DNA from: Ischnura elegans
Taxonomy: Eukaryota; Arthropoda; Insecta; Odonata; Coenagrionidae
DNA length: 64,000 bases
Reading direction: 5' to 3'
Assembly (NCBI RefSeq): GCF_921293095.1
Contig: NC_060248.1
Coordinates: 75,895,243-75,959,242, forward strand
The notes beneath the pieces are model-generated. The model was given only the letters and a program-made list of their open reading frames with translations. It was not told the DNA's origin and did not search any database. The position numbers and the translations under genes are program-made. Of this stretch, positions 1 through 64,000 are shown one piece after another. How positions within the stretch are numbered: position 1 is the stretch's first letter; each line of letters opens with the position of its first letter.

Positions 1-1796
1 GTAATTTTTTCCCGCATCTCAGAAGTATTGTTTCTCCGCATTGATCGTTTGAAGATCGTGGTCCCGACGTATAATTTTCCCGCATCCATCTTTTGATGGA
101 AATGAGACGAAATAAATACAATGTGTCATTTATGGCTAATAACGACTGGCACATAGATTAAATTTCCCCCATGAAATGAAATTACCATTGGGAGAAGCTA
201 AAAGCCTTGGGGTAGTGGCATAACTGCATTTCCCAAGATCCGCTATCCACTTCCATTCAGCTCTCACCTCCCCCCTCTGACGCTTTCCTCTTCTCCAAAA
301 TCAAACAAAAGATCCCAGCTAGCGCAGGGATCGTATTACGAAGACCTTAGCTTCGAAAAAAATATCAAGTTATACGAGAACAATAGAAACGCGTTTCACG
401 CCCCCCTTTTCTCACCCACTGACCTTTTTCAGCCTACTTGCTTCAAAATTCCCAGTTTCTGGAGGTCAACCGCTGCATGCAATCACCTATTAGCTCAAAA
501 GGTGTCTAACCATGAATTTCGGCAATTGGTATTATATTTTTATTAGGCTGGAATATTTGCAATGTGCTCGTAATTCAAAAAAGAACGAGACTAAACACGA
601 CGTATTTTTAACGTTATTTATGCATTTTTAAGCAAGGAACTAGTTGGAAAAATACAATGGTGATTTTTGGCGAAACTCGATATCCTCGTAACTGAGCTTC
701 TCGGCAGTAAATGCGGCATTTTTTTCCGAAAACAGGATATCAGGTTATTATCAGTTGTCAATTTACGAGTTGTACCATAAGTCTCACTTGTCAGAGTTAC
801 TGAGGAAGGGATATCTTCTCAGGATATTTTGTTCCTCCCTACTAACAATCCGAATTCATCCGCCCATCTGACGCTACGCTAATTAGAGAAGAATGGGACA
901 AAAAATTTCATGGCGCAGTCATCTGGTCATGCTTCACCCCCTGCAGTATGCTCTACGTACGCCGAACGCAATAGCATAGCTCGTACGAGTGGTTACCTAC
1001 TTTCCAGGGTGGCTTGCCTTCATACCACAGAGTGTTTTCCGTGTGGGTTTAATAAAGTCAGGTTTCATTTTCACTAGTTTAATTTTATTCGTCTTTGGAT
1101 CATGGCCCCTCCGAAGAAACTATTAGTCGAATCAACAATAAGACCTAAGTGTCTCGATTAAGTACCACTATTCCTGTCATTACGCACCAAAAATCCTGCG
1201 TTTCCTGGGACATAGGCAACATAGCCAGACATTCCCGCATTGATTGTTTTCCCCTAGAAAATTTTTTCCCATAGTGGAGTTCCAAAAAAGGGGGGGTCGT
1301 CTTAGAATCGTGTTCGTCTTAGATTCGTGCAAATACGGTATTTCAATTGACCAAGATTTGCACTCATCTCTTCGTACCTAGTCATATACTCCGGTTACTG
1401 TAAATTTTAATTGAATCCAATTCGTATGTAGCTAATTTTCGTGGGAGTCATAGGGAACAGCTGTTCTAACCCCCTCGCAAATTTGTCAATTCTGTTGCCT
1501 TAACCCTCATATGCATTCTCTGCGCCTTAGGGGCACTTGTGGTTTTTAATATGATTTTAAAAAAATGATAAAAAGGGTAGAAAATTTTTTTCCTTGGTCT
1601 AGTATTCAGTGCTAGCCTGATGAGGAATTCAAGAATTTCATCTCTTAGCTTGCGTTGAATTTGCATTGAATCACCCAATATTTTTCTAACCTTTTTATAC
1701 CTATGAGTATGAGGCATTATAAAATATTTTTTTATTCATTTTGTGGTAGAATTAAGTAACAGAAATTCATCATATGTTTATATACTATACTTGCAG
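1..1796. other. AT-rich non-coding DNA, probably intron
   Basis: No convincing exon was found on either strand. The stretch ends in a splice-acceptor context (pyrimidine-containing run, then TTGCAG at 1791-1796) directly before the phosphatase exon, so at least its right part is probably intron. A short duplicated motif, GTCGTCTTAGA followed by TCGTG, occurs near 1296-1332. The only open frames are short and of biased composition. Confidence 0.5.
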
Positions 1797-1950
1797 GATT
1801 TCTCATGACATAGGATTTGCATCCAACTGTGGATACATCAGCCTGTTTGTCCTGAGTGGTGTAAACACTTTGGATGACATCGGTAAAGAATCATTTGTTC
1901 CTGATTATTACATATCCAGCCTTCACGACATGGCTCCTTTGTTGCCTTAA
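1797..1950 (+). CDS. Last exon of a phosphoglycolate/4-nitrophenyl phosphatase-like gene (HAD superfamily)
   Basis: This is the terminal coding exon of a eukaryotic PGP/PDXP-type phosphatase, a cytosolic haloacid-dehalogenase enzyme family that dephosphorylates small metabolites such as 2-phosphoglycolate, glycerol-3-phosphate or pyridoxal phosphate. After the TTGCAG acceptor the reading frame runs to TAA at 1948-1950, about 51 residues. Visible family marks are HDI followed by FASNCG (the GDRLxTDIxxGxxxG block that follows the catalytic Asp/Mg site), LFVLSGVNTL (the usual LTLTGVSTL strand), and VPDYYISSLHDM (the usual VPDFYVDSIADL end). The first base completes a codon begun in the previous exon. 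The nucleophile Asp and cap domain must lie upstream, outside the window or in exons I did not find. The substrate cannot be told from this exon. No stop or frameshift is present, so it is probably an active host gene. Confidence 0.8.
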
Positions 1951-4900
1951 TGTCAACTTGGTGATCAAATGTGTGTATTTTTAGTATTTAATACTTTACC
2001 AGTTGTTGTTCTTGTCTCTGTAGGAGTTAAGATTTATGAAATTATTTTATATCTGTTGATTTTTGAAGCAAATATTTTGATTCAGAGGAATTTAAAAGAA
2101 TATTTTTATCTCACTACTGTAATTTTTGACTGCACAGTATTAAATTTGGAAGTGAAGTTGCAATAAGTGCACTTTTTTATATTATTGTCATTATAATTGT
2201 TGAAGTATCAGCAAGCTATACAATTGCACCTCGAGCTCAGTATGTATGCATTCACTGTGTGCAATTTCAGTGTTTCTACTTTATGGAACATGGAGTTGTT
2301 TTTGAAGCTCATATTTGCATAACAAATGGACAAACTTGATGTGTTGTCTTATGCAATTTGGTATGACATATTTCTTATTTTGAAAGTTTTCCAATGTTTA
2401 CATTCCAGCACATAATCTTTGATTCCCTACGTAATTATATCTGGACATAGTTACTCAGGAAAAAATGTGTTTAAGTAATCTGCATCTTGTTACTATCTAC
2501 ATATTATCTCTCTACTGCAATGTTTTCAATAATGTATTCTCGTAATGAATATTTCACATTAGTTTTCAAATTTGAGGTTTTAAAAAAATGATTAACTATT
2601 TCTGCCTTAACAGCATGGAAAAATGTTAATTGTAATAGTATTGGTATTTTTAATTGATTGCATGCTTATAGTGGGCTACTTTTGGTCATTTTTTAATGAT
2701 TTCATATGACGGGTTAAGGTATAGTTTGCTTATGGCCTTGTGGGGAAAAAACTTTTTGCTTGTGTGTTTTCACATCCTCAGTGACCTCAAGTTGATTATA
2801 TAAATATCTTGATCAAGTCTATGAATTTACTGTTTTAGCATTTTCATTTGTTAGGAATATAAATGCCTTATTTTAATTATGGTTACAGGCATAGAATGAC
2901 TGATTTTTCTACTGTTCCGAACTTCATTCTTGACTGAGAAATTATTTGCCCTCGAGTTTATATGTTGTCATTATTTAGTTATCAGTATCCAAACTGAATT
3001 TCACATTATTTCTGAACTGATAGTAGCAAGGCATTTTTTTATTTATTGTTTTGAGTACTAGCCTTTTATTTATTTTTGTAAGTATCATTATGGAAACTAT
3101 TCACTCCTTACTGCAGTGAATGCAATGTTATTTCTAGCAAGTCAAAATAGGGAATATGCAATGTTTTCAGAGCTCATTCATAGAAAGTTGCCCCTTAATG
3201 TGGTGGGATTTTGAATGAGATTTCCTAGTAACTTGCAATCAGTTTGATTGCTAGCATGCTGATTTCATATATCTCGAGGAATAATGCTTTGTTGTGAGCC
3301 TGTTAGTGGACAAGCAATTTATGTGGCTATTTAATGCACTTAAACCAGTGCATTTATTATGCATAGGTTTTTTGTTGATTGGTGGAAATGTTTTACATTA
3401 ATTCTGTCTCAAAGGGATCACCAGTGTTAATATTTTGTTGACAACGAACAATTGGTGTATTAAAATAACAGTAAAACCTCTGTCTGAAGAAGCTCCATTT
3501 AGCAAAATTTTCAAAAATCTCCTTGCTATAAAGTCACAGCCCCAGTCCTAGGCCCTTCCATACATGGTGCATGGAGATAATCCTCTGTAATGAGTCTTTA
3601 ATGATGCACAGATATACCAGAAGGAAGCATTCTGAATTATGTCGTGGGAGAATATCAAGAAAGTCAATATTATCCTGGAAAGCGCGTCCTGTGGTATATA
3701 TTTTAGTGAAATTCGTAATATGCAGCAAAATGAATAGTCATCGGAAAAATGATTTTCATAGTTTTGTCACTCGGGTTGGTTACACCTGTGAGGTGTTTGG
3801 GTTGCATTGAAGTTCATGTTTGAAAGCTTGTTGCTCCAGATTACAGGGGTTAAGGGAATTAAAAATCCAAACAAATGAAACTCCTATCCTTGGTCTGTTC
3901 AAATAATTTACTTAGGTTAATATCTTCGGACTATTCCTAGTTGTCAGATACCATTTACCATAGGCATGCATGGGAAAATAAGGAGTTGTAACATTTTGAA
4001 CTTTTGGGGGTGCGGTGAGTAAAGGTTTTTGGAATTTACCTCCAAATCAATTCTGGTCCTCCACCCCCATAATAAATTGCTGTCTTCTGGAAGTGGACGA
4101 AAACTTTTAAGTAAGTCTGTCAGTCATGCAACGGTCTTATTACAGAAAAATGCTTAATTTGTTAGTGCAGTTAGAATTTCTCTTTTCCTCAATAATGTCC
4201 TGGCAGGAGTCCACTGCTGCTGCATTATGCTGTGTCACTCCTTCAATCTACATGAACTATTTGATCATCCTGTAACAAAGAAAGTTATCAAGGACTTCTG
4301 TCTACCTATCATGGTTTCAGCCTAGTCACCATTTTCCCAGTCCCATGGAATTCATTATATGGAGGTTTTACTGTGAATAATAGCAACCTGTATAAGAAGC
4401 ATTGGTGAATTGGTGTCATTGTTTAATTTAGCATATTATGAAGTTATCCTTAAGGATGTAGAAACAAATTTTGAAATATTCAGAAATACATCATTAACAG
4501 AACACGAAACTGCATTTAAAAATTCTTTTTATGTTAACTAGGTATAATTATTTAAAAAGAACAAAATTCTTTCAGCAACCCTGTTTTCATAACAACTACT
4601 TAACAGCTATTATAATTGCCTCTTCATAATTTGAGCCAGCCAATTTTTGCACTGATTATCTCCTCAGTAAATTTTTTAACTGTACTGAACTTTTAATATA
4701 TGCCACAACTTTTTGTATGTATTCATGTGTTACTTAATATTTAATTCTGTGGAAAATGCATATGTGATCAAGTGATATTGTGAGTTGAGTAAGAATCCCT
4801 ATCAGAGCTGTGGTAATGTGATTTGTGTCTTCTCTGCTGTTGTTAATTCAAAGCTCAAAAATAATGTAAAGGAGTTGATCATTACACAGTGTTGTTGAAA

Positions 4901-5103
4901 ATGAAGGATATTTTTTGTTAATGTTCTGTGTTTTCTATTTTTGTAATACATTTGATTCATGTTTTAACTGTTCCTTGGATAAATGTAGAAAATTTATTTA
5001 AATGTAAAATTCTCTATTTTGTTGTATTTTGTATTTGTTTTTATTTTTGATTTATGAGTAAAATGTGAGATTTTACTTGTTTTCTTTAGGACCTTAGAAT
5101 AAA
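1951..5103 (+). other. Putative long 3' UTR and downstream AT-rich DNA
   Basis: No coding sequence is supported after the phosphatase stop codon. The stretch is T-rich on the plus strand, as 3' UTRs often are. Candidate polyadenylation signals AATAAA are at 4071-4076 and 5098-5103; which one is used, if either, cannot be told from sequence alone. No mobile-element protein was recognised. Confidence 0.35.
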
Positions 5104-7684
5104 ATTCTAAAAAAAAACTCCTGAAACTCTTGTTCTACTATCCTTGTGCTCTTATATTTAATCAGAGAGTTATCCCTCCCACGATTAGGTAATAATGGTG
5201 TAAAGTGTGAAATGGCTAATTTGCCAGATTTGCCAATTTTTAACTCACTGATTGTTAGATGCAAATGCCAAAATTTCTTTTGGTAACCATTTGATGTAAA
5301 CAATTCAATATTCAAATTCAAAATCCACCTAGTAACAAAAAATGGCATTCTTTTATCGTTGAAACTGCCTTTTGATAGCATCTGCATTTTTTCCTGTTGG
5401 TGCAGTTAGACTTATGAAATTAGTGTGCCTGAGAATTAATTGATGTTTATATTGTTTCTAGAGTTATGCTATTTGTCTTTTAAACATTAAGTACTTTTCA
5501 GGGTTAATTTAGAAAGATGTTGACAAAAAAATTGTGTAGATTATTGTTGGTCAGCCTAGTTAGCCAATAATTTTGCATAGTATATATCTAGCAACGGCTG
5601 GTCATCAATACCATACATTCAGCCTTAATGAATGTGTACTAACTGGCTTATGATCCCTTCTCATGAGACCTCTTGGTGATGCTTTAATGTCGTACCGTAC
5701 GCAATGGAAAGTTGTCAGGATTGTTGGCTAGTTAGTAGTGCAGATGCACAACTAAGAAGCATCATCAAGTTGTATGAAGGTACCGTAAAGCAATTATTGC
5801 ACCCAGGTAATTGAGGCTAGTCCCGGCAGACTTAAATTAATGAAGATTTAGCTCATTCCTCAAATGCAGCAGCACAATTATAATAATTGTAATTCCATCC
5901 TATTGAATTTCTTTAATCTTGTCATACAAGTATAAAATTAATCTTGAACCCCTGCGGGATGGGGGTAGAGAATTCTCCCGCAGTATCCCTGCTTGTCGTA
6001 CAAGGCGACTAAAAGGGTGGGAAACAAACCTTGAATACACCAACAGCTGTAGGTGTTGACAAATTGGTATGAAACAGTGTACAAAGCCTCAAGTTATTTC
6101 CGAAAATCCTGTTTACAGTTGGCTACAGACAATGCTATTGCATTGCAACATCTTTGGCTCTTTCTTTGATGACATATTCAGTATCAATCAGGATTCTTTG
6201 GAGAGAGAAATGAGGGAAATAAGCTCATTTATGTATGTACTGGTGTTGCCATAGTGCTAAATCTCTTGAATAGGATATCACTGTGGGCTGATTGGCAGTG
6301 GAACTTAATGTGGGCAATAAAAATACACATAAGTGGGAACGAATAACTTTTATAACAGTCACATGTTACATCACTTGCGCGACTGCGTGACCAGTACCAA
6401 CCGGTACCACATAAAAATGAGCGGCGCCTTCTCACGCCTGCCAACCTTGCTGGCTGATAGCTGACACAAGCATGAAACCCCAACAATCACATCTGTGGCT
6501 TTATGAGCAAATGACTAAATGATGATTTTAAAGCATAACCTTTCTTGGTGAGTGTGTTGTGTTTGCTTAATGGATCTAGTTTCACTTGCATTTAGGCTAA
6601 AGTATGGATTCATATTACTAAGAGACTATAAAATTTTCTATGGTAAAGAAAATGGAGTATACCCTGTTACGAACCACACCCACGCCTGTGGTTGGCTGCC
6701 ACTGCTGTGGTTAATATGTTTTTATGATCTTGACTGAAGTTCTCCACTACTCCCTCGTAGGAGCAGCATCAGTTTCTGTGTTGGTGGAATCACCCTGACT
6801 TCGTCCATGTTTATAGTGATGGGTGGAAGTGTAACTTGGCCTGCGCAAGTGCAGCATTCTCAGAGTCATAGCATGCCTACCATTAGGTTTTTGAGAAAAT
6901 ACCAGGTTACTTACCCACTCTTCAGGGTGCCTCGACTCAATTATCTTTTGTTTTTATAATTTATCAAGTGTTGACTCTAATTATAAATTTACTGAATTTG
7001 GCTATCTTAGGGCTGGGTGGCATATTTACTGAGAGCCTGGATCAATCAGAAAAGGTTCCATGGACCTTTCATTCACCAATAAATACATCTTAGCATTAAT
7101 TAATTCATTTTTAGCCGCTACTGTCTGCCAATGTGCAGTCTATTTTAAATGTGTCAATGTTTAGTTTACAAAACAGTTCCTTCTACATTGACTTCCTGCA
7201 ACCACTGTGCCAATACTTGTTACATCTGCTCTCTCTTTTTTAATTATTTCAATACCATTTGTGTAATACTTAATTCTGAATATCCATCATTAGGTACTTA
7301 ATCACTCTCATTGGTAAATTACACATATTTTAGTCTTTTCTATGGGGACAAGAGTATTGAAAAGGATTTTTCCTTCACAGCACAAGCTAAGTTGCCCATA
7401 TGCATGGTCAGCTTAAAAAAGTGGGATGCTGTGCCCACTTTGCATTGGGTTCACTTCCTTTATGAATCACCAGTCGTATCTTCTCACGTACGTTATAGGG
7501 ATATCCGAATGCCAACTAACAACACAATGACATCCTATGGATATCAGTCTTATTTCCTGCAGGGACATTGACGTCCCTTTGATATAATCAATGTCCCACT
7601 GACCAAAATGGGTTATCTCAAGGATATCCATGTCCTCATATGGAAAATCATTTGAAATCCAAACATTTCTCTTGCTTGGCTGAG
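5104..7684. other. Intergenic AT-rich DNA, no gene recognised
   Basis: No supported gene. Short frames here show no family resemblance. The stretch includes one repeat-derived segment (5948-6031) and ends at the 5' end of an I-like element. Confidence 0.5.
5948..6031 (+). repeat. GC-rich repeat-derived segment with TGTCGTACAAGGCGACTAAA
   Basis: A short GC-rich island in AT-rich DNA with the hairpin-forming motif TGTCGTACAAGGCGAC, followed by TAAAAGGGTGG. From memory this motif resembles a recurrent leader or SINE-like segment of arthropod retroposons, but I cannot assign a family. No flanking duplication was found. Confidence 0.3.
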
Positions 7685-8880
7685 CCCCGCACGGGGGTAG
7701 AGAGTGATCTCTTCCTTTGGGGAGTCGCGCCCCCACGGACCCGAGCCCACCGGGGAGACAACCTCGCCAAAAAACCCTTCGTAGGCTAGTATAGCATCCA
7801 GACAGCATGCGACTCTGCTGTTCTGAGTAGCCGAAACATCTGGCGTCCTGATCCCTCGCGTGTTTGCCGTGCGTGGAGACCCGTACGTGGGGGAGAAGGG
7901 GATCCTGGTGAATGAGTTCTCCGGTACCCAGCTGGGAGTCAGATACCCAGTATGGGCCGGAGTTCAATACCCCACTTCGGCCCTGGATTCCCCGAAAACG
8001 AGAGGCCGAGAAGGGCCCAACGCGGTCAATCGGCTCCTGGCGGCTGGGGAGCTTGGCGGCTCCTTTCGAGCGTACGCCAGGACGGGTTAGTGCTGGAGAT
8101 ACGGGGGTCTCCGTAGGGCGGTCGAAGGTGTGGTGGTTAGGAGGGCCCCCGCACCGGAGGTTCTAACCCGAAGGAGACCCCCTATCTAAGGTCCCTATGT
8201 CCCTTGGGTAGCCCTGGCGACCACACCGGATCGCGGTGTGGCGTCCCGAATGTGTGGCTCCGTGGTGGGTGGGGAGTTCAAGGAATGAAAATGTTAAGTT
8301 TTATGGAGACCATTTCTCTTCCTCCAACTAAAAGATCCCGTCCTAACCAGGCCGGGGAAGAAAAGCTTTTCTTCGCGTCTAAGCGCCATTTAATTATTAA
8401 GTGTTCAAACGATAATGAGACATGCACTAAGGTTTCTCTATTTGTTATAAAGCGCTTTTTTTTCGAGCTATCTATCAGGCGATTTGAAATCAGCAAAAAA
8501 ATTAAGGGATTGTACCCTGCTGATCGAGACAGCTGATGACCTACAGAGCGAGAAGCTCTTGGGCATCAAGATGTTCAATGAGTTTCCGGTGAGAGTGGAG
8601 CCGCACCGCACACTAAACAGCTCGAAGGGGGTCGTCTCACATTTCGACTTCCTTCATTTAGACGCGGAAACTATCTCCGAAGAGATGGCGTCGCAGGGCG
8701 TCAGAGGATGCCGAAAGATAACGAGCCGGCGAAACGGTGAGATCACAAGCACCACCTCCATGATCCTCACGTTCGCGATGGAAACCCTCGCCAGCAGAGT
8801 TTTTATTGGGTACGAATCGCTTCCCGTGAGACCGTTCATCCGTAGCCCCATGCGTTGTTTCCAGTGCCAGCGCTTCGGCC
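7685..8880 (+). mobile_element. I-like non-LTR retrotransposon, 5' fragment (copy C)
   Basis: Starts with CCCCGCACGGGGG and follows the same 5' leader as copies A (48646) and B (61634): the GGGGAGTCGCGCC block, the CAGACAGCATG block and the TACCCAGCTGGG block. It runs into a gag frame that is recognisable up to the first CCHC zinc knuckle at about 8860-8880. Endonuclease, reverse transcriptase and RNase H are absent. No clear target-site duplication was found. Confidence 0.75.
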
Positions 8881-9029
8881 ACATCGATCTCCACAAAACT
8901 GACATCGTGCCGGACGCGGACGGTTTTCGTCCGCACTTATGTGAACAGCGGACGGTCCGCGTCCATGTGAAACGGGCCCAAAGGTTCTTGAAAGAATCTG
9001 GAACTGTCCCACACGTCCACCCGGAATGA
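8303..9029 (+). pseudogene. Broken gag of I-like element copy C
   Basis: This gag would encode the nucleic-acid-binding ORF1 protein that packages element RNA. The start METISLPPTKRS matches the starts of copies A (MDNTFSPPTKRS) and B (MAEETLPPTKRS). The frame breaks near 8480-8500 and continues in the next frame with the conserved body (KSAKKLRD, HRTLNSSKGV, RPFIRSPMRC). The first knuckle begins CFQCQRFGH, but the rest of the knuckle and the two following knuckles are missing. The last ~50 codons are unrelated to the other copies and contain a GCGGAC...GTCCGC palindrome. The frameshift and loss of the zinc-binding end make it non-functional. Confidence 0.7.
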
Positions 9030-9790
9030 TTGCGCGAGGATGACTGACTTCCCTTGGCGCATGGCGCGAGTGATCGCATGGATACACAAAAAAAATAGTT
9101 CCCCAACATATACTGTGGAAGAAAGATTTTGTTTTCCCAGTTTGAGAAAAACATTCTTTCTCTACTTTAGCTATGGCAGTTAAAATTGCAACTACATCGA
9201 CATCTTCTGCTTCTATGATATTCTGTAAATCTGACCTATCCTGAATAGCTAATTAACCAACAGGTCCGTCGTCTTCACCTTAACTTTGATGGCAGTGGGT
9301 AAATTTTTTCTCTAATCCCAACGGTTTTACTATGAATTTACTTTTATTTTCGTAGCTAGATAAAAATATGTTTTGCATGTTCGGTGTGAATTGATGTACT
9401 TCACAGCTAAATTTTTGATGAACTTCGGTTTATCTCTATTATTTTCGTTCTTTGCTCATCATTACTAGGCATCGAAGATAACAGTAATGTTAGTGCCAGC
9501 ATTTATTTTTAGATATGAGATGTACTCATTGGAAAACTCGTTGAAAAGTAGTTTGATGGCCACCTTATTCGGTGCAATAGCATACCTCATTCGGTGATAT
9601 AATGTGAATTGTTTTTAACCGTGATAGCGATCACTGGTTGAAATGATGGATATAAGGTAGCTTTGGCTGTTTTTCTCAGTCCTACGTAATCAAATAAAGA
9701 TACTGTGTCAGTTTAAATTTCAAATAGAATTATAATTCTTCGTCTTATTTGTGACACAAATTCTTTGGAATAGCAAAAGAGGGATCTATA
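9030..9790. other. AT-rich DNA, nothing recognised
   Basis: No gene or repeat boundary is supported. An A-rich run at 9086-9095 could be the tail of the preceding truncated element, but no target-site duplication confirms this. Confidence 0.4.
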
Positions 9791-9797
9791 GTGGCAG

Positions 9798-9990
9798 TGG
9801 ACCCTAGAACCCAGGGCGGGCCCGCATGGGGTACACTCTTGAGGGCCGGGAACGCCGGGAACCAAGTCAGAGACTTATACGCCCGCGTCATCTCAAGAGC
9901 GGAAGGACAGAGGAAGGAAAAAGGATAGGAGGCATCATCGCGATGAGAGCCCGACGACACCTCCAGGTGAAGGAAGGGCTCTCATCTACT
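9798..9990. repeat. GC-rich 193-bp insert with 7-bp flanking direct repeats
   Basis: A block clearly richer in G and C than its surroundings, bounded by GTGGCAG at 9791-9797 and again at 9991-9997. The flanking repeats suggest an insertion, but 7 bp can occur by chance and I do not recognise the contents. It could equally be a fragment of a GC-rich transposon leader. Confidence 0.3.
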
Positions 9991-10042
9991 GTGGCAGTTT
10001 TGTCGCCAATTTTTAATATACTGCCTACCTAATGGAGTGAAA

Positions 10043-10390
10043 TTACTTAATCTTTTTTAGATCAATTTCATGAAAATACTTGCTATTGATTGCTTGCTTT
10101 GCTTGAATTCCAACATTAGTAGCATCGTGAAAATTTACCTCCTCCCTTCCAATTAATCCTGTAACAATGTTACATAAATTATTTATATCTTCAAATATAT
10201 TATGCTGTAATAAAAATTTTTGGAAAGTCCGAACATCTTTTATGTCTCTCTCAATCCTTGCATCTTTATAGTCTACTATGAGCAACATCAACGTCAATCC
10301 ATCGGACCCAGGATGTAGGCCCGTGATTACCTCCAGAGGCCAATTAGCAGGGGAAGTCACCTCATTTTTGAGGACCATTACCATAGCCAC
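10043..10390 (-). pseudogene. Fragment resembling the C-terminal end of a BEL/Pao-type pol, fused to unrecognised sequence
   Basis: The first third, around VLKNEVTSPANWPLEVITGL and then HPGSDGLT, resembles the DUF5641-type tail found after BEL/Pao integrases (usual pattern: W.LGRV...HPG.DG..R). The remaining residues, including LCNIVTGLIGREEVNFHDA, are not recognised and probably come from another element. It abuts Helitron sequence directly at 10391, so this is a junction of two remnants rather than one gene. Assignment rests on a short motif only. Confidence 0.4.
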
Positions 10391-12355
10391 CTACATCTCC
10401 AACTGACTAGATGGGAGATTCCTTGGTCTATTTGCTGCGGCTTTGCATGTTCTGTAAATATTATGCAGACCACCGGTCCCAGAAATGCTATGTCCGATCT
10501 CGCACGAACAGTGGCCAAAAGCAAAGGCATTATAAATGCTTCCCAGTTCCTCCAGGAGCATCCAGGAAAAATAAGCCACCATTTTCATCATCAATTGCTT
10601 TCATTAATGTATCATATTCTTCCTTCTGTTGAGGATTCAGGAGGGGTACATTTTTTTAAACCGATTGGTCTAATTTATGTTGATCAAATTCACATTCATA
10701 TTCCAATTTTCGATTAAACACGTCGTTCATTCCACGATCTGGCGCTGGCATTCCTAACTTTACCAAAAACTGCCGCACATGAGGTAACACATGTCTTTAA
10801 TCAACAGCAAAGCCTGATTATGATTCTCCTCATTTGCCTCAAATTCGACATTTCTTGAACTTACACGAATCTGATGTAAAACTTCTTCTGAGATGTTATC
10901 TTTGTATTTAATTCCACGGGTCACGTGGATTGGATGGGGAGCATGTCGAAAGGATGGTAGCAATTAATGTGCGTATCTGACCATGAGATGCAGAAATAGT
11001 TGCTTCGGCCATTGTGGTGTCCAAATGATTATCGTTTTCAAGCAAATTGAGCTCTTGGCATGCAGCACAAAATGCTGGGTACACTTTATCATTAATAGTT
11101 TGTAGTGATTGGAATGATGTTGGCCCTCGAAAATTCACCAGTAACAACAGCAAATAGAAGCATTCATCATTCTTCGGATAAACTGTGTAAATATGGCCAA
11201 GAGCATCAGTAGAACGCACATCCGTATGACCAAGAACCGCATCGCCTTACTTCCGACGTTGAAATTTCATCAACGAAGTGTTCCAAGTGTAATAACGTGG
11301 CATCTTTGAGTAGAGCAATGTCGGGCAAACGGATCGCTTTGGCAAGTCTTAAAGTAACTCACCAATGTTGTCGCTCGAGGTGCTTCAGCTCGTTGTGCAA
11401 CATTCGACGCGGTGAAATAAACTCTTTGCCCATTCCCCACCGTCAAATGCATAACAGTGGGATGACGTTCGTGAATTTTGAATAAGAATATACGCCAAAT
11501 TGCCTCATTGCAGTTCATCTACTTCTCGATCAATTTGATAGCTGGTAATTTTATCGTTGATATCGGTGGCTTGGATGCTAAAAACCGCCATATCACGACC
11601 TTTCGTGACATATTTACAGATGTATTAGATTGACTTCACGGAATTTCAATGCTTAACGTTGCAGCGTGTCTTCAATGTTTTTGAAATCATATAGAATGTG
11701 GAACAATCCAACTGCTGTCGACCACGAAATTTTTCCTTTAACTTTCGTTGTGATAGTTCGTTGGGATAACAATCGTTGCTAGTGAGTGTCCGCCGTGAAT
11801 TTTCGTGGATAACGTTTGGAACACTTGCCGTTGACCATGCACGGTGATTGGGTGTTGATGGCGCCACATGGTCCATGAATGATATTCGTAATTACAACGT
11901 CATGTAGGTCTGGATCGGTTTCGGGATCAGAAATCGCAGCACGTATGATATCATCTATTTGGTCTGATTGAATTCTTTCAACTGACCAAAGAAGAATGTG
12001 TGCAATCCTCGTTTTCGCCATTCGATTGAATCCATCCAGCATCTAATAATATCCCCAAAGACGCGTTGCTTAACAATGTAGTTCATTAGCGACCGGATTT
12101 TATGCTTAAAGACACAAGCAGTGATGCCGTGCCTATCAATTGATGTTTGCCCTGGAAGAAGCGTTTCAACTATCTCTATCCTCTTCGGATTGCATGTAAA
12201 CGTAATAAATAGATCTGGCCGACCGTATGACGAACATATGCCATTGCGTCTTGCGCATATTCATGCATAGTTTTCAGCATTTCGCCGAATCATCAAACGA
12301 TATGCATAATAGTTCATCGAGCTAACCTTCTTTGTAGTGTCCTCCCTTGAAACGA
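10391..12355 (-). mobile_element. Decayed Helitron (Rep/helicase remnant)
   Basis: Helitrons are rolling-circle transposons with one Rep-helicase protein. On the minus strand the family blocks appear in order: KVSSMNYYAYRLMIR, a block ending GRPDLFITFTCNP, VFGDIIRCWM, AHILLW, HGPCGAINTQSPCMVNGKCS, an ERHPTVMHL block, PKNDECFYLLLLLVNFRGPT, and the start of the helicase with Walker A LFFLDAPGGTGK near 10555-10590. Stops and frameshifts are numerous. The catalytic HUH motif is damaged: the usual HAH before ILLW is reduced to AH by a small deletion near 12010. Helicase motifs after Walker A are missing, so the element is truncated. No 5' TC or 3' CTRR end was found. Confidence 0.85.
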
Positions 12356-12426
12356 AAATAGTAGAAACCTTCTATATAGCTCACTGGATGTCTGTCAGGG
12401 ATGTAGCGCGGAAAAGTCTCACCAGA

Positions 12427-12562
12427 ATGAGTGCTCCGAACAGAAAAATTGAAGCTGTTAAACTTCATAGTATTCTATCAGACTTAGCTCACCAGGACTA
12501 CAAGAACATCAAAAAGAAGGATCAAGTATGGGAGGAGATAAGAAGATCGCTCGGATCTTCTG
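12427..12562 (+). pseudogene. MADF-domain protein, first part (Harbinger accessory ORF)
   Basis: Starts MSAPNRKIEAVK and contains the front half of a MADF domain (DYKNIKKKDQVWEEI), a Myb-related DNA-binding fold often carried as the second gene of PIF/Harbinger elements. The frame ends at a good splice donor, CTG|GTAAGT at 12562-12563. The matching second half of the domain lies at 13893-14395, with the Harbinger transposase on the opposite strand in between. A longer frame reaches back to 12337, but that part overlaps Helitron sequence, so 12427 is the likelier start. Confidence 0.6.
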
Positions 12563-12725
12563 GTAAGTACTTAAAATTGCGTAAAAATAATTTATAAATG
12601 TTAACGGAAAAAACTTTATTGACTCACATATTAAATAAATGCATTTATATTGTATTACATATTAAAATAGTCTACTAACCTATCACAAATTTGAAATGAG
12701 TAATTAGTGGGTCTCCGACCATCAT

Positions 12726-13541
12726 TTGCCAGATTTTGTATTGCTTACACAGTTGGGTTTTCATTATCAAGCAAGTGACCTAAGGACTCTTCACAATTTA
12801 ATGGTAATTGTGAAGGACACAGGCTGCTTTAATAATATCTATGGCAGTTTCAACTTTGAAATTGATCGGCCGATTTTAAGTACGCCATTTCTGAGTCAAA
12901 ATGCCAAAAGCATTTTCAACAACTCGACGAGCTCTGCATAATCTTTTATTAAAAATATTTTTCCTTTTGTCAGTTTTTGACTGCCGATATGGGAACGGCC
13001 TCATGAGATATGAGAGCAAAGGAATTGATTCATCTCCTACTCTGACGCAAGAAGTTGATTGTTCTTGGACGGGCTAAGGCCGATCGTGGGGAACCTTGAG
13101 AGTGCCATTCGCTAATTTCTGGCCCATTACTGCAGCCTCGAAAATCCCTCCATCACTGTTCCGGCCGTATCCGCCCACATCTATACCAATAAACTTATAA
13201 TTATAGTCCACAATAGCAAGTAAAATTATTGAATATTTTTGCAATTAGCAAAAATAGTTTGACCCAGATTTCTTTGGGCACTTAGTGATATGCTTCCCAA
13301 CATTGCATCCTAAACAATTGGGAAACTGCCACTTATCAAGGAAGCCGCGAATAGAGTCCCCCCATGTCAGCACAGTTGGTTCAGCCAGGTACACTGGTTG
13401 CAAGTGTTTCCAAATCGCTCGACACACCTCTTTCACTATTTTGCGCACTGTTGAGAAACCCATTCGGAAACTAAGTCCAATGGTGCTGTACGAGTCACCG
13501 GTTGCAAGATATCTGTAAGAATATTGGAAATAACTTAGCAT
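12726..13541 (-). pseudogene. PIF/Harbinger transposase remnant
   Basis: A DDE transposase that would cut and paste Harbinger elements at TWA targets. The minus strand carries YLATGDSYSTIGLSFRMG, STVRKIVKEVCRAIW, and a KWQFPNC-GCNVGKHI stretch where the family has FPNCIGAIDGKHV with the first catalytic Asp. Here GAIDGKH reads GCNVGKH, so that Asp is lost. Lower down are YKFIGIDVGGYGRNSDG (second Asp region) and CRARRVVENAFGIL. Stops interrupt the lower half. An acceptor-like TTACAG precedes YLATGDS (about 13512), suggesting an upstream intron. It is dead on sequence grounds. Confidence 0.75.
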
Positions 13542-13892
13542 TTAAAATTCGGGAAACGTCAGAAACGTGAACTTAACTGCGGAATGTGCTTCACGTCGAG
13601 AAATTATTTGAAAATTATGTTAGCGTTGAAAGAGTAATCTCGTATTCGCAGATCTGGAAAAGAGATGAGACGATTAAGTGTTATGCAACTAGGGCGGTGG
13701 GTTTTAGTGTAAACAGAATATCACCCTGAAATCAGAGAAAGGGTTGGACCATAGCAGTCTTTTTGAAAAACTAATAGGAAAAACATGGACAGGCACAATA
13801 CCTCAGAATGCACTAATTAGGATTAAATATGTTAGAATATCTATTGCTTAAAATTTTTAAGTTTTAATGTTATTTTTAACATTTCTACTCCG

Positions 13893-14395
13893 GGGATGAT
13901 CTGAAGAGGTGGAAAAATTTAAGAGACTCCTACGCAAAGCATTTGCGGTCCGAAAAGACACGCACGGGGCAACAATGTAAGGGAATTATTCGGTACAGAG
14001 TTTGGCCCTGGGCAAATCAGGTTCAATTTTTGAGGTAGTACCTCCAATTTGCCCCAACTGAATCAAACCTCACAGTGCTAGAGGCCGAGAATGATGAAAA
14101 AGAATCACCCATTGAAGATTTCACCTTGGCAAAGACTCTCATACGTGACTCTGATGGCATATCAGAGGTGTCATCAGCACCAAAAGTGGAAGAAACAATG
14201 ACGAGGATGTACACCGCCACTCTGAAGAGGATATACCTAGAAAAATCTTCCCCAAAACAAGCAGTGAATCAAGTGGTCGAATATTTTGAAAAGAGACGAT
14301 TGGAAACTGCAAATGCTTATGATAAAGTAGATACTATTTCTTTAGGATATGCTAAAACTATTAAAAAGTTTTCACCAGCCAGTGGTTACATATAA
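13893..14395 (+). pseudogene. MADF-domain protein, second part
   Basis: Continues the MADF domain begun at 12427: DDLKRWKNLRDSYAKHLR, then WPWANQVQFLR, followed by a TAG at 14036-14038 in the same frame, then the acidic linker EAENDEKESPIEDF and a C-terminal BESS-like or helical tail, ending TAA near 14395. The expected splice acceptor just before 13893 reads CG instead of AG. The gene is therefore broken twice. Because MADF halves flank the transposase, the two probably belong to one Harbinger element. Confidence 0.6.
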
Positions 14396-14661
14396 AATAG
14401 CTAACTGTTGATTCAAGAAGAACTAGCGCAGCCAAATGAAGGTGCATCAACGGCTGATGTTTAAACTAATGGGCCATAAAATGTATCCATGTCTCGGTTT
14501 CCTCTTATTAAAACTTAAGTCTGCAAATATAAGCGCATTACGTCTAGGAAGTTACTGCAAATCGTAAATGTATTGTTCATTAAACGATTAACCATTTAAA
14601 TCAATAAAATTTTTAAAAGTTAACTTTTCTGTTATTTGTTTACAGTAATTAATTAAGGAAC

Positions 14662-16053
14662 TTATTCCCCAGTTCCACCAATCAAACAAAATGATGAAAT
14701 TTTGAAAGTTTTTTTTTCTTCGGCCTGATACACTTCAATTTCTGTATCACCATTACACTCATCATTGACAAAAATATTTGCAATGTAGTTCTCTTCTGAC
14801 TCAGTCTCTAAATAGTACACATCATTTTCCACTAAGGCATTGAACAAAACATCACCGTCATCATGCTCTCCAATCGCTTCATTCAATCTAAACACGGTCT
14901 GAACACCTTTCTTCGCCAGCTGTCTGACAGACACAAGATTTACATTCAACTCAGGTACCCACAGTGCATTTGTAATGACAAAGTCCAGCCCCCACAAGAG
15001 TTTTTAACTTAATTACGATAGTTCCCTTCCCCTTCACGGTCAGACGTCCCTTTCCAATCTTTACTTCTCCGGTGGCAGGTTGGAAATCAATGAAGCGGTG
15101 ACGGTCTGGCGTCATGTGGTTTGAAGCACATGAATCTAGATAACTAACCTTTTGTCTTTGGGATCAAGTCAAAGCAAACGCAGAGATGAGTCCTTTGAAC
15201 TTCGGCTTGTCCCCCCCTTTCTCGTGTCTCTCCCGTGTCTCCTCGTCTTTTCCTTTCCTTTCCTCCGACTTCTTGTCTCCCCTTGGCGCACCACACTGAT
15301 AGGAAATGTGGCCCCACTTTCCACACCTGTAACATTTTTGATCACCGGTGCTCCTCTGCTTTACACTATCTTTGTTGTTGGCTGTTCTCGTCCTGCTGAA
15401 CTTCCTCGCTGCCAATGCACTGCCATGTTCAGATGACTCAGCAGCATTAATTCTTCTCTCCTCAAGCAGAAGGTCTGATTTCACCACCCTCAAAGTCAGT
15501 TCTCATCAATCTTCATAATTCTTACATAAGTCGAATAATGTGGATCTTTCACAAGTCCCGCCAATATAAAAGAAGCCACAATGTAATCTTGGAACACGAT
15601 ACCGTTTTTTGTTAATTTTCCACAGAGCCCCTGTATCTTCCCAGTGTACGCTGAGATGTCCATCGACTCGGTCTTCTCAATGCTGCCCAGCTCTCGGAGA
15701 CACATAGACGTATGAGATGACACATCCATTGATGCAGCTCTACCATGAGTTTCTTCTAACGTGTCCCAACACTCCTTGGCGGACCTTAAATGACTGATAT
15801 CCGCAATGTACTCCGGGCGCACATGTCGGTAAATGTATGCGCGAGCCTTATTGTCTTTACGCACATTTTCCAGTTTCATCAAATCAACAGGACTCAGTCC
15901 CGGGTTGATTGCGTCCCAGCAGTTTATAAAGGTCAGCGACGCCTCCGACATGGTCCTCCAGTATTCATAATTCTCCTTGCTCAGAATTGGATGCATGTCA
16001 GAATCCATCAACTCATCCTGATTCGCCATGGTCTCGCCTTTTCTTATATCCAA
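14662..16053 (-). pseudogene. Copia-1 gag and protease, broken
   Basis: Gag starts at MANQDEL (ATG near 16029) or nine residues upstream, and has the UBN2-type capsid body (YEYWRTMSEASLTFI, then AKECWDTLEETHGR). A frameshift near 15494 leads to a nucleic-acid-binding part with one CCHC knuckle, CYRCGKWGHISYQC. After another break comes the retropepsin entry LDSCASNHMTPDRH, where Copia proteins usually have LDSGAS-HM; the Gly-to-Cys change at the active loop would disturb the enzyme. A last frame has the ALWVPELNVNLVSVRQLAKK block. At least three breaks make it non-functional. Confidence 0.75.
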
Positions 16054-16094
16054 TTTATCGAATAACTAGCGTCTACAACCACACAGCACGATTC

Positions 16095-16108
16095 CTGGGC
16101 CCATAACC
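16095..16108 (-). promoter_or_regulatory. Primer-binding site of copia-1 (initiator-Met half-tRNA type)
   Basis: Minus strand reads GGTTATGGGCCCAG, the complement of the anticodon region of initiator methionine tRNA. This internal half-tRNA primer is characteristic of Drosophila copia and its relatives. It lies upstream of gag on the same strand, as expected. Confidence 0.75.
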
Positions 16109-16187
16109 TATTGTCTAGGATTTATGGCAGCGGCAATGAGACTCACACAGAGTTAGTTCAACAAATATATTCAGATAAGACAAAGAT

Positions 16188-17723
16188 TTGGATATTTCGA
16201 GACTGATTAAAACTTCGAGGTCAGAAATTTTCGGCAACATTAGAAAAATGAGAAAAAATAAGTCAGTGGGACCCGACGGAGTTTCTATCGATTTATTGAA
16301 ATTGGGTGGTTTGGCCGTTTCAAATTACATATACCATTTATTCAATGTTACAATGAACAACAATGCCTTACCAAGTGACTGGAAGAAGGCCAGAGTAATA
16401 CCAATATTCAAAGGTGGAGATAAAGATCTAGTGGAAAATTATAGACCGGTAAGCCTAACTTCTGTAGTATGCAAATTGTTAGAAAAGATCATTGCAAATT
16501 ACCTTTGGAATAAATGGGAATGCGAGAATTGGTTGTATAACCGCCAACATGGATATAGAAAAGGCCACTCACCTGAAACCCAACTGTTAGGGTTTTGCCA
16601 TGAAATTGCCGACTTAATAGATGCGGGAAAAGAATTAGACGCGGTAATAGTAGATTTTTCTAAGGCCTTTAATAAAGTTGATCACGAACGGCTTATGCTT
16701 AAGATGAGGCAGTTGCCAATGGAAACAGATGGAAGAGTCATCTTGTGGATCGATGAATTCCTCCAGGGCAGGACGCAAAGAGTTAAGGTAGGGGATGAAT
16801 GCTCAGAGACAGCGAGGGTAACGTCCGGTGTTCCTCAAGGAAGCGTCTTAGGACCTTTATTGTTTTTAGTGTACCTAAATGACCTCCCGGAAAAAATAAA
16901 TTCTAATATAAGGCTTTTTGCGGATGACTGTATTATTTATAGGAAAATAGAAAATAAAATTGATCAGGAAAGTCTTCAGGATGACTTAAACAAATTAATG
17001 GATTGGGTATCTAGTAACGGGATGGAAATAAATCCAAATAAATGCAAATATGTTAACTTCAGCAAAAGAAGGAAATGCGTAAGTAGAAATTATGAATTTT
17101 CGGGTAGTTGAATTCCAAAATCTAACAGCTTTAAATATTTAGGAGTCCATTTATCAAAGAATTTGGGGTGGGGTTTAAACGTCGAGCACACGACCAAAAA
17201 ATCTTTTAAAATATTGCACTGGGTGATGAGAAACCTCAGAGGAAGCACCAGAGCCACGAAAGAAATGGCCTATACAACTCTAGTACGACCCACTTTAGAG
17301 TACGCATCTCTTGTTTGGGACCCTCATTTCAAAGGAGAGGTCAAGAAATTGGAGAAGGTGCAGAGAAAAGCTGCTAGGTATGTTTTGGGAAAGCATAAAA
17401 AAACGGAAAGTGTTTCAGAAATGCTCGGAGTTCTAAGGTGGGAGAGTTTACAAGAGAGGAGGAAAAGAAGCAGGCTATGTGGCATGTTTAAAATTATGAG
17501 TGGGGAAAAAGCATGGAAAGAATTTGGGAAGGACATATCAAAACCCAGCTTTGTTGGTAAAAACGATCACCAGTTCAAGATAAAGTGCCGATCACAAAGG
17601 ACAAATGCGAAGCAGTTCTCCTTCTTAAATAGGACCATAAGGGACTGGAACGACCTACCAGCAGAACTATTTGAGTCCTTCCCGAAATATTTACATAGTT
17701 TTAAAAAGCGGCTGAAGAAGTAG
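16188..17723 (+). pseudogene. CR1-like reverse transcriptase, one in-frame stop
   Basis: ORF2 fragment of about 511 codons. Reverse-transcriptase motifs run in order: KSVGPDGVSIDLLK, VIPIFKGGDKDLVENYRPVS, AVIVDFSKAF, SGVPQGSVLGPLLFLVYLND, the catalytic LFADDCIIY, KCKYVNF, and FKYLGVHLS. The C-terminal part (PTLEYASLVWDPH, RKAARYVLG, FLNRTIRDWNDLP) matches the conserved tail of CR1/L2-type elements. One TGA at 17109-17111 interrupts an otherwise open frame; all catalytic residues are present. The missing 5' half makes it immobile, but the low damage suggests a fairly young insertion. Confidence 0.8.
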
Positions 17724-17743
17724 GGACCAAGGGCTTTGTATAA

Positions 17744-17826
17744 TGTTTTCTATTGTTCTTTCAAATGTTTTCTATTGTTTTTTCAATTTTTCTATTGTTT
17801 TTTTAGTGTTTTCTATTGTTTTTTTT
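17744..17826 (+). repeat. TTTTCTATTGTT repeats in the CR1-like 3' UTR
   Basis: Four imperfect copies of TTTTCTATTGTT separated by short spacers lie right after the stop codon. Short 3' repeats are common in non-LTR elements and may help the reverse transcriptase recognise the RNA end; that role is inference here. Confidence 0.7.
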
Positions 17827-17964
17827 CATCATAAGTACATGTTACCACCAGGCTAAATGCCTACTTGTAACAATTTTAATTATAATAATTATAATAATAA
17901 TATAATAAAAACGGGTACATATCACCATCAATTCAACTGTACAAAAGGCGTGAACACAGACCTA

Positions 17965-19163
17965 CTAGCGTGCACCGGAAGTTTCGTGCGCACACAATCG
18001 ACAACCAACACAATCGATAATATCGAACAATCGATACTCAACCCTAGCAGACACGCATGAAAGAGAAATAGAACTGTAGAGCACACACTTTAACACTTTA
18101 CCCAGGATTTTACAACTAACTTCATCATATATGTGACAATCATTGTGACCAAACACCACTGTATACCCCTTTTTCGCCAACTGAGAAACTGATATAAGCT
18201 TGATGGCTAACCCAGGCACCAATGTGACATCTTTAATTGGTTTTATCACTCTATCAGGAAATTTCACTAGCACATTGCCTTTTCTTGTGCTCACTAGAGT
18301 GGAATCATTAGCACATCTAACTCTGTGACCTTTATTTTCCTGCTGAAAACCATGCATCAACACTTTGTGGGGTGTCATATGAGCAGATGTCCCTGAATCA
18401 ATGATCCACTCATCTTTAGAGAATGAAGGCACACCAAGCGCACATAGCAAAGACGAATCCTTTTTCGTCTTGTTCATAGTACATTCAGACTTATAATGGA
18501 TTAATGGCCCATCTGCCAGCACTTGAAACACTTTACCTTACTTTTAACGGTATTCCTAAAATTTGACTACTTAGGAACCCTCTCCTTCGGCTGCTTACTA
18601 GAGGGCTGTTGCCCTTTCAGGTTCCTGGCTACAAAGATGGTCTCCTCCTCTGCATTCCCCAACTTCAGATATTCGTCCAGGCTGCCGTTGAGGAGCATCT
18701 CCTTGATGGTGAAGGTAGTGAAGTCCTTGTCCAAAGTTATATCCTCAATCCCCATGCGATATGTCAAGCATACCTTTGGAAAACCTCTGAGCATGAGTAG
18801 GGCCACCAAGCTGTCATCAGCTGGTTTCCCCATGCTCGCCAACTTATTGGTGAGCTCCAGGATGGAATTAACGTACTCCTGAACATTGCCATTGTGTTTG
18901 GACAATCTTGTATCCAACAGAGCGTCCCACAAGTTAATCCATCACGTCTTTGTTTTACCTGCGAACAGTTCTTCCAGAGACGTCCAAGCTTGGTACGCAG
19001 TTACCGTGTTGTGCACGCATGGGCACAGGGATTTGTCAATGTGAAGGCATGTTAAGACCATACATCCATGTTTTTCTCCTTCGATGATGCGTCTGCATCC
19101 ACAGCTAGCGGCATCGTGGCATGGGTCAAGAGCTTTTCTCTGGTTAAAATGAGCTAAGTACAA
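17965..19163 (-). pseudogene. Copia-2 gag and protease, broken
   Basis: A second Copia fragment, different in sequence from copia-1. Minus strand: gag start near 19163 (MYLAHFNQRKAL, AYQAWTSLEELF), a break near 18935, UBN2-type gag continuation (LSKHNGNVQEYVNSILELTN), a break near 18560, then protease with the active loop EWIIDSGTSAHMT intact, and the VPGLAIKLISVSQLAKKG block. Homology to Copia ends near 18080; the last 40 codons are unrelated. Integrase, reverse transcriptase and LTRs are missing. The protease DSGT is normal, unlike copia-1. Confidence 0.75.
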
Positions 19164-19302
19164 AAAATTGACATTCTCAGAAACAAAAGAGGCTCAAAAA
19201 CCATGTAGAAAAAACCCACTCGCAGAGCCCTAAGCTCCGTCAGTCTGCCTGCAATTTGCAGTGAGTGAAAAGGTGATTACTTGAGCGTGCATATTAGTTA
19301 AT

Positions 19303-19452
19303 GAACATAGGTTAGGTGACATCTTGGGAGCTCATTGTAGACAAGTCTGGCAGTGAGAAGAGAGGATGTGGATCCGTATCATAATGGTCCACGGTTGTGA
19401 TTGGTTGGATGAGAGTGGCGTGATGGTCTAGGCACATCGTATGTTTATTAAA
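19303..19452 (-). repeat. LTR-type direct repeat, copy 1
   Basis: About 150 bp that recurs at 19767-19917 with clear similarity, for example the shared GTATCATAATGGTCCA and TTGTGATTGGTTGGATGAGA. It is probably part of the LTR family whose boundary is visible at 19661. Spacing between copies (464 bp) is too short for an intact element. Confidence 0.5.
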
Positions 19453-19645
19453 ACATTATTTAAAAAAATTAACAGTCCCTATTGCTCGCCAAATCTCCGT
19501 CCATATCTCAAAACACTGTTATTGCCACTGTGCACCTTCCTGCCCTCGAATTAATTCTTGGAAGAACTATTACTGACTCTTATAATCACTCATAATCACG
19601 GCTTCTCCCTTCTACTGTTGACTGCAATTACGTGAATTGGTACTT

Positions 19646-19917
19646 CCTCGTCGCCAAAAATGTAATGTTTCTACATCACAATATTGAAATATTAAGGAGG
19701 TGGATTATTTGGATATTGAATAATAACACTGGTTACTGTGATAACCGTGTGACCGACACTGGGAGGGACGGAACATGGATTAGGTGATATCTCGGGAGCT
19801 CATACTAGACAGGACTGACAGTGAGGAGAGAGGATGCAGATCGGTATCATAATGGTCCAGAGTTGTGATTGGTTGGATGAGAGTGGCGTGATGGTCCGGC
19901 CACATTGTACGTTAATT
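19646..19917 (-). mobile_element. Gypsy-type LTR with primer-binding site, partial
   Basis: Minus strand reads an LTR end TAGAAACATTACA, then TTTTTGGCGACGAGG. The TGGCGACGAG box after an ACA end is the primer-binding arrangement of many arthropod Gypsy elements; the same box follows the LTR of Gypsy A at 46788-46800. The LTR would extend right from 19661 and includes the second copy of the 150-bp repeat (19767-19917). No internal coding region follows, so this is a remnant. Confidence 0.5.
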
Positions 19918-20090
19918 ACGTCACAACACTATTTAGAAACACACGGCAGTGCTACCACAACATGGCACTCATCAAAGTAACATACAATTAGTAATATTTC
20001 GTATCGATTACTATATGAAACAAACAGAAGCACATATCATCAAGATATACTACAAACAAGATTTGTTCTATCCGTGGAAACCCACAGCCT

Positions 20091-20649
20091 TTATTTCACC
20101 GTATCAGAAGGGTCATGTTCACCAAATTTAGTAATGATAATATCCTGTATCCTGGAAGTATCTGGGCAACAGGAACATTTTCTGAGCACATAATCTGCAT
20201 TGTTTTTGTCACAGATGATGATATCCATCAACACATTTTTTTCCTTCAATTGCAGGGCACTAATTATCCGTTTCACATTTTGATGTATGACACAAACACA
20301 AACTGAATGAGTCCCAGTAGCACCAGCCATCACACCATTTTGGCCGAAGTGAACAAAATTTTGATAACCCTATTTTTTCTTGTGAATATTGCTGTTTGAA
20401 GAGCAAAATAAGTTCCTTGAGGTTCAACCTCTCCTGCATATACTCATTCTTACTCACACTGACTTTATCTTTTGCATCAGGCATCTGTCTAGAATTCTTG
20501 TCAAGCTCATAAAAAATTTTCACCAGCTCTACTGTGGAGTTAAGAAGTGGTTTCCCAGCACATGGTGATGGCATAGCAAGTATTCCCTTCTCATCAAGGA
20601 ACTTCTTTGCCTGTCTCACTGTGTAGTCTGAAACATGGAATTCACGCAT
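20091..20649 (-). pseudogene. Uncharacterised arthropod element-associated protein, frameshifted
   Basis: Two overlapping minus frames form one protein: the first has VSDYTVRQAKKFLDEKGILA and FCSLRPKW, the second continues with GTHSVCVCVIHQNVKRI and a Cys-rich end (DIIICDKNN, CSCCPD). The frameshift is near 20320-20335. From memory, the LRPKW-GTHSVCVC-HQNVK signature recurs in uncharacterised, multi-copy arthropod and cnidarian proteins, which suggests a mobile-element gene. No function or superfamily can be given. Cysteines and histidines suggest metal binding (inference). Confidence 0.5.
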
Positions 20650-21542
20650 AATCCTTTTCCTAGACCAACATTAAGGGGCCAGGGTCAACATTTGAGTTTT
20701 ACCCTGTTGGCTAACTGTTGGCAATTATTCTTCATTTTAGTCAGCAGGTCATCCAAGTCGGCTGCCTTTTGCTTGATGAGTTGACTTACTCTCATCTTCA
20801 TCTCTACTATCTGTTGGTGATGTCTTTCCTACCTGCAATGTACTAGTAGGATTTGTACGGTCACCATTACAATATGAACACATCACCAACAACACTTCCG
20901 GGGCCAACCGGAAAATAAGGATCATTCAGTAATAATGATAATAATAATAATAATATATTTATTGGTACCACAAGATATGTGTTGTAGCTGGAGTCGCGTA
21001 GTGGTTGGATTAGGCTATTGTAAACGGATAATCGGACACTTACTCTCAAGAAGCTTTATTCCACCAATATCATGAAAGCACACACACACCGGAAGTGAAT
21101 ACATCATCAAAACAAGGACAAAAAGAACAACGTAATAATATAAGCGTAATGGCGGGGGATATTCAAATACGTAGTCATTAAATTTGAGATTATAATTCAA
21201 TACTCCACCTTAATCTCAAATGACTTAACCATTTAAACCGCTTAGGTTCAGCTCTTTATCACAATGATCAAATAATAAGATAAAGATAAAGATATTTATT
21301 TCACTGCCCCAAAATATTACAACGTATGCATACATTAACAGTGAAATTAGACACCCCTTAAGATAAGTCTTGATTAGGGGTTGCCATTACATACAAATAA
21401 GGCAATGCTCGGCAGTACATTTTATAATAACCTTTAAACAATAGTGGCTCTTCTATGAGTCCTTCATAGAAACATTTGTCCATGTGCATGTATACAATCT
21501 TGAAAACATACAAAATACGATTAGAATACAGTAATAGGAAAA
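20650..21542. other. LTR remnant and simple repeat, no gene
   Basis: Holds the left LTR piece of Gypsy C (20843-20929), a short AAT/ATA microsatellite (about 20930-20965) and AT-rich DNA without a supported gene. The part 20985-21100 may be further LTR sequence of a related element. Confidence 0.45.
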
Positions 21543-22675
21543 TTAACATGAAATGAAATTATAATGAATTTTGTAACAAAATAAGTTTAAGCAATTAAAC
21601 GAACAAATACACTTGTACATTTTAAGAAATTTGTTTTTAGGCGACACCTCATCAACATTAAATACTCTTTTTACCAAATTCAAAGATACACACCCAGGTA
21701 ATCCCATGAGGGGTTGATAATCACTATTAACAATTACAAAATCAAGAACACATTCAACATCTTTAAAAGTACACATCAAAGTAGCAATACCTTCGGGCTT
21801 GATTTTCATGCCACAATAGGACTCAAGCAGTACACTTGTAGGCTTAATTTAACACTTTTCCCTATCTTCTTTAATTCACGTATAGGCAAGCTGAGCGCCC
21901 GTGTCTAATTTTATTGTAATCACTTTTCCTCCAATCACCACCTTCTCAACCCCCTCATTTGGGTCTTTGATGACGTTTGCATCCACTGAATCAACGCACA
22001 AATTTACTGAGACTGCATTGCAGGACACTGACGATGAGTTCGACAACGAGTCAGGCTCTACCACATCAACATGAACATTTCGCACCCTGCACGACACCGC
22101 GAAATGATTCATTAGACCGCACTTTGCACTCAATTTGCCAAATGCGGGACACTCGCGCGTGGCGTGTCTCGACTCACACCTATGGCAGTGAAACACGTTG
22201 TATGAGCTCTTTTTACTAACTCGGTTCACTGCGTTGCCCTTATGTGCACTTACATCACTTTTTTGATGCCTTCCTTTTCTCACAACTTCAACAGCAGCAC
22301 TGCTTTCCTTCACGACATCAACAGCAGCACCGCTTTCTCTAGCACTCGTCGACTCCTGGATGACCTTCGCCTGGCGTCTGCTCTGCTCTACAGCTCTGCG
22401 ATGAGCCGCTGCTCTACCAAGGGTCAAATTTTCAATTCGAAGGAGAGCTTCTTGAACCGCTTTATCCCTCACCCCGAAGACAATGCGGTCCCGCAACACT
22501 GACTCTTCTTGAGACTCCACCCTGGAGAATCTGCAATTCTTGAGGAGCCTCCGATAGCCGGTGAAAAAGTCTTCGAAAGTCTCCCCTTCCTCCTGTATGC
22601 GTTGATTGAACACGTATCGTTCAAAAGTCTCGTTAATTTTCGGAGCCACATATAGTTCGAATGCTTTTTTACTGC
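21543..22675 (-). pseudogene. Gypsy C gag C-terminal part and protease start
   Basis: Minus frame with the Gypsy capsid block ETFERYVFNQRIQEEGE and CRFSRVESQEES, then LRDRIVFGVRD. Two Cys/His clusters follow, CHRCESRHATREC and CGLMNHFAVSC, as nucleocapsid knuckles. The frame enters the retropepsin with KVITIKLDTGAQ, which holds the catalytic DTG, then breaks; the rest of the protease (DFVIVNSDYQPLMGLPGC) is in another frame down to 21543. The N-terminus of the same gag is at 25102-25322, across the inserted element. Confidence 0.7.
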
Positions 22676-22678
22676 TGT

Positions 22679-25098
22679 TAGTCCAGGAAATGAAGCTCCT
22701 AAAATTGCTAAACCTTGCAATTTTTTCAAACTGAATCGATTTGCATAAAAATTTGGGATTAGACTAACCATACCCCCTACTTCAAATTCTATATTATGCC
22801 GAAGGGCGCTTTTTATTTTTTAGGGGTGAAAACTACCCCTAAATTCTAAAACTTATAAAATTTTATTATCAAGCTAAATAAGGGTCAAATTTAGTTTGAA
22901 TTAGTTTTATAATTATATTTTTATGGTTGTAAAATAATTTTAGAGTGTTTCAACCCTTAATAATCAACCCTAATTGGGGGTTAATTAAAAAAAAATAATT
23001 TTCAAACTGAATGGAATTGAATAAAAATTTGGAATTAGATTAATCATACCCCCTTTAAAATATTTTTCAAACTGAATCGATTTGCATAAAAATTTGGGAT
23101 TACACTAATCATAACCCCTTCTTCAAAATCTATATTATGCCAAAGGACGCTTTTTATTTTTTAGGGGTGAAAACTACCCCTAAATGCTAAAACTTATAAA
23201 ATTTTATTATCAAGCTAAATAAGGGTCAAATTTAGTTTGAATTAGTTTTATAATTATATTTTTATGGTTGTAAAATAATTTTAGAGTGTTTCAACCCTTA
23301 ATAATCAACCCTAATTGGGGGTTAATTAAAAAAATTATTCTACCGCAAAAAATTAATTATTTATCACATTGTGTTGATTTAGGAATGCTGTTGATTGAAA
23401 AATGTACAATTTCATTTAAAAAATTGTCAACCCTTAAAAACCACCCCATGTTATGCTTAATTGGCATAAGTAGGAATAAAATCAAATCACAGAATCAGAA
23501 GGCGTTCGAAAGATGTACTGTATCTTCTTATTCTCTTTCTTACTCCTTTTATTATATATTCACTTTTTTCTCTGATGATTTTAATCACAGCACAGAAAAG
23601 ATATAACAATAGGATAAACAGAACAAAATTCGTCATGGTGACGTAAACAAATAAATGTATATTTATGTAGACATTACTGGAAACACTATCAAACGGAGAC
23701 TGTATGGCTTCCAGTCTTCCCGCCGCATGCATGCAAACAGGTCACATGCGAGGGAGAGCATACATACTCACATATGTGTATGTATATATAGATCTTATGG
23801 GTATGTGTGTTTATATTGTATTAAATTTGAGCGCATCGTTAGCTTCGAACGTAAAGCAGACAAATTATATACTGGTTATGAGGAATGTTATGCTCTGAAA
23901 TGTGGTTTTCGAATTTTTCAAAAATAAATTTGATTGATATTTCAAACATAGCTCCTTTATTTTTAATGATAGAAAGTTCATGTACATATGTATTTTGTAG
24001 ATTTTTTTAAGGACTACAAGGCTATGTGAATGAAATTTCTTTCAAATCCCTAATTGTGAACGGGGAGGGGTTTAATGGGCTGGAATAAGGTGGTGCTCCC
24101 TTGTAAATAGAGGTTTTAAACATCAATATCTCACCAAATATTTATTGTACAGAAAATTAAAACAAACCAAAGTATTTAAAAATAAAGAAGCTGCAAATCA
24201 TTACTCTTGCATTTTTTTCATATCTACAGTTTTTTTGGAGTTATTTTGAAAAAAAGAGATTTTTTAACGAAATTGTAGAAAACGGCTTTTCACTTTTACC
24301 TTGATTTTTTTCAAAATTGAGAATTGTAAATTTACCAAACTTCTAGTATCAATTAAAAATACTTAAATAAAGAGAAATTATGAAGGGAATTAATCAATTT
24401 TGACTAGTGTGGTAATAAGGAGTTGTTTTCACTGATGTTTTCGTAGAAAAAAGTAGGGACTGATCTTATTTTTAATCATAACTCGCTCAAATTTCATGAT
24501 AAAAATTTTTTTTTCTCATTATAAGAAAGCTTTTTTTAAATACTTTTAAACTAATTGAATAAGTTTTCCTCGAAAAATACAGTTTTCTCGCTATTTGATA
24601 TTGAATCTTTCAAATTTAGCATTTGACAAACAAAAGGTAACCATGAACAAGTTGTAGCTCAGTCCGAATTGGTCATATAGGAAATATAAAATAAGATATT
24701 TATTTAATTTTTTACAAGCTACAGTTTTGTAGTTGACAATTTCCTGATAAATTTAATACTTTTCAAGTTATTTGCCAATAACCGATTAAAATCGTTGATT
24801 TTTTCGTGATAAAACTGTTACTTTCAAACGCAAATAACTCGAAAAATATAAATTTGACGAAAAAAATGGTAATAACATTTTATTCTTAGAATTTTATTTT
24901 CTATCGATTCCTGTGGTCAAAATACAATTAAAATTTTCCACCCCCGAGATGGGGTGGAAACCACCCCCAGGGTAAAAGCGCCCGTCGGCATGATATAGAT
25001 TTTGATTCTTGGTATATTCCCTACTTATTGTGAAAATTTCAAGAAAATCCATTCAGTTTGAAAAAATTGCGAGCCAAAATGCTTCATTTCCTGGACTA
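22679..25098. mobile_element. 2.4-kb DNA transposon with ~150-bp imperfect terminal inverted repeats, no transposase seen
   Basis: Inserted in the gag gene of Gypsy C. The ends are inverted: TAGTCCAGGAAATGAAGC opens the left end and, reversed, closes the right end. Similarity continues inward through TTTTTTCAAACTGAAT to a GGGGTGAAAAC/GGGGTGGTTTCC block, about 150 bp. The flanks share TGT (22676-22678 and 25099-25101); with one TGT removed the gag site closes up neatly, so a 3-bp target duplication is likely. No frame inside resembles a transposase; it is probably non-autonomous. The superfamily is not certain: 3-bp duplications occur in CACTA, Harbinger, Zator and Academ groups. Confidence 0.7.
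22721..23333 (+). repeat. Internal ~270-bp direct duplication in the 2.4-kb element
   Basis: Unit 22721-22993 recurs at 23062-23333 with few changes, for example GATTTGCATAAAAATTTGGG and AGGGGTGAAAACTACCCCTA in both. A third, partial copy of the unit start sits between them (about 22999-23060). The result is that part of the terminal repeat is present three times on the left side and once on the right. Confidence 0.8.
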
Positions 25099-25101
25099 TG
25101 T

Positions 25102-25322
25102 GTAGTCTTTCCTCTCCGCCTCTGTAAGCCCAATGGTCGACAATAGAGATAATGCAGGCTCGCCAAGGATGTTTAGAAGAACGGCGACTTTAACGGCGTC
25201 ACTTTCTCCATCTTGCTTCGTGGCGATCAGGAAATTTTCAAACTCACTCGCGAAGTTTACCCAGTCCATGTACTCGTGCCGTTGAAGTCAACGGGCTGCG
25301 GTAGTCTAACGTACGAGGCCAT
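25102..25322 (-). pseudogene. Gypsy C gag N-terminus
   Basis: Start ATG at 25320-25322 (MASYVRLPQPVDFNG, the usual gag opening of this Gypsy group). The body up to GLTEAERKDYT-like residues is readable in shifting frames, with stops. It ends exactly at the right end of the inverted-repeat element, and the gag continues at 22675. Confidence 0.6.
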
Positions 25323-25588
25323 TTTCTCAAGGTTCTGTACCTTAGGCTGGCATGGTCCGACGCTGTCTCGCGTATGTCACTAAAATTATGTATATATTAC
25401 GATAGAACGATTCCACACGACTGCGCCATGTTTAATGCTGTCACTCAATGCAACAAGTGGCTGTTATTATTTAAAAAGAATACAGTATTAATAGATACTA
25501 ATAGGGCTTTATTTGTACGGCCACCGTTACAATATGAACACATCACCAATAACACTTCCGGGGCCAACCGGAAAATAAGGATCATTCA

Positions 25589-26889
25589 GTGGTACCAACT
25601 CACTGACTGTGAAAGGGACACCACCCTAAGTGTACACTACACCAAGATGACCTCATTATTATCGTATTTCATAAAATGGATGTATCATCGATATTTTTCC
25701 ATGCTTCAGCAATCATTCACATCTTTTGGTCCTCTTTGTGTCCAAAATTTTCTAAATTGTAATTAGATGAAAATAAACATTTGGATTACCCGATGGTTGC
25801 TCAAAATAAATTGGATTATAATAAGGCATAACACAAAGTATTACAATTAATGCTGACAGAAGACGCAACAGAAGTCTTCACTTAGAATAAAAAACACGAA
25901 GCCAGAATATGAAGGGAGAGATTCCTTGATTTACAAAGCGTACAAATTAACTCAGGCTGAAGTTTGTCTTCCAATACAAATAGACTTAATGCTGCAAGTA
26001 TGCAATCAAGACAAAGTGTATTTGCAAAAATAATGGCCTATTTATATTTAGAACATCGTATACCCACATAGCATATTGATTTATATGGTTACTGAAAATA
26101 ATAATAAAAATAATAGCAGATTTGAAAAATCTCAATGTCCTCCCAGGTCTGCCATCCCCAAGTGTAAAGGAGAGCCTGTTTAACCATGTAAAATAATTGA
26201 TACAAAGCTTGTCTTGCCTTGAATCAGAGAAAAAATAAAGCTGTAAACATTTAGAGGAAAATTAGCACTATAGTATCAATCTGACTTGGCTTCATGAGCA
26301 AATTAAGTATCCGATTGAAAATGGGCCCTGTGAATGTTGTAAAACATGCATGCAAGTAAATTTGAAATGGATTATAAGAATGATAGGCAGAAAAATTTAA
26401 TCGAAGTGAAACTTAAAATAAAGTATTTGCCAACACATCTATTCTTCCAGTGCCAAAATATGAGAAAGATCTGGCTGTAGCCAGCTCTGGAGTGTGTCAC
26501 TCAGGAATATGAGACATTGAAGAGAGAATTCACCTTGCTAGCCAGTAACTATTCTAAACTTTCAGCACAAAACATCCTTCTGCTGAAGCAGTTACATGAT
26601 AAAGTAATTGCTGGAAATTATGGGGATGAGTAGTAAAATGATTCGCTATTCAAAATTTAAGTTTTATCGGTTTGCAGCTCATAAATATGACATTTTATAT
26701 CTTAATAAGCATAATTCGAGTGTTACATGCGAATGGGAATGTTTTTATGGATAATCCAGATTGCCCTTGCTGATTACTTCAAGTATTGGTTTCCAGAGAT
26801 AAGAGGTATTGTTGAGAAGTGTATAGGAAGGAATTTGGGCAATGATTTGTATCAGAAAACAACTCCTCACATTTCATGTCAAAAACGCT
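25589..26889. other. AT-rich DNA, nothing recognised
   Basis: No supported gene or element boundary on either strand. The left edge may include leftover Gypsy C flank. Confidence 0.45.
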
Positions 26890-27055
26890 TTAATTCAAAA
26901 TAGCACATGTTATATTACACGCCATTGCACATCACTCGTTGTACACTCAACTGCTCAACTAACTGAAGAAGAGTTCTGGGTCAAAACAAAAGAATGGCGA
27001 AAAGTTGGCAAATATATATGACACACAATAATAATATAAAATATTAATTCCAATA
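26890..27055 (-). mobile_element. Copia-3 3' LTR, partial, with polypurine tract
   Basis: Minus strand: the polypurine tract ACAAGGGGAGGT (27056-27067) is followed by ATTGGAATTAATATT, the polypurine-to-LTR junction style of Copia elements (GGGGAG then TTGGAAT). The outer LTR end is not clear; 26890 is an estimate. Confidence 0.5.
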
Positions 27056-27067
27056 CCTCCCCTTGTC

Positions 27068-27720
27068 ATAAAATTTGAATACAAGTAATTCAAAAAAACA
27101 AACATCAGTCAATAATCCTCAATAAATTTCGGAACTTTGATGTAGCCTCCCCTGACAATGCCTTTGTAAAGATATCAGCCACATTTTCCTTTGACGGCAA
27201 ATATACTAACTTAATTAACCCTTTGGCCACAATATCTTTAAGGAACAAGTAACGAACATCAATATGTTTTGTTTTATCAGATAGCGCATAAGTGGAACTA
27301 ACATGTATTGCACCTTGATTGTCACAAAAAATTGTGATTGGCAACTTAATGTAATTATAATCATTAAGCTCATTGAAAAAAAATGTACAACCATAACATT
27401 TCTTTTGCACAAACTACCATAGAAATAAATTCAGCTTCTACAGTTGAAGTAGCAACTACTTCCTGTTACTTGCTAGACCAAAGGATAGGAGAACCAGCAA
27501 ATTTACATACATGACCACAAATTGATTTTCTATCCTCTGAATTAGCATAGTCAGCATCACAAAATAACACTCAAAGATATGTCACTAGATTTAAAACACA
27601 ATTTCGCATTTCTAGTTTTCTTTAAATATCTGAACACCTTCTTGACTCCTTCTTTGGTATTCCTGAATGGAAATGCTCAATCAATATATATCAGTCAATA
27701 TAAAGAATCAAAAAGGAATT
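27068..27720 (-). pseudogene. Copia-3 RNase H end of pol
   Basis: The 3' end of a Copia polyprotein. The intact last 101 codons hold FCDNQGAIHVSSTYAL, TKHIDVRYLFLKDIV and YLPSKENVADIFTKAL, the RNase H C-terminal signature with its DNQ. Upstream frames up to about 27720 carry YANSEDRKS and STVEAEFI with frameshifts. Integrase and reverse transcriptase are absent. The downstream polypurine tract is present. Its relation to copia-1 or copia-2 is unknown. Confidence 0.75.
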
Positions 27721-27849
27721 AGACATCAATGATATTTGTAGCTGTGCTTGCCGCAACAGTCTGCATTCTTTAACTACACTGTATCTCAAAAAACATGCCA
27801 CCCAACAAGCCTAACTCCTCTGCCACACCAGCCGGTTCTGAATAATGTT

Positions 27850-28215
27850 CCCTAATGGGAAGAATCAAATTTCTGAAATTTCCTCCCCCTGTCTCTCAGG
27901 AACACTTCGCCGTTTCTTCTTCCCTTCCTCTGTTCTGTACTTTGATACGCGGAACCACTCCCCGATACTTCTTTTCACACTGACAGTATCAAATATTGCT
28001 CCAGGGACACCTTTAGCTATCAAACTCTCTGCAAAGTAATGGTAGTTGGATAAGATATTGTGCTAAAGTGCCTGAAAAAATTTCTATGCCCAAAAGTGCA
28101 CTTCATTCAACTGTTTACAAAGATCATGTAAGACTAATTCAATAGCACCATTGATAACAAAATACTCACCAAATATGACATTGATGATGGAGCTGAAACT
28201 CGCCTCAAATGCCAA
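27850..28215 (-). pseudogene. Coding-like remnant of unknown family
   Basis: Pieces on the minus strand read like protein across frames: FVINGAIELVLHDLCKQLNE, then ESLIAKGVPGAIFDTVSVKR and IGEWFRVSKYRTEEGKKKRR. Charged, hydrophilic ends and lack of low-complexity sequence suggest decayed coding DNA. I do not recognise the family and give no function. Confidence 0.3.
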
Positions 28216-28254
28216 TTTATTCCCTGAGCGGCCCTTCATGCACCCTGGTGAAAA

Positions 28255-28640
28255 TAAAGTGTGCAAAAACCGTGCAGAAAGTGTTCAAAAAGTGTTCATA
28301 GAAATGTGAAAAAAGCGTGCAAGAAGTGTGCATAGTACCTCAAAAGTGTGCAAGAAGTGTGAGGAAAGCGTGAATTGGGACTACTGAAATGAGAAAAGCG
28401 TGGAAAAAGTGTGAGAAAAGAGTGAAGAAAGTGTGCATAATGCCCTTAAAGTGTGAAAAGAATGTGAGGAAAGCGTGCAAAAAGTGTGACAAAAGAGTGC
28501 AAAGGGTGATAAGAGTGCAGAAAGTGTGCATAGTATCCCGAAAGCGTGATTTGGGACTACTTAAAGTGCAAATAGCGTTAAAGGAATGTGAAAAAAGTGT
28601 GCCAACAGTTTGAGGAAAGCGAGAATACTGTAGAAGCATG
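28255..28640 (+). repeat. Degenerate GTGTG(A/C)AAAA minisatellite with ~174-bp higher-order period
   Basis: Dozens of imperfect 8-12-bp units built on AAAGTGTGCAA / AAAGCGTGA. A longer unit is visible: GCGTGAATTGGGACTACT at about 28369 and GCGTGATTTGGGACTACT at about 28543, each preceded by GTGTGCATAGTA. Strand asymmetry is strong (almost no C on the plus strand). The open frames across it are composition artefacts. Confidence 0.75.
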
Positions 28641-29093
28641 CAGAGGATATCTGAAATGAATGTGCTACAAATATGAGGGAACTGAGAATGCATGCAAAAG
28701 TGCTAGAAAAGCATACTGATCAATAACCATTGTCAGACTGAAAGAGAGAAAACAAATTTTCACCTTGGATTTGACGAAACATGGTGTCACAAAATTAATT
28801 TCAATATGGAAAAGATTCATACCTTCACATTCCAATTTCTTGGACGGCTCCAAAAGGAAATGCACCATCATACTTGAAAATAAAACAAGTGTACTGACAG
28901 AATGTAGCCAGTGAAAAATACGTAAAGAGGCTGATAGGAAATAGGTGCTTTAAGAAATAACGACAAATATAGAGATATGAAATATATGTAGACATATATT
29001 TTTCTAATAAACATTAAGAAATATTATACCAATGAACAATGCGAACAAAAATCAATATTATACAAACAAATAATGGAAATTAAAAATTTTCAA

Positions 29094-29504
29094 TTAGCAC
29101 TCCTTCTTCACCCTCCTGCCGTTCATATCAGTTGCTCGGTCGGCCAACACTCCGGGCAATTTGTGAAGAGCCCTCTCCATGGTTGGTGGATCATAGTGAA
29201 TTTTCACCAGAAAACTCTTGTAATGTACTGAAAAATCAAAATATAATCTGGAAACTGCACCATAAACTTGTACCAACATTCCAGAAATGGAGAATCATGC
29301 AGATCTTACCTTTCGTAACTTCTAGGAAAGCCTTTGGAAATGGTCTTAAATTATGGCTTGTTTTTCGTGGTTGAACGCGGTACAATTTGGCCTCCTCCCC
29401 GAAGACGCCTCGCAAAATGGCCACACACCAGTCTGCTGTGCACTTTGATTCCTTCGTCGCCTTCCAGGATGAGAGGAGGCAGAAAATTCCTTCCCCTAAT
29501 GAGA
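29094..29504 (-). CDS. Last two exons of a BEN-like domain protein, partial
   Basis: Two minus-strand exons with good splice signals: 29504-29310 (acceptor CTGTAG, donor G|GTAAGATC) and 29227-29094 (acceptor TTTTCAG, stop TAA). The first encodes SLGEGIFCLLSSW, then CTADWCVAILRGVFGEE and a Pro-containing end, a pattern like a BEN domain (glycine turn, W, R-LL-VF), which binds DNA or chromatin partners. The second encodes KIHYDPPTMERALHKLPGVL and a basic end. Upstream exons are not found; the THAP element begins at 29528, only 24 bp before the first exon, and may have cut the gene. The BEN call is from pattern only. Confidence 0.45.
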
Positions 29505-29778
29505 CTACAGAAATGTTAGCAAAATTCAATAGACCTCTGGACACCTATCAAGGTAATGACCTTTCTGAAAAGTACGTGTAAATATTAAGCTAAGTGGTGT
29601 AACACTTTGCCCGAATAATCTTGCATTTTTTTATTTCGAGCATTTAAAATAGCTGTCACTTGCCATGCAAGAAGAACGTAATTCGCACCACTGCCATCTT
29701 GAATGACGTCAGCTCATGCAATAGAGTTTATCGCTTCCGTGCGCATTACTGTAGAGGAGGTAAAGAATAAGTGATATT

Positions 29779-29970
29779 GTGGATATTACGCCATTTTGTT
29801 GTCGTACGTATTTCGTCGATTTTTCGAAGCGCAGCTATAAGTACTGCATTGTGCCTATGTGCAGTAATACTAGTGGAAATGCCTCAAATAAGTATTTTCA
29901 CACGGTCCCCCAAGACGGTGAACGACGAACTGTTCGGATGAATAAGTGCCGACGAATTTCAGTTTCTTGA
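29779..29970 (+). pseudogene. THAP-type zinc-finger exon, truncated
   Basis: Encodes YKYCIVPMCSNTSGNASNKY, then FHTVPQDGERRTVRMNKCRR: the front half of a THAP (C2CH) DNA-binding domain, with C-x(4)-C and the VPxD...R block. THAP domains recognise terminal repeats in P-type and other transposons. The domain stops at TGA (29968-29970) before the expected W, CSxHF and AVPTIF parts, and no good donor is seen, so it is broken or the rest is in an unseen exon. The first 18 residues do not resemble THAP proteins; the true start may be at a later point. Confidence 0.5.
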
Positions 29971-30572
29971 TTTATTGGTTATACTTACTACGAAAACTCT
30001 AATATAATTAACTGAGGTAATTCTCTCTTGAAACTAGGGAAAGACTGGAGTTAACAATGTTAGAGTAACTCGAATATATGCTCACAAACCAAATGAATAA
30101 GTACCGTAGAACCCTACAGCTCTTTGATAGGTAACAGATGTAATAATAATAAGAGGATAGTTTTATCTCCTATATTTTTGCTGTAGGTAAAGAATGTAAG
30201 GAACAGCAACAGAAAAAGGGGAATTTTTTATCCCATTAAGTTACTTAAAAGTGAAATTTTGAGCAAGTGGGCTACTTCGAAGAAGTTCCATATTATATTT
30301 TCCACACTTCAGGAAATACTAATTGTTAATAGGTCTATTAAATTGGAGATTCCACCACTTAAAAAGTTCATCAGGTTGTTCTACACGAATAAATAGCGGG
30401 AAAATTTGTTTACCTTAAAATGCCAAATAAAAAAGATACAATACCACTTAGAGTAAAGTCTTACGAACCCAAACTGGCAATGCAATCCTTACACGAAAGA
30501 GTAACAACTTCGCTTTCGCCGCTCTCCTCCAAAAGACGGGCTTCAAGAGCATAGGCCTTCGATCGAACCTAC

Positions 30573-30751
30573 GAATACGAGCACGGACGATGCATTCATT
30601 TTTATCACGCTTAACTTGCACGTAACCTATAGCATCATCGCCGTATTCTTCTCGTCCGACTCTATGTGAAAAAAGGATTTAGAAACGTTAACATCAACTA
30701 ATACCCTAAGAAAATCAATTTCCAATCGTGGCGATCTACTCACCTAGCCAT
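30573..30751 (-). CDS. First two exons of a GREEYGDDAIGYVQ-type element protein, partial
   Basis: Exon 1 (30751-30744) is ATGGCTAG with donor GTGAGT; exon 2 (30661-30573) begins after TTTTTTCACATAG and ends at donor GTAGGT. Joined across the intron, the start is MARVGREEYGDDAIGYVQ, followed by KRDKNECIVRARIR. From memory, this start occurs in multi-copy arthropod proteins that combine a SWIM-like zinc cluster and sometimes a YqaJ-type nuclease, usually in genomes full of THAP elements. Only the start is present here; the Cys/His cluster is not found downstream. Function is not claimed. Confidence 0.45.
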
Positions 30752-31260
30752 CTTCACTCCCCGGGTCTCAGAATTTATTTAGTTACTATTTCTACTTATT
30801 AATGTAAACATTGAGGCAGTTGAAATTTTAGGCAAGTTTCTCGCGTCTCCCTTATCGAAACCAGGATCCATGATGCCCACAGAAGCAAAATAATATCCCT
30901 AGTAACTTTTCACTCTTCGGAAAAGCACGTCACGGCGATATTATGTACACTTCTCAAAGTGAAACGCTAACGAAGTGCCGATCCGTGCTGAAGATCTCCT
31001 TGCAAATCCGCCGAACCCCCATGGATTTCATGGTACCGCCGCATGGTTGCATGAGCTGACGTCATATTTCCGTCAGCCAATGGAAATACGTATTGAGGTG
31101 GGAGTGTCTGCTGATGAGAAAAGCTTCCTTTTCTTGCGATTAAAAAACATTCCATGGAAAATTATTACATATAATAAACGTTTTACGTATATATTTATCC
31201 GTGTTGATTTTTTAGAACATATTTGAAGGCAAATTAAAATTTTGTCCAGAGGTCTATTAA

Positions 31261-34200
31261 CCACTCATCTGGGTGTTTAAATTTCCCATGTCCAACCTAC
31301 AGTGGGTATTTAATTTTACACTGAACTTTAAGTTTTATTTTGGCAGTAAGAAGATTAAGCACAAACGTTTCATTATTTTTTTCACTATAGTATTAATATT
31401 TTCAGTATTCGTTTGAAATGTTGAACATTTGTGGATTAAAAATTAATTTTAATGATAAACATTAATTGTTTAAAAAAGCTACAAAGGGTAAGACCAGAAT
31501 TATTCGTACAAGTGATGAATACATTCGCATAGAATGAATATTAACAATTTTTGTAAACATAGTGGTAGCAGAATGTTTAGAAAAATGTAAACAAGTATAT
31601 TACGATGTTCGAAAATTTTTCATATCAAGGGGCAATGTAGACAACCACACCTTACACATATTTTTTTTACTCTTTCCTCTTCTATGGTAAAAATTTTTCA
31701 ATGATTACAATGCTTCATCTCTAATCAAAAAACACTTCACACTTTACATTAATATCAAATAAACGTTACAAAAAATGAAACTGTTTGAAGTATAAACGAA
31801 GAAAAATGAAATTATAAATAAATGGTTAGGTAAATCATGACCATTGCTTCAAATTAGCTCCGCATCTATTTTTATAGTGCATCTGTCTTACAAAAGAACA
31901 TTTTTTTTTAATTTAATGAATATATATTTGTATAAATAATTTTGAACATGACATAATCTGAAGCATGGAGCAGGGCACAAGCCAACAGAACAATCTGGAC
32001 ACCAATATTTTGTTTCCTTCCCTTTCCCCTCTTTGAAGCCAACAACACATCTTTTTGTGGGGCACTTTTTGGTTGTTGGGGGAACAGCATCAGGAAAATG
32101 TCTCTCGGTAAGGCGAGAAGGCTTAGGGGATTTAGAGGGCCTTCCCTGGGGTGCTTGGGCATCTACTCCATACTTTGCAATCAGAATTTCAGCAAGCGAG
32201 ATTAGAAAATCTTTTCGACTCAATTTTCCCTTGTTCTTTTTGTAAATCGCATAGGCATTCAACATTGCCATGTCCAACAAGTGCCGAAATTTTTTTTGAT
32301 AGTATTTCTTTGGTCGATTTCTGGCAATTTGGTACATATTCATGAGTCCATCGCTTCCATCAACGCCTCCCATGTTTTTGTTATAGTCTTGTACCGCAAT
32401 TGGTTTCACAAATTTTTTACCCCATTTTTCAGTTTCGGACATTTCAGTTCCATGAAACGTGCTCACCATTATCACGTCTCTTTTGTCCTTCCATTTCATC
32501 ACCACCTGTTTCCCACGAAAATCCGCCACCATTTCTCCTTTCTTCAATTTGGCAGATTTTACGGATTGAGGAAACTCCTTTCTATTTGACACCATCGTCC
32601 CAACCACATCCGTTCTATTCTCGGATAACTTGTCCACTAATCTAGGGCTAGTGTACCAATTGTCTACATATATAGTATGCCCCTTACCTAGAAGGTCATC
32701 GGATAAATCAAGTACGATCCTGGCGGTGATATTTTCTCCTTCATATTTGTCAGAATACATTGTGTCCTTTCCCGTATAAATAAAAAAATTCCAAATGTAG
32801 CCTGACTCACTTTCACAAAGCACAAAAAATTTTATACCAAATTTACTCCGCTTTGATGGAATGTACTGCTTCCAAGAGAGTCTACCCTTCCACATCAGAA
32901 GAGATTCATCAACAACAATAGCCTGATTGGGCGAGTAAATTGATGAAAATTTATTTTTCAAGTACTGTAGCACTGGTTCAATTTTAAAAATTTTTCTATT
33001 GCTGACATCAGCATTGAAAGTTTTGTTGTCCACAAAATGTAAAAATTTCAGAAGGAGAAGGAACCGTTTTTCACTAAAAACTTTAGAAAAAAAGGGAGTT
33101 GCGATGCTTTCTCTTTTAGTAAAATACATCGCATAATCGGTTTCAGTACAATACCCTGTAGAATAAAAACTCCTAGTAACACTCTTATTTCATTCACAGT
33201 TGTCTCAACCCAACTCCGTGCCCATAGATCGCGGCTTCAGGTTAATATTTGCCGCAAGGAATTGCTGAGCATAAATATTTGTCTGCTCCATTATTATCGA
33301 GCACAGATTCTCATCCACAAATAATTCAAAGCATTGTAGGATGTCATCCCCAACCTCAACATCCACATTCAATTCAGATTTACCTGAGAAACTGAACTTC
33401 TCTCGCACTACCTCTCGTTCACTCCAAACGTAAGGATACCCAGGTTGATTGGTAACCTCCTCCTCCAAAAGATCGTCGTCTTCATCACTCTCGCTATCAC
33501 TAATATCAGTGTTTACGTAATCGTCATCCAAATACTCAGAGGCACTTTCATCTTCGCTCTCTTCCAAAATGTTTATAATTTCTTCTGCACTTGGTTCTGA
33601 TCGTTTTCTTTTACTAGATGAAGCCATATTAGAATATGTGTGCACACCTTATGGAAATTATTCTTATTCTAAAAGCGAGAGCACTTCAAAACATTTATCG
33701 AAAAACTCACTTATTATTCATACTAGAAATCCCCAAAACCGCGGAACACTTTCCACTCCGAAGCTCAAGGGAAAACTGAGGGCAACTTAGGTAGCTAAAA
33801 ATTCTAAACCAGTTACTCCGCTCACATAGAATAATCGAGCAGACTGCGAAGGATTACAAGGGTAAAGAAACAATAATGCCTTTAGAAAAAAACACACTGC
33901 AGAGTAGAGAAGAGCACGGAATAAAATGAGTCTTTCTTGTGGCTTATGCTGTCGAGATAGCATAAAATTTACTTGCCAAGGAAAGAGGCAGCATTTGTAT
34001 AAAAGTAAAAGATTCTAACACGCTCCTTGCCGCCGTATTTTCGACCAATTCACCCACTGCGGCGCCGCTTCAGTCATTATGACCGACGCAGAGGAGACTT
34101 ATCTAGAGAGAAGGCTGGATTACAATGCATAATCTCTCAGTTTGAAAACTTCATTCTCAGATGGTTGCACTTGCCAGCTAATTGTATTCACACCACTTTG

Positions 34201-34688
34201 TAGTTTATCCTGATATACGGTATGCTACAAGCGGCTAAAAAAGTTACTTCCTTCGATCATATCGACCGAAGCTGCGTGAAGAGAATGGGATCGGTAATTA
34301 TGACCGAAGCAGCACGGAGCGTTTACAAATAGCAAAGCTTTCAATAAAATACATGCAGGAGAGTGAAAATAATAGACACATTGGCAAGAAAATCGGAGAA
34401 AATAAAGGTATAAAAATACGTCAAGGGGCAATTAGAATGCAACCCGCAATGCAGAGACAGAGCTATGCTACGAGACGCATAAGTACATAAAAAAAGGTCT
34501 TACGTATCATCTACCGGGCAGAAAGTGACCTCAATGAAGCCTTCTACGAGTTACAGTAGGTGTGTAATGGAATATCACAGCTAACCCATTGCAAATGAAC
34601 ATTAAATCGGCGTTGCGTATATATACGGCATACCCACTGAGGGTTACACCTCTCATGACGAATATATACGGCATACCCAGATGAGTGG
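31261..34688 (-). mobile_element. piggyBac transposon with TTAA target duplication
   Basis: Both outer ends carry TTAA (31257-31260 and 34689-34692) next to inverted CCACTCATCTGGGT (31261-31274) and ACCCAGATGAGTGG (34675-34688). Transposase is encoded on the minus strand inside. Near the right end a subterminal repeat ATATATACGGCATACCCA occurs twice (about 34616-34636 and 34661-34678). The element is about 3.4 kb. The precise TTAA ends mean the insertion is well preserved even though the gene is broken. Confidence 0.9.
31888..33645 (-). pseudogene. piggyBac transposase, two frameshifts
   Basis: DDD-type cut-and-paste transposase acting at TTAA. The N-terminal frame (33645-33205) starts at MASSSKRKRSEPS or eight codons earlier, with an acidic region and a basic patch. 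After frameshifts near 33225 and 33143, the main frame (33129-31888) runs 413 codons. The three catalytic Asp are intact in this frame: VVDESLLMW (about residue 74), IYVDNWYTS (156) and GGVDGSDGLM (257). The C-terminal cysteine-rich domain is complete (CPTKRC, YWCPDC, CPAPCFRLCH), a RING/PHD-like zinc fold used for end recognition. Total length (~600 codons) fits the family. The two shifts should silence it. Confidence 0.9.
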
Positions 34689-34739
34689 TTAAACGACCAA
34701 ACAATTATTTTCTCATGTTCAGATGCAAAACATTTATTT

Positions 34740-36655
34740 TAATTCCATTCCACCGAAAACAGCACAAATTGGCCTTTTACATCAGGGCAAAAAGAGGCAG
34801 CTAACTCATTTGACATGAGGGTTGAGCACATGTCATTAATGGTTCTATTAAGGCCAGCCCTCATCTGGTTATCGTGGCTACACTTAAAGAGGACATTTGA
34901 AGATCTTTCCTTCAAATGGCAAATCTGAAAAATGAGAGGACCAGACAACTAAGTACCAATAGCAATGGCTCATTACCTTTAAAACCAGTATCATAACATG
35001 CACAGGTGCATCTGTTTACAACAATGGCCTACACTTTAAGGATGGAATGCAACTGCAATGAGTGCTATGGAATGCTTGGCAAAAATTACATACCATTCCT
35101 TTGTTTTAAATGTCATGATTGAAGAAGTTAAAATGTACCTTCAATTAGTGTATACAGTTCTTTCCAGTGGCAAATAGCAAGAAATACTCGTAAAAAATGA
35201 TGCAGTATTAAAAATTATACTTTGGTAATACATTTAGGCAAATGTTGACAGGAAGTCGGAGGCATTCTCCTCTAGGTACTGGTACCATGAGCATATTATC
35301 AGTTAGACGACAATGAACACAAACAGTACACATTTAAAATGAAATACCTACCAAGAACTCTCTGTATTTATTGTTTTCTATGATTGTGCCCTCTAGATTT
35401 AAAAGGGACCCCACATCTCCGTCAGGTAAGGAACAGAGATCCCTCAATCCGTTATCTGCAGTCCCACTTGAAAATCTTGAATCTTTCATTTGGCTTTCCA
35501 AGTCCAATATTTTATTTTTAAGCTCTGCTATTGCCTCAGTTCCTTCCAGTGTTTGAATCGCTAATTTTCTTTTGAGGTCTCTCACCTCCTCCAACACCTC
35601 CTTCATTGACCGGAGTTCTTCTAAGGGTACAAATTGATAGCAATTAAAATTCTCAGTTCCACTGTGATACTAAAGGAACACAGATGCATCTAACATAACA
35701 TACCCATGACCTCATTAGATTCCCCAGGTAGGAGTGCAGTGTGTCCTGGCTTTTCCAGGACACATTGCACTGCTATAGAAACTGTTTCTGCCCTCCTTAA
35801 ACGAACATTGGCAGAATTATCTATCACTTGAATTTTTGTCTTCTTCGAAGGCATCCATGCAACTGAAAACAGAATAGATACAGCTATACATATATATTTG
35901 TACTTGTCAAGGCACCATTATCACTCGACAATGGTAATTGTAATACATATTTACCAGGTGATGGTGGTTTTGGTATCCTGTCATCATCATCCTCCATAGA
36001 TGATGAAATCCATTCATCTTAATACCTGAGATCTTTTTTCACCCTCCTCCTTTTCCCGTCCATTTCTGAAATAAAGAATGCCTCGAGGTCGGTGTCCTCA
36101 CAATTAGCCATTCTCCTTTCGATCCCAATGCCTTCCTCTAGAGTCTCTGGAAGAAAATATTCATAAAAAGCCAACATTTGCAACATATTTTTGCATGCCG
36201 TAAATGTCAGAATTATCTAAAATGCAGATATTTAATACTTGGTTAATAGAACTCAAAATATACAAATCTTAGTCAAAGCTAACACATAGACCATTTTAGA
36301 CCTACTAAAACCATGAAAATAAGGAAACAATTCATATAATAATGTTTCAAAGGCATCAAGTTCAAGCTAGAGGAAAATCTAAATCCTCCCCTTCAAGTTA
36401 ATAATGGTCACAAATATTGATGTTAACTCACCAAATGGAGGCGTGCAAAACTTAACTCCCAAGATGTCCCATTCTTTATCAGGTTTAGAGCCATTTTTAA
36501 TGGCCCGCGACACTGACGCCCAGTTGTAGCTCTCTTTAGGATAATGTGCTACCACCTTATCTCCCTCCAACTTGACCCATGATGATGGCACTGCCTGCAC
36601 GGTGAGGCCAGTAAATTTCCCATGTGGAAGAAATTCCCCCACTTGCCACGGCATT
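34740..36655 (-). pseudogene. DUF4806-like accessory protein of the Tnp2-type element, five exons
   Basis: Five minus-strand exons with consensus borders: 36655-36432 (MPWQVGEF, VPSSWVKLEGDKVVAHYP, ending before GTGAGT), about 36148-35955 (acidic-basic, with a TAA inside), about 35862-35703 (AWMPSKKTKIQVIDN), about 35620-35349 (a heptad-rich coiled coil, LEEVRDLKRKLAIQ...ELKNKILDLESQM), and about 34926-34740 (RAGLNRTINDMCSTLMSNEL then AASFCPDVKG), which matches the C-terminal DUF4806 pattern. The N-terminal block with W and P residues is typical of these companions. The in-frame TAA in exon 2 suggests a pseudogene unless the exon border differs. Its role in transposition is unknown. Confidence 0.55.
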
Positions 36656-37098
36656 CTGAAAAGAAGTGGAGAAAAATCATGAGACATGAGAAAATAATTT
36701 TCAATCTACAGTTACTTAAGGAAAAACATAAGAGCATAAAATTCTATTGAAAAATAAGTATAGTTACTTGTGAAATTTGAAGACGTTTATAATGATATGA
36801 TTCCTGCTTGAATACTCTAAATTTTATTCTTCATTAAAACTTTTGCACCTCACTGCAATTTTGCAAGATAATATTGCTCGCATTCGGGAGGAGTACTACA
36901 TGGCAGCATCATCATCTTAGCTCTTACATCTGATAATGGAATTGCACGAGAGCTGCCTAAATGGCTGCCAATGTAAATTCCAATTTTTCCAGAGGGTGCT
37001 GGTGATTTATAGGCATCGTTAATTTCCCCAAATATTTCACAAACAAAGAACACTTTCCCATTTTTCTTTGCGATGAGATTCACCACAGCTACCGTGAC

Positions 37099-37707
37099 AG
37101 TTGTCGGGTGATGTTGTTTGATCGGAAGATACTCTGCGTGGCGGGAAAGGAGGCGTGACGCTACTTCTCCCGCCCTAGGGTGCGTGGGTCCAAGGAGCAT
37201 TTCCGAGAATTCGGACCACGCACTAGGGTACTCTACCCTTTCCCGCTGCGACCCCTTTCCCCCCACCCGCACCCCCAGAAAATAGATATATAGGGCAGAA
37301 ATTGTGGCCCGCGCTGGACAGTTTCGAGGCAGTACAGCAAGTGCGGAGTGTTGGGCAGAACGAGTTCGTCGTTCCGGGACTTCTGCGACTCTCCTCCGGG
37401 GACTCTTCGGGACCTTGACGCGGGAGCTGCGGTAGATCTCGAACGACGACTCGTGTGGGAATCGAACCGGGTACGACCAGGTCCACGACCATCGGCATCG
37501 CCTCTCCCTACTCGCCGCCAAGTAAGTTCTATACCCAAGCATTCCATCTCCGTGCGCGCCTGCCTCAAATCCCCCCCCGTGCAAGTGTAAGGACGGAATA
37601 TCAAGAACAATAAATCTGAGTTTAGTAACTCCCGAAGTGCATTTCATTCGCTCTCCCTTCGGAACCTTATCCCTAGTAGATAGCAGTCGTCGTCCCGTCG
37701 CGACAAT
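37099..37707 (+). mobile_element. Solo LTR (Gypsy type) with 5-bp target duplication GTGAC
   Basis: A 609-bp block inserted in the Tnp2-type transposase. Ends are AGTTGTCG (left) and CGACAAT (right), an AGT...type inverted end seen in several Gypsy groups. GTGAC flanks it on both sides (37094-37098 and 37708-37712). The plus strand has a TATA-like element (about 37287-37292) and AATAAA at 37609-37614, the order expected for U3-R-U5. No internal region remains, so it arose by LTR-LTR recombination. The block is GC-rich compared with its neighbours. Confidence 0.75.
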
Positions 37708-38686
37708 GTGACAGATATTCTTACTGCCTTCCTTTTAATAAAAGAATATGTTGGCCCTTGCAACCCAAAAGGTAGATCTCCATTAGGGTTATTTCTTCTG
37801 CTGAAGTTCACCTTATGAGTTAACCTCACTTGATTCTCAGTTTGAAAGTAGCATCGTTCGTGCAAACTCCTAACTATTTGCGGGAGGACTCTATTCGGTT
37901 TTCTAACCAACTTCTTTATGTGCTGAAGCTGGTTCTCGAACTTGAATGCACTAAACTTGTCCAGTGGCCCATGCACCTCACAGTCATACACTAGATGTAT
38001 CAGTCCATGCACGTTATAAGTTAAATTTTCAAAGCCATACAGTTGGCCATAATTCTCCACAACATATTGCAACAATGTCTTTGCGTAGCCTGAGTTCCCA
38101 ATATATGCATCCGATGCCAGAATCCGAATTGCATTGTGCAATGAGGGAAAATGTTGGAACATATTGGCACAGTTGGGTATAAAATGCCCTTCAGGAGAAA
38201 TGGTCCAGTGTACAAAAGGAACATTCTGAATTCGGTGGCTTTCCACCTTAACAAGTCACTTATTGGCCTAGGCTTCCTCGAGAAGTCATAAGGCACACAA
38301 TTTTGAACACCAATGATCTTCTCATTAAGGAGTGCAATACTTCTGGATGGCAGGCGAACTCTCAAAGCACCGTTTGTCCAAGAAACCGTCGTCTTCCTCA
38401 TCACCCCTAAGCAAATCAGATGCATGGACTCATAAGGAAATCGAGTCACCATCTTGATCCCAGGAATTCTAAGGAGAGGAGAAACACCAACATGATGAGC
38501 CTCATCATCCCCCTGAGCAAAGCTTGCATCAGTCCTTAGTGGATCAGCTAATTCATTTAATGCCACTTTAATCTTAAAATACTCTCCATTTTCATAGCAC
38601 TTCCCGCAACTTGAGTACCCAGTGTGCGATTTGATTTGCGCCACAAATGCACGAGCAGGGGCATCACACACATAGGAGTTCACATT

Positions 38687-38728
38687 AACCCTCAGAAATT
38701 TGACATTAACCCTCAGAAATTTGATATT
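38687..38728 (-). repeat. In-frame 21-bp tandem duplication in the transposase
   Basis: Two adjacent copies of a 21-bp unit (38687-38707, 38708-38728) differing by few bases give a repeated KFLRVNV in the protein. The length keeps the frame open. Confidence 0.8.
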
Positions 38729-39526
38729 ATGCTCAATTCCTTCGTTTTTCAGCTGGGTCATCCCATCGACATAGTCTTCGAGAAATTCCGAGTAAGGCTG
38801 CGGCTTTTCATAGCCATGGTAGATTCCGACAACAAATGGTGAAATCATTTCATAGTCTTCCAGGCACATGAGAATAGGCCACACTTGACTTCCTGAGATT
38901 TTAGACAAAGGAAGTCCATCAATGTTGCACTGCAAATTCAGAACATCACTATTACCAATATCAGGAGAAACATTAATACAATTGGCTAATGTCTTCCGGA
39001 TCCCAACATGGCAATATGTTCCCTTGCCAATCTGCTTTGATGTTGTTGATCGCGGTGTCTTCAACAACGTCCTGGCATCGGCTGGCAGAGCCTTCATGCT
39101 GTAGGTTTGGCGCAATGAATGTAACAAATAATTTATTTTCCTCACTGTTATCCCTTCCGCTGCCCACTCAGCAAGAGCCAAGCGGAAGTTGTCAAAATCA
39201 AAGTTGCCGCTGCAATCTTCACTTCCAGAGCTGTCCTCCCAAGATTCTGCACTGCTGGTCTCAACATTATCAGAACTGCTTCCAGAGCCTTGATGCATGT
39301 CGCCGAAGCAATATCCTCCCTCATCGACCACAATGTCAGCCGCCTCCGGAAAAAACTCATTGGTGCATACAGGCTGCACCGTTTCAAGAGATGCATTAGC
39401 ATTTCCAGACCCGCTGCTTTCCTTGGTAGTGCGTCCTTTCGCCTGCAACCGTCCCTCCCACTGTCTCCTTGTAACGAAGCCGTAAGGCTTATAACAACCA
39501 CCCCTTGGCATTACGGCCGAGTTCAC

Positions 39527-40889
39527 CGTCTATTACCTCACAAAAACTAAATACTCAGGACCTAGCAATAACCTGAAACGATGTGAATGGCGAAATACTT
39601 AACATGCAAATACACACGATAACCTGCAATCCACCTCAAGGATGTTTGGCAGGGGGTGAATTTCACCAATATGCAATACGGAACAGGTGGATTTCATTGA
39701 ATGAAAAAGTATCATAGTCCATAGAAGATATACGCGTCCACAAGTCCATACACGCGCAGTTTGAGCACCCACTAGGCACGCATTTATTCATACAACACAA
39801 CAGGGATAACATGATGCTAATAATACATAACCTGTTCATTAATAAATGGAATAAAACGACGGTAAATAGTGCATAAACTTACCTTAGACGGATCCGGGTG
39901 GACTACGGTTGTTGAACCTTCGCACAGGCTTCCGATGTACTGCCTTTACCGATAGTCGAAAAACGTGTTAAGGGCACCAAACTGTATCTCAGAATGCGTA
40001 TTATCTTGCGATAAATCACTCGCGAAAAATTCCGTTAGAGAAAATCACCAACGAAAATTCACGTTTGTGAAATTTATGATGAGAATACGGATGAAAATCT
40101 AAGGATAGATATGATAAATGGAGATGTAGATGAAATGAAATATGAAAGGTGATCAGGTGAAACCACGTGAAATTTGATTATGATTGAATGAAATTGATGA
40201 TAAAAAATATAAAAATGAAATATGAGAGTTCTTAAAAGAACTATTTATATGTTTGGTGAGCGATAACCGTCCCTCGACCACAAAAAACGGAGGAAAGCAC
40301 CACGATGACGACCAAGCACAAAGGCAGAGAACAACAAAGTGACGAAGATATCAAGACGGTGGCGACCGATGTCGGGTTCCTTATTCCCAAAGTGCATTGT
40401 GCGTTGCGCGCATTAGGACCTCGGGTATCGTGAGTAGACGATATGATTTGGCGTAAAATTTCATATTCAGGACTTTATGACGACAGGATATTGATTTATC
40501 ACTCGCACTTGAGTAACATTACTTCGCTTATTACAAAAATCCAATGATTAATCAACCTCGAGAGACGCTTACTCTATTACCTTAATATTTTTCCATTGCC
40601 ACCGAGTGACTTGGAGACATATTCATTAATAAATTCACAAAATCCTTGTATAAATACCATTTATGCCATTAAACACATTATGCAAAGCTAATTGCGTAAA
40701 TCGTAGTATATTTTATTCATAGCTGATCGTTAATTAGAGCGAATGCTTTCACATAAAATTGGATATGAAGCAGCCGTCCATACTGAGAAACTTTACGGCA
40801 ACGCGTTGCTGTCACGTTGATATCATCCACGGCGCAACGTCAAAGAATAAACTGTTGCCGCTTCCTTGCTTTGGACGTTTACATAAACG
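39527..40889. other. Upstream flank of the Tnp2-type element, no gene
   Basis: No coding sequence is supported. The stretch 40070-40240 is purine-rich with many GATGAA/ATGAAAT words. It should contain the transposase promoter and 5' end of the element, but no inverted end could be matched to the left side. Confidence 0.4.
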
Positions 40890-42018
40890 TCGGCGTGTGT
40901 GCTGCCTGGGAAGGTGCACTCTTAGAGACAACAATTAAATTCCTCGTGCTAAAGTCAATGAATTCCAAAGAAATGGTGGACCGTTGTCACTCACCACTTC
41001 CACAGGCAACCCCCAGGTGGAAAAACTGAGACTTAATTTATCTATTACGGCGGAGGCATTTGTCTTGTCCTTAGTCAACACCTCGACCCATTTAGAAAAA
41101 CTATCAACGCAGATTAAATATGTGACACTGTTCATGAAATAAAAATCTATATGAATCCGTTCCCACGATTGAGTGGTAGGTACCCACGGGATGGTTGTTG
41201 TTGAAGCTGCTTTGAAATTGCATTTGGAACATGGATCACAAGCCTCACAAACCCTTTCTATGTCACTCGTGATGTTCGGCCACCACATGATAGATCGAGC
41301 CCTAAGTATCACCCTCAATACCATGATGACCTTCATGTAAATTGCGTAAAACCTTTTTTCTCAAACAAAAGGGAACCACTACTCTGTCTCCCAGCAAAAT
41401 GCAATCATTCTCAAGTGATAAAGCATACCTCACATCAAAGTAAGCTTTTATATCTAAACTAGGACAAACTGCGGGCCAACCATTTAAAACATATCTCTTA
41501 ACAGCTGATAATTGTGGATCATTGTCAGTTTCCTCAACTACTGCTTCAAATGACACTGGCAAGTCTGGAAAATCTACCACAACATTACCAGTTTCATCAC
41601 AAGCATACTCTTTTACGGGCAACCTGGAAAGCATATCTGCGGCACCCATTTGACTGGACTTCCTATACTCCAATTCATAGTGGTAGTTTCCTAGAATTAG
41701 AGACCATCTTTGAAGCCTTTGAGCGGATACCTTGGGAGTTGTTTTCGTAGGAGAAAACATGGATTTTCGTGGCATATTATCCGTTACAATGGAAAACTTT
41801 CTCCCCCACAAATATTTGTGAAACTTTTGCAAAGATACTATTATACCTAATACCTCTCTTTCTAATTGTGAATACCTCTGCTGCGTTGCAGTCAACATTT
41901 TTGACATGAACTCTATTGGCCGCTCTTCCTTCCCATCTCTTTGAGCCAACACGGCACCTATGCCCACAGGGGATGCATCACATACTAAAACTAGCTCCCT
42001 GGATTGATCATAGACAGC
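40890..42018 (-). pseudogene. Gypsy A RNase H and integrase, broken
   Basis: RNase H: LVLVCDASPVGIGAVLAQ (first Asp), FMSKMLTATQQRYSQLEREV (Glu), then TDNMPRKSM where the family has TDHKPL, a damaged region. Spacer: RLQRWSLILGNYHYELEYRK and ADMLSRLP are intact. Integrase: zinc-binding LHEGHHG...CEACDPCSKC, core with HIDFYFMNSVTYLICVDSFS (first Asp) and VVSDNGPPF (second Asp). A frameshift follows, then a SLEFIDFSTRN-like continuation, and homology ends near 40890 before the catalytic Glu. Dead. Confidence 0.8.
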
Positions 42019-42030
42019 CAATGCATTACT
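42019..42030 (+). repeat. 12-bp target-site duplication of the Penelope-like element, left
   Basis: CAATGCATTACT at 42019-42030 is repeated exactly at 44183-44194, on the outer side of the Penelope-like element. Both copies encode the same residues of Gypsy A (SNAL), as expected if one site was duplicated. Confidence 0.85.
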
Positions 42031-42083
42031 TGAGTGAAGTCCTCTCGAGATTTCCACCGGTTGATTTGATTTATAGGCACCAA

Positions 42084-42116
42084 CGTTTCAATGAGCGCCT
42101 CGTTCATCGTCATCAG
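42084..42116 (-). ncRNA. Hammerhead ribozyme motif in the left Penelope terminal repeat
   Basis: Minus strand: ACC, then the core CTGATGA, an 8-bp helix II arm pair (GATGAACG / CGCTCATT, loop AGG), then GAAACGTT with the minimal ACGT helix III and cleavage after GTT, then GGT pairing with ACC as helix I; ATTT and AAAT extend helix I after an internal loop. This is the type I hammerhead form known from Penelope-like elements. One helix II pair is mismatched (A/C). Confidence 0.65.
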
Positions 42117-42146
42117 GGTAAATAATAAATTTTTACTGATTAAAGA

Positions 42147-43931
42147 ATGTTTATAAGTAACTATAAACAAATTTATTTAGATTATGTCGGTGGAATAGAA
42201 AATGCTATTCGTAAACTTCCGGATGATTTGGCCGAAGAAGTGAGGGTCGAAGTTTCCTATGTTTTAAGTCGGGCCGTCCCACCAAAACCTAATATATCCA
42301 GAGAGGAACGATCTGCCATCAGAGCCCTTCGAGGGAACGAGGAGGTTACTATCTTGCCAGCAGACAAGGGGAACGCCACCGTAATCTTAAAAACCGAAGA
42401 TTATCGTAATAAAATACGTGATATTCTAGAAGACCAGGCTTACCGGAAACTGCATAGAGACCCCACAGAAGCGGTAACAAGAAAGACGATTTCCCTCATC
42501 AAGAAGTCCGGTTTAGCACCTGAAGAAGCAAAGAATCTACAACCTGATGCTCCGGCTCCCCCTAGGCTTTATGGACTGCCCAAAATCCATAAAAAAGGAG
42601 TGCCGTTAAGACCGATAGTGAGTTCTATCGCTTCGCCCACCTATAACTTGGCTAAATATTTAACATGGCTCCTTTCTCCGTATGTTGGGCTTGGTGAACA
42701 CCATGTCAAAAACTCGGCCGAGTTTGTGAATATCCTGGGTGATATTAAAGTGAAAGATACGGACATTTTGGTCAGCTTGGATGTTGTGTCCCTTTTTACT
42801 CGAGTGCCACTCGTTGACACCATTGAGTTGCTGCAGAATATTTTTGATGACAACACGGTGAAACTATTCCATCACGTACTGACGTCAACTTATTTCAAAT
42901 ATGACCAGGAATTTTTCGAGCAGACGGACGGAGTTCCTATGGGATCCCCTCTATCTCCAGCCATTGCAAATTTTTATATGGAACATTTTGAAGAAAAGGC
43001 ACTCTCCACAGCTCCGCTACGCCCAAGGTATTTTTTCCGATATGTGGATGATACCTTCCTAATTTGGCCTCATGGGTCTGAGGCTTTAATGAAGTTTTTA
43101 GAACATATGAATAATCAACATAAAAACATTCAGTTTACTATGGAAAAAGAAATAAACGGCAAGATTCCTTTCCTCGATATCTTGATCCACCGGAAGAGTA
43201 ATGGTTGCCTGGGACATAGCGTGTATCGCAAGCCGACGCACACGGATCTGTATCTGAATGCTCGCAGCCATCACCACCCTTCTCACAGAGCGGCGGTACT
43301 TTCTACCGTAGTACATCGTGCCAAAGCCATCGCGGACACGGAAAGTCTTCCAGATGAGATGAGATATTTGAAGAGAACATTCCGGCAAAATGGATACAGT
43401 GACCGACAGATCACTTTGGCCATGAAAAGAACTTTTAACGAAAATTTGTCGGGTGGGAAAGAAGAGTCTAAGCCTGAGGCCAGGGCCGTTCTGCCATATA
43501 TGTCGACAGTATCTACTAAGATCTCGAACATTCTCAAAAGATACAATATAGAGACAACACATAAACCTATTAGTAAACTGAGGGACCAATTAGTGAAGGC
43601 AAAAGACCCCGTTGGCCTAATGACACCTGGCGTCTACCAGATTTCCTGTGAATGTGGCCAAATCTACGTGGGGGAGACTGGTAGAACGATAGCCACCAGG
43701 ATTAAGGAGCATCGGAGGCATTTCAGACTTGGACAGCCTGATAAGTCTGCTGTGGCTGAACATAGCATTAATAGGGATCACCAAATTAAATGGGATAGCG
43801 CCAAATTAATCTGCCGTTCCAACAACTTCTGGGACAGGCTCGCTAAGGAGGCCATTGAAATTAGGCTTAATAACAATAATATCAATAGGGACACTGGATA
43901 CAAAATTAGCAATGCGTGGAATCCCATTTGA
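42147..43931 (+). CDS. Penelope-like reverse transcriptase with GIY-YIG endonuclease
   Basis: An intact 594-codon frame. Reverse transcriptase: ILPADKGNATVIL (65-80), YGLPKIHKKGVPLRPIVSS (142-160), VSLDVVSLFTRVP (first catalytic Asp, near 212), DGVPMGSPLSPAIANFYME (261-280), and the catalytic FRYVDDTFLIW (YVDD 299-302). Connector: KIPFLDILIHR and YRKPTHTDLYLN. Endonuclease: GVYQISCECGQIYVG (495-509, the GIY-YIG pair with a Cys cluster), then RTIATRIKEHRRHF with the Arg and His, and AEHSINRDH. Length is at the short end but plausible for Penelope enzymes, which use the nicked DNA end to prime reverse transcription. The first residues overlap the left terminal repeat. No break is seen; it could be active. 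Confidence 0.9.
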   Translation: MFISNYKQIYLDYVGGIENAIRKLPDDLAEEVRVEVSYVLSRAVPPKPNISREERSAIRALRGNEEVTILPADKGNATVILKTEDYRNKIRDILEDQAYRKLHRDPTEAVTRKTISLIKKSGLAPEEAKNLQPDAPAPPRLYGLPKIHKKGVPLRPIVSSIASPTYNLAKYLTWLLSPYVGLGEHHVKNSAEFVNILGDIKVKDTDILVSLDVVSLFTRVPLVDTIELLQNIFDDNTVKLFHHVLTSTYFKYDQEFFEQTDGVPMGSPLSPAIANFYMEHFEEKALSTAPLRPRYFFRYVDDTFLIWPHGSEALMKFLEHMNNQHKNIQFTMEKEINGKIPFLDILIHRKSNGCLGHSVYRKPTHTDLYLNARSHHHPSHRAAVLSTVVHRAKAIADTESLPDEMRYLKRTFRQNGYSDRQITLAMKRTFNENLSGGKEESKPEARAVLPYMSTVSTKISNILKRYNIETTHKPISKLRDQLVKAKDPVGLMTPGVYQISCECGQIYVGETGRTIATRIKEHRRHFRLGQPDKSAVAEHSINRDHQIKWDSAKLICRSNNFWDRLAKEAIEIRLNNNNINRDTGYKISNAWNPI

Positions 43932-44070
43932 AAGAAAATTAAAAATCATAGAACCCCACCGTTTCATAAAAATTCAGATTTTTCCGGCCGATCAGGGGTA
44001 ACTTAATTGTTGCAATTTGTTTATAGTTACTTATAAACATTCTTTAATCAGTAAAAATTTATTATTTACC

Positions 44071-44103
44071 CTGAGGACGATGAACGAGGCGTTCATTGAA
44101 ACG
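44071..44103 (+). ncRNA. Hammerhead ribozyme motif in the right Penelope terminal repeat
   Basis: Plus strand copy: core CTGAGGA (position 7 is free in hammerheads), helix II GATGAACG / CGTTCATT fully paired with one wobble, then GAAACGTT. Helix I ACC/GGT is kept. Being in the opposite orientation to the left copy, it would act on transcripts of the same strand as the ORF. Confidence 0.65.
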
Positions 44104-44182
44104 TTGGTGCCTATAAATCAAATCAACCGGTGGAAATCCCGAGAGGACTTCACTCAATTAATACGCCGGGAAAGAATCTCAT

Positions 44183-44194
44183 CAATGCATTACT
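44183..44194 (+). repeat. 12-bp target-site duplication of the Penelope-like element, right
   Basis: Exact copy of 42019-42030 (CAATGCATTACT). Confidence 0.85.
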
Positions 44195-45620
44195 ATTAAC
44201 CAACATTTGCTTACTCAAATTAAATGCTTCTTCACATAGGTCACCCCATTCCCACACTGCATCCTTTGCCAACAAGTCATACAATAGCTTGAACAACGTA
44301 CTAGCTCTATGGAGAAACTTGGAATAGAAGTTTAACATTCCAACATAGGAGTTAACCTCAGAGGGATTTCTAGGCGTAGCACAGTTGAGAATAGCCTTCA
44401 CTTTCCTAGGTGATGGTTTGTAAAAATTATGGCCCAGTACATAACCCAATATGTCAACCTCACTTTGGTACAATTTCAACTTTTCAAACTTGACCCTTAC
44501 CTTGTGCTTCTTCAACCTACTCAAGACTGCATTCAACTTAGCCTGCAGTCTTCGACATCTTTCCCCCCCACAATAATGTCGTCAATGTACGCCCTTGTAC
44601 ATATCAAATCTTGCAAAATTAGATGAATGGCAGATTGAAAGCACGCACTTGCACTAGCTAGTCCATATGACAATTAGTGGGCTTGAGCAAACCAATGCAA
44701 GTATTGAGAACCAATATACCCTGGGACTCCTCATCCAATCTCAGCTGCATAAACGCATCGGCACAATCCAACACACAATAACATGAACATCCTTTCATGG
44801 CATTAAAAATATCAACAGGTACAGGTAAAGGATAATGGTCAACAACAACGCAAGGATTAACAGTTCGCTTGTAATCATGAACTACCCGTATGTCACTACT
44901 GTTGGGTTTGGGCACTGGCCACACAGGCTATGCCCACTCTGACCTTTCCACCCTGACATACCTCCCTTCCTGCACTTTCTGTCTTAGCACGGTAGTTACT
45001 CTCTCTCTCTCACACACACTATAGGGCACAGAATACCCTTTGTGAAACACTGGACGAGAATTTGGCTTTAACACTACTGAGGCCGTGAACCCCTCAATGC
45101 ATGAACTGCCATCATCATTAAACACAGACGGGTACTTTGCTTTCAACTGTCCCAACTCAGCACCCACGTTATCATTCTCAGCGTTGAACACTGCCTTCAC
45201 TTGAGACTCCTCAGAAATTTGTTTGAAATCTAGCAATGAACGCCATTCGGGCACAATGGCATCCAACCATTCCCTGCCTAGCAAAGGGAAAAAATGATCT
45301 GGATTATCACAAATGATTAACCTCAACCTATGTTTCTGCCCTCGCTCATGAACAACCTCTGGCACTTCACCTGCCGCAAACACCGAGTGCCCACGCAATG
45401 ATGCAATTTTCACATTAGTGCCTCGCACCACAATACCTGGAAACATTGTAGAAAATCTAGTTCGTGTAATCAAACTATGTCTCGAACCATTATCTACTTC
45501 CATGGCCATATCCTTTCCATTTATATTAATATTCACCATCAAGCTCTGAATACTCTTGCCTTCACGCATACCTTCAACTAACTTCACCAAGCCATAATGC
45601 ATACCAGAATCACTTTCCAC
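44195..45620 (-). pseudogene. Gypsy A protease and reverse transcriptase, broken
   Basis: Protease (45620 down): MEVDNGSRHSLIT where the family has DTG(S/A), so the catalytic Thr is Asn; followed by LLGREWLDAIVPEW. Reverse transcriptase: VKAVFNAENDN and the SSCIEGFTASVVLKPNSRPVF linker, then WPVPKPNSSDIRVVHDYKRT, CSCYCVLDCADAFMQLRLDE, the catalytic YIDD (44578-44589), LYQSEVDILGYVLGH, and FYSKFLHRASTL. Frames break near 44925 and 44640-44540. The polymerase active site itself is kept. Confidence 0.8.
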
Positions 45621-45848
45621 TGTGAAATTTGCACAATCACGGTCCGTAACATCACTAATATTTCCATCCTGGCCTTAACATATTTGCATTTCACTTTTAA
45701 TACCCATAGACAATTTTGTAGCCTCAAACTCAACTTAAAGCTCGTCAGCACACACATTTTCCCAACACCTATCACCGTTACCAACACTGACTTCACGAAT
45801 GCTCTTACACTCTACATAGTGGGACAACACCTTCTTCGAGATGTAAAC

Positions 45849-46690
45849 TTAATCTTGTAAGTGGCTCAAATCCTCGACTTCATCACTTTGCTGCAGCTCA
45901 TCATCCACCACAGCTTTGGTCCTGGACACGGGATACGCCTTCTTAATGTGACCCTGGCGGTGACTCATATTACAAGTATAACTCTTGAACCGACAGTTGA
46001 ACGATTTGTGGCCCTCATCGCCACATGCACCGCACGGACCCTCCATAGGCCCTTCCTCTAGATTGCTGCGATGGTTGAGATCTCTTCCCTCCTGGATCCC
46101 TAGGTTGTTGCGGTTCATATCCACCTGCGCTGACTAAAGCCGCCACGATTCTGCTCGCCACCTCGGCTGTAGAGCTGGGAAGCTCCACGCCCCCTCACAA
46201 AGGGAACACGCGCCGTGCTGGACGTCTTACACACTACGTCCGTAGCCCGGCTCTGCTTGGCTTCCTCGAAGCTCTCGAACAATCTTGCTACCTCCAAACA
46301 CTTGGAAAGCATAGTGATGTCGTCAGCCTTGGCCTTATCAAATTTTGTCTTTAACTCGGCACTTCTAACAGTACGCGTAAACGTGTCCACCAACACAGTT
46401 TCCAAATAAGCATTAGGGTAATCACATTTGCTGATAAGAACACGCGGCGCATTTGCAAATTGAGTCACTGATTCACTCGGATGCTGGACACGAATAGCCA
46501 GTTTGCGCTCTTGGCGCAGTACGGTATATACTTTGGGGCCACTGAAGTGAAGCAGCGCACTAATTGTGTCCCGTTGTTCAGTCACATTCATTAAGCTCAA
46601 ATAAACATCCAATCGTTCCAACCACTCGTCGACAGTCTGCTAGTCGGGATTAAATTTCTCAAGATCGTCCGTCTTGAAATTGACCGCCAT
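45849..46690 (-). pseudogene. Gypsy A gag, broken
   Basis: Starts at ATG 46690-46688 (MAVNFKTDDLEKFNPD), then a stop, then WLERLDVYLSLMNVTEQRD, YTVLRQERKLAIRVQHPSES, a capsid of the Gypsy type. A frameshift near 46120 leads to the nucleocapsid: CGACGDEGHKSFNC is a proper CCHC knuckle; a second, CNMSHRQGHIKKAY, has lost cysteines. The 45600-45850 part is broken further. Confidence 0.75.
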
Positions 46691-46787
46691 TGTCACACAC
46701 GTGTTTTTTCACAGTTGACGCATAAAATATCAAACAATTAAGTTACTAACAATGTCCCAAATCAAACAATACACGCATGTTCGATTA

Positions 46788-46958
46788 ATCTCGTCGCCAA
46801 TGTCGTGTCTTGGAGGATTCACAGCTTTGAGGGGATAAATTACGAACTCCAGGGACAACGTGGTTCTGTTATCAGCACCTTAATTCCGACCGACTTCTCA
46901 TGCAAAACAATAGACAAACACGCTCCGTAAAACAAAACAGCAACCTGTGCCGCCGACA
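46788..46958 (-). mobile_element. Gypsy A 5' LTR and primer-binding site
   Basis: Minus strand: an LTR about 158 bp long (46958-46801; ends TGTCGG / CACGACA), then TTGGCGACGAG as primer-binding site. The LTR is unusually short for a Gypsy element, so the outer limit may be wrong. The next element (Harbinger, 46994) begins only 35 bp outside. Confidence 0.55.
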
Positions 46959-47547
46959 CATAATGGCTTAGGGATACCACAGGAGGATATTTAGGCCCGT
47001 ATCATAAAAGTCACCTCGAAGCCGGCCTCCACCTCATTGTCGTCAGGAGGAGGAGATGCGATATCATAAAACCGACCTCAACCTCAAAAACGTCGAATTT
47101 TGAGGCCAGCCTCGGCTCAAACTTTGAGGTTAGATTATTGTCGGCTCAAAGCGTTTGAGGTGACTTCCGCCATTGCGAGAAGATGATGATTATTCATCCA
47201 TGATTATTAAACTCTTCCGTTATTTTCTGCCAACATCTTGCCTTGCTTAAAACGGACTCCGCATCCGAGCGCCTACACTCAATTACGTCCTTGTACTTGA
47301 CCACCAAATTGCACAAAATTTCCTGCTCCTGCCTGGCCATGCGCTCCGACTTACAAGGGGAATACACGACCTTCGGGTGGCCGATTGAGCTCAAATTTTC
47401 TGATTCGGTAGATCACGGCTATCAATGAAATATGCCGAAGCAAGACGACGCACTTCTCAAAACTTTTCGAGAAAAAAGCAATTAAAAATCGTAAAACACG
47501 GGTCTACGGTATATATCCGGTATTTCCTTACCTTTTCTTCAAGGCTG

Positions 47548-47612
47548 CGGTGACCCAGTGGTAACGGTGGTTGACAGTGGATGTAAGGACGGCGAGTTCG
47601 ATCCTCACTCAC
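47548..47612 (+). ncRNA. tRNA-like segment (pol III A and B boxes) in the left arm
   Basis: GTGACCCAGTGGTAACGG resembles a pol III A box (D-arm TGGCNNAGTGG style), and GAGTTCGATCCTC about 35 bp on matches the B box (GGTTCGANTCC). A T-arm-like hairpin GAG-TTCGATC-CTC forms; the acceptor stem is poor, so it is a tRNA relic rather than a working tRNA gene. TTTTTA follows, a weak terminator. Confidence 0.5.
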
Positions 47613-48094
47613 GGTACTTTTTATTTTACTAAATTCTTCGTTTGCAAGTTTCGGGATGCTACTCGAACAAACGGAGAACGCGTTCTTTCCTCCGCCACAT
47701 CGACTGCCCTGTATTTTTTACGGTATACACGCGTCATTCACGCTTACGGATAATTTTCTCAATTAAACTCCCAATGAAAGCATAATCCGTCGATAAGGGT
47801 GGATTTCCCTCCCAATTAATAATTTATATCTCATTACTCTGACCCCACTCCTACAGAAGACAATTTACACTCGCAATACCCTAATATACCTAGAGAGAAC
47901 AAATAAAGAAAAAATCGCCCTTGGAAAGGCTATTATAAAGCCCTTGCTTCATTTCCTACCCCTTTCAGCACTCATTGTTATTTAAAAAATGAATTAAAAA
48001 TATTTTCATTGAGCTAACGAAGATAAGAAAACAATCTTTAAAAATGCAAACAATAAAATCCTTGAAAAATAAAATAAAAAAAGTACCGAGAGTG

Positions 48095-48165
48095 AGGATC
48101 CAACTCGCCGTCCTTTAACATCCTCAGTCAACCTCCGTTACCACTGGGCCACCGCTGCCTTGTAT
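48095..48165 (-). ncRNA. tRNA-like segment in the right arm (inverted copy)
   Basis: Minus strand GTGGCCCAGTGGTAACGG and GAGTTGGATCCTC are the same boxes as in the left arm. The A box is closer to consensus here (GGCCCAGTGG), while the B box has one change (TTGG for TTCG). A T-run follows on the minus strand. Confidence 0.5.
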
Positions 48166-49920
48166 AAGGTAAGGAAATACCGGATATATACCGTAGACCC
48201 GTTTTTTACGATTTTTAATTGTTTTTTTCTCGAAAAGTTTTGAGAAGTGCGTCGCCTTGCTTCGGCATATTTAGTTGATAGCCGTGATCTACCGAATCAG
48301 AAAATTTGAGCTCAATCGGCCACCCGAAGGTCGTGAATTCCCCTTGTTAGCCATTTCTGTTTCTATTGTTGATATTGGCGGGTATATCCCCGGCCGCATT
48401 CGGTTTATCGCTACTGCGCATGTCTGCGCAAATACGATTCGAAAAAATGAACATGGAACAATGCTGGAAGACTGTCAACGCTGAAACCAGAAACATCGTC
48501 CTCAACAATGCGTCATTTCCGCTGGCTCAATCCCCTCCTCCTATGAGCCGAGCCGGAGGAGACTTTTACGATATGACGCGGTCGAGGGATCTCCTCGTCG
48601 AGCTAGGCCGGCTTCAAACGAGGCCATACTCAACTTCAACTTCGACCCCGCACAGGGGGAAGAGAGTAATCTCTTCCTTTGGGGAGCCGCGCCCCCACGG
48701 ACCCGAGCCCACCGAGGAGACAAGCTCGTTAAAAAACCCCGTTGCTCGCTCGGACAGTGTCCAGACAGCATGTGACTCTGCTGTTCTGAGTAGCCGTAAC
48801 ATCTGGCGTCCAGAATCACCCACGTGTTTGCCGTGCGTGGAGACCCGTACATGGGGGAGAAAGGGAACCTGGTGGGTGAGTTCTCCGGCACCCAGCTGGG
48901 CGTCGGAAACCCGGTACCGTAAGTTGGGGCGAGTTTGGACACTTTTTTATAAATAATCATTATTCCTGCATCGAAATATTTACCGAAAGTCGTGAAAATC
49001 GAAATTAATAATATATTAACCTTTGAAAACTTCATGTTAAAAATAAATTGATGTAGCTTTATTTTTACCTACGAAAAATATTCAATAACTTTATTCAAAC
49101 ACGCCTCACGGAGTGGGGCGAGTTCGGACACGCGCAAGATAATGACGTTTTCATTCATAGTAATATTTTTTTGTGACAATAGGAGATCATTTATTCATTA
49201 AAACGTGTTCTTATATCAATAATAACAATGAATAAATATTTTCCTTTTGTTACAAGACTTAAAAAATATAACTTTTAGTTTCTTGTTTCCATCGGAAAAA
49301 TATAGAGATCGAAAAATGTTACAAGCGCTGCATAGGTGGTTGTTACCTAGTTACTCCTATTTTTAGATTTTAATTCTAGTCATAAAATGGTAAAATGGAA
49401 TACATAATTTATAAATGCATCCAAAACATTTGCTTAGTGGTAAAATTATTACTAATTTAACGTCTAAATTAGGCCGGCAGGGGCGTAAGATTTCGCAGGT
49501 TTGGAAAGAGATGTTGATGAAAACGGGAATGCTTAAAAATGATATATTTCAAAATAAATCAGCTTGACGTCACATTTTTATTGACGCAATTTAAAAACAA
49601 GCAATAAAATAATCTCTTCATTTATTATCACAAGTCTAACAAAAGAGCTCGATCTTTTAGCAATGACGCAACTTTGACACTTTAGGAAGTGGACACTTTA
49701 GGAACTTTGACACTAGTTCAAATGTAAAAATAAAACATAGAACATCTTTATAATACCATTTATGAGTACAAGAATTATTCAACAGCATCAATGTCAGTTA
49801 ACCCACTAAAAACGAAGCGGCCCCTTCGCAAGTCCCTCGGCGCAGCCAGCTGACGAACAATTTTCGCTCTGCAAACTATAGACTCATCCTCAACGTCGGG
49901 GAAACAGAAATATGTCTCCT

Positions 49921-50280
49921 TCACTGTGGTTTTTTCCGAAGGAACTGCACTCTGATTCGTTCATTGGAACAGACTTCTACAACTTTTCCCACAAAAAACC
50001 TGTCACGCTTATCCGTCTCAAACTTAATCAAGAGGAATGAATTTTTAGGAATAGAGCCGGGAATTTCAAAATGACTTTCCTTAGATATATTATTATTTTC
50101 CGAGGCCAAAGAAAAAGAAGCACCTGCAGATGAATTCCCCCCCGGTGAAACTTCTTCCATTTCTTCAACTAATGAACCTTTCATGCACTCAGCGCTAACA
50201 CTTTTCCCCGGCTGAACATGAAGCCTTTTCCCCCTTGATTTTTTTCTACATTTAATTCGACACGAGATGATGCAAGCCAT
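49921..50280 (-). pseudogene. C-terminal tail of the pogo transposase in a shifted frame
   Basis: The next frame over carries KKSRGKRLHVQPGKSVS, an acidic Ser/Gly linker, and SFLLIKFETDKRDRFFVGKV then RIRVQFLRKKPQ. Pogo- and jerky-type proteins often have such a basic GK-x(2)-PGKS segment and an SH3-like tail, so this is the natural continuation of the main frame, which ends out of frame at 50181. A one-base slip near 50250-50280 explains it. Confidence 0.55.
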
Positions 50281-51542
50281 TGCAAAAATGCATCTGACCA
50301 TGCGATGCCTCCGGCGGAATTGACCGAATTTTTTTCCGGATTCAAAGAAGGAACTTTGTTTATTACTCGACTTTTGTCGAATGGGAAAATTCCTGCAGCT
50401 CTAAATCCAGCACGAACGTTGCCAGACAGGGAAGGTCCAATTGAGTCGAAGGCAGATTTCAATAATCTCGGAAACTCACTTTTAGGAAGAACTCCATGAT
50501 TTTTACGCTTCCACCCATCAAGACATTTGCGCCATGCGATTTTAAGTGGCCTAAAAAAAGCAAGGTCGAGAGGCTGGCATAAATGGGTTGCATTAGGAGG
50601 GAGCATTACAAAATTTATTCCCATCACTTCGCACAGCCTAATTACCTCTAAGGAGAGGTGACTGGAAAGATTGTCTCCTATCAAAACTTTTGGCCCCAGC
50701 CTATTTTTGAAAAATGGCACGCACGTTGTAGTGAACCAGTCTTCGAAGGATGCAATGTCAAACCATCCGCTGCTATTTCGGTTAAACCTTGATCCTTCAA
50801 TTCCACCTTCTACCCAAGTTGGATATAAGTGTACAGCTTTGTACACTGTGTACGGTGGAAGCAATTCTCCGCTTGCTGATGCTGCGATCATCACAGAAAC
50901 ACTTGTTTTGCTAGTGTCCTTGATGACTGATGGGTGTTTCTCTCCCCTCCTAACAATCACGCGAGATTTTCCAGGATCGTCACTAAAATTCGTTTCGTCG
51001 TAATTAACGATGTTTTCTGGAGGAACACCATCCAAAACCATCTCCAAATTATTAAAATAATTTAGAAGCATTTCTCTAGTCACTGATGCACGGACCCTTT
51101 TAATGTTTTCACCGAGTCGCACTGTAAGTTCTCTCCGTCTCGCCATGAAACCCCGCACCCATTCCATTCCCGGACAGTTATCTTTAAACTTTTTTTCTTT
51201 CCGTCCCACCCTATTTAAATAATCCTTTACCACTAACTGGAGGTCAATTGGACGTAAAGGAATCCCCCACTCTGCACATTTCAGAATCCCTTGGGTCAGC
51301 TGGTCCTCTTCTTCGCTTGATAGCACCGTTTGTCCCCCAGACTTTTTCGGGTGATTTCCTTTGAGTCTATCGTGGACTGTTGACTTTGGGACTCCAAATT
51401 CTTTGCACGCAGTGCGTAGCGTCATGCGTCCACATTTTACGGCCTCAATTGCCTTTTCAAGTTGCCGCTCATCATGCACGCGGAAGCGCCGGCCTCCAAT
51501 CACCCTCACGTAGTTTCGCACCATTTCGCCCGCGAGCTGCAT
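50181..51542 (-). CDS. pogo-type transposase, catalytic core intact
   Basis: A 453-codon frame. Residues 22-62 are a Psq/CENP-B-type helix-turn-helix (RQLEKAIEAVKCGRMTLRTA, GVPKSTVHDRLKG) that binds element ends. A second, CENP-B-like helical region follows (LVVKDYLNRVGRK, PGMEWVRGFMARR). The DDE core has all three acids: NYDETNFSDD (D182), VLIGDNLSSH (D290) and CQPLDLAFF (D326), a DD35D spacing typical for pogo. The frame ends with an out-of-frame tail that replaces the normal C-terminus (see 49921-50280), which may or may not abolish activity. This is among the least damaged DNA transposons here. Confidence 0.9.
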   Translation of the reverse strand: MQLAGEMVRNYVRVIGGRRFRVHDERQLEKAIEAVKCGRMTLRTACKEFGVPKSTVHDRLKGNHPKKSGGQTVLSSEEEDQLTQGILKCAEWGIPLRPIDLQLVVKDYLNRVGRKEKKFKDNCPGMEWVRGFMARRRELTVRLGENIKRVRASVTREMLLNYFNNLEMVLDGVPPENIVNYDETNFSDDPGKSRVIVRRGEKHPSVIKDTSKTSVSVMIAASASGELLPPYTVYKAVHLYPTWVEGGIEGSRFNRNSSGWFDIASFEDWFTTTCVPFFKNRLGPKVLIGDNLSSHLSLEVIRLCEVMGINFVMLPPNATHLCQPLDLAFFRPLKIAWRKCLDGWKRKNHGVLPKSEFPRLLKSAFDSIGPSLSGNVRAGFRAAGIFPFDKSRVINKVPSLNPEKNSVNSAGGIAWSDAFLQWLASSRVELNVEKNQGGKGFMFSRGKVLALSA

Positions 51543-52295
51543 GAAATCGAATAATGCGTTCTAGTAAATACAGTATTCATGATATTTAAATGAAATTTGT
51601 TGTATGTTATGTGAAGCTATGCAGCTTCAAAAGGTAATTAATCTCATGAAAATCGGAAGCACTTACCAAACAGCAAAGTAGTTTCTTTTCGGCGATAAGA
51701 AGTTACCCAAACTGTTGCGCCGACAAACGAATCGGTTTGACTACGGCGAGGAGCATCAGATCCGCTGCATTTATACGCAATACGCTACATTGGATCATTT
51801 TCCGTCTGGGAGACATAACTTCACTGTATAACAATGTGACTTTCGGAAGAAAACAATGTATGTATGGGCCGGCGCGATCGTCCGAACTCGCCCCGCATGT
51901 CCGAACTCTCCCCGCATGTCCGAACTCTCCCCGCATGCCCGAACTCGCCCCAACTTACGGTATGGGCCGGAGTTCAATACCCCACTTCGGCCCTGGATTC
52001 CCCGAAAAACGGGCGGCCGAGAAGAGCCCAGCTCGGTCAATCGGCTCCTGGCGGCTCCTTACGAGCGTACGCCAGGACGGGTTGGTGCTGGAGATATGGG
52101 GGTCTCCGTAGGGCGGCCGAAGGCGTGTGGGTTCGGAGGGCCCCCGCGCTGGTTCTCACCCGAAAGAGACCCCCTTTTGAAGGTTCCTATGTCCCTTGGG
52201 TAGCCCTGGCGACCACACCGGATCTCGGTGTGGCGTCCCGAATGTGTGGCTCCGTGGTGGGTGGGGAGCCCAGGGGATGAATTTTGTATGTGTGT

Positions 52296-53486
52296 ATGGA
52301 TAATACCTTCTCACCTCCAACGAAAAGATCCCGTCCGGAAACGGGTGTGGGAGTAAATATAACTTCCGCTTGCCGCAGATTTCCTGTGATGAAATGAGTA
52401 AACGAAGGGGAGACCCTTACTAAGGTGTCTCCTTTCTTAATACGTCGATTCCTTTCAGCAACGGTGACTGGTGACCTAAAATCCGCCAAAGAATTAAGAG
52501 ACGGAACGCTTCTTACACAGACAACAAACGAAGCACAAAGCGAAAAATTACTTGCATTAGAGAAATTGAATAATATCCCTGTCAAGGTTCAAGTGCACCG
52601 CACCCTTAACACTTGCCGGGGTGTAATCAGCAATTATGACCTCTATGTGTCCGATGATGAAATTAAGACGGAGATGGCTCCACAAGGCGTAATAGACTGT
52701 CGCCGATTAAAAATTAAAAGGAACGGCGAGCTGATAAGTAGAACATCTGTAATCCTAACATTCTCACGCAACACACTTCCCGAAAAGGTATATGTGAGCT
52801 ACGAATCTGTGTCAGTCCGACCATTCATCCCCAGTCCTATGCGATGCTTCCAATGCCAGCGTTTCGGCCACATCGCAACAAGCTGCCAGGGCAAGGCCAC
52901 CTGCCCGCGCTGCGGCAAAGATAAACATGACGGTGATTCCTGCACCTCAGATGCATCCTGCGTCAATTGCGAGGGTACACTCCCAATGTACGCTCGTGAT
53001 TGTCCCAAAATGATGGAAGAGAAGAAAATCATGGAAATCAAGACTGTGGAGAAGTTACCCTATTTTGAAGCCCGCAAAAAATTCAGAACGTTAATGGCAC
53101 CTACCTTTTCAAAATCGTACGCTGCAGTAGTAGACACCTCAGTTAATAATAATAATAACAACAATGTAAGCCAAGGAAACAAAAAGAACGTGAAAGAAAA
53201 CAAAGCAACGGACAACAGCAACAACCAAGCCAAACCGGATAAGGCTAGTAAACCGGTAACAAAGTACATTCTGACAGAAAAAAATGACGCCGTGTTGGAT
53301 TCTTCGAAGAAGAACCGGAACTCAGGCACCACCGGGGCCGCGCAAAACAAGCGTGGGAAGTCCCAGTCCCCCGGTCCATCTGGTAAGGCTACACATAGCC
53401 TACCAGAGTCCATGGATGAAGACGATATCTCGGAGTCAGAGATAAACCGGGCGAAGGCTAAGGAGAAGAGACGCTTTAAGCGTTGA
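52296..53486 (+). pseudogene. gag (ORF1) of I-like copy A, one stop
   Basis: Starts MDNTFSPPTKRS at 52296, as in copies B and C. A TGA at 52395-52397 interrupts the start; the rest is open (from about 52425). Body: SAKELRDGTLL, VHRTLNTCRGVISNYDLY, RPFIPSPMRC. Zinc knuckles: CFQCQRFGHIATSC and CPRCGKDKHDGDSC are normal CCHC; a third, CVNCEGTLPMYARDC, has Leu where His is expected. The tail is Lys/Asn/Ser-rich with an Asn run from an AAT/AAC microsatellite and ends with a basic cluster. ORF1 proteins of this type bind element RNA. It ends 60 bp before ORF2. Confidence 0.85.
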
Positions 53487-53546
53487 GTCTCCCTCTAGCC
53501 CAGCAACCCAGTTTTAGTTTATTTATTTAACTTATTCCCTATTTTA

Positions 53547-54380
53547 ATGGCTTTTATCATACAGTGGAACTGTAATGGTTTTTTCCGACACAGGGATGAG
53601 CTTACCATTTTAATTCGTGATTTTAACCCTAGTTGTGTTTGTCTCCAAGAGACGCATTTTAAAGCTTCAGAGAAAGGAATTTTAAAGGATTTTAATGTTT
53701 TTAGACACGACGACACCAGTGGTCAAAGAGCCAAGGGTGGAGTGGCAATTGCTATTCGGGAGACCCTTTACACCTCCCAATTGCACTTGACCACTCCATT
53801 TCAAGCAGTAGCGGTGACAATCCATGCTCCGGAGACTATAACGTTATGCAACGTTTACCTACCGGAGGGTGCGCCGGTCACGCGATGCAACTTGGAGAAC
53901 CTTACCCGCCAACTACCTAAGCCCTTTATATTGCTTGGAGATTTTAACGCGCATGACGCCTTGTGGGGTAGCACAAGGACCCAGCAAAACTAGCGAGGAA
54001 GAATTTTGTCTAATTTTACTATAGATTCTAACCTTATTTTATTGAACACCGAGGAAAACACGTTTTAACAGTTTTAATGGTGAGTACTCCTCCATAGACC
54101 TTTGCATCTTATCAAGCAGTCTTAAAACGAAGACTAGCGTGGCTGTGCACGACGGCCTATGTGGGAGCGATCACTTTCCGCTTTTAATTACAAAAGACCT
54201 CTGTGTAAATGACAATTTTAATCGACCGGTTACCTGGCTTCCCCGTAAAGCTGACTGAGACTATTTTAAAGAATGTTTTAAATACTTGCACAATACTGAT
54301 CGGGACGCTGTACAAAACATGGGGCTCTTAACTTCGGCCATCATAGAAGCTGCAAATGTAAGTGTACCGCGATCTCGAGG
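53547..54380 (+). pseudogene. ORF2 endonuclease domain of I-like copy A, broken
   Basis: An APE-type endonuclease that would nick the target. MAFIIQWNCNGFFRHRDEL (N), VCLQETHFK (catalytic Glu), RAKGGVAIAIRE, ILLGDFNAHDALWGS (D and N) are present; the frame stops at 53991. Pieces further on include SSIDLCIL and GSDHFPLL (the SDH motif) with stops and shifts, then AANVSVPRSRG up to the inserted array at 54381. Confidence 0.8.
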
Positions 54381-54459
54381 TATATATATATATATTTTTT
54401 TTAATATCACGAGATGTGGGTCAAATGTAAATATTATTTATTTTTTCAAACTTTGCCTA

Positions 54460-54490
54460 CGTTTCGGACATTATATTTGTCCATCCTCAG
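54460..54490 (-). ncRNA. Hammerhead ribozyme motif, array unit 1
   Basis: Minus strand: GCC, core CTGAGGA, helix II GGACA / TGTCC with loop AATATAA, GAAACGTA (minimal ACGT helix III, cleavage after GTA), GGC pairing with GCC as helix I; AACT and AGTT extend helix I beyond an internal loop. All core positions are as in type I hammerheads. Confidence 0.7.
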
Positions 54491-54721
54491 GGCTTTTACT
54501 TTAGTTGTGATATCTATTTCCGGACTTAGATCTCCCATATTCCTCTTGCTTGGCGTAGTCCTTCCTGTTGAAAATGGTTTTCAATCTCTTCTGATTTAAC
54601 TCTCCTCTGGCATGAAATCTCCTTTTTTCTGGGTGAAGTGAATTGATGAACAACTGGACAGCTTCTCTTACTTGTATAATTCAAACTTTATACTTCACGA
54701 CCCCTTATTATATATATATAT

Positions 54722-55803
54722 TGTGACATACCGACCATATGTCACGTATTTTCTCTCGTTATGTAATGACCCGAGTAGGGGATGATCACATATATGTATG
54801 GATGAGCGTGGGTATGTCTGAGTGTGTGCGTAATAGTGTGTCATGCCCCGGGCATGAGGTACAAGTGACTCACAAATGTTCAGTGTTTGGTCAGCTCGGA
54901 CCGGTGGTTGCCCCACCCAACAGTGAGGCCCAAGTGTAACCCCTCTTGTCCCAAAAAACCCATCCCCTGTGTATCATCCCCCTCCAATATCACTATAAAG
55001 CGGCGGACGGAGAGAGCCTCCTGGCGAGAAATGCTAGTTTGGTCGACGGGCGAGAAACGCTATCCTGATCGACGGAGAAAGGGATTGATGACGTGACAGA
55101 TTGGTCGTCATTTTTCTGGGTGTACCCAAAGAGTGCTGTTAGCGGGACGAGATTGTCTACGGAGGTAGCCAGCAGCGGAGAGCAAGATTGCAGACGAGCG
55201 ACAGGCAGGACCAACGCCCAGAGGTCGGGAGGAAAACAGCCCCCGATCCCACGGACATTTGGGGTCCAACGTGTCGCATCATCGACGGCTCCTACTGCTC
55301 AAGGCTCCGACGAAACCGTAAGAACGTCGCAGTCAGCGACCCGTCCCCGTGCTCGTTCGCCCAGACCCGATTTAATCCCCAAACTGTGTAGCCAAAATAT
55401 TTGGGTTCTTTCTCTCTATCCCGGTGCGCCGTATCTAATCACCAAACTGTTGACTCCTTGTCAGAAATCTGACTCAGTGTTACCACGAGAGCAGCCTAAA
55501 AAAACTTAATTTGGGCAAATTGTAAACTCGGCCCACGAATTCTACCAATCACAAATTGTTGCTTATTTGTATTTCTTTTGGAGGGGGGGCAATTGAACCA
55601 TATCATCTTGTGCACTTTTCGTTCACCTCATTCTCATCAGGGTATTTAATTTCGATAAGTGTGTGTGTATGCTATGTCTGAAGTGGAAAATATATTTTTT
55701 TTATGTCTCAAAGTACTCAATAATCGTTCGATCATTCCGTACTCGGGACCATTGATGCCCTCCCCACCCAGTAAAATAGGTGGCGTTTTCATGTTCCGCC
55801 ACA
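54722..55803 (-). mobile_element. LTR-like block 1 (1082 bp) in a TA tract
   Basis: Lies between (TA)n tracts and has TGT...ACA ends (TGTGACATACC at the left, CCGCCACA at the right). Read on the minus strand it is a diverged homologue of block 2: both have a shared GGGGGAG...CGAG region and TATATTTT(A/C)C, and both have ACCCTGATGA at 175 bp from the end nearest the central TA tract. No coding region was recognised. Probably a solo LTR, or the end of another retroelement. Confidence 0.5.
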
Positions 55804-55817
55804 ATATATATATATAT

Positions 55818-56857
55818 TGTGACCGGACGCGTCGTCACATACGTGATTTGGGGGGAGATAATCACGATCGTCTCGAGCAAAGGAATACTGGAGTCAAACA
55901 AATCATCATTCACTCTTAAACATACAAGATATATTTTACCCTTCATGAATTATTACATTTTTCACAAAACAAAACAATAAGAATAATACCCTGATGAGGA
56001 TGATATGATTGAAATGATTCCACTTCGGAACAAAATAATGACGATGATGATATCGTGATGCTTCCCACCCTCCAAAATAGTACAAGTTACAATACAACAA
56101 CAAAAATCTAATGTGAATTATTTGGGCCACCATCAACTTGTATCCTTGGATAAAGTTTTTTTTTCTCTCTCTTTGAACTTGGCTTTTCTGAGCACTTCTT
56201 AAAGTTATTTGAAAGGAAGCGATGCACTATGATCTTGGAGAAAACAATTTCTCTCTTCTGATTAGGGGAAATTAACGGTCGTCTGACCATAAACAGATGA
56301 TATAAGAACTTTCTTACAGTTTTCTGTTGAGGCTGGAACGGAGAAATGGTTTGTAGCACAAGAAGGTGGATCAGCTGATCCACGGAACCGAGGTAACTCC
56401 TGTCGCACCGGGCGTGGGACACTGCCGTAACTCGTCCGGGCTGATGCCAGCGTTGGCCACCAAAAATACTCCGCTCTCAGCTATGATGGCGATCACGCAC
56501 ATCAAAAACTTTCCCCTAAGTCGTCCAGTCAATTATGCTCGCGACGCCTTCCCTTCACGGGCATTTATACTCCTCGGGAGGGGAAAAATCACAGGTGGAA
56601 ATGGTTGTGGGGAGGGAGGGTGATTTCACTGGGGCCGGAAATAAATGGGTCACTAGCTGGTCCTAGATAACTGGGGCCAACACACCGGCCACCATACACA
56701 TGACTCATTCACTCTCTCACATACACACGTCGCAGGACGCTATGTCCGACCCCAAGACTAACCCCTGCTCGAGTCGTCACGGTAGTGTGAGCAAAAACAA
56801 AAAATGCCCATTCGGCAATTATAATTAGAAAAAATACTTTCTGTACGGTTCGCTACA
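55818..56857 (+). mobile_element. LTR-like block 2 (1040 bp) in a TA tract
   Basis: TGTGACCGGAC at the left and CGGTTCGCTACA at the right, again between AT tracts (55804-55817 and 56858-56870). It is inverted relative to block 1. It contains ACCCTGATGA at about 55987, as in block 1. There is no coding region. A (TA)n target preference, as in some Gypsy groups, would explain both positions. Confidence 0.5.
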
Positions 56858-56934
56858 ATATATATATATATTTTTTTTATATCACGAGATGTGGGTCAAA
56901 TGTAAATATTATTTATTTTTTCAAACTTTGCCTA

Positions 56935-56965
56935 CGTTTCTGACATTATATTTGTCCATCCTCAG
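56935..56965 (-). ncRNA. Hammerhead ribozyme motif, array unit 2
   Basis: As unit 1, but helix II has one change (TGTCA for TGTCC next to GAAACG), which breaks one closing pair. Core CTGAGGA and GAAACG are kept. Confidence 0.6.
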
Positions 56966-57182
56966 GGCTTTTACTTTAGTTGTGATATCTATTTCCGGAC
57001 TTTGATCTCCCATATTCCTCTTGCTTGGCGTAGTCCTTCCTGTTGAAAATGGTTTTCAATCTCTTCTGATTTAATTCTCCTCTGGCATGAAATCTCCTTT
57101 TTTTTCTGGGTGAAGTGAATTGATGAACAACTGGACAGCTTCTCTTCCTTGTATAATTCAAACTTTATACTTCACGACCCCT

Positions 57183-57185
<3 letters not shown>

Positions 57186-57258
<73 letters not shown>
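57186..57258. repeat. (TA)n microsatellite
   Basis: A 70-bp TA dinucleotide run with two interruptions, between array units 2 and 3. Confidence 0.9.
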
Positions 57259-57268
<10 letters not shown>

Positions 57269-57325
57269 TATATCACGAGATGTGGGTCAAATGTAAATAT
57301 TATTTATTTTTTCAAACTTTGCCTA

Positions 57326-57356
57326 CGTTTCGGACATTATATTTGTCCATCCTCAG
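57326..57356 (-). ncRNA. Hammerhead ribozyme motif, array unit 3
   Basis: Identical in core and helices to unit 1. It is 391 bp from the motif of unit 2, giving the unit length of the array. Confidence 0.7.
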
Positions 57357-57890
57357 GGCTTTTACTTTAGTTGTGATATCTATTTCCGGACTTAGATCTC
57401 CCATATTCCTCTTGCTTGGCGTAGTCCTTCCTGTTGAAAATAGTTTTCAATCTCTTCTGATTTAACTCTCCTCTGGCATGAAATCTCCTTTTTTTCTTCT
57501 CTTTTTTTTCTTTTTTTTCTCTGGGTGAAGTGAATTGATGAACAACTGGACAGCTTCTCTTCCTTGTGTAATTCAAACTTTATACTTCACGACCCCTTAT
57601 TATGTATATATTTTTTTTTATATCACGAGATGTGGGTCAAATGTAAATATTATTTATTTTTTCAAACTTTTCCTACGTTTCGGACATTATATTTGTTTGA
57701 ATTATACAAGGAAGAGAAGCTGTCCAGTTGTTCATCAATTCACTTCACCCAGAAAAAAAGGAGATTTCATGCCAGAGGAGAGTTAAATCAGAAGAGATGG
57801 AAAACCATTTTCAACAGGAAGGACTACGCCAAACAAGAGGAATATGGGAGATCAAAGTCAGGAATAGATATATCAACTAAAGTAAAAGCC

Positions 57891-57921
57891 CTGAGGATGG
57901 ACAAATATAATGTCCGAAACG
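57891..57921 (+). ncRNA. Hammerhead ribozyme motif, inverted array unit
   Basis: Plus-strand copy of the same motif: CTGAGGA at 57891-57897, helix II GGACA / TGTCC, GAAACG ending at 57921. The unit is inverted against units 1-3. Confidence 0.7.
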
Positions 57922-57998
57922 TAGGCAAAGTTTGAAAAAATAAATAATATTTACATTTGACCCACATCTCGTGATATAAAATATATATATATATATTT

Positions 57999-59317
57999 AA
58001 TAAGTACCCCACAGCAACAAACTTGGCCTCTTTCCACCGCCTGCGATCCAAAGCTCGTGGTATGGTGAAAGAGGCTAAAAGGATCTCATGGATGGAATTT
58101 ATTGCAAGTGTTAACTACAAAACGCCACCTGCGCAGGTATGGCGCTAGGGCAAATCCATTTTAGCTTCGGGACAGCCTAACAACGTGTCCTACTTGAAAA
58201 TTGACGGCAATTTATTGACAACAGCGCCCGCCATTTCGGGAGATTTTGGGCAGGTCCTAGCCAACACAAGCAGCGATGATAACTTTCATGGCTCCTTTCT
58301 CCACCGTAAACGTCAACACGAAACCTCTCGCCTTTCTTTTTTAGAAGGTGATACAGATGCTCCGTACAACGACCCGTTCACCCTGTGGGAACTCACCTCC
58401 ACCATCGAAGACACCAGGAACACCTCGCCAGGGTTGGACGAGGTACATAATGCATTCCTCCGTAATATTCCGGAAAAGGCATTGGACGAAGTTCTGCTCA
58501 CTTTAAACCAACTTTGGGTTGATAGGGATTTTCCATCGTCATGGCGGGAGTCAATAGTGGTACCTATCCCTAAACAAGGAAAAGAAAAAGCTGACCCGAA
58601 TAATTACAGACCCATTTCCCTCACAAGCTGCCTAAGTAAAGTCATGGAGAGAATGATAAATCGGAGACTCATGTGGTGGCTGGACAGGCAAAAGCTTCTC
58701 TCAAACATTCAATGTGGCTTCCGCCGAGGTAGATCCACATTAGATCACCTCGTCCGTGCAGAAAGTTTTATTCAGGAAGCCTTCCTTCTTCGACAGCATG
58801 TCGTAGCAGTCTTTTTGGACCTAGAAAAGGCGTATGACAGAGTATGGCGGAGGAGAATTTTAGACAGGCTTCATGCGTGGGGTTTTAGGGGGAACTTGCC
58901 GATTTTCATTCAAAACATTTTAACCGACCAAGTTTTTAAGGTACGAACAGGAAGGCATCTCTCACAATTTTATTCACTTGACAATGGCATACCCCAGGGC
59001 TCAGTTTAATCGTGACTCTCTTCGCCATTGCTATTGACGACGTAGTCGACTGTATTCAGGAACCGGTGATGGGATCTCTATTTGTAGAAGACTTGGCGAT
59101 ATTTTGCCGTTCGTCTAGAGTTGCAACAGCAGGACGGCAGTTGCAAATTACTCTCAGCAGGCTGAACGTGTGGTCCAAGCGAAAAGGATTTCGATTCTCT
59201 GCGGAGAAAACTAAGTGTTGCATTTCCACCGTTTGCGTGGGATTCATTTCCCACCAAACCTTCGCCTGGGTAATGCTGTACTCCCTTTCGTTGAGTCATT
59301 TCGCTTCTTGGGGATGA
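57999..59317 (+). pseudogene. ORF2 reverse transcriptase of I-like copy A, broken
   Basis: Resumes after the array with NLASFHRLRSKARGM and RISWMEFIASVNYKTPP, then a stop at VWR. The reverse transcriptase body (58185-59009) has SPGLDEVHNAFLRNIP, IVVPIPKQGKEKADPNNYRP, CGFRRGRSTLDHL, VFLDLEKAYDRVW (first Asp) and GIPQGSV, where the frame breaks. In the next frame the catalytic box, usually YVDD, reads LFVEDLAIF: the second-position Asp is Glu, so polymerase activity should be lost even without the shifts. A third frame carries on at 59215. Confidence 0.85.
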
Positions 59318-60351
59318 TATTTGACCGACGGCTAAACTGGGGTGAACACACAAAAGACTTGCGGAAGAGATGTCTGAAGATTTTAAATATTTTACGGTTT
59401 TTAACTGGAACGACTTGGGGAGCGGATCGCTCCTCAATGATTTTATTGTACCGCGCACTAGTACGCTCCAGATTAGATTACGGGTCCATAGTCTATTCGT
59501 CTGGACGTGACTCCTACCTGAAACCACTATCAACCGTACACCATGCTGGCCTGCGCTTGGCAACTGGGGCTTTCAGGACCTCACCCATCCTGAGTTTGTG
59601 TGCTGAAGCTGGAGAACCACCTCTCGAAACGCGACGGAAGTTTCTAATGTGCAACTACGCTGCAAAAATTTTAGCGACAAGAAATCACCCAGCGCATAAT
59701 GTCATTTTCAAACCGCGATTTTTAGAAATATTTAACCGACGACGGAAAGCCACCGCACCAGTAAGCGTACGGCTAAGAAACTTTTTAGACGAATGTCAGT
59801 TCAACGTTCCCGTATTATTCCCCGCTGTTACTTCTAGACTACCTCCATGGGAGAAGACGAGACCATTATGCGATACGCAACTCCACAGACGTCTCAAGAG
59901 TTCCACCTCGGCCGCCGAGTTCAAGCAGCTCTTCAACAAATTCTTAGCCCTCAACCCAGAGTTAATTCCCGTGTACACGGACGGGTCAAAAACTGATTCG
60001 GCGTGTGCATGTACTGTGGTCTCAAATCGCCACGGTGTCATCAAGCGGAAACTCAGCCCTCTGTGTGGCATTTTCACGGCTGAATTGATTGCTCTGTGGA
60101 TGGCCCTTCAGGGATTCCATCAAAATGACACACCTTATGTCATCTGCACCGACTCAATGAGCTCTCTGCAGACCATACTCCGTTTCTCTCCGTCGCATCC
60201 CATTGCAAACGAAATTCATGTTGCCCTCCACTCCCTCCAAATGAGGGGTGCGAAAATCAGTTTCATGTGGATACCAGGGCATATGGGAATACGCGGAAAC
60301 GAAAAGGCAGACAGAGCGGCAAAAGAGGCTCTATCCGATATCCGACATTAA
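59215..60351 (+). pseudogene. ORF2 RNase H part of I-like copy A, 3'-truncated
   Basis: An open frame of 378 codons: FRFLGMIFDRRLNWGEHTKD and LDYGSIVYSS (thumb and connector of I-type elements), then RNase H with VYTDGSKTD (D), FTAELIALWMAL (E), VICTDSMSS (D) and IPGHMGIRGNEKADRAAKEA (H, D). All four catalytic acids and the His are present. The natural sequence ends after KEALS; the last few codons (DIRH) come from Gypsy B read in antisense. RNase H in this position separates I/R1/LOA-type elements from Jockey and CR1. Confidence 0.85.
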
Positions 60352-61621
60352 TTGCCAAGGGAAAGCAAAAGTACAAAACAAATTATTTAAATGCTCACAC
60401 ACTTTTTGCGAATTTGTCCCATATGGCATTTAAGAGGCTTCAATCCACTTAGTACAGCTATCATTCACAATAAGGAAACATTTATGCTGTATTACAAAAA
60501 AATCTACATGTAACCTACGCCAAACATCAGCCATAGGCCAGGCTACATTTGCCGAACAATCTGGTCTAAAATTTGAAATCTGGCACTGTTCATAGTTACG
60601 GACCATATCTTCAATATCCCTATTCATGTTTGGCCACCAAAAAACTGAGCGAGCTAAAGCTTTCATTCTCACAATGTACCAGGATGGGAATCGTGCAATA
60701 ATCTCAAAATTGACTCCAGCAGGGATTTAGGAAGAATTACCCTGGTACCCATAGGAAGACAGCCATTTTCCAATGAAATTTCGAACCTTCGTCGGAAAAA
60801 GGGAGCAATAGCATGATCCTCAACGAAATGTGGCCAACCTTGCTTAGTTAATTCCATAACCTTACTTAGAACTGCATCTGAGGCAGTTTCTTTAACAACT
60901 TCACTGTAGGTCAATGGAAAATTAATGGGGAGCACACTGAGTACATTTTCAACACAGTCCTCTGAGGAAATGGGGAGTCTAGAAAGGGCATCTGCAGGAC
61001 ACATTAGGGCAGACTTACGATACTCTATTTTATATTGACAAGCAGCTAGAACAATTGACCACCTTTGAAGTCTTGCAGCTTCAACAGTCAGAATTCCCTT
61101 ATCAGGAGCAAGGATATGGCGAAGGGGTTGATGGTCACTGATGAGTGTGAACTTCTGGCCATACAGGTACTTGTGGAACCTTTTAACTGCAAAGATCAGA
61201 GCTAATGCTTCCCTGTCCAACTGAGAATAGTTTTTTTGTGCAGCCGTAAGGGTACTTAATGCGAACAGCACAGGTTTTTCCACACCCTCAGTTATGTGGC
61301 TTAGAACTGCCCCTACCCCATAAGAAGACTTATCAACTGAAACCAGGATGGGGAACTTGGGGTTATAATGCACCAATAGGGAATGTCCTAAAAGTAATTT
61401 TTGCTATCTTCAAAGGTTAGGTTGCACTCCTCAGTCCATTCCCAAGAAGAATTTTTCATAGTCATATTAAACAAAGGTTTTATGACACCTGAGAGGTTAG
61501 GCAAAAGTCTATGATAGAAGTTTAACATCCTTACATAAGACCTCAGCTGAGTGACATCTTAGGGAGGTTCAGCCTTCACAATGGCATCCATTTTATATGC
61601 CATCGGTCGAACACCCTCCGC
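60340..61621 (-). pseudogene. Gypsy B RT end, RNase H and integrase start, broken
   Basis: From 61621 the connection after LGHTI continues (VRPMAYKMDAIVKAEPP), a stop and shifts follow, then RNase H: FPILVSVDKSSYGVGAVLSH (D), TLTAAQKNYSQLDREALAL (E), LISDHQPLRHIL (D), RLQRWSIVLAACQYKIEYRK, ADALSRLP. Integrase: zinc-binding LLHDSHPG and WPNMNRDIEDMV-YEQCQ, core start WRRLHVDFFVIQHKCFLIVN (first Asp) and a stop after WIEAS; near 60345 the second Asp box reads SDIG where SDNG is usual. Homology ends there. Confidence 0.8.
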
Positions 61622-61633
61622 ATTGATAGTATG
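61622..61633 (+). repeat. 12-bp target-site duplication of copy B, left
   Basis: ATTGATAGTATG, repeated exactly at 62927-62938. In Gypsy B it encodes part of the conserved LGHTIN box, so the uninterrupted reading is recovered when one copy is removed. Confidence 0.9.
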
Positions 61634-62926
61634 CCCCGCACGGGGGGAAGAGAGTAATCTCTTCCTTAGGGGAGCCGCGCCCCCACGGACCCGAGCCCAC
61701 CGAGGAGACAAGCTCGTTAAAAAACCCCGTCGCTCGCTCGGATAGTGTCCAGACAGCATGTGACTCTGCTGTTCTGGGTAGCCGTAACATCTGGCGTCCA
61801 GAATCACCCACGTGTTTGCCGTGCGTGGAGACCCGTACAAGGGGGAGAAGGGGATCCTGGTGGGTGAGTTCTCCGGCACCCAGCTGGGCGTCGGAAACCC
61901 GGTATGGGCCGGAGTTCAATACCCCACTTCGGCCCTGGATTCCCCGAAAAACGGGCGGCCGAGAAGAGCCCAGCTCGGTCAATCGGCTCCTGGCGGCTGG
62001 GGAGCTTGGCGGCTCCTTCCGAGCGTACGCCAGGACGGGTTAGTGCTGGAGATATGGGGGTCTCCGTAGGGCGGCCGAAGGCGTGTGGGTTCGGAGGGCC
62101 CCCGCGCTGGAGGTTCTAACCCGAAAGAGGCCTCCTATCGAAGGTTCCTATATCCCTTGGGTAGCCCTGACGTCCATTCCGGCTTGCGGGTGGCGTCCCA
62201 AATGTGTGGCTCCGTGGTGGGTGGGGAGTCCAGGGGATGAATTCTATATACTTGGATGGCTGAAGAAACTCTACCTCCAACCAAAAGATCTGGGACATGC
62301 GGGGATACATGGAAACGAAAAAGCAGATTTGTTGGCCAAGGAAGCTCTTACTAACGAAGAGATTAAATCAACGCTAGTTCCGTACGAAGACCTAAGAGGG
62401 TCACTAAAAATGTTGTACTTGAACAGTGGAGGGAGTCGTGGAGGACTTTGAATAACAATAAACTGCGAAGCATCAAACATACAACGTCAGCTTGGCCTTC
62501 CTCTACCAGGATCAATCGAAGGGAGGAAGTAGTTATCACTCGTTTGAGGATAGGGCACTGCCCTCTGACTCATGCCTTTCTTTTTACCGAAGAGAAGCAA
62601 GCTCCTCAATGTGACGAGTGTAGGTGCCCTTTAAGCATCCGACATATCTTGACAGAGTGCGACAAATACCGTGATGCGCGGACACGGTTCAATCTGGATG
62701 GGGACCTAGAATCTATTCTAGGAGACCACCCCACCAATCTAAGTAGTACAATTTTGTTTCTCAAGGAAATAGGTCTTTTCAACAAAATTTAAAAGCTTCC
62801 CTCTATTTTATGTTAAAAATTGCGTAGTAAATATCCATTTATAATGAGTGTTGAATCAAACGATTGAGTAGTGGTGCAAAATGACCTTGCCGTCGACGCA
62901 CCCTTTATCTGAATTCTACTACTACT
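61634..62926 (+). mobile_element. Internally deleted I-like element with both ends and a 12-bp target duplication (copy B)
   Basis: About 1.29 kb. The 5' leader (CCCCGCACGGGGGG onward) and the first 12 gag codons (ATG 62256) are joined at about 62290 directly to the end of RNase H (GHAGIHGNEKADLLAKEAL) and the ORF2 C-terminus, then a 3' UTR ending in TACTACTACT. A perfect 12-bp target duplication flanks it, so it moved as this short form or was deleted after insertion. The structure recalls the RIME and SIDER elements of trypanosomatids, short forms of larger retroposons. Confidence 0.85.
62290..62792 (+). pseudogene. ORF2 C-terminal end in copy B
   Basis: RNase H end (GIHGNEKADLLAKEALTNEE), a shift near 62440, then the ORF2 C-terminal zinc domain: RREEVVITRLRIGHCPLTHA, then CDECRCPLSIRHILTECDKY, with the C-C-H-C arrangement of I, R1 and Jockey ORF2 proteins, ending FLKEIGLFNKI at 62792. 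The start in gag is in a different frame, so no fusion protein is made. It supplies the C-terminus missing from copy A. Confidence 0.8.
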
Positions 62927-62938
62927 ATTGATAGTATG
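62927..62938 (+). repeat. 12-bp target-site duplication of copy B, right
   Basis: Exact copy of 61622-61633. Confidence 0.9.
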
Positions 62939-63997
62939 ACCCAGATAGTCAACAGATTTACAGAACCACTTACATTTGGCAATGTTCACTTTTACATTAT
63001 ATTCATTCGGTCTCTTTAATATCATTTCCGCTCTGTTTTTGCATTCTTGAAAATGCCTTCCACAGATCAAAAGGTCATCCAAATAACACACTACCATAGG
63101 TAATCCCTTGAGAAGCTCCTACATTACTGACTGGAATATTCCAGGTGCACTAGGAACACCAAAAGTTAGGCGGGTAAATTGAAATAATCCCTGGTCAGTA
63201 TTTATAGTGAGGTACTTCTGGGACTCCAAGCCCAATCCGAGTTGAAAGTATGCATTTTGGAGATCTAGAGTGACAAAGACAGTGCCTCCGGCTAATGAAG
63301 CAAAGATCTCCTCCAATTTTGGCAATGGGTAAAAATCAGTGACCAGAACTTTGTTTACTGTTACCTTAAAATCCACACAAATTCGTACCCCCCCCCCACC
63401 TTGTTTTGGTGCACATAATATAGGGGAAGCCCACTCAGAATGGCGAACGGGTTTTAATATCCCGCCCTGCACCATTTCTTCCAGCTGCCCCTGAACCTCA
63501 GCTTTTAATTCAAATGGAACTGAGTAAGCCCGGTGAAATATCGGAGAAGCCCCCTCCTTCACTACCAGATTTGCCTTAAAATGATTAATGGTATCAGATT
63601 TCTTACTATTTAACACACCAGGGAACCTGCAAACATACTTTGAAACCATTTCTTCGACATTTAGAATTGACTCACACACCCTTGCTTGGGGATCAGGTTT
63701 AGATTCAAATTGAAAAATGGACATGCCCTCCATTTCCATACTCAATTGTTTTACATCATTTACACTGCCCAGGAACACCTTCCTCCAACCTGAAAATAAG
63801 GCATCCAGCCATGGTCGACCCAACAGTGGTTTTGTTTTTCCCTTGGACGAGACAACAATCAATTCCAAAGAATGACCTTTACTTTTCCCACTCTCTGGAA
63901 GGGATGCATTTACACTCATTTTCCCATGAACACAAAGTTGATCTCCGGTTACAGACTTAAGGGCTAGGGAACATTCGTTAAGAAAAATACCACTCAA
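62939..63997 (-). pseudogene. Gypsy B protease end and reverse transcriptase start
   Basis: From 63997: ELIVVSSKGKTKPLLGRPWL (retropepsin C-terminal GRPWLD box; the catalytic DTG lies further out), the linker FPGVLNSKKSDTINHFKANL, then reverse transcriptase: LEEMVQGGILKPVRHSEWAS, GGVRICVDFKVTVNKVLVTD, YPLPKLEEIFASLAGGTVFV, TLDLQNAYFQLGL (first Asp) and FQFTRLTFGVPSAPGIFQSV. A stop at 63119 follows, then VVCYLDDLLICG (the catalytic YLDD, 63074-63085) and VDYLGHTI, broken by the insertion of copy B. Few mutations: one of the younger LTR elements here. Confidence 0.85.
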
Positions 63998-64000
63998 GAA

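Follow-up and report, generated by a model that had tools for sequence, protein, structure and literature searches.

The analysed window, a 64,000-nt stretch of the Ischnura elegans genome, contains a cluster of hammerhead ribozyme units without a reverse transcriptase of their own, and raises the question of whether such units form an independent retrozyme lineage or derive from the Penelope-like elements (PLEs) of the same genome. Comparison with related copies genome-wide points to the latter, the array being very probably a retrocopy of a spliced transcript, with the ORF skipped, of a PLE family designated F1.

Array layout and ribozyme motif

The array consists of three minus-strand hammerhead-like units, an inverted one, and a truncated piece (Table 1). 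A first-pass annotation of this DNA had described tandem units separated by TA tracts, one of them inverted, an arrangement that we recovered; their lengths, given there as 350–390 bp, measured 283–343 bp (316, 318, 343, and 283 bp for u1 to u4, excluding most TA-tract sequence). The units have a GC content of 34–36%, below the 45–50% limit associated with animal non-LTR retrozymes, and diverge from one another by 1–3%. Unit u4 lacks the first 34 nt (the head) and is preceded by u4p. The interval 54381–57995, initially taken as array throughout, includes ~2.1 kb contributed by a pair of LTR-like repeats that sit inside a TA tract and do not belong to the array.

Table 1 Features of the array, its insertion site, and the neighbouring PLE (window coordinates).
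Feature	Position	Strand	Description
u1	54404–54719	-	Tail, minimal hammerhead, spliced junction, exon 1, and head of PLE family F1
u1 hammerhead core (GCC...GGC)	54455–54493	-	Splice junction AAAAG^CCCTGAGG at 54493/54492
u2	56879–57196	-	Hammerhead 56930–56968 (-); helix II strand TGTCA, not TGTCC
u3	57270–57612	-	Hammerhead 57321–57359 (-); purine-rich insertion of ~25 nt
u4p	57620–57696	-	77 bp; truncated tail and partial hammerhead; inverted junction with u4
u4	57695–57977	+	Inverted; hammerhead 57888–57926 (+); junction 57888/57889
LTR-like repeat A	54722–55803		TGTGAC...CCACA; inserted in the u1–u2 TA tract, outside the unit
LTR-like repeat B	55818–56857		TGTGAC...CTACA; second repeat inserted in the u1–u2 TA tract
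Host non-LTR retrotransposon, endonuclease part	53499–53993	+	Pfam Exo_endo_phos, 5.3e-16
Same host element, RT part	58149–59009	+	RVT_1, 5.6e-21
Window PLE open frame	42144–43931	+	595 aa; Pfam RVT_1 only; family other than F1
Window PLE hammerhead, inverted	42082–42116	-	Pattern match
Window PLE hammerhead	44071–44105	+	Pattern match

Each of the four units carries the core pattern GCC-CTGAGGA-T-GGACA...TGTCC-GAAACGTA-GGC, with one helix II pair broken in u2. A generic hammerhead pattern identified six motifs in the window, four in the array and two at the neighbouring PLE; across 200 mononucleotide shuffles, the same pattern averaged 0.01 matches and never exceeded 1. The description of these motifs as complete type I hammerheads goes too far: helix III is reduced to a loopless AC/GU, one extra nucleotide separates CTGANGA from helix II, helix II is imperfect in u2, and the proposed folding check with Rfam hammerhead models yielded no match in the window at gathering score, nor on the window or a 76-nt piece at E ≤ 10. 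Formation of the outer helix I, AACT/AGTT, was likewise not predicted in the window units. Rfam searches of three palindromic loci (L040–L042) gave 64 matches, none to a hammerhead and mostly to microRNA models fitted to the palindrome, which we disregarded. The ribozyme is of the minimal PLE type rather than the canonical retrozyme type. Minimal PLE and Terminon hammerheads, for which the passages of PMC7761336 and PMC6155905 cited here propose cleavage as dimers, similarly have almost no helix III; the difference, relative to those passages, is that in F1 and in a second family a spliceosomal-type intron ends 2 nt upstream of the core.

The array lies within a non-LTR retrotransposon, and ~77 bp of target are missing relative to three uninterrupted host copies found elsewhere (L084–L086). 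No target duplication was detected by script, and the outer tail is absent at both ends. One Adineta vaga Penelope copy in a non-LTR element is also described without a target duplication (PMC3846280, in part). The PLE 10 kb away, flanked by a 12-bp duplication at 42019 and 44183, had been called active and credited with a related hammerhead. Stop-free frames in its relatives reach 850 aa, so that its own frame is probably 5′-truncated and activity is unsupported; the parent of the units belongs to a different family, F1.

Derivation of the units from PLE family F1

F1 has the organization of an EN+ PLE, with RT and a GIY-YIG endonuclease in a single open frame of 855–857 aa. In one copy, one piece of this ORF matched Pfam RVT_1 under the cut-off (7.1e-05; 23 vs 29.6 bits), and a second piece matched GIY-YIG above it (1.9e-05). 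The family also displays a hammerhead-bearing pseudo-LTR, an inverted junction, a 30–40 nt tail, and short target duplications, the latter measured on short spliced derivatives rather than on full-length copies. According to the parts of PMC3846280 and PMC11167929 cited here, the canonical EN+ PLEs Penelope of A. vaga and Poseidon PAc of Anolis have in common with it pseudo-LTRs, inverted junctions, AT-rich targets, an optional tail of ~30–40 nt, and short target duplications or none; Poseidon PAc additionally has a hammerhead and a tail corresponding to the internal RT start. PLEs in this genome occur as tandem and inverted arrays.

Unspliced F1 copies read hammerhead, tail, TA tract, head, 5′UTR, ORF start with a first donor (D1), ORF, 99-nt UTR intron, and hammerhead exon. 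Each unit joins the 5′ part of this sequence (5′UTR and ORF start), in GT-AG fashion, to the hammerhead exon, which begins with CCCTGAGG..., 2 nt upstream of the core. By tblastn, the units carry exon 1 alone, without RT or endonuclease, and the window units are a non-autonomous PLE derivative. At C11:53970475 and C6:43318363, the spliced units match a PLE copy on C4 (L038) at every position of the 208-nt exon 1, apart from one mismatch in one unit; the remaining units differ from other PLE copies by 1–5 nt, and u3 by 28 nt, nearly all from its insertion. The spliced units come in three or more PLE subfamily variants. The outer extension of 30–35 nt matches the PLE tail described as the RT start site in the cited part of PMC11167929; a separate comparison of tails covered five D1-spliced ones.

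Three donors were recognized in unspliced F1 copies, namely D1 (AAAAG^GTTTTTAC), D2 (TTAAAT^GTAAGAAAT), and D3 (CTTAAAG^GTAAAT). The acceptor side reads TTTTTATAG^CCCTGAGG and is common to D1, D2, and the 99-nt UTR intron, which extends from D3 (CTTAAAG^GTAAAT...TTTATAG) to the hammerhead exon. Correspondingly, D1-spliced units read AAAAG^CCCTGAGG and short foldback copies spliced from D3 read CTTAAAG^CCCTGAGG, while a 19-unit array on C12, which uses D2, the second ORF donor, reads TTAAAT^CCCTGAGG in 20 of 20 hammerheads (TTGAAT in two). The exact D1 pattern occurs at 50 sites genome-wide, 19 spliced (7 loci) and 31 unspliced, with no other letters at its 8 variable places; the unspliced sites include 19 D2-spliced C12 units and 4 sites of an ORF-deleted C8 locus. 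Two further D1-spliced loci carry TCTAAAG. The D3 pattern occurs at 256 sites, and among the 100 matches listed 15 are spliced and 85 unspliced.

An intron of the same kind is present in a second PLE family, its donor read by eye as GTTTAGAG^GTATGT. Copies of the predicted form GTTTAGAG^CCCTGAAG were found; among the 100 matches listed, out of 306 sites, 12 have exactly this form. For three F1 donors and one second-family donor, the intron is removed exactly at GT...AG when compared with genomic copies that retain it, as in spliced retrocopies. A possible third intron family (L087–L091 and L093) has a CAG^GTATGT donor and a weak acceptor. PLEs containing introns were reportedly described by Arkhipova in 2003. 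A. vaga Penelope has a spliceosomal intron within its ORF (PMC3846280, in part), and F1 and the second family likewise have spliceosomal-type introns; unlike in the descriptions cited here, these stand in a particular position relative to the ribozyme, and spliced retrocopies are abundant. Intron retention was stressed for A. vaga Penelope, and an antisense template was considered there on that basis (same source). Here, by contrast, introns and even the entire ORF are precisely lost in sense orientation, which suggests that sense RNA at least sometimes serves as the template. No splicing is reported for Poseidon PAc in the cited part of PMC11167929, another difference from the precise intron and ORF loss seen here.

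Spread of the units and competing explanations

Spliced units are present at at least nine loci, in tandem and/or inverted arrangement, in line with the initial view of short ORF-less hammerhead units spread as separate loci. A tblastn search of 10 sequences from 9 loci, with ~1.5 kb flanks, found PLE protein only up to residue 31 of the ORF piece. Within these flanks, then, the units at all nine loci are free of an attached PLE ORF, and the refuting condition set in the first-pass annotation, constant attachment to a Penelope ORF, does not apply. Target duplications of 11–13 bp were detected by script at 8 of 14 loci (of 15; L015 was left out), including 5 of 6 D3-spliced loci, 3 of 7 D1-unit loci, and not the C12 array; among the 4 D1-unit loci lacking one of at least 11 bp, inspection by eye reveals an A/T-only 12-mer at L026.

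These properties resemble those of animal non-LTR retrozymes, described in the cited part of Cervera & de la Peña 2020 (PMC7229834) as tandem ORF-less, GC-poor units of 150–450 bp that carry a type I hammerhead, occur at multiple loci, and co-exist with PLEs as their proposed mobiliser. The units, at 283–343 bp, fall within this size range, and could be read as an independent retrozyme of self-standing ~320-nt monomers spreading as circular RNA with borrowed PLE enzymes; the several loci of tandem, ORF-less ~320-bp units at 34–36% GC, without a PLE ORF in ~1.5 kb flanks, and their resemblance to that family favour it. We nevertheless consider this improbable: the body is PLE 5′UTR and ORF start in no fewer than three subfamily variants, one of which equals a PLE copy across 208 nt, units are joined at GT-AG, and instead of a canonical type I hammerhead with a stable helix III they carry a minimal one whose 2-bp helix III is loopless, with an extra nucleotide and no Rfam match. 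In contrast to the retrozymes of that report, the unit here is PLE sequence with the ORF removed at GT-AG.

Loss of the ORF without splicing, through microhomology deletion or RT template switching at the DNA or cDNA level, appears slightly less probable still. D1 (AAAAG/GTTTTT, a weak donor), D3, and the second-family donor have an "AG" in common with the acceptor side, so that any one of these junctions, taken singly, could have arisen by deletion at a 2-nt microhomology; at L030 (CCAACTCAT/AAAAACAACATC), an ORF was indeed deleted without splicing. However, three F1 donors and one second-family donor join one fixed acceptor per family in GT...AG manner, the D2 junction has no overlap, and the same junction recurs across subfamilies. 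The alternative raised initially, a stack of PLE pseudo-LTRs produced when full elements recombined, fits the tail, TA tract, and head, which are PLE terminal region, and the tandem and inverted PLE arrays of this genome. It is the least credible of these readings, as a plain pseudo-LTR stack would lack the precise D1-to-acceptor junction: the fusion of exon 1 to the hammerhead exon is absent from the unspliced PLE copies examined, the ORF remnant is at most 31 aa, and target duplications occur at 3 of 7 unit loci.

How a spliced insertion became tandem is a separate matter. Unequal exchange or TA-tract slippage may have expanded a single spliced insertion at the DNA level, without circular or multimeric RNA, which we regard as a serious, if not the favoured, possibility. 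TA tracts favour exchange. In the C12 array, the full units, 17 (+) and 2 (-), are nearly identical, some minority variants recur among them, and only an AAT repeat lies on both sides, without a clear target duplication. Conversely, opposite-arm units are identical in 3 loci, one target duplication encloses each of three inverted or tandem unit loci, and C12 shows no higher-order arrangement by eye; a higher-order satellite was rejected there, its variants having no clear period. Units of one locus diverge by a median of 0.33% (21 pairs), those of different loci by 1.95% (189 pairs). Identical pairs also occur across loci, however, and rolling-circle copying is therefore not proven by tandem identity alone.

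Splicing, possible ribozyme assembly, and a proposed route to retrozyme-like units

The 99-nt UTR intron splits helix I of the F1 hammerhead, setting the 5′ strand of the outer helix apart from the rest, and its splicing restores an 8-bp helix (UCAGACUU/AAGUUUGA), which 7 of 2000 shuffles do as well. Tentatively, and with more doubt than confidence, we propose that the F1 ribozyme is assembled by splicing, which would build the outer helix I missing from unspliced RNA and act as a switch; if so, unspliced RNA would stay whole as an ORF-bearing template, and spliced RNA would cleave. Construction of this helix by D1 or D2 exon ends is not supported, as constrained energies are −9.5 and −7.2, vs −9.5 unspliced. 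For the second family, splicing gains ~4 kcal/mol, and helix restoration is weak, because 431 of 2000 shuffles equal this gain and the exon end pairs better still with the F1 ribozyme (−14.3). The motif used gave no hammerhead in 1 of 12 PLE 3′ pieces in this helix test (L098), and in 4 of 12 such pieces of one set.

Under the retrocopy origin that we favour, splicing of a read-through F1 transcript would join D1 to the hammerhead acceptor and take out the entire ORF; flanking hammerheads may then release a ~320-nt monomer, which would be circularised. PLE RT/GIY-YIG acting in trans would start internally, ~30–35 nt beyond the TA tract, at both cut target strands, and copy the template for one or more rounds, with two truncated cDNAs meeting at the inverted junction. 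The window array would have landed in the non-LTR element, been hit later in its TA tract by the two LTR-like insertions, and aged. Splicing, self-cleavage, circular RNA, and trans-mobilisation are here all inferred from DNA, and the hammerhead is described as dispensable for PLE insertion in vitro (PMC11167929, in part).

This route would provide a concrete birth mechanism for retrozyme-like hammerhead units, whose link to PLEs is so far only proposed in the literature cited here; the connection that it suggests between splicing and the assembly of the ribozyme is open to testing. Under the more tentative reading of a ribozyme assembled by splicing, ORF-skipping splices would turn PLE transcripts into retrozyme-like monomers, making PLEs a continuing source of new retrozymes.

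Hammerhead units and their setting in the window

Each unit carries the motif GCC-CTGAGGA-T-GGACA-loop-TGTCC-GAAACGTA-GGC (TGTCA for TGTCC in u2). With six occurrences in the window, compared with an average of 0.01 over 200 mononucleotide shuffles, the motif lies far beyond chance. Rfam hammerhead models, proposed as a check in the first-pass annotation, gave no match to the units and did not recognise their ribozyme. We compared 16 hammerheads of nine Penelope-like element (PLE) groups in the Ischnura elegans genome, a grouping of our own. Helix II forms 4-8 pairs in 15 of the 16 when one extra nucleotide is allowed between CTGANGA and helix II, the sole exception (L088) being broken at the first pair; without that nucleotide it pairs in none (0 vs 90 contiguous pairs). 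These 90 pairs compare with a mean of 37.1 and a maximum of 66 for shuffled partners (2000 trials). The loopless AC/GU helix III of all 16 is partly a product of selection, because the collecting motif required GAAACGT. From helix II pairing and covariation, the unit ribozyme is, at the level of sequence, a conserved PLE-type minimal hammerhead. A viroid hammerhead with an extra core nucleotide has reportedly been described earlier.

Features of the window
Feature	Position	Strand	Remark
Window	G000:C3:75895243-75959242		part of 1.72-Gb genome
Copia gag	15496-16065	minus	
RVT_1 element	16179-17111	plus	
DDE_Tnp_1_7 (piggyBac-type) transposase	31891-33189	minus	
DDE_1 + HTH_psq transposase	50184-51560	minus	
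Non-LTR retrotransposon, endonuclease part	53499-53993		
Unit u1	54404-54719	minus	
Two LTR-like repeats, 1.04-1.08 kb	54722-55803 and 55818-56857		within TA tract separating u1 from u2
Unit u2	56879-57196	minus	
Unit u3	57270-57612	minus	
u4p, truncated piece	57620-57696	minus	
Unit u4	57695-57977	plus	
Non-LTR retrotransposon, RT part	58149-59009		
RT_RNaseH fragment	60669-61403	minus	

The array at 54381-57995 had been described as hammerhead units in tandem, three in one direction and one inverted, with intervening TA tracts; this is confirmed in part, with TA missing at the u4p/u4 junction and the span also enclosing two LTR-like repeats, which have further genomic copies at 97-99% identity. 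All units are surrounded by a non-LTR retrotransposon, and ~77 bp of target are absent at the insertion relative to three uninterrupted copies of that element. The repeats are of the form TGTGAC...CACA; A/T-rich flanks on both sides in 5/6 other copies with ends read, and the pairing of some copies ~3 kb apart, suggest an LTR element favouring TA-rich targets. Transposons make up much of the window, including, at 42019-44194, a probably 5'-truncated PLE open frame that is preceded at the 5' end by an inverted hammerhead and bracketed by a 12-bp duplication (CAATGCATTACT); it is nested among LTR-retrotransposon-like frames.

Probable spliced derivatives of Penelope-like elements

A genome search for unit copies, also proposed earlier, found the unit at many places, a lower bound with 40 of 668 candidates scored, and the flanks of these copies revealed a PLE family, F1. 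Its order is hammerhead-tail-TA-head-5'UTR-open frame (855-857 aa)-UTR-hammerhead-tail. Two pieces of a single copy match RVT_1 (7.1e-05, under the cut-off set by Pfam) and GIY-YIG (1.9e-05). With slashes marking putative exon boundaries, the hammerhead of unspliced F1 copies is preceded by TTTTTATAG/CCCTGAGG. Window units join a donor at the ORF start (D1, AAAAG/GTTTTTAC) to /CCCTGAGG, the acceptor shared with those unspliced copies. In the 19-unit array of C12:21342308-21350891, another ORF donor (D2, TTAAAT/GTAAGAAAT) is joined to the same acceptor in 20/20 hammerheads, two of them with TTGAAT. In each of ten loci matched by the search expression, the F1 3'UTR itself contains CTTAAAG/GTAAAT (D3) and an interval of 99 nt, and it is precisely this interval that is missing from short foldback copies.

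The exact D1 pattern occurs at 50 sites genome-wide, 19 spliced (seven loci) and 31 unspliced; the latter include the 19 D2-spliced C12 units and four sites at an ORF-deleted locus (C8:115656421-115660484). With C2:104798129 and C6:116388820, D1-spliced loci number at least nine. The D3 pattern has 256 sites, and among 100 listed, 15 are spliced and 85 unspliced; 0/15 spliced vs 32/85 unspliced sites directly follow an F1 ORF end (Fisher p = 0.002, with inverted partners non-independent and an ORF list of 83 F1 matches only). At the ORF-deleted locus (L030, L037), CCAACTCAT is joined to AAAAACAACATC and the UTR intron is spliced; this derivative, with a different ORF deletion that is not a splice, recurs several times within the locus.

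An intron comparable to that of F1 also occurs in a second PLE family (63% protein identity), with a length of 177-233 nt in eight records (GAG/GTATGT...CTAACATAG/CCCTGAAG). Its predicted spliced form occupies 12 of 100 listed sites (306 total), and the other 88 carry GTATGTCA (86) or one-letter variants (two). In a third group (L087-L091, L093) the hammerhead is preceded by AATTAAGAG/CC, with a strong-looking donor, CAG/GTATGT, before it in L088, L090 and L091. The genome may contain PLEs in very high numbers: searching with PLE protein yielded 19,755 loose candidates at first look, and the 74 that were scored correspond to 74 listed matches. At C1:37190435-37202788, PLE copies of equal protein score, three of them minus and two plus, have the tandem-inverted layout of the short units.

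Exon 1 (208 nt) is the same in spliced units C11:53970475 and C6:43318363 as in an unspliced C4 PLE (L038), save one mismatch in one unit. Units u1, u2 and C11:49807508 lie 3-5 nt from L030/L031-type copies, and u3 28 positions, nearly all within its insertion. The C8:22495162 unit is 1 nt off a C15 PLE (L032), and the C7:66796692 unit is mixed, with exon 1 nearest L032 (1 nt) and the tail flavour of L035/L036. Such matches would not be expected of a single old retrozyme lineage, and point to recurrent origin from several PLE copies. The interpretation of the first-pass annotation is supported in part: the retrozyme survives as a format but probably not as an origin, the units probably being PLE exon 1 spliced to a PLE hammerhead. 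They are best read as retrocopies of PLE transcripts from which splicing had skipped the ORF, arranged in the manner of retrozymes. Among the top-listed papers of the literature searches, titles and abstract starts gave no recognisable account of spliced PLE-derived hammerhead units or of an intron within a hammerhead, which is not proof of novelty.

A probable intron within helix I

In F1, UCAGACUU-AAAG is the end of the exon upstream of the UTR intron, and GGC-A-AAGUUUGA follows the hammerhead. Brought together, exon end and post-hammerhead strand form eight pairs in 29/30 distinct copies and seven in the remaining one; the 3' strand occurs in three variants. Under the hammerhead constraint, the energy is -16.9 for the spliced form and -9.7 for the unspliced one, and 7/2000 shuffled exon ends were as good. 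The second family gains less, and not significantly (431/2000 shuffles as good); its exon end pairs even with the ribozyme of F1 (-14.3). The proposed splice-built helix is therefore claimed for F1. D1 and D2 splices bring no gain of outer helix, and the ribozyme of the window units is therefore predicted to be probably weaker.

Insertion pattern and copying

In many loci the orientation flips at a junction that is AT-rich or truncated, as in [unit<][unit<][piece<][>piece][>unit][>unit]. One outer end often carries 30-35 nt of extra head, and the opposite end a TA tract. Scripted target duplications of 11-13 bp were found in 8/14 loci evaluated, comprising 3/7 D1-unit loci (L018, L020, L023) and 5/6 D3-spliced loci (L040, L041, L042, L047, L051), and not in the C12 array. 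By eye, flank matches were A/T-only in L026 and L049 and an AAT repeat on both sides in C12; L016, L022 and the window array had no target duplication by eye either. Opposite-arm units are identical in three loci, and median divergence, gaps ignored, is 0.33% within loci (21 pairs) vs 1.95% between loci (189 pairs); some pairs from different loci are also identical, and window units differ by 1.0-3.2%.

This layout agrees with the behaviour of the purified Poseidon PLE enzyme of Anolis (PAc), which acts on both target strands, cutting and extending them, and by starting internally leaves a 30-40-nt tail (PMC11167929). It agrees likewise with A. vaga Penelope insertions, which have inverted pseudo-LTRs, a 31-bp tail and 8-10-bp duplications, one copy lying in a non-LTR element without duplication (PMC3846280). 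Full PLEs in the Ischnura elegans genome have a similar tandem-inverted pattern. Because of these agreements, tandem copying from circular or multimeric RNA would be a plausible source of the units.
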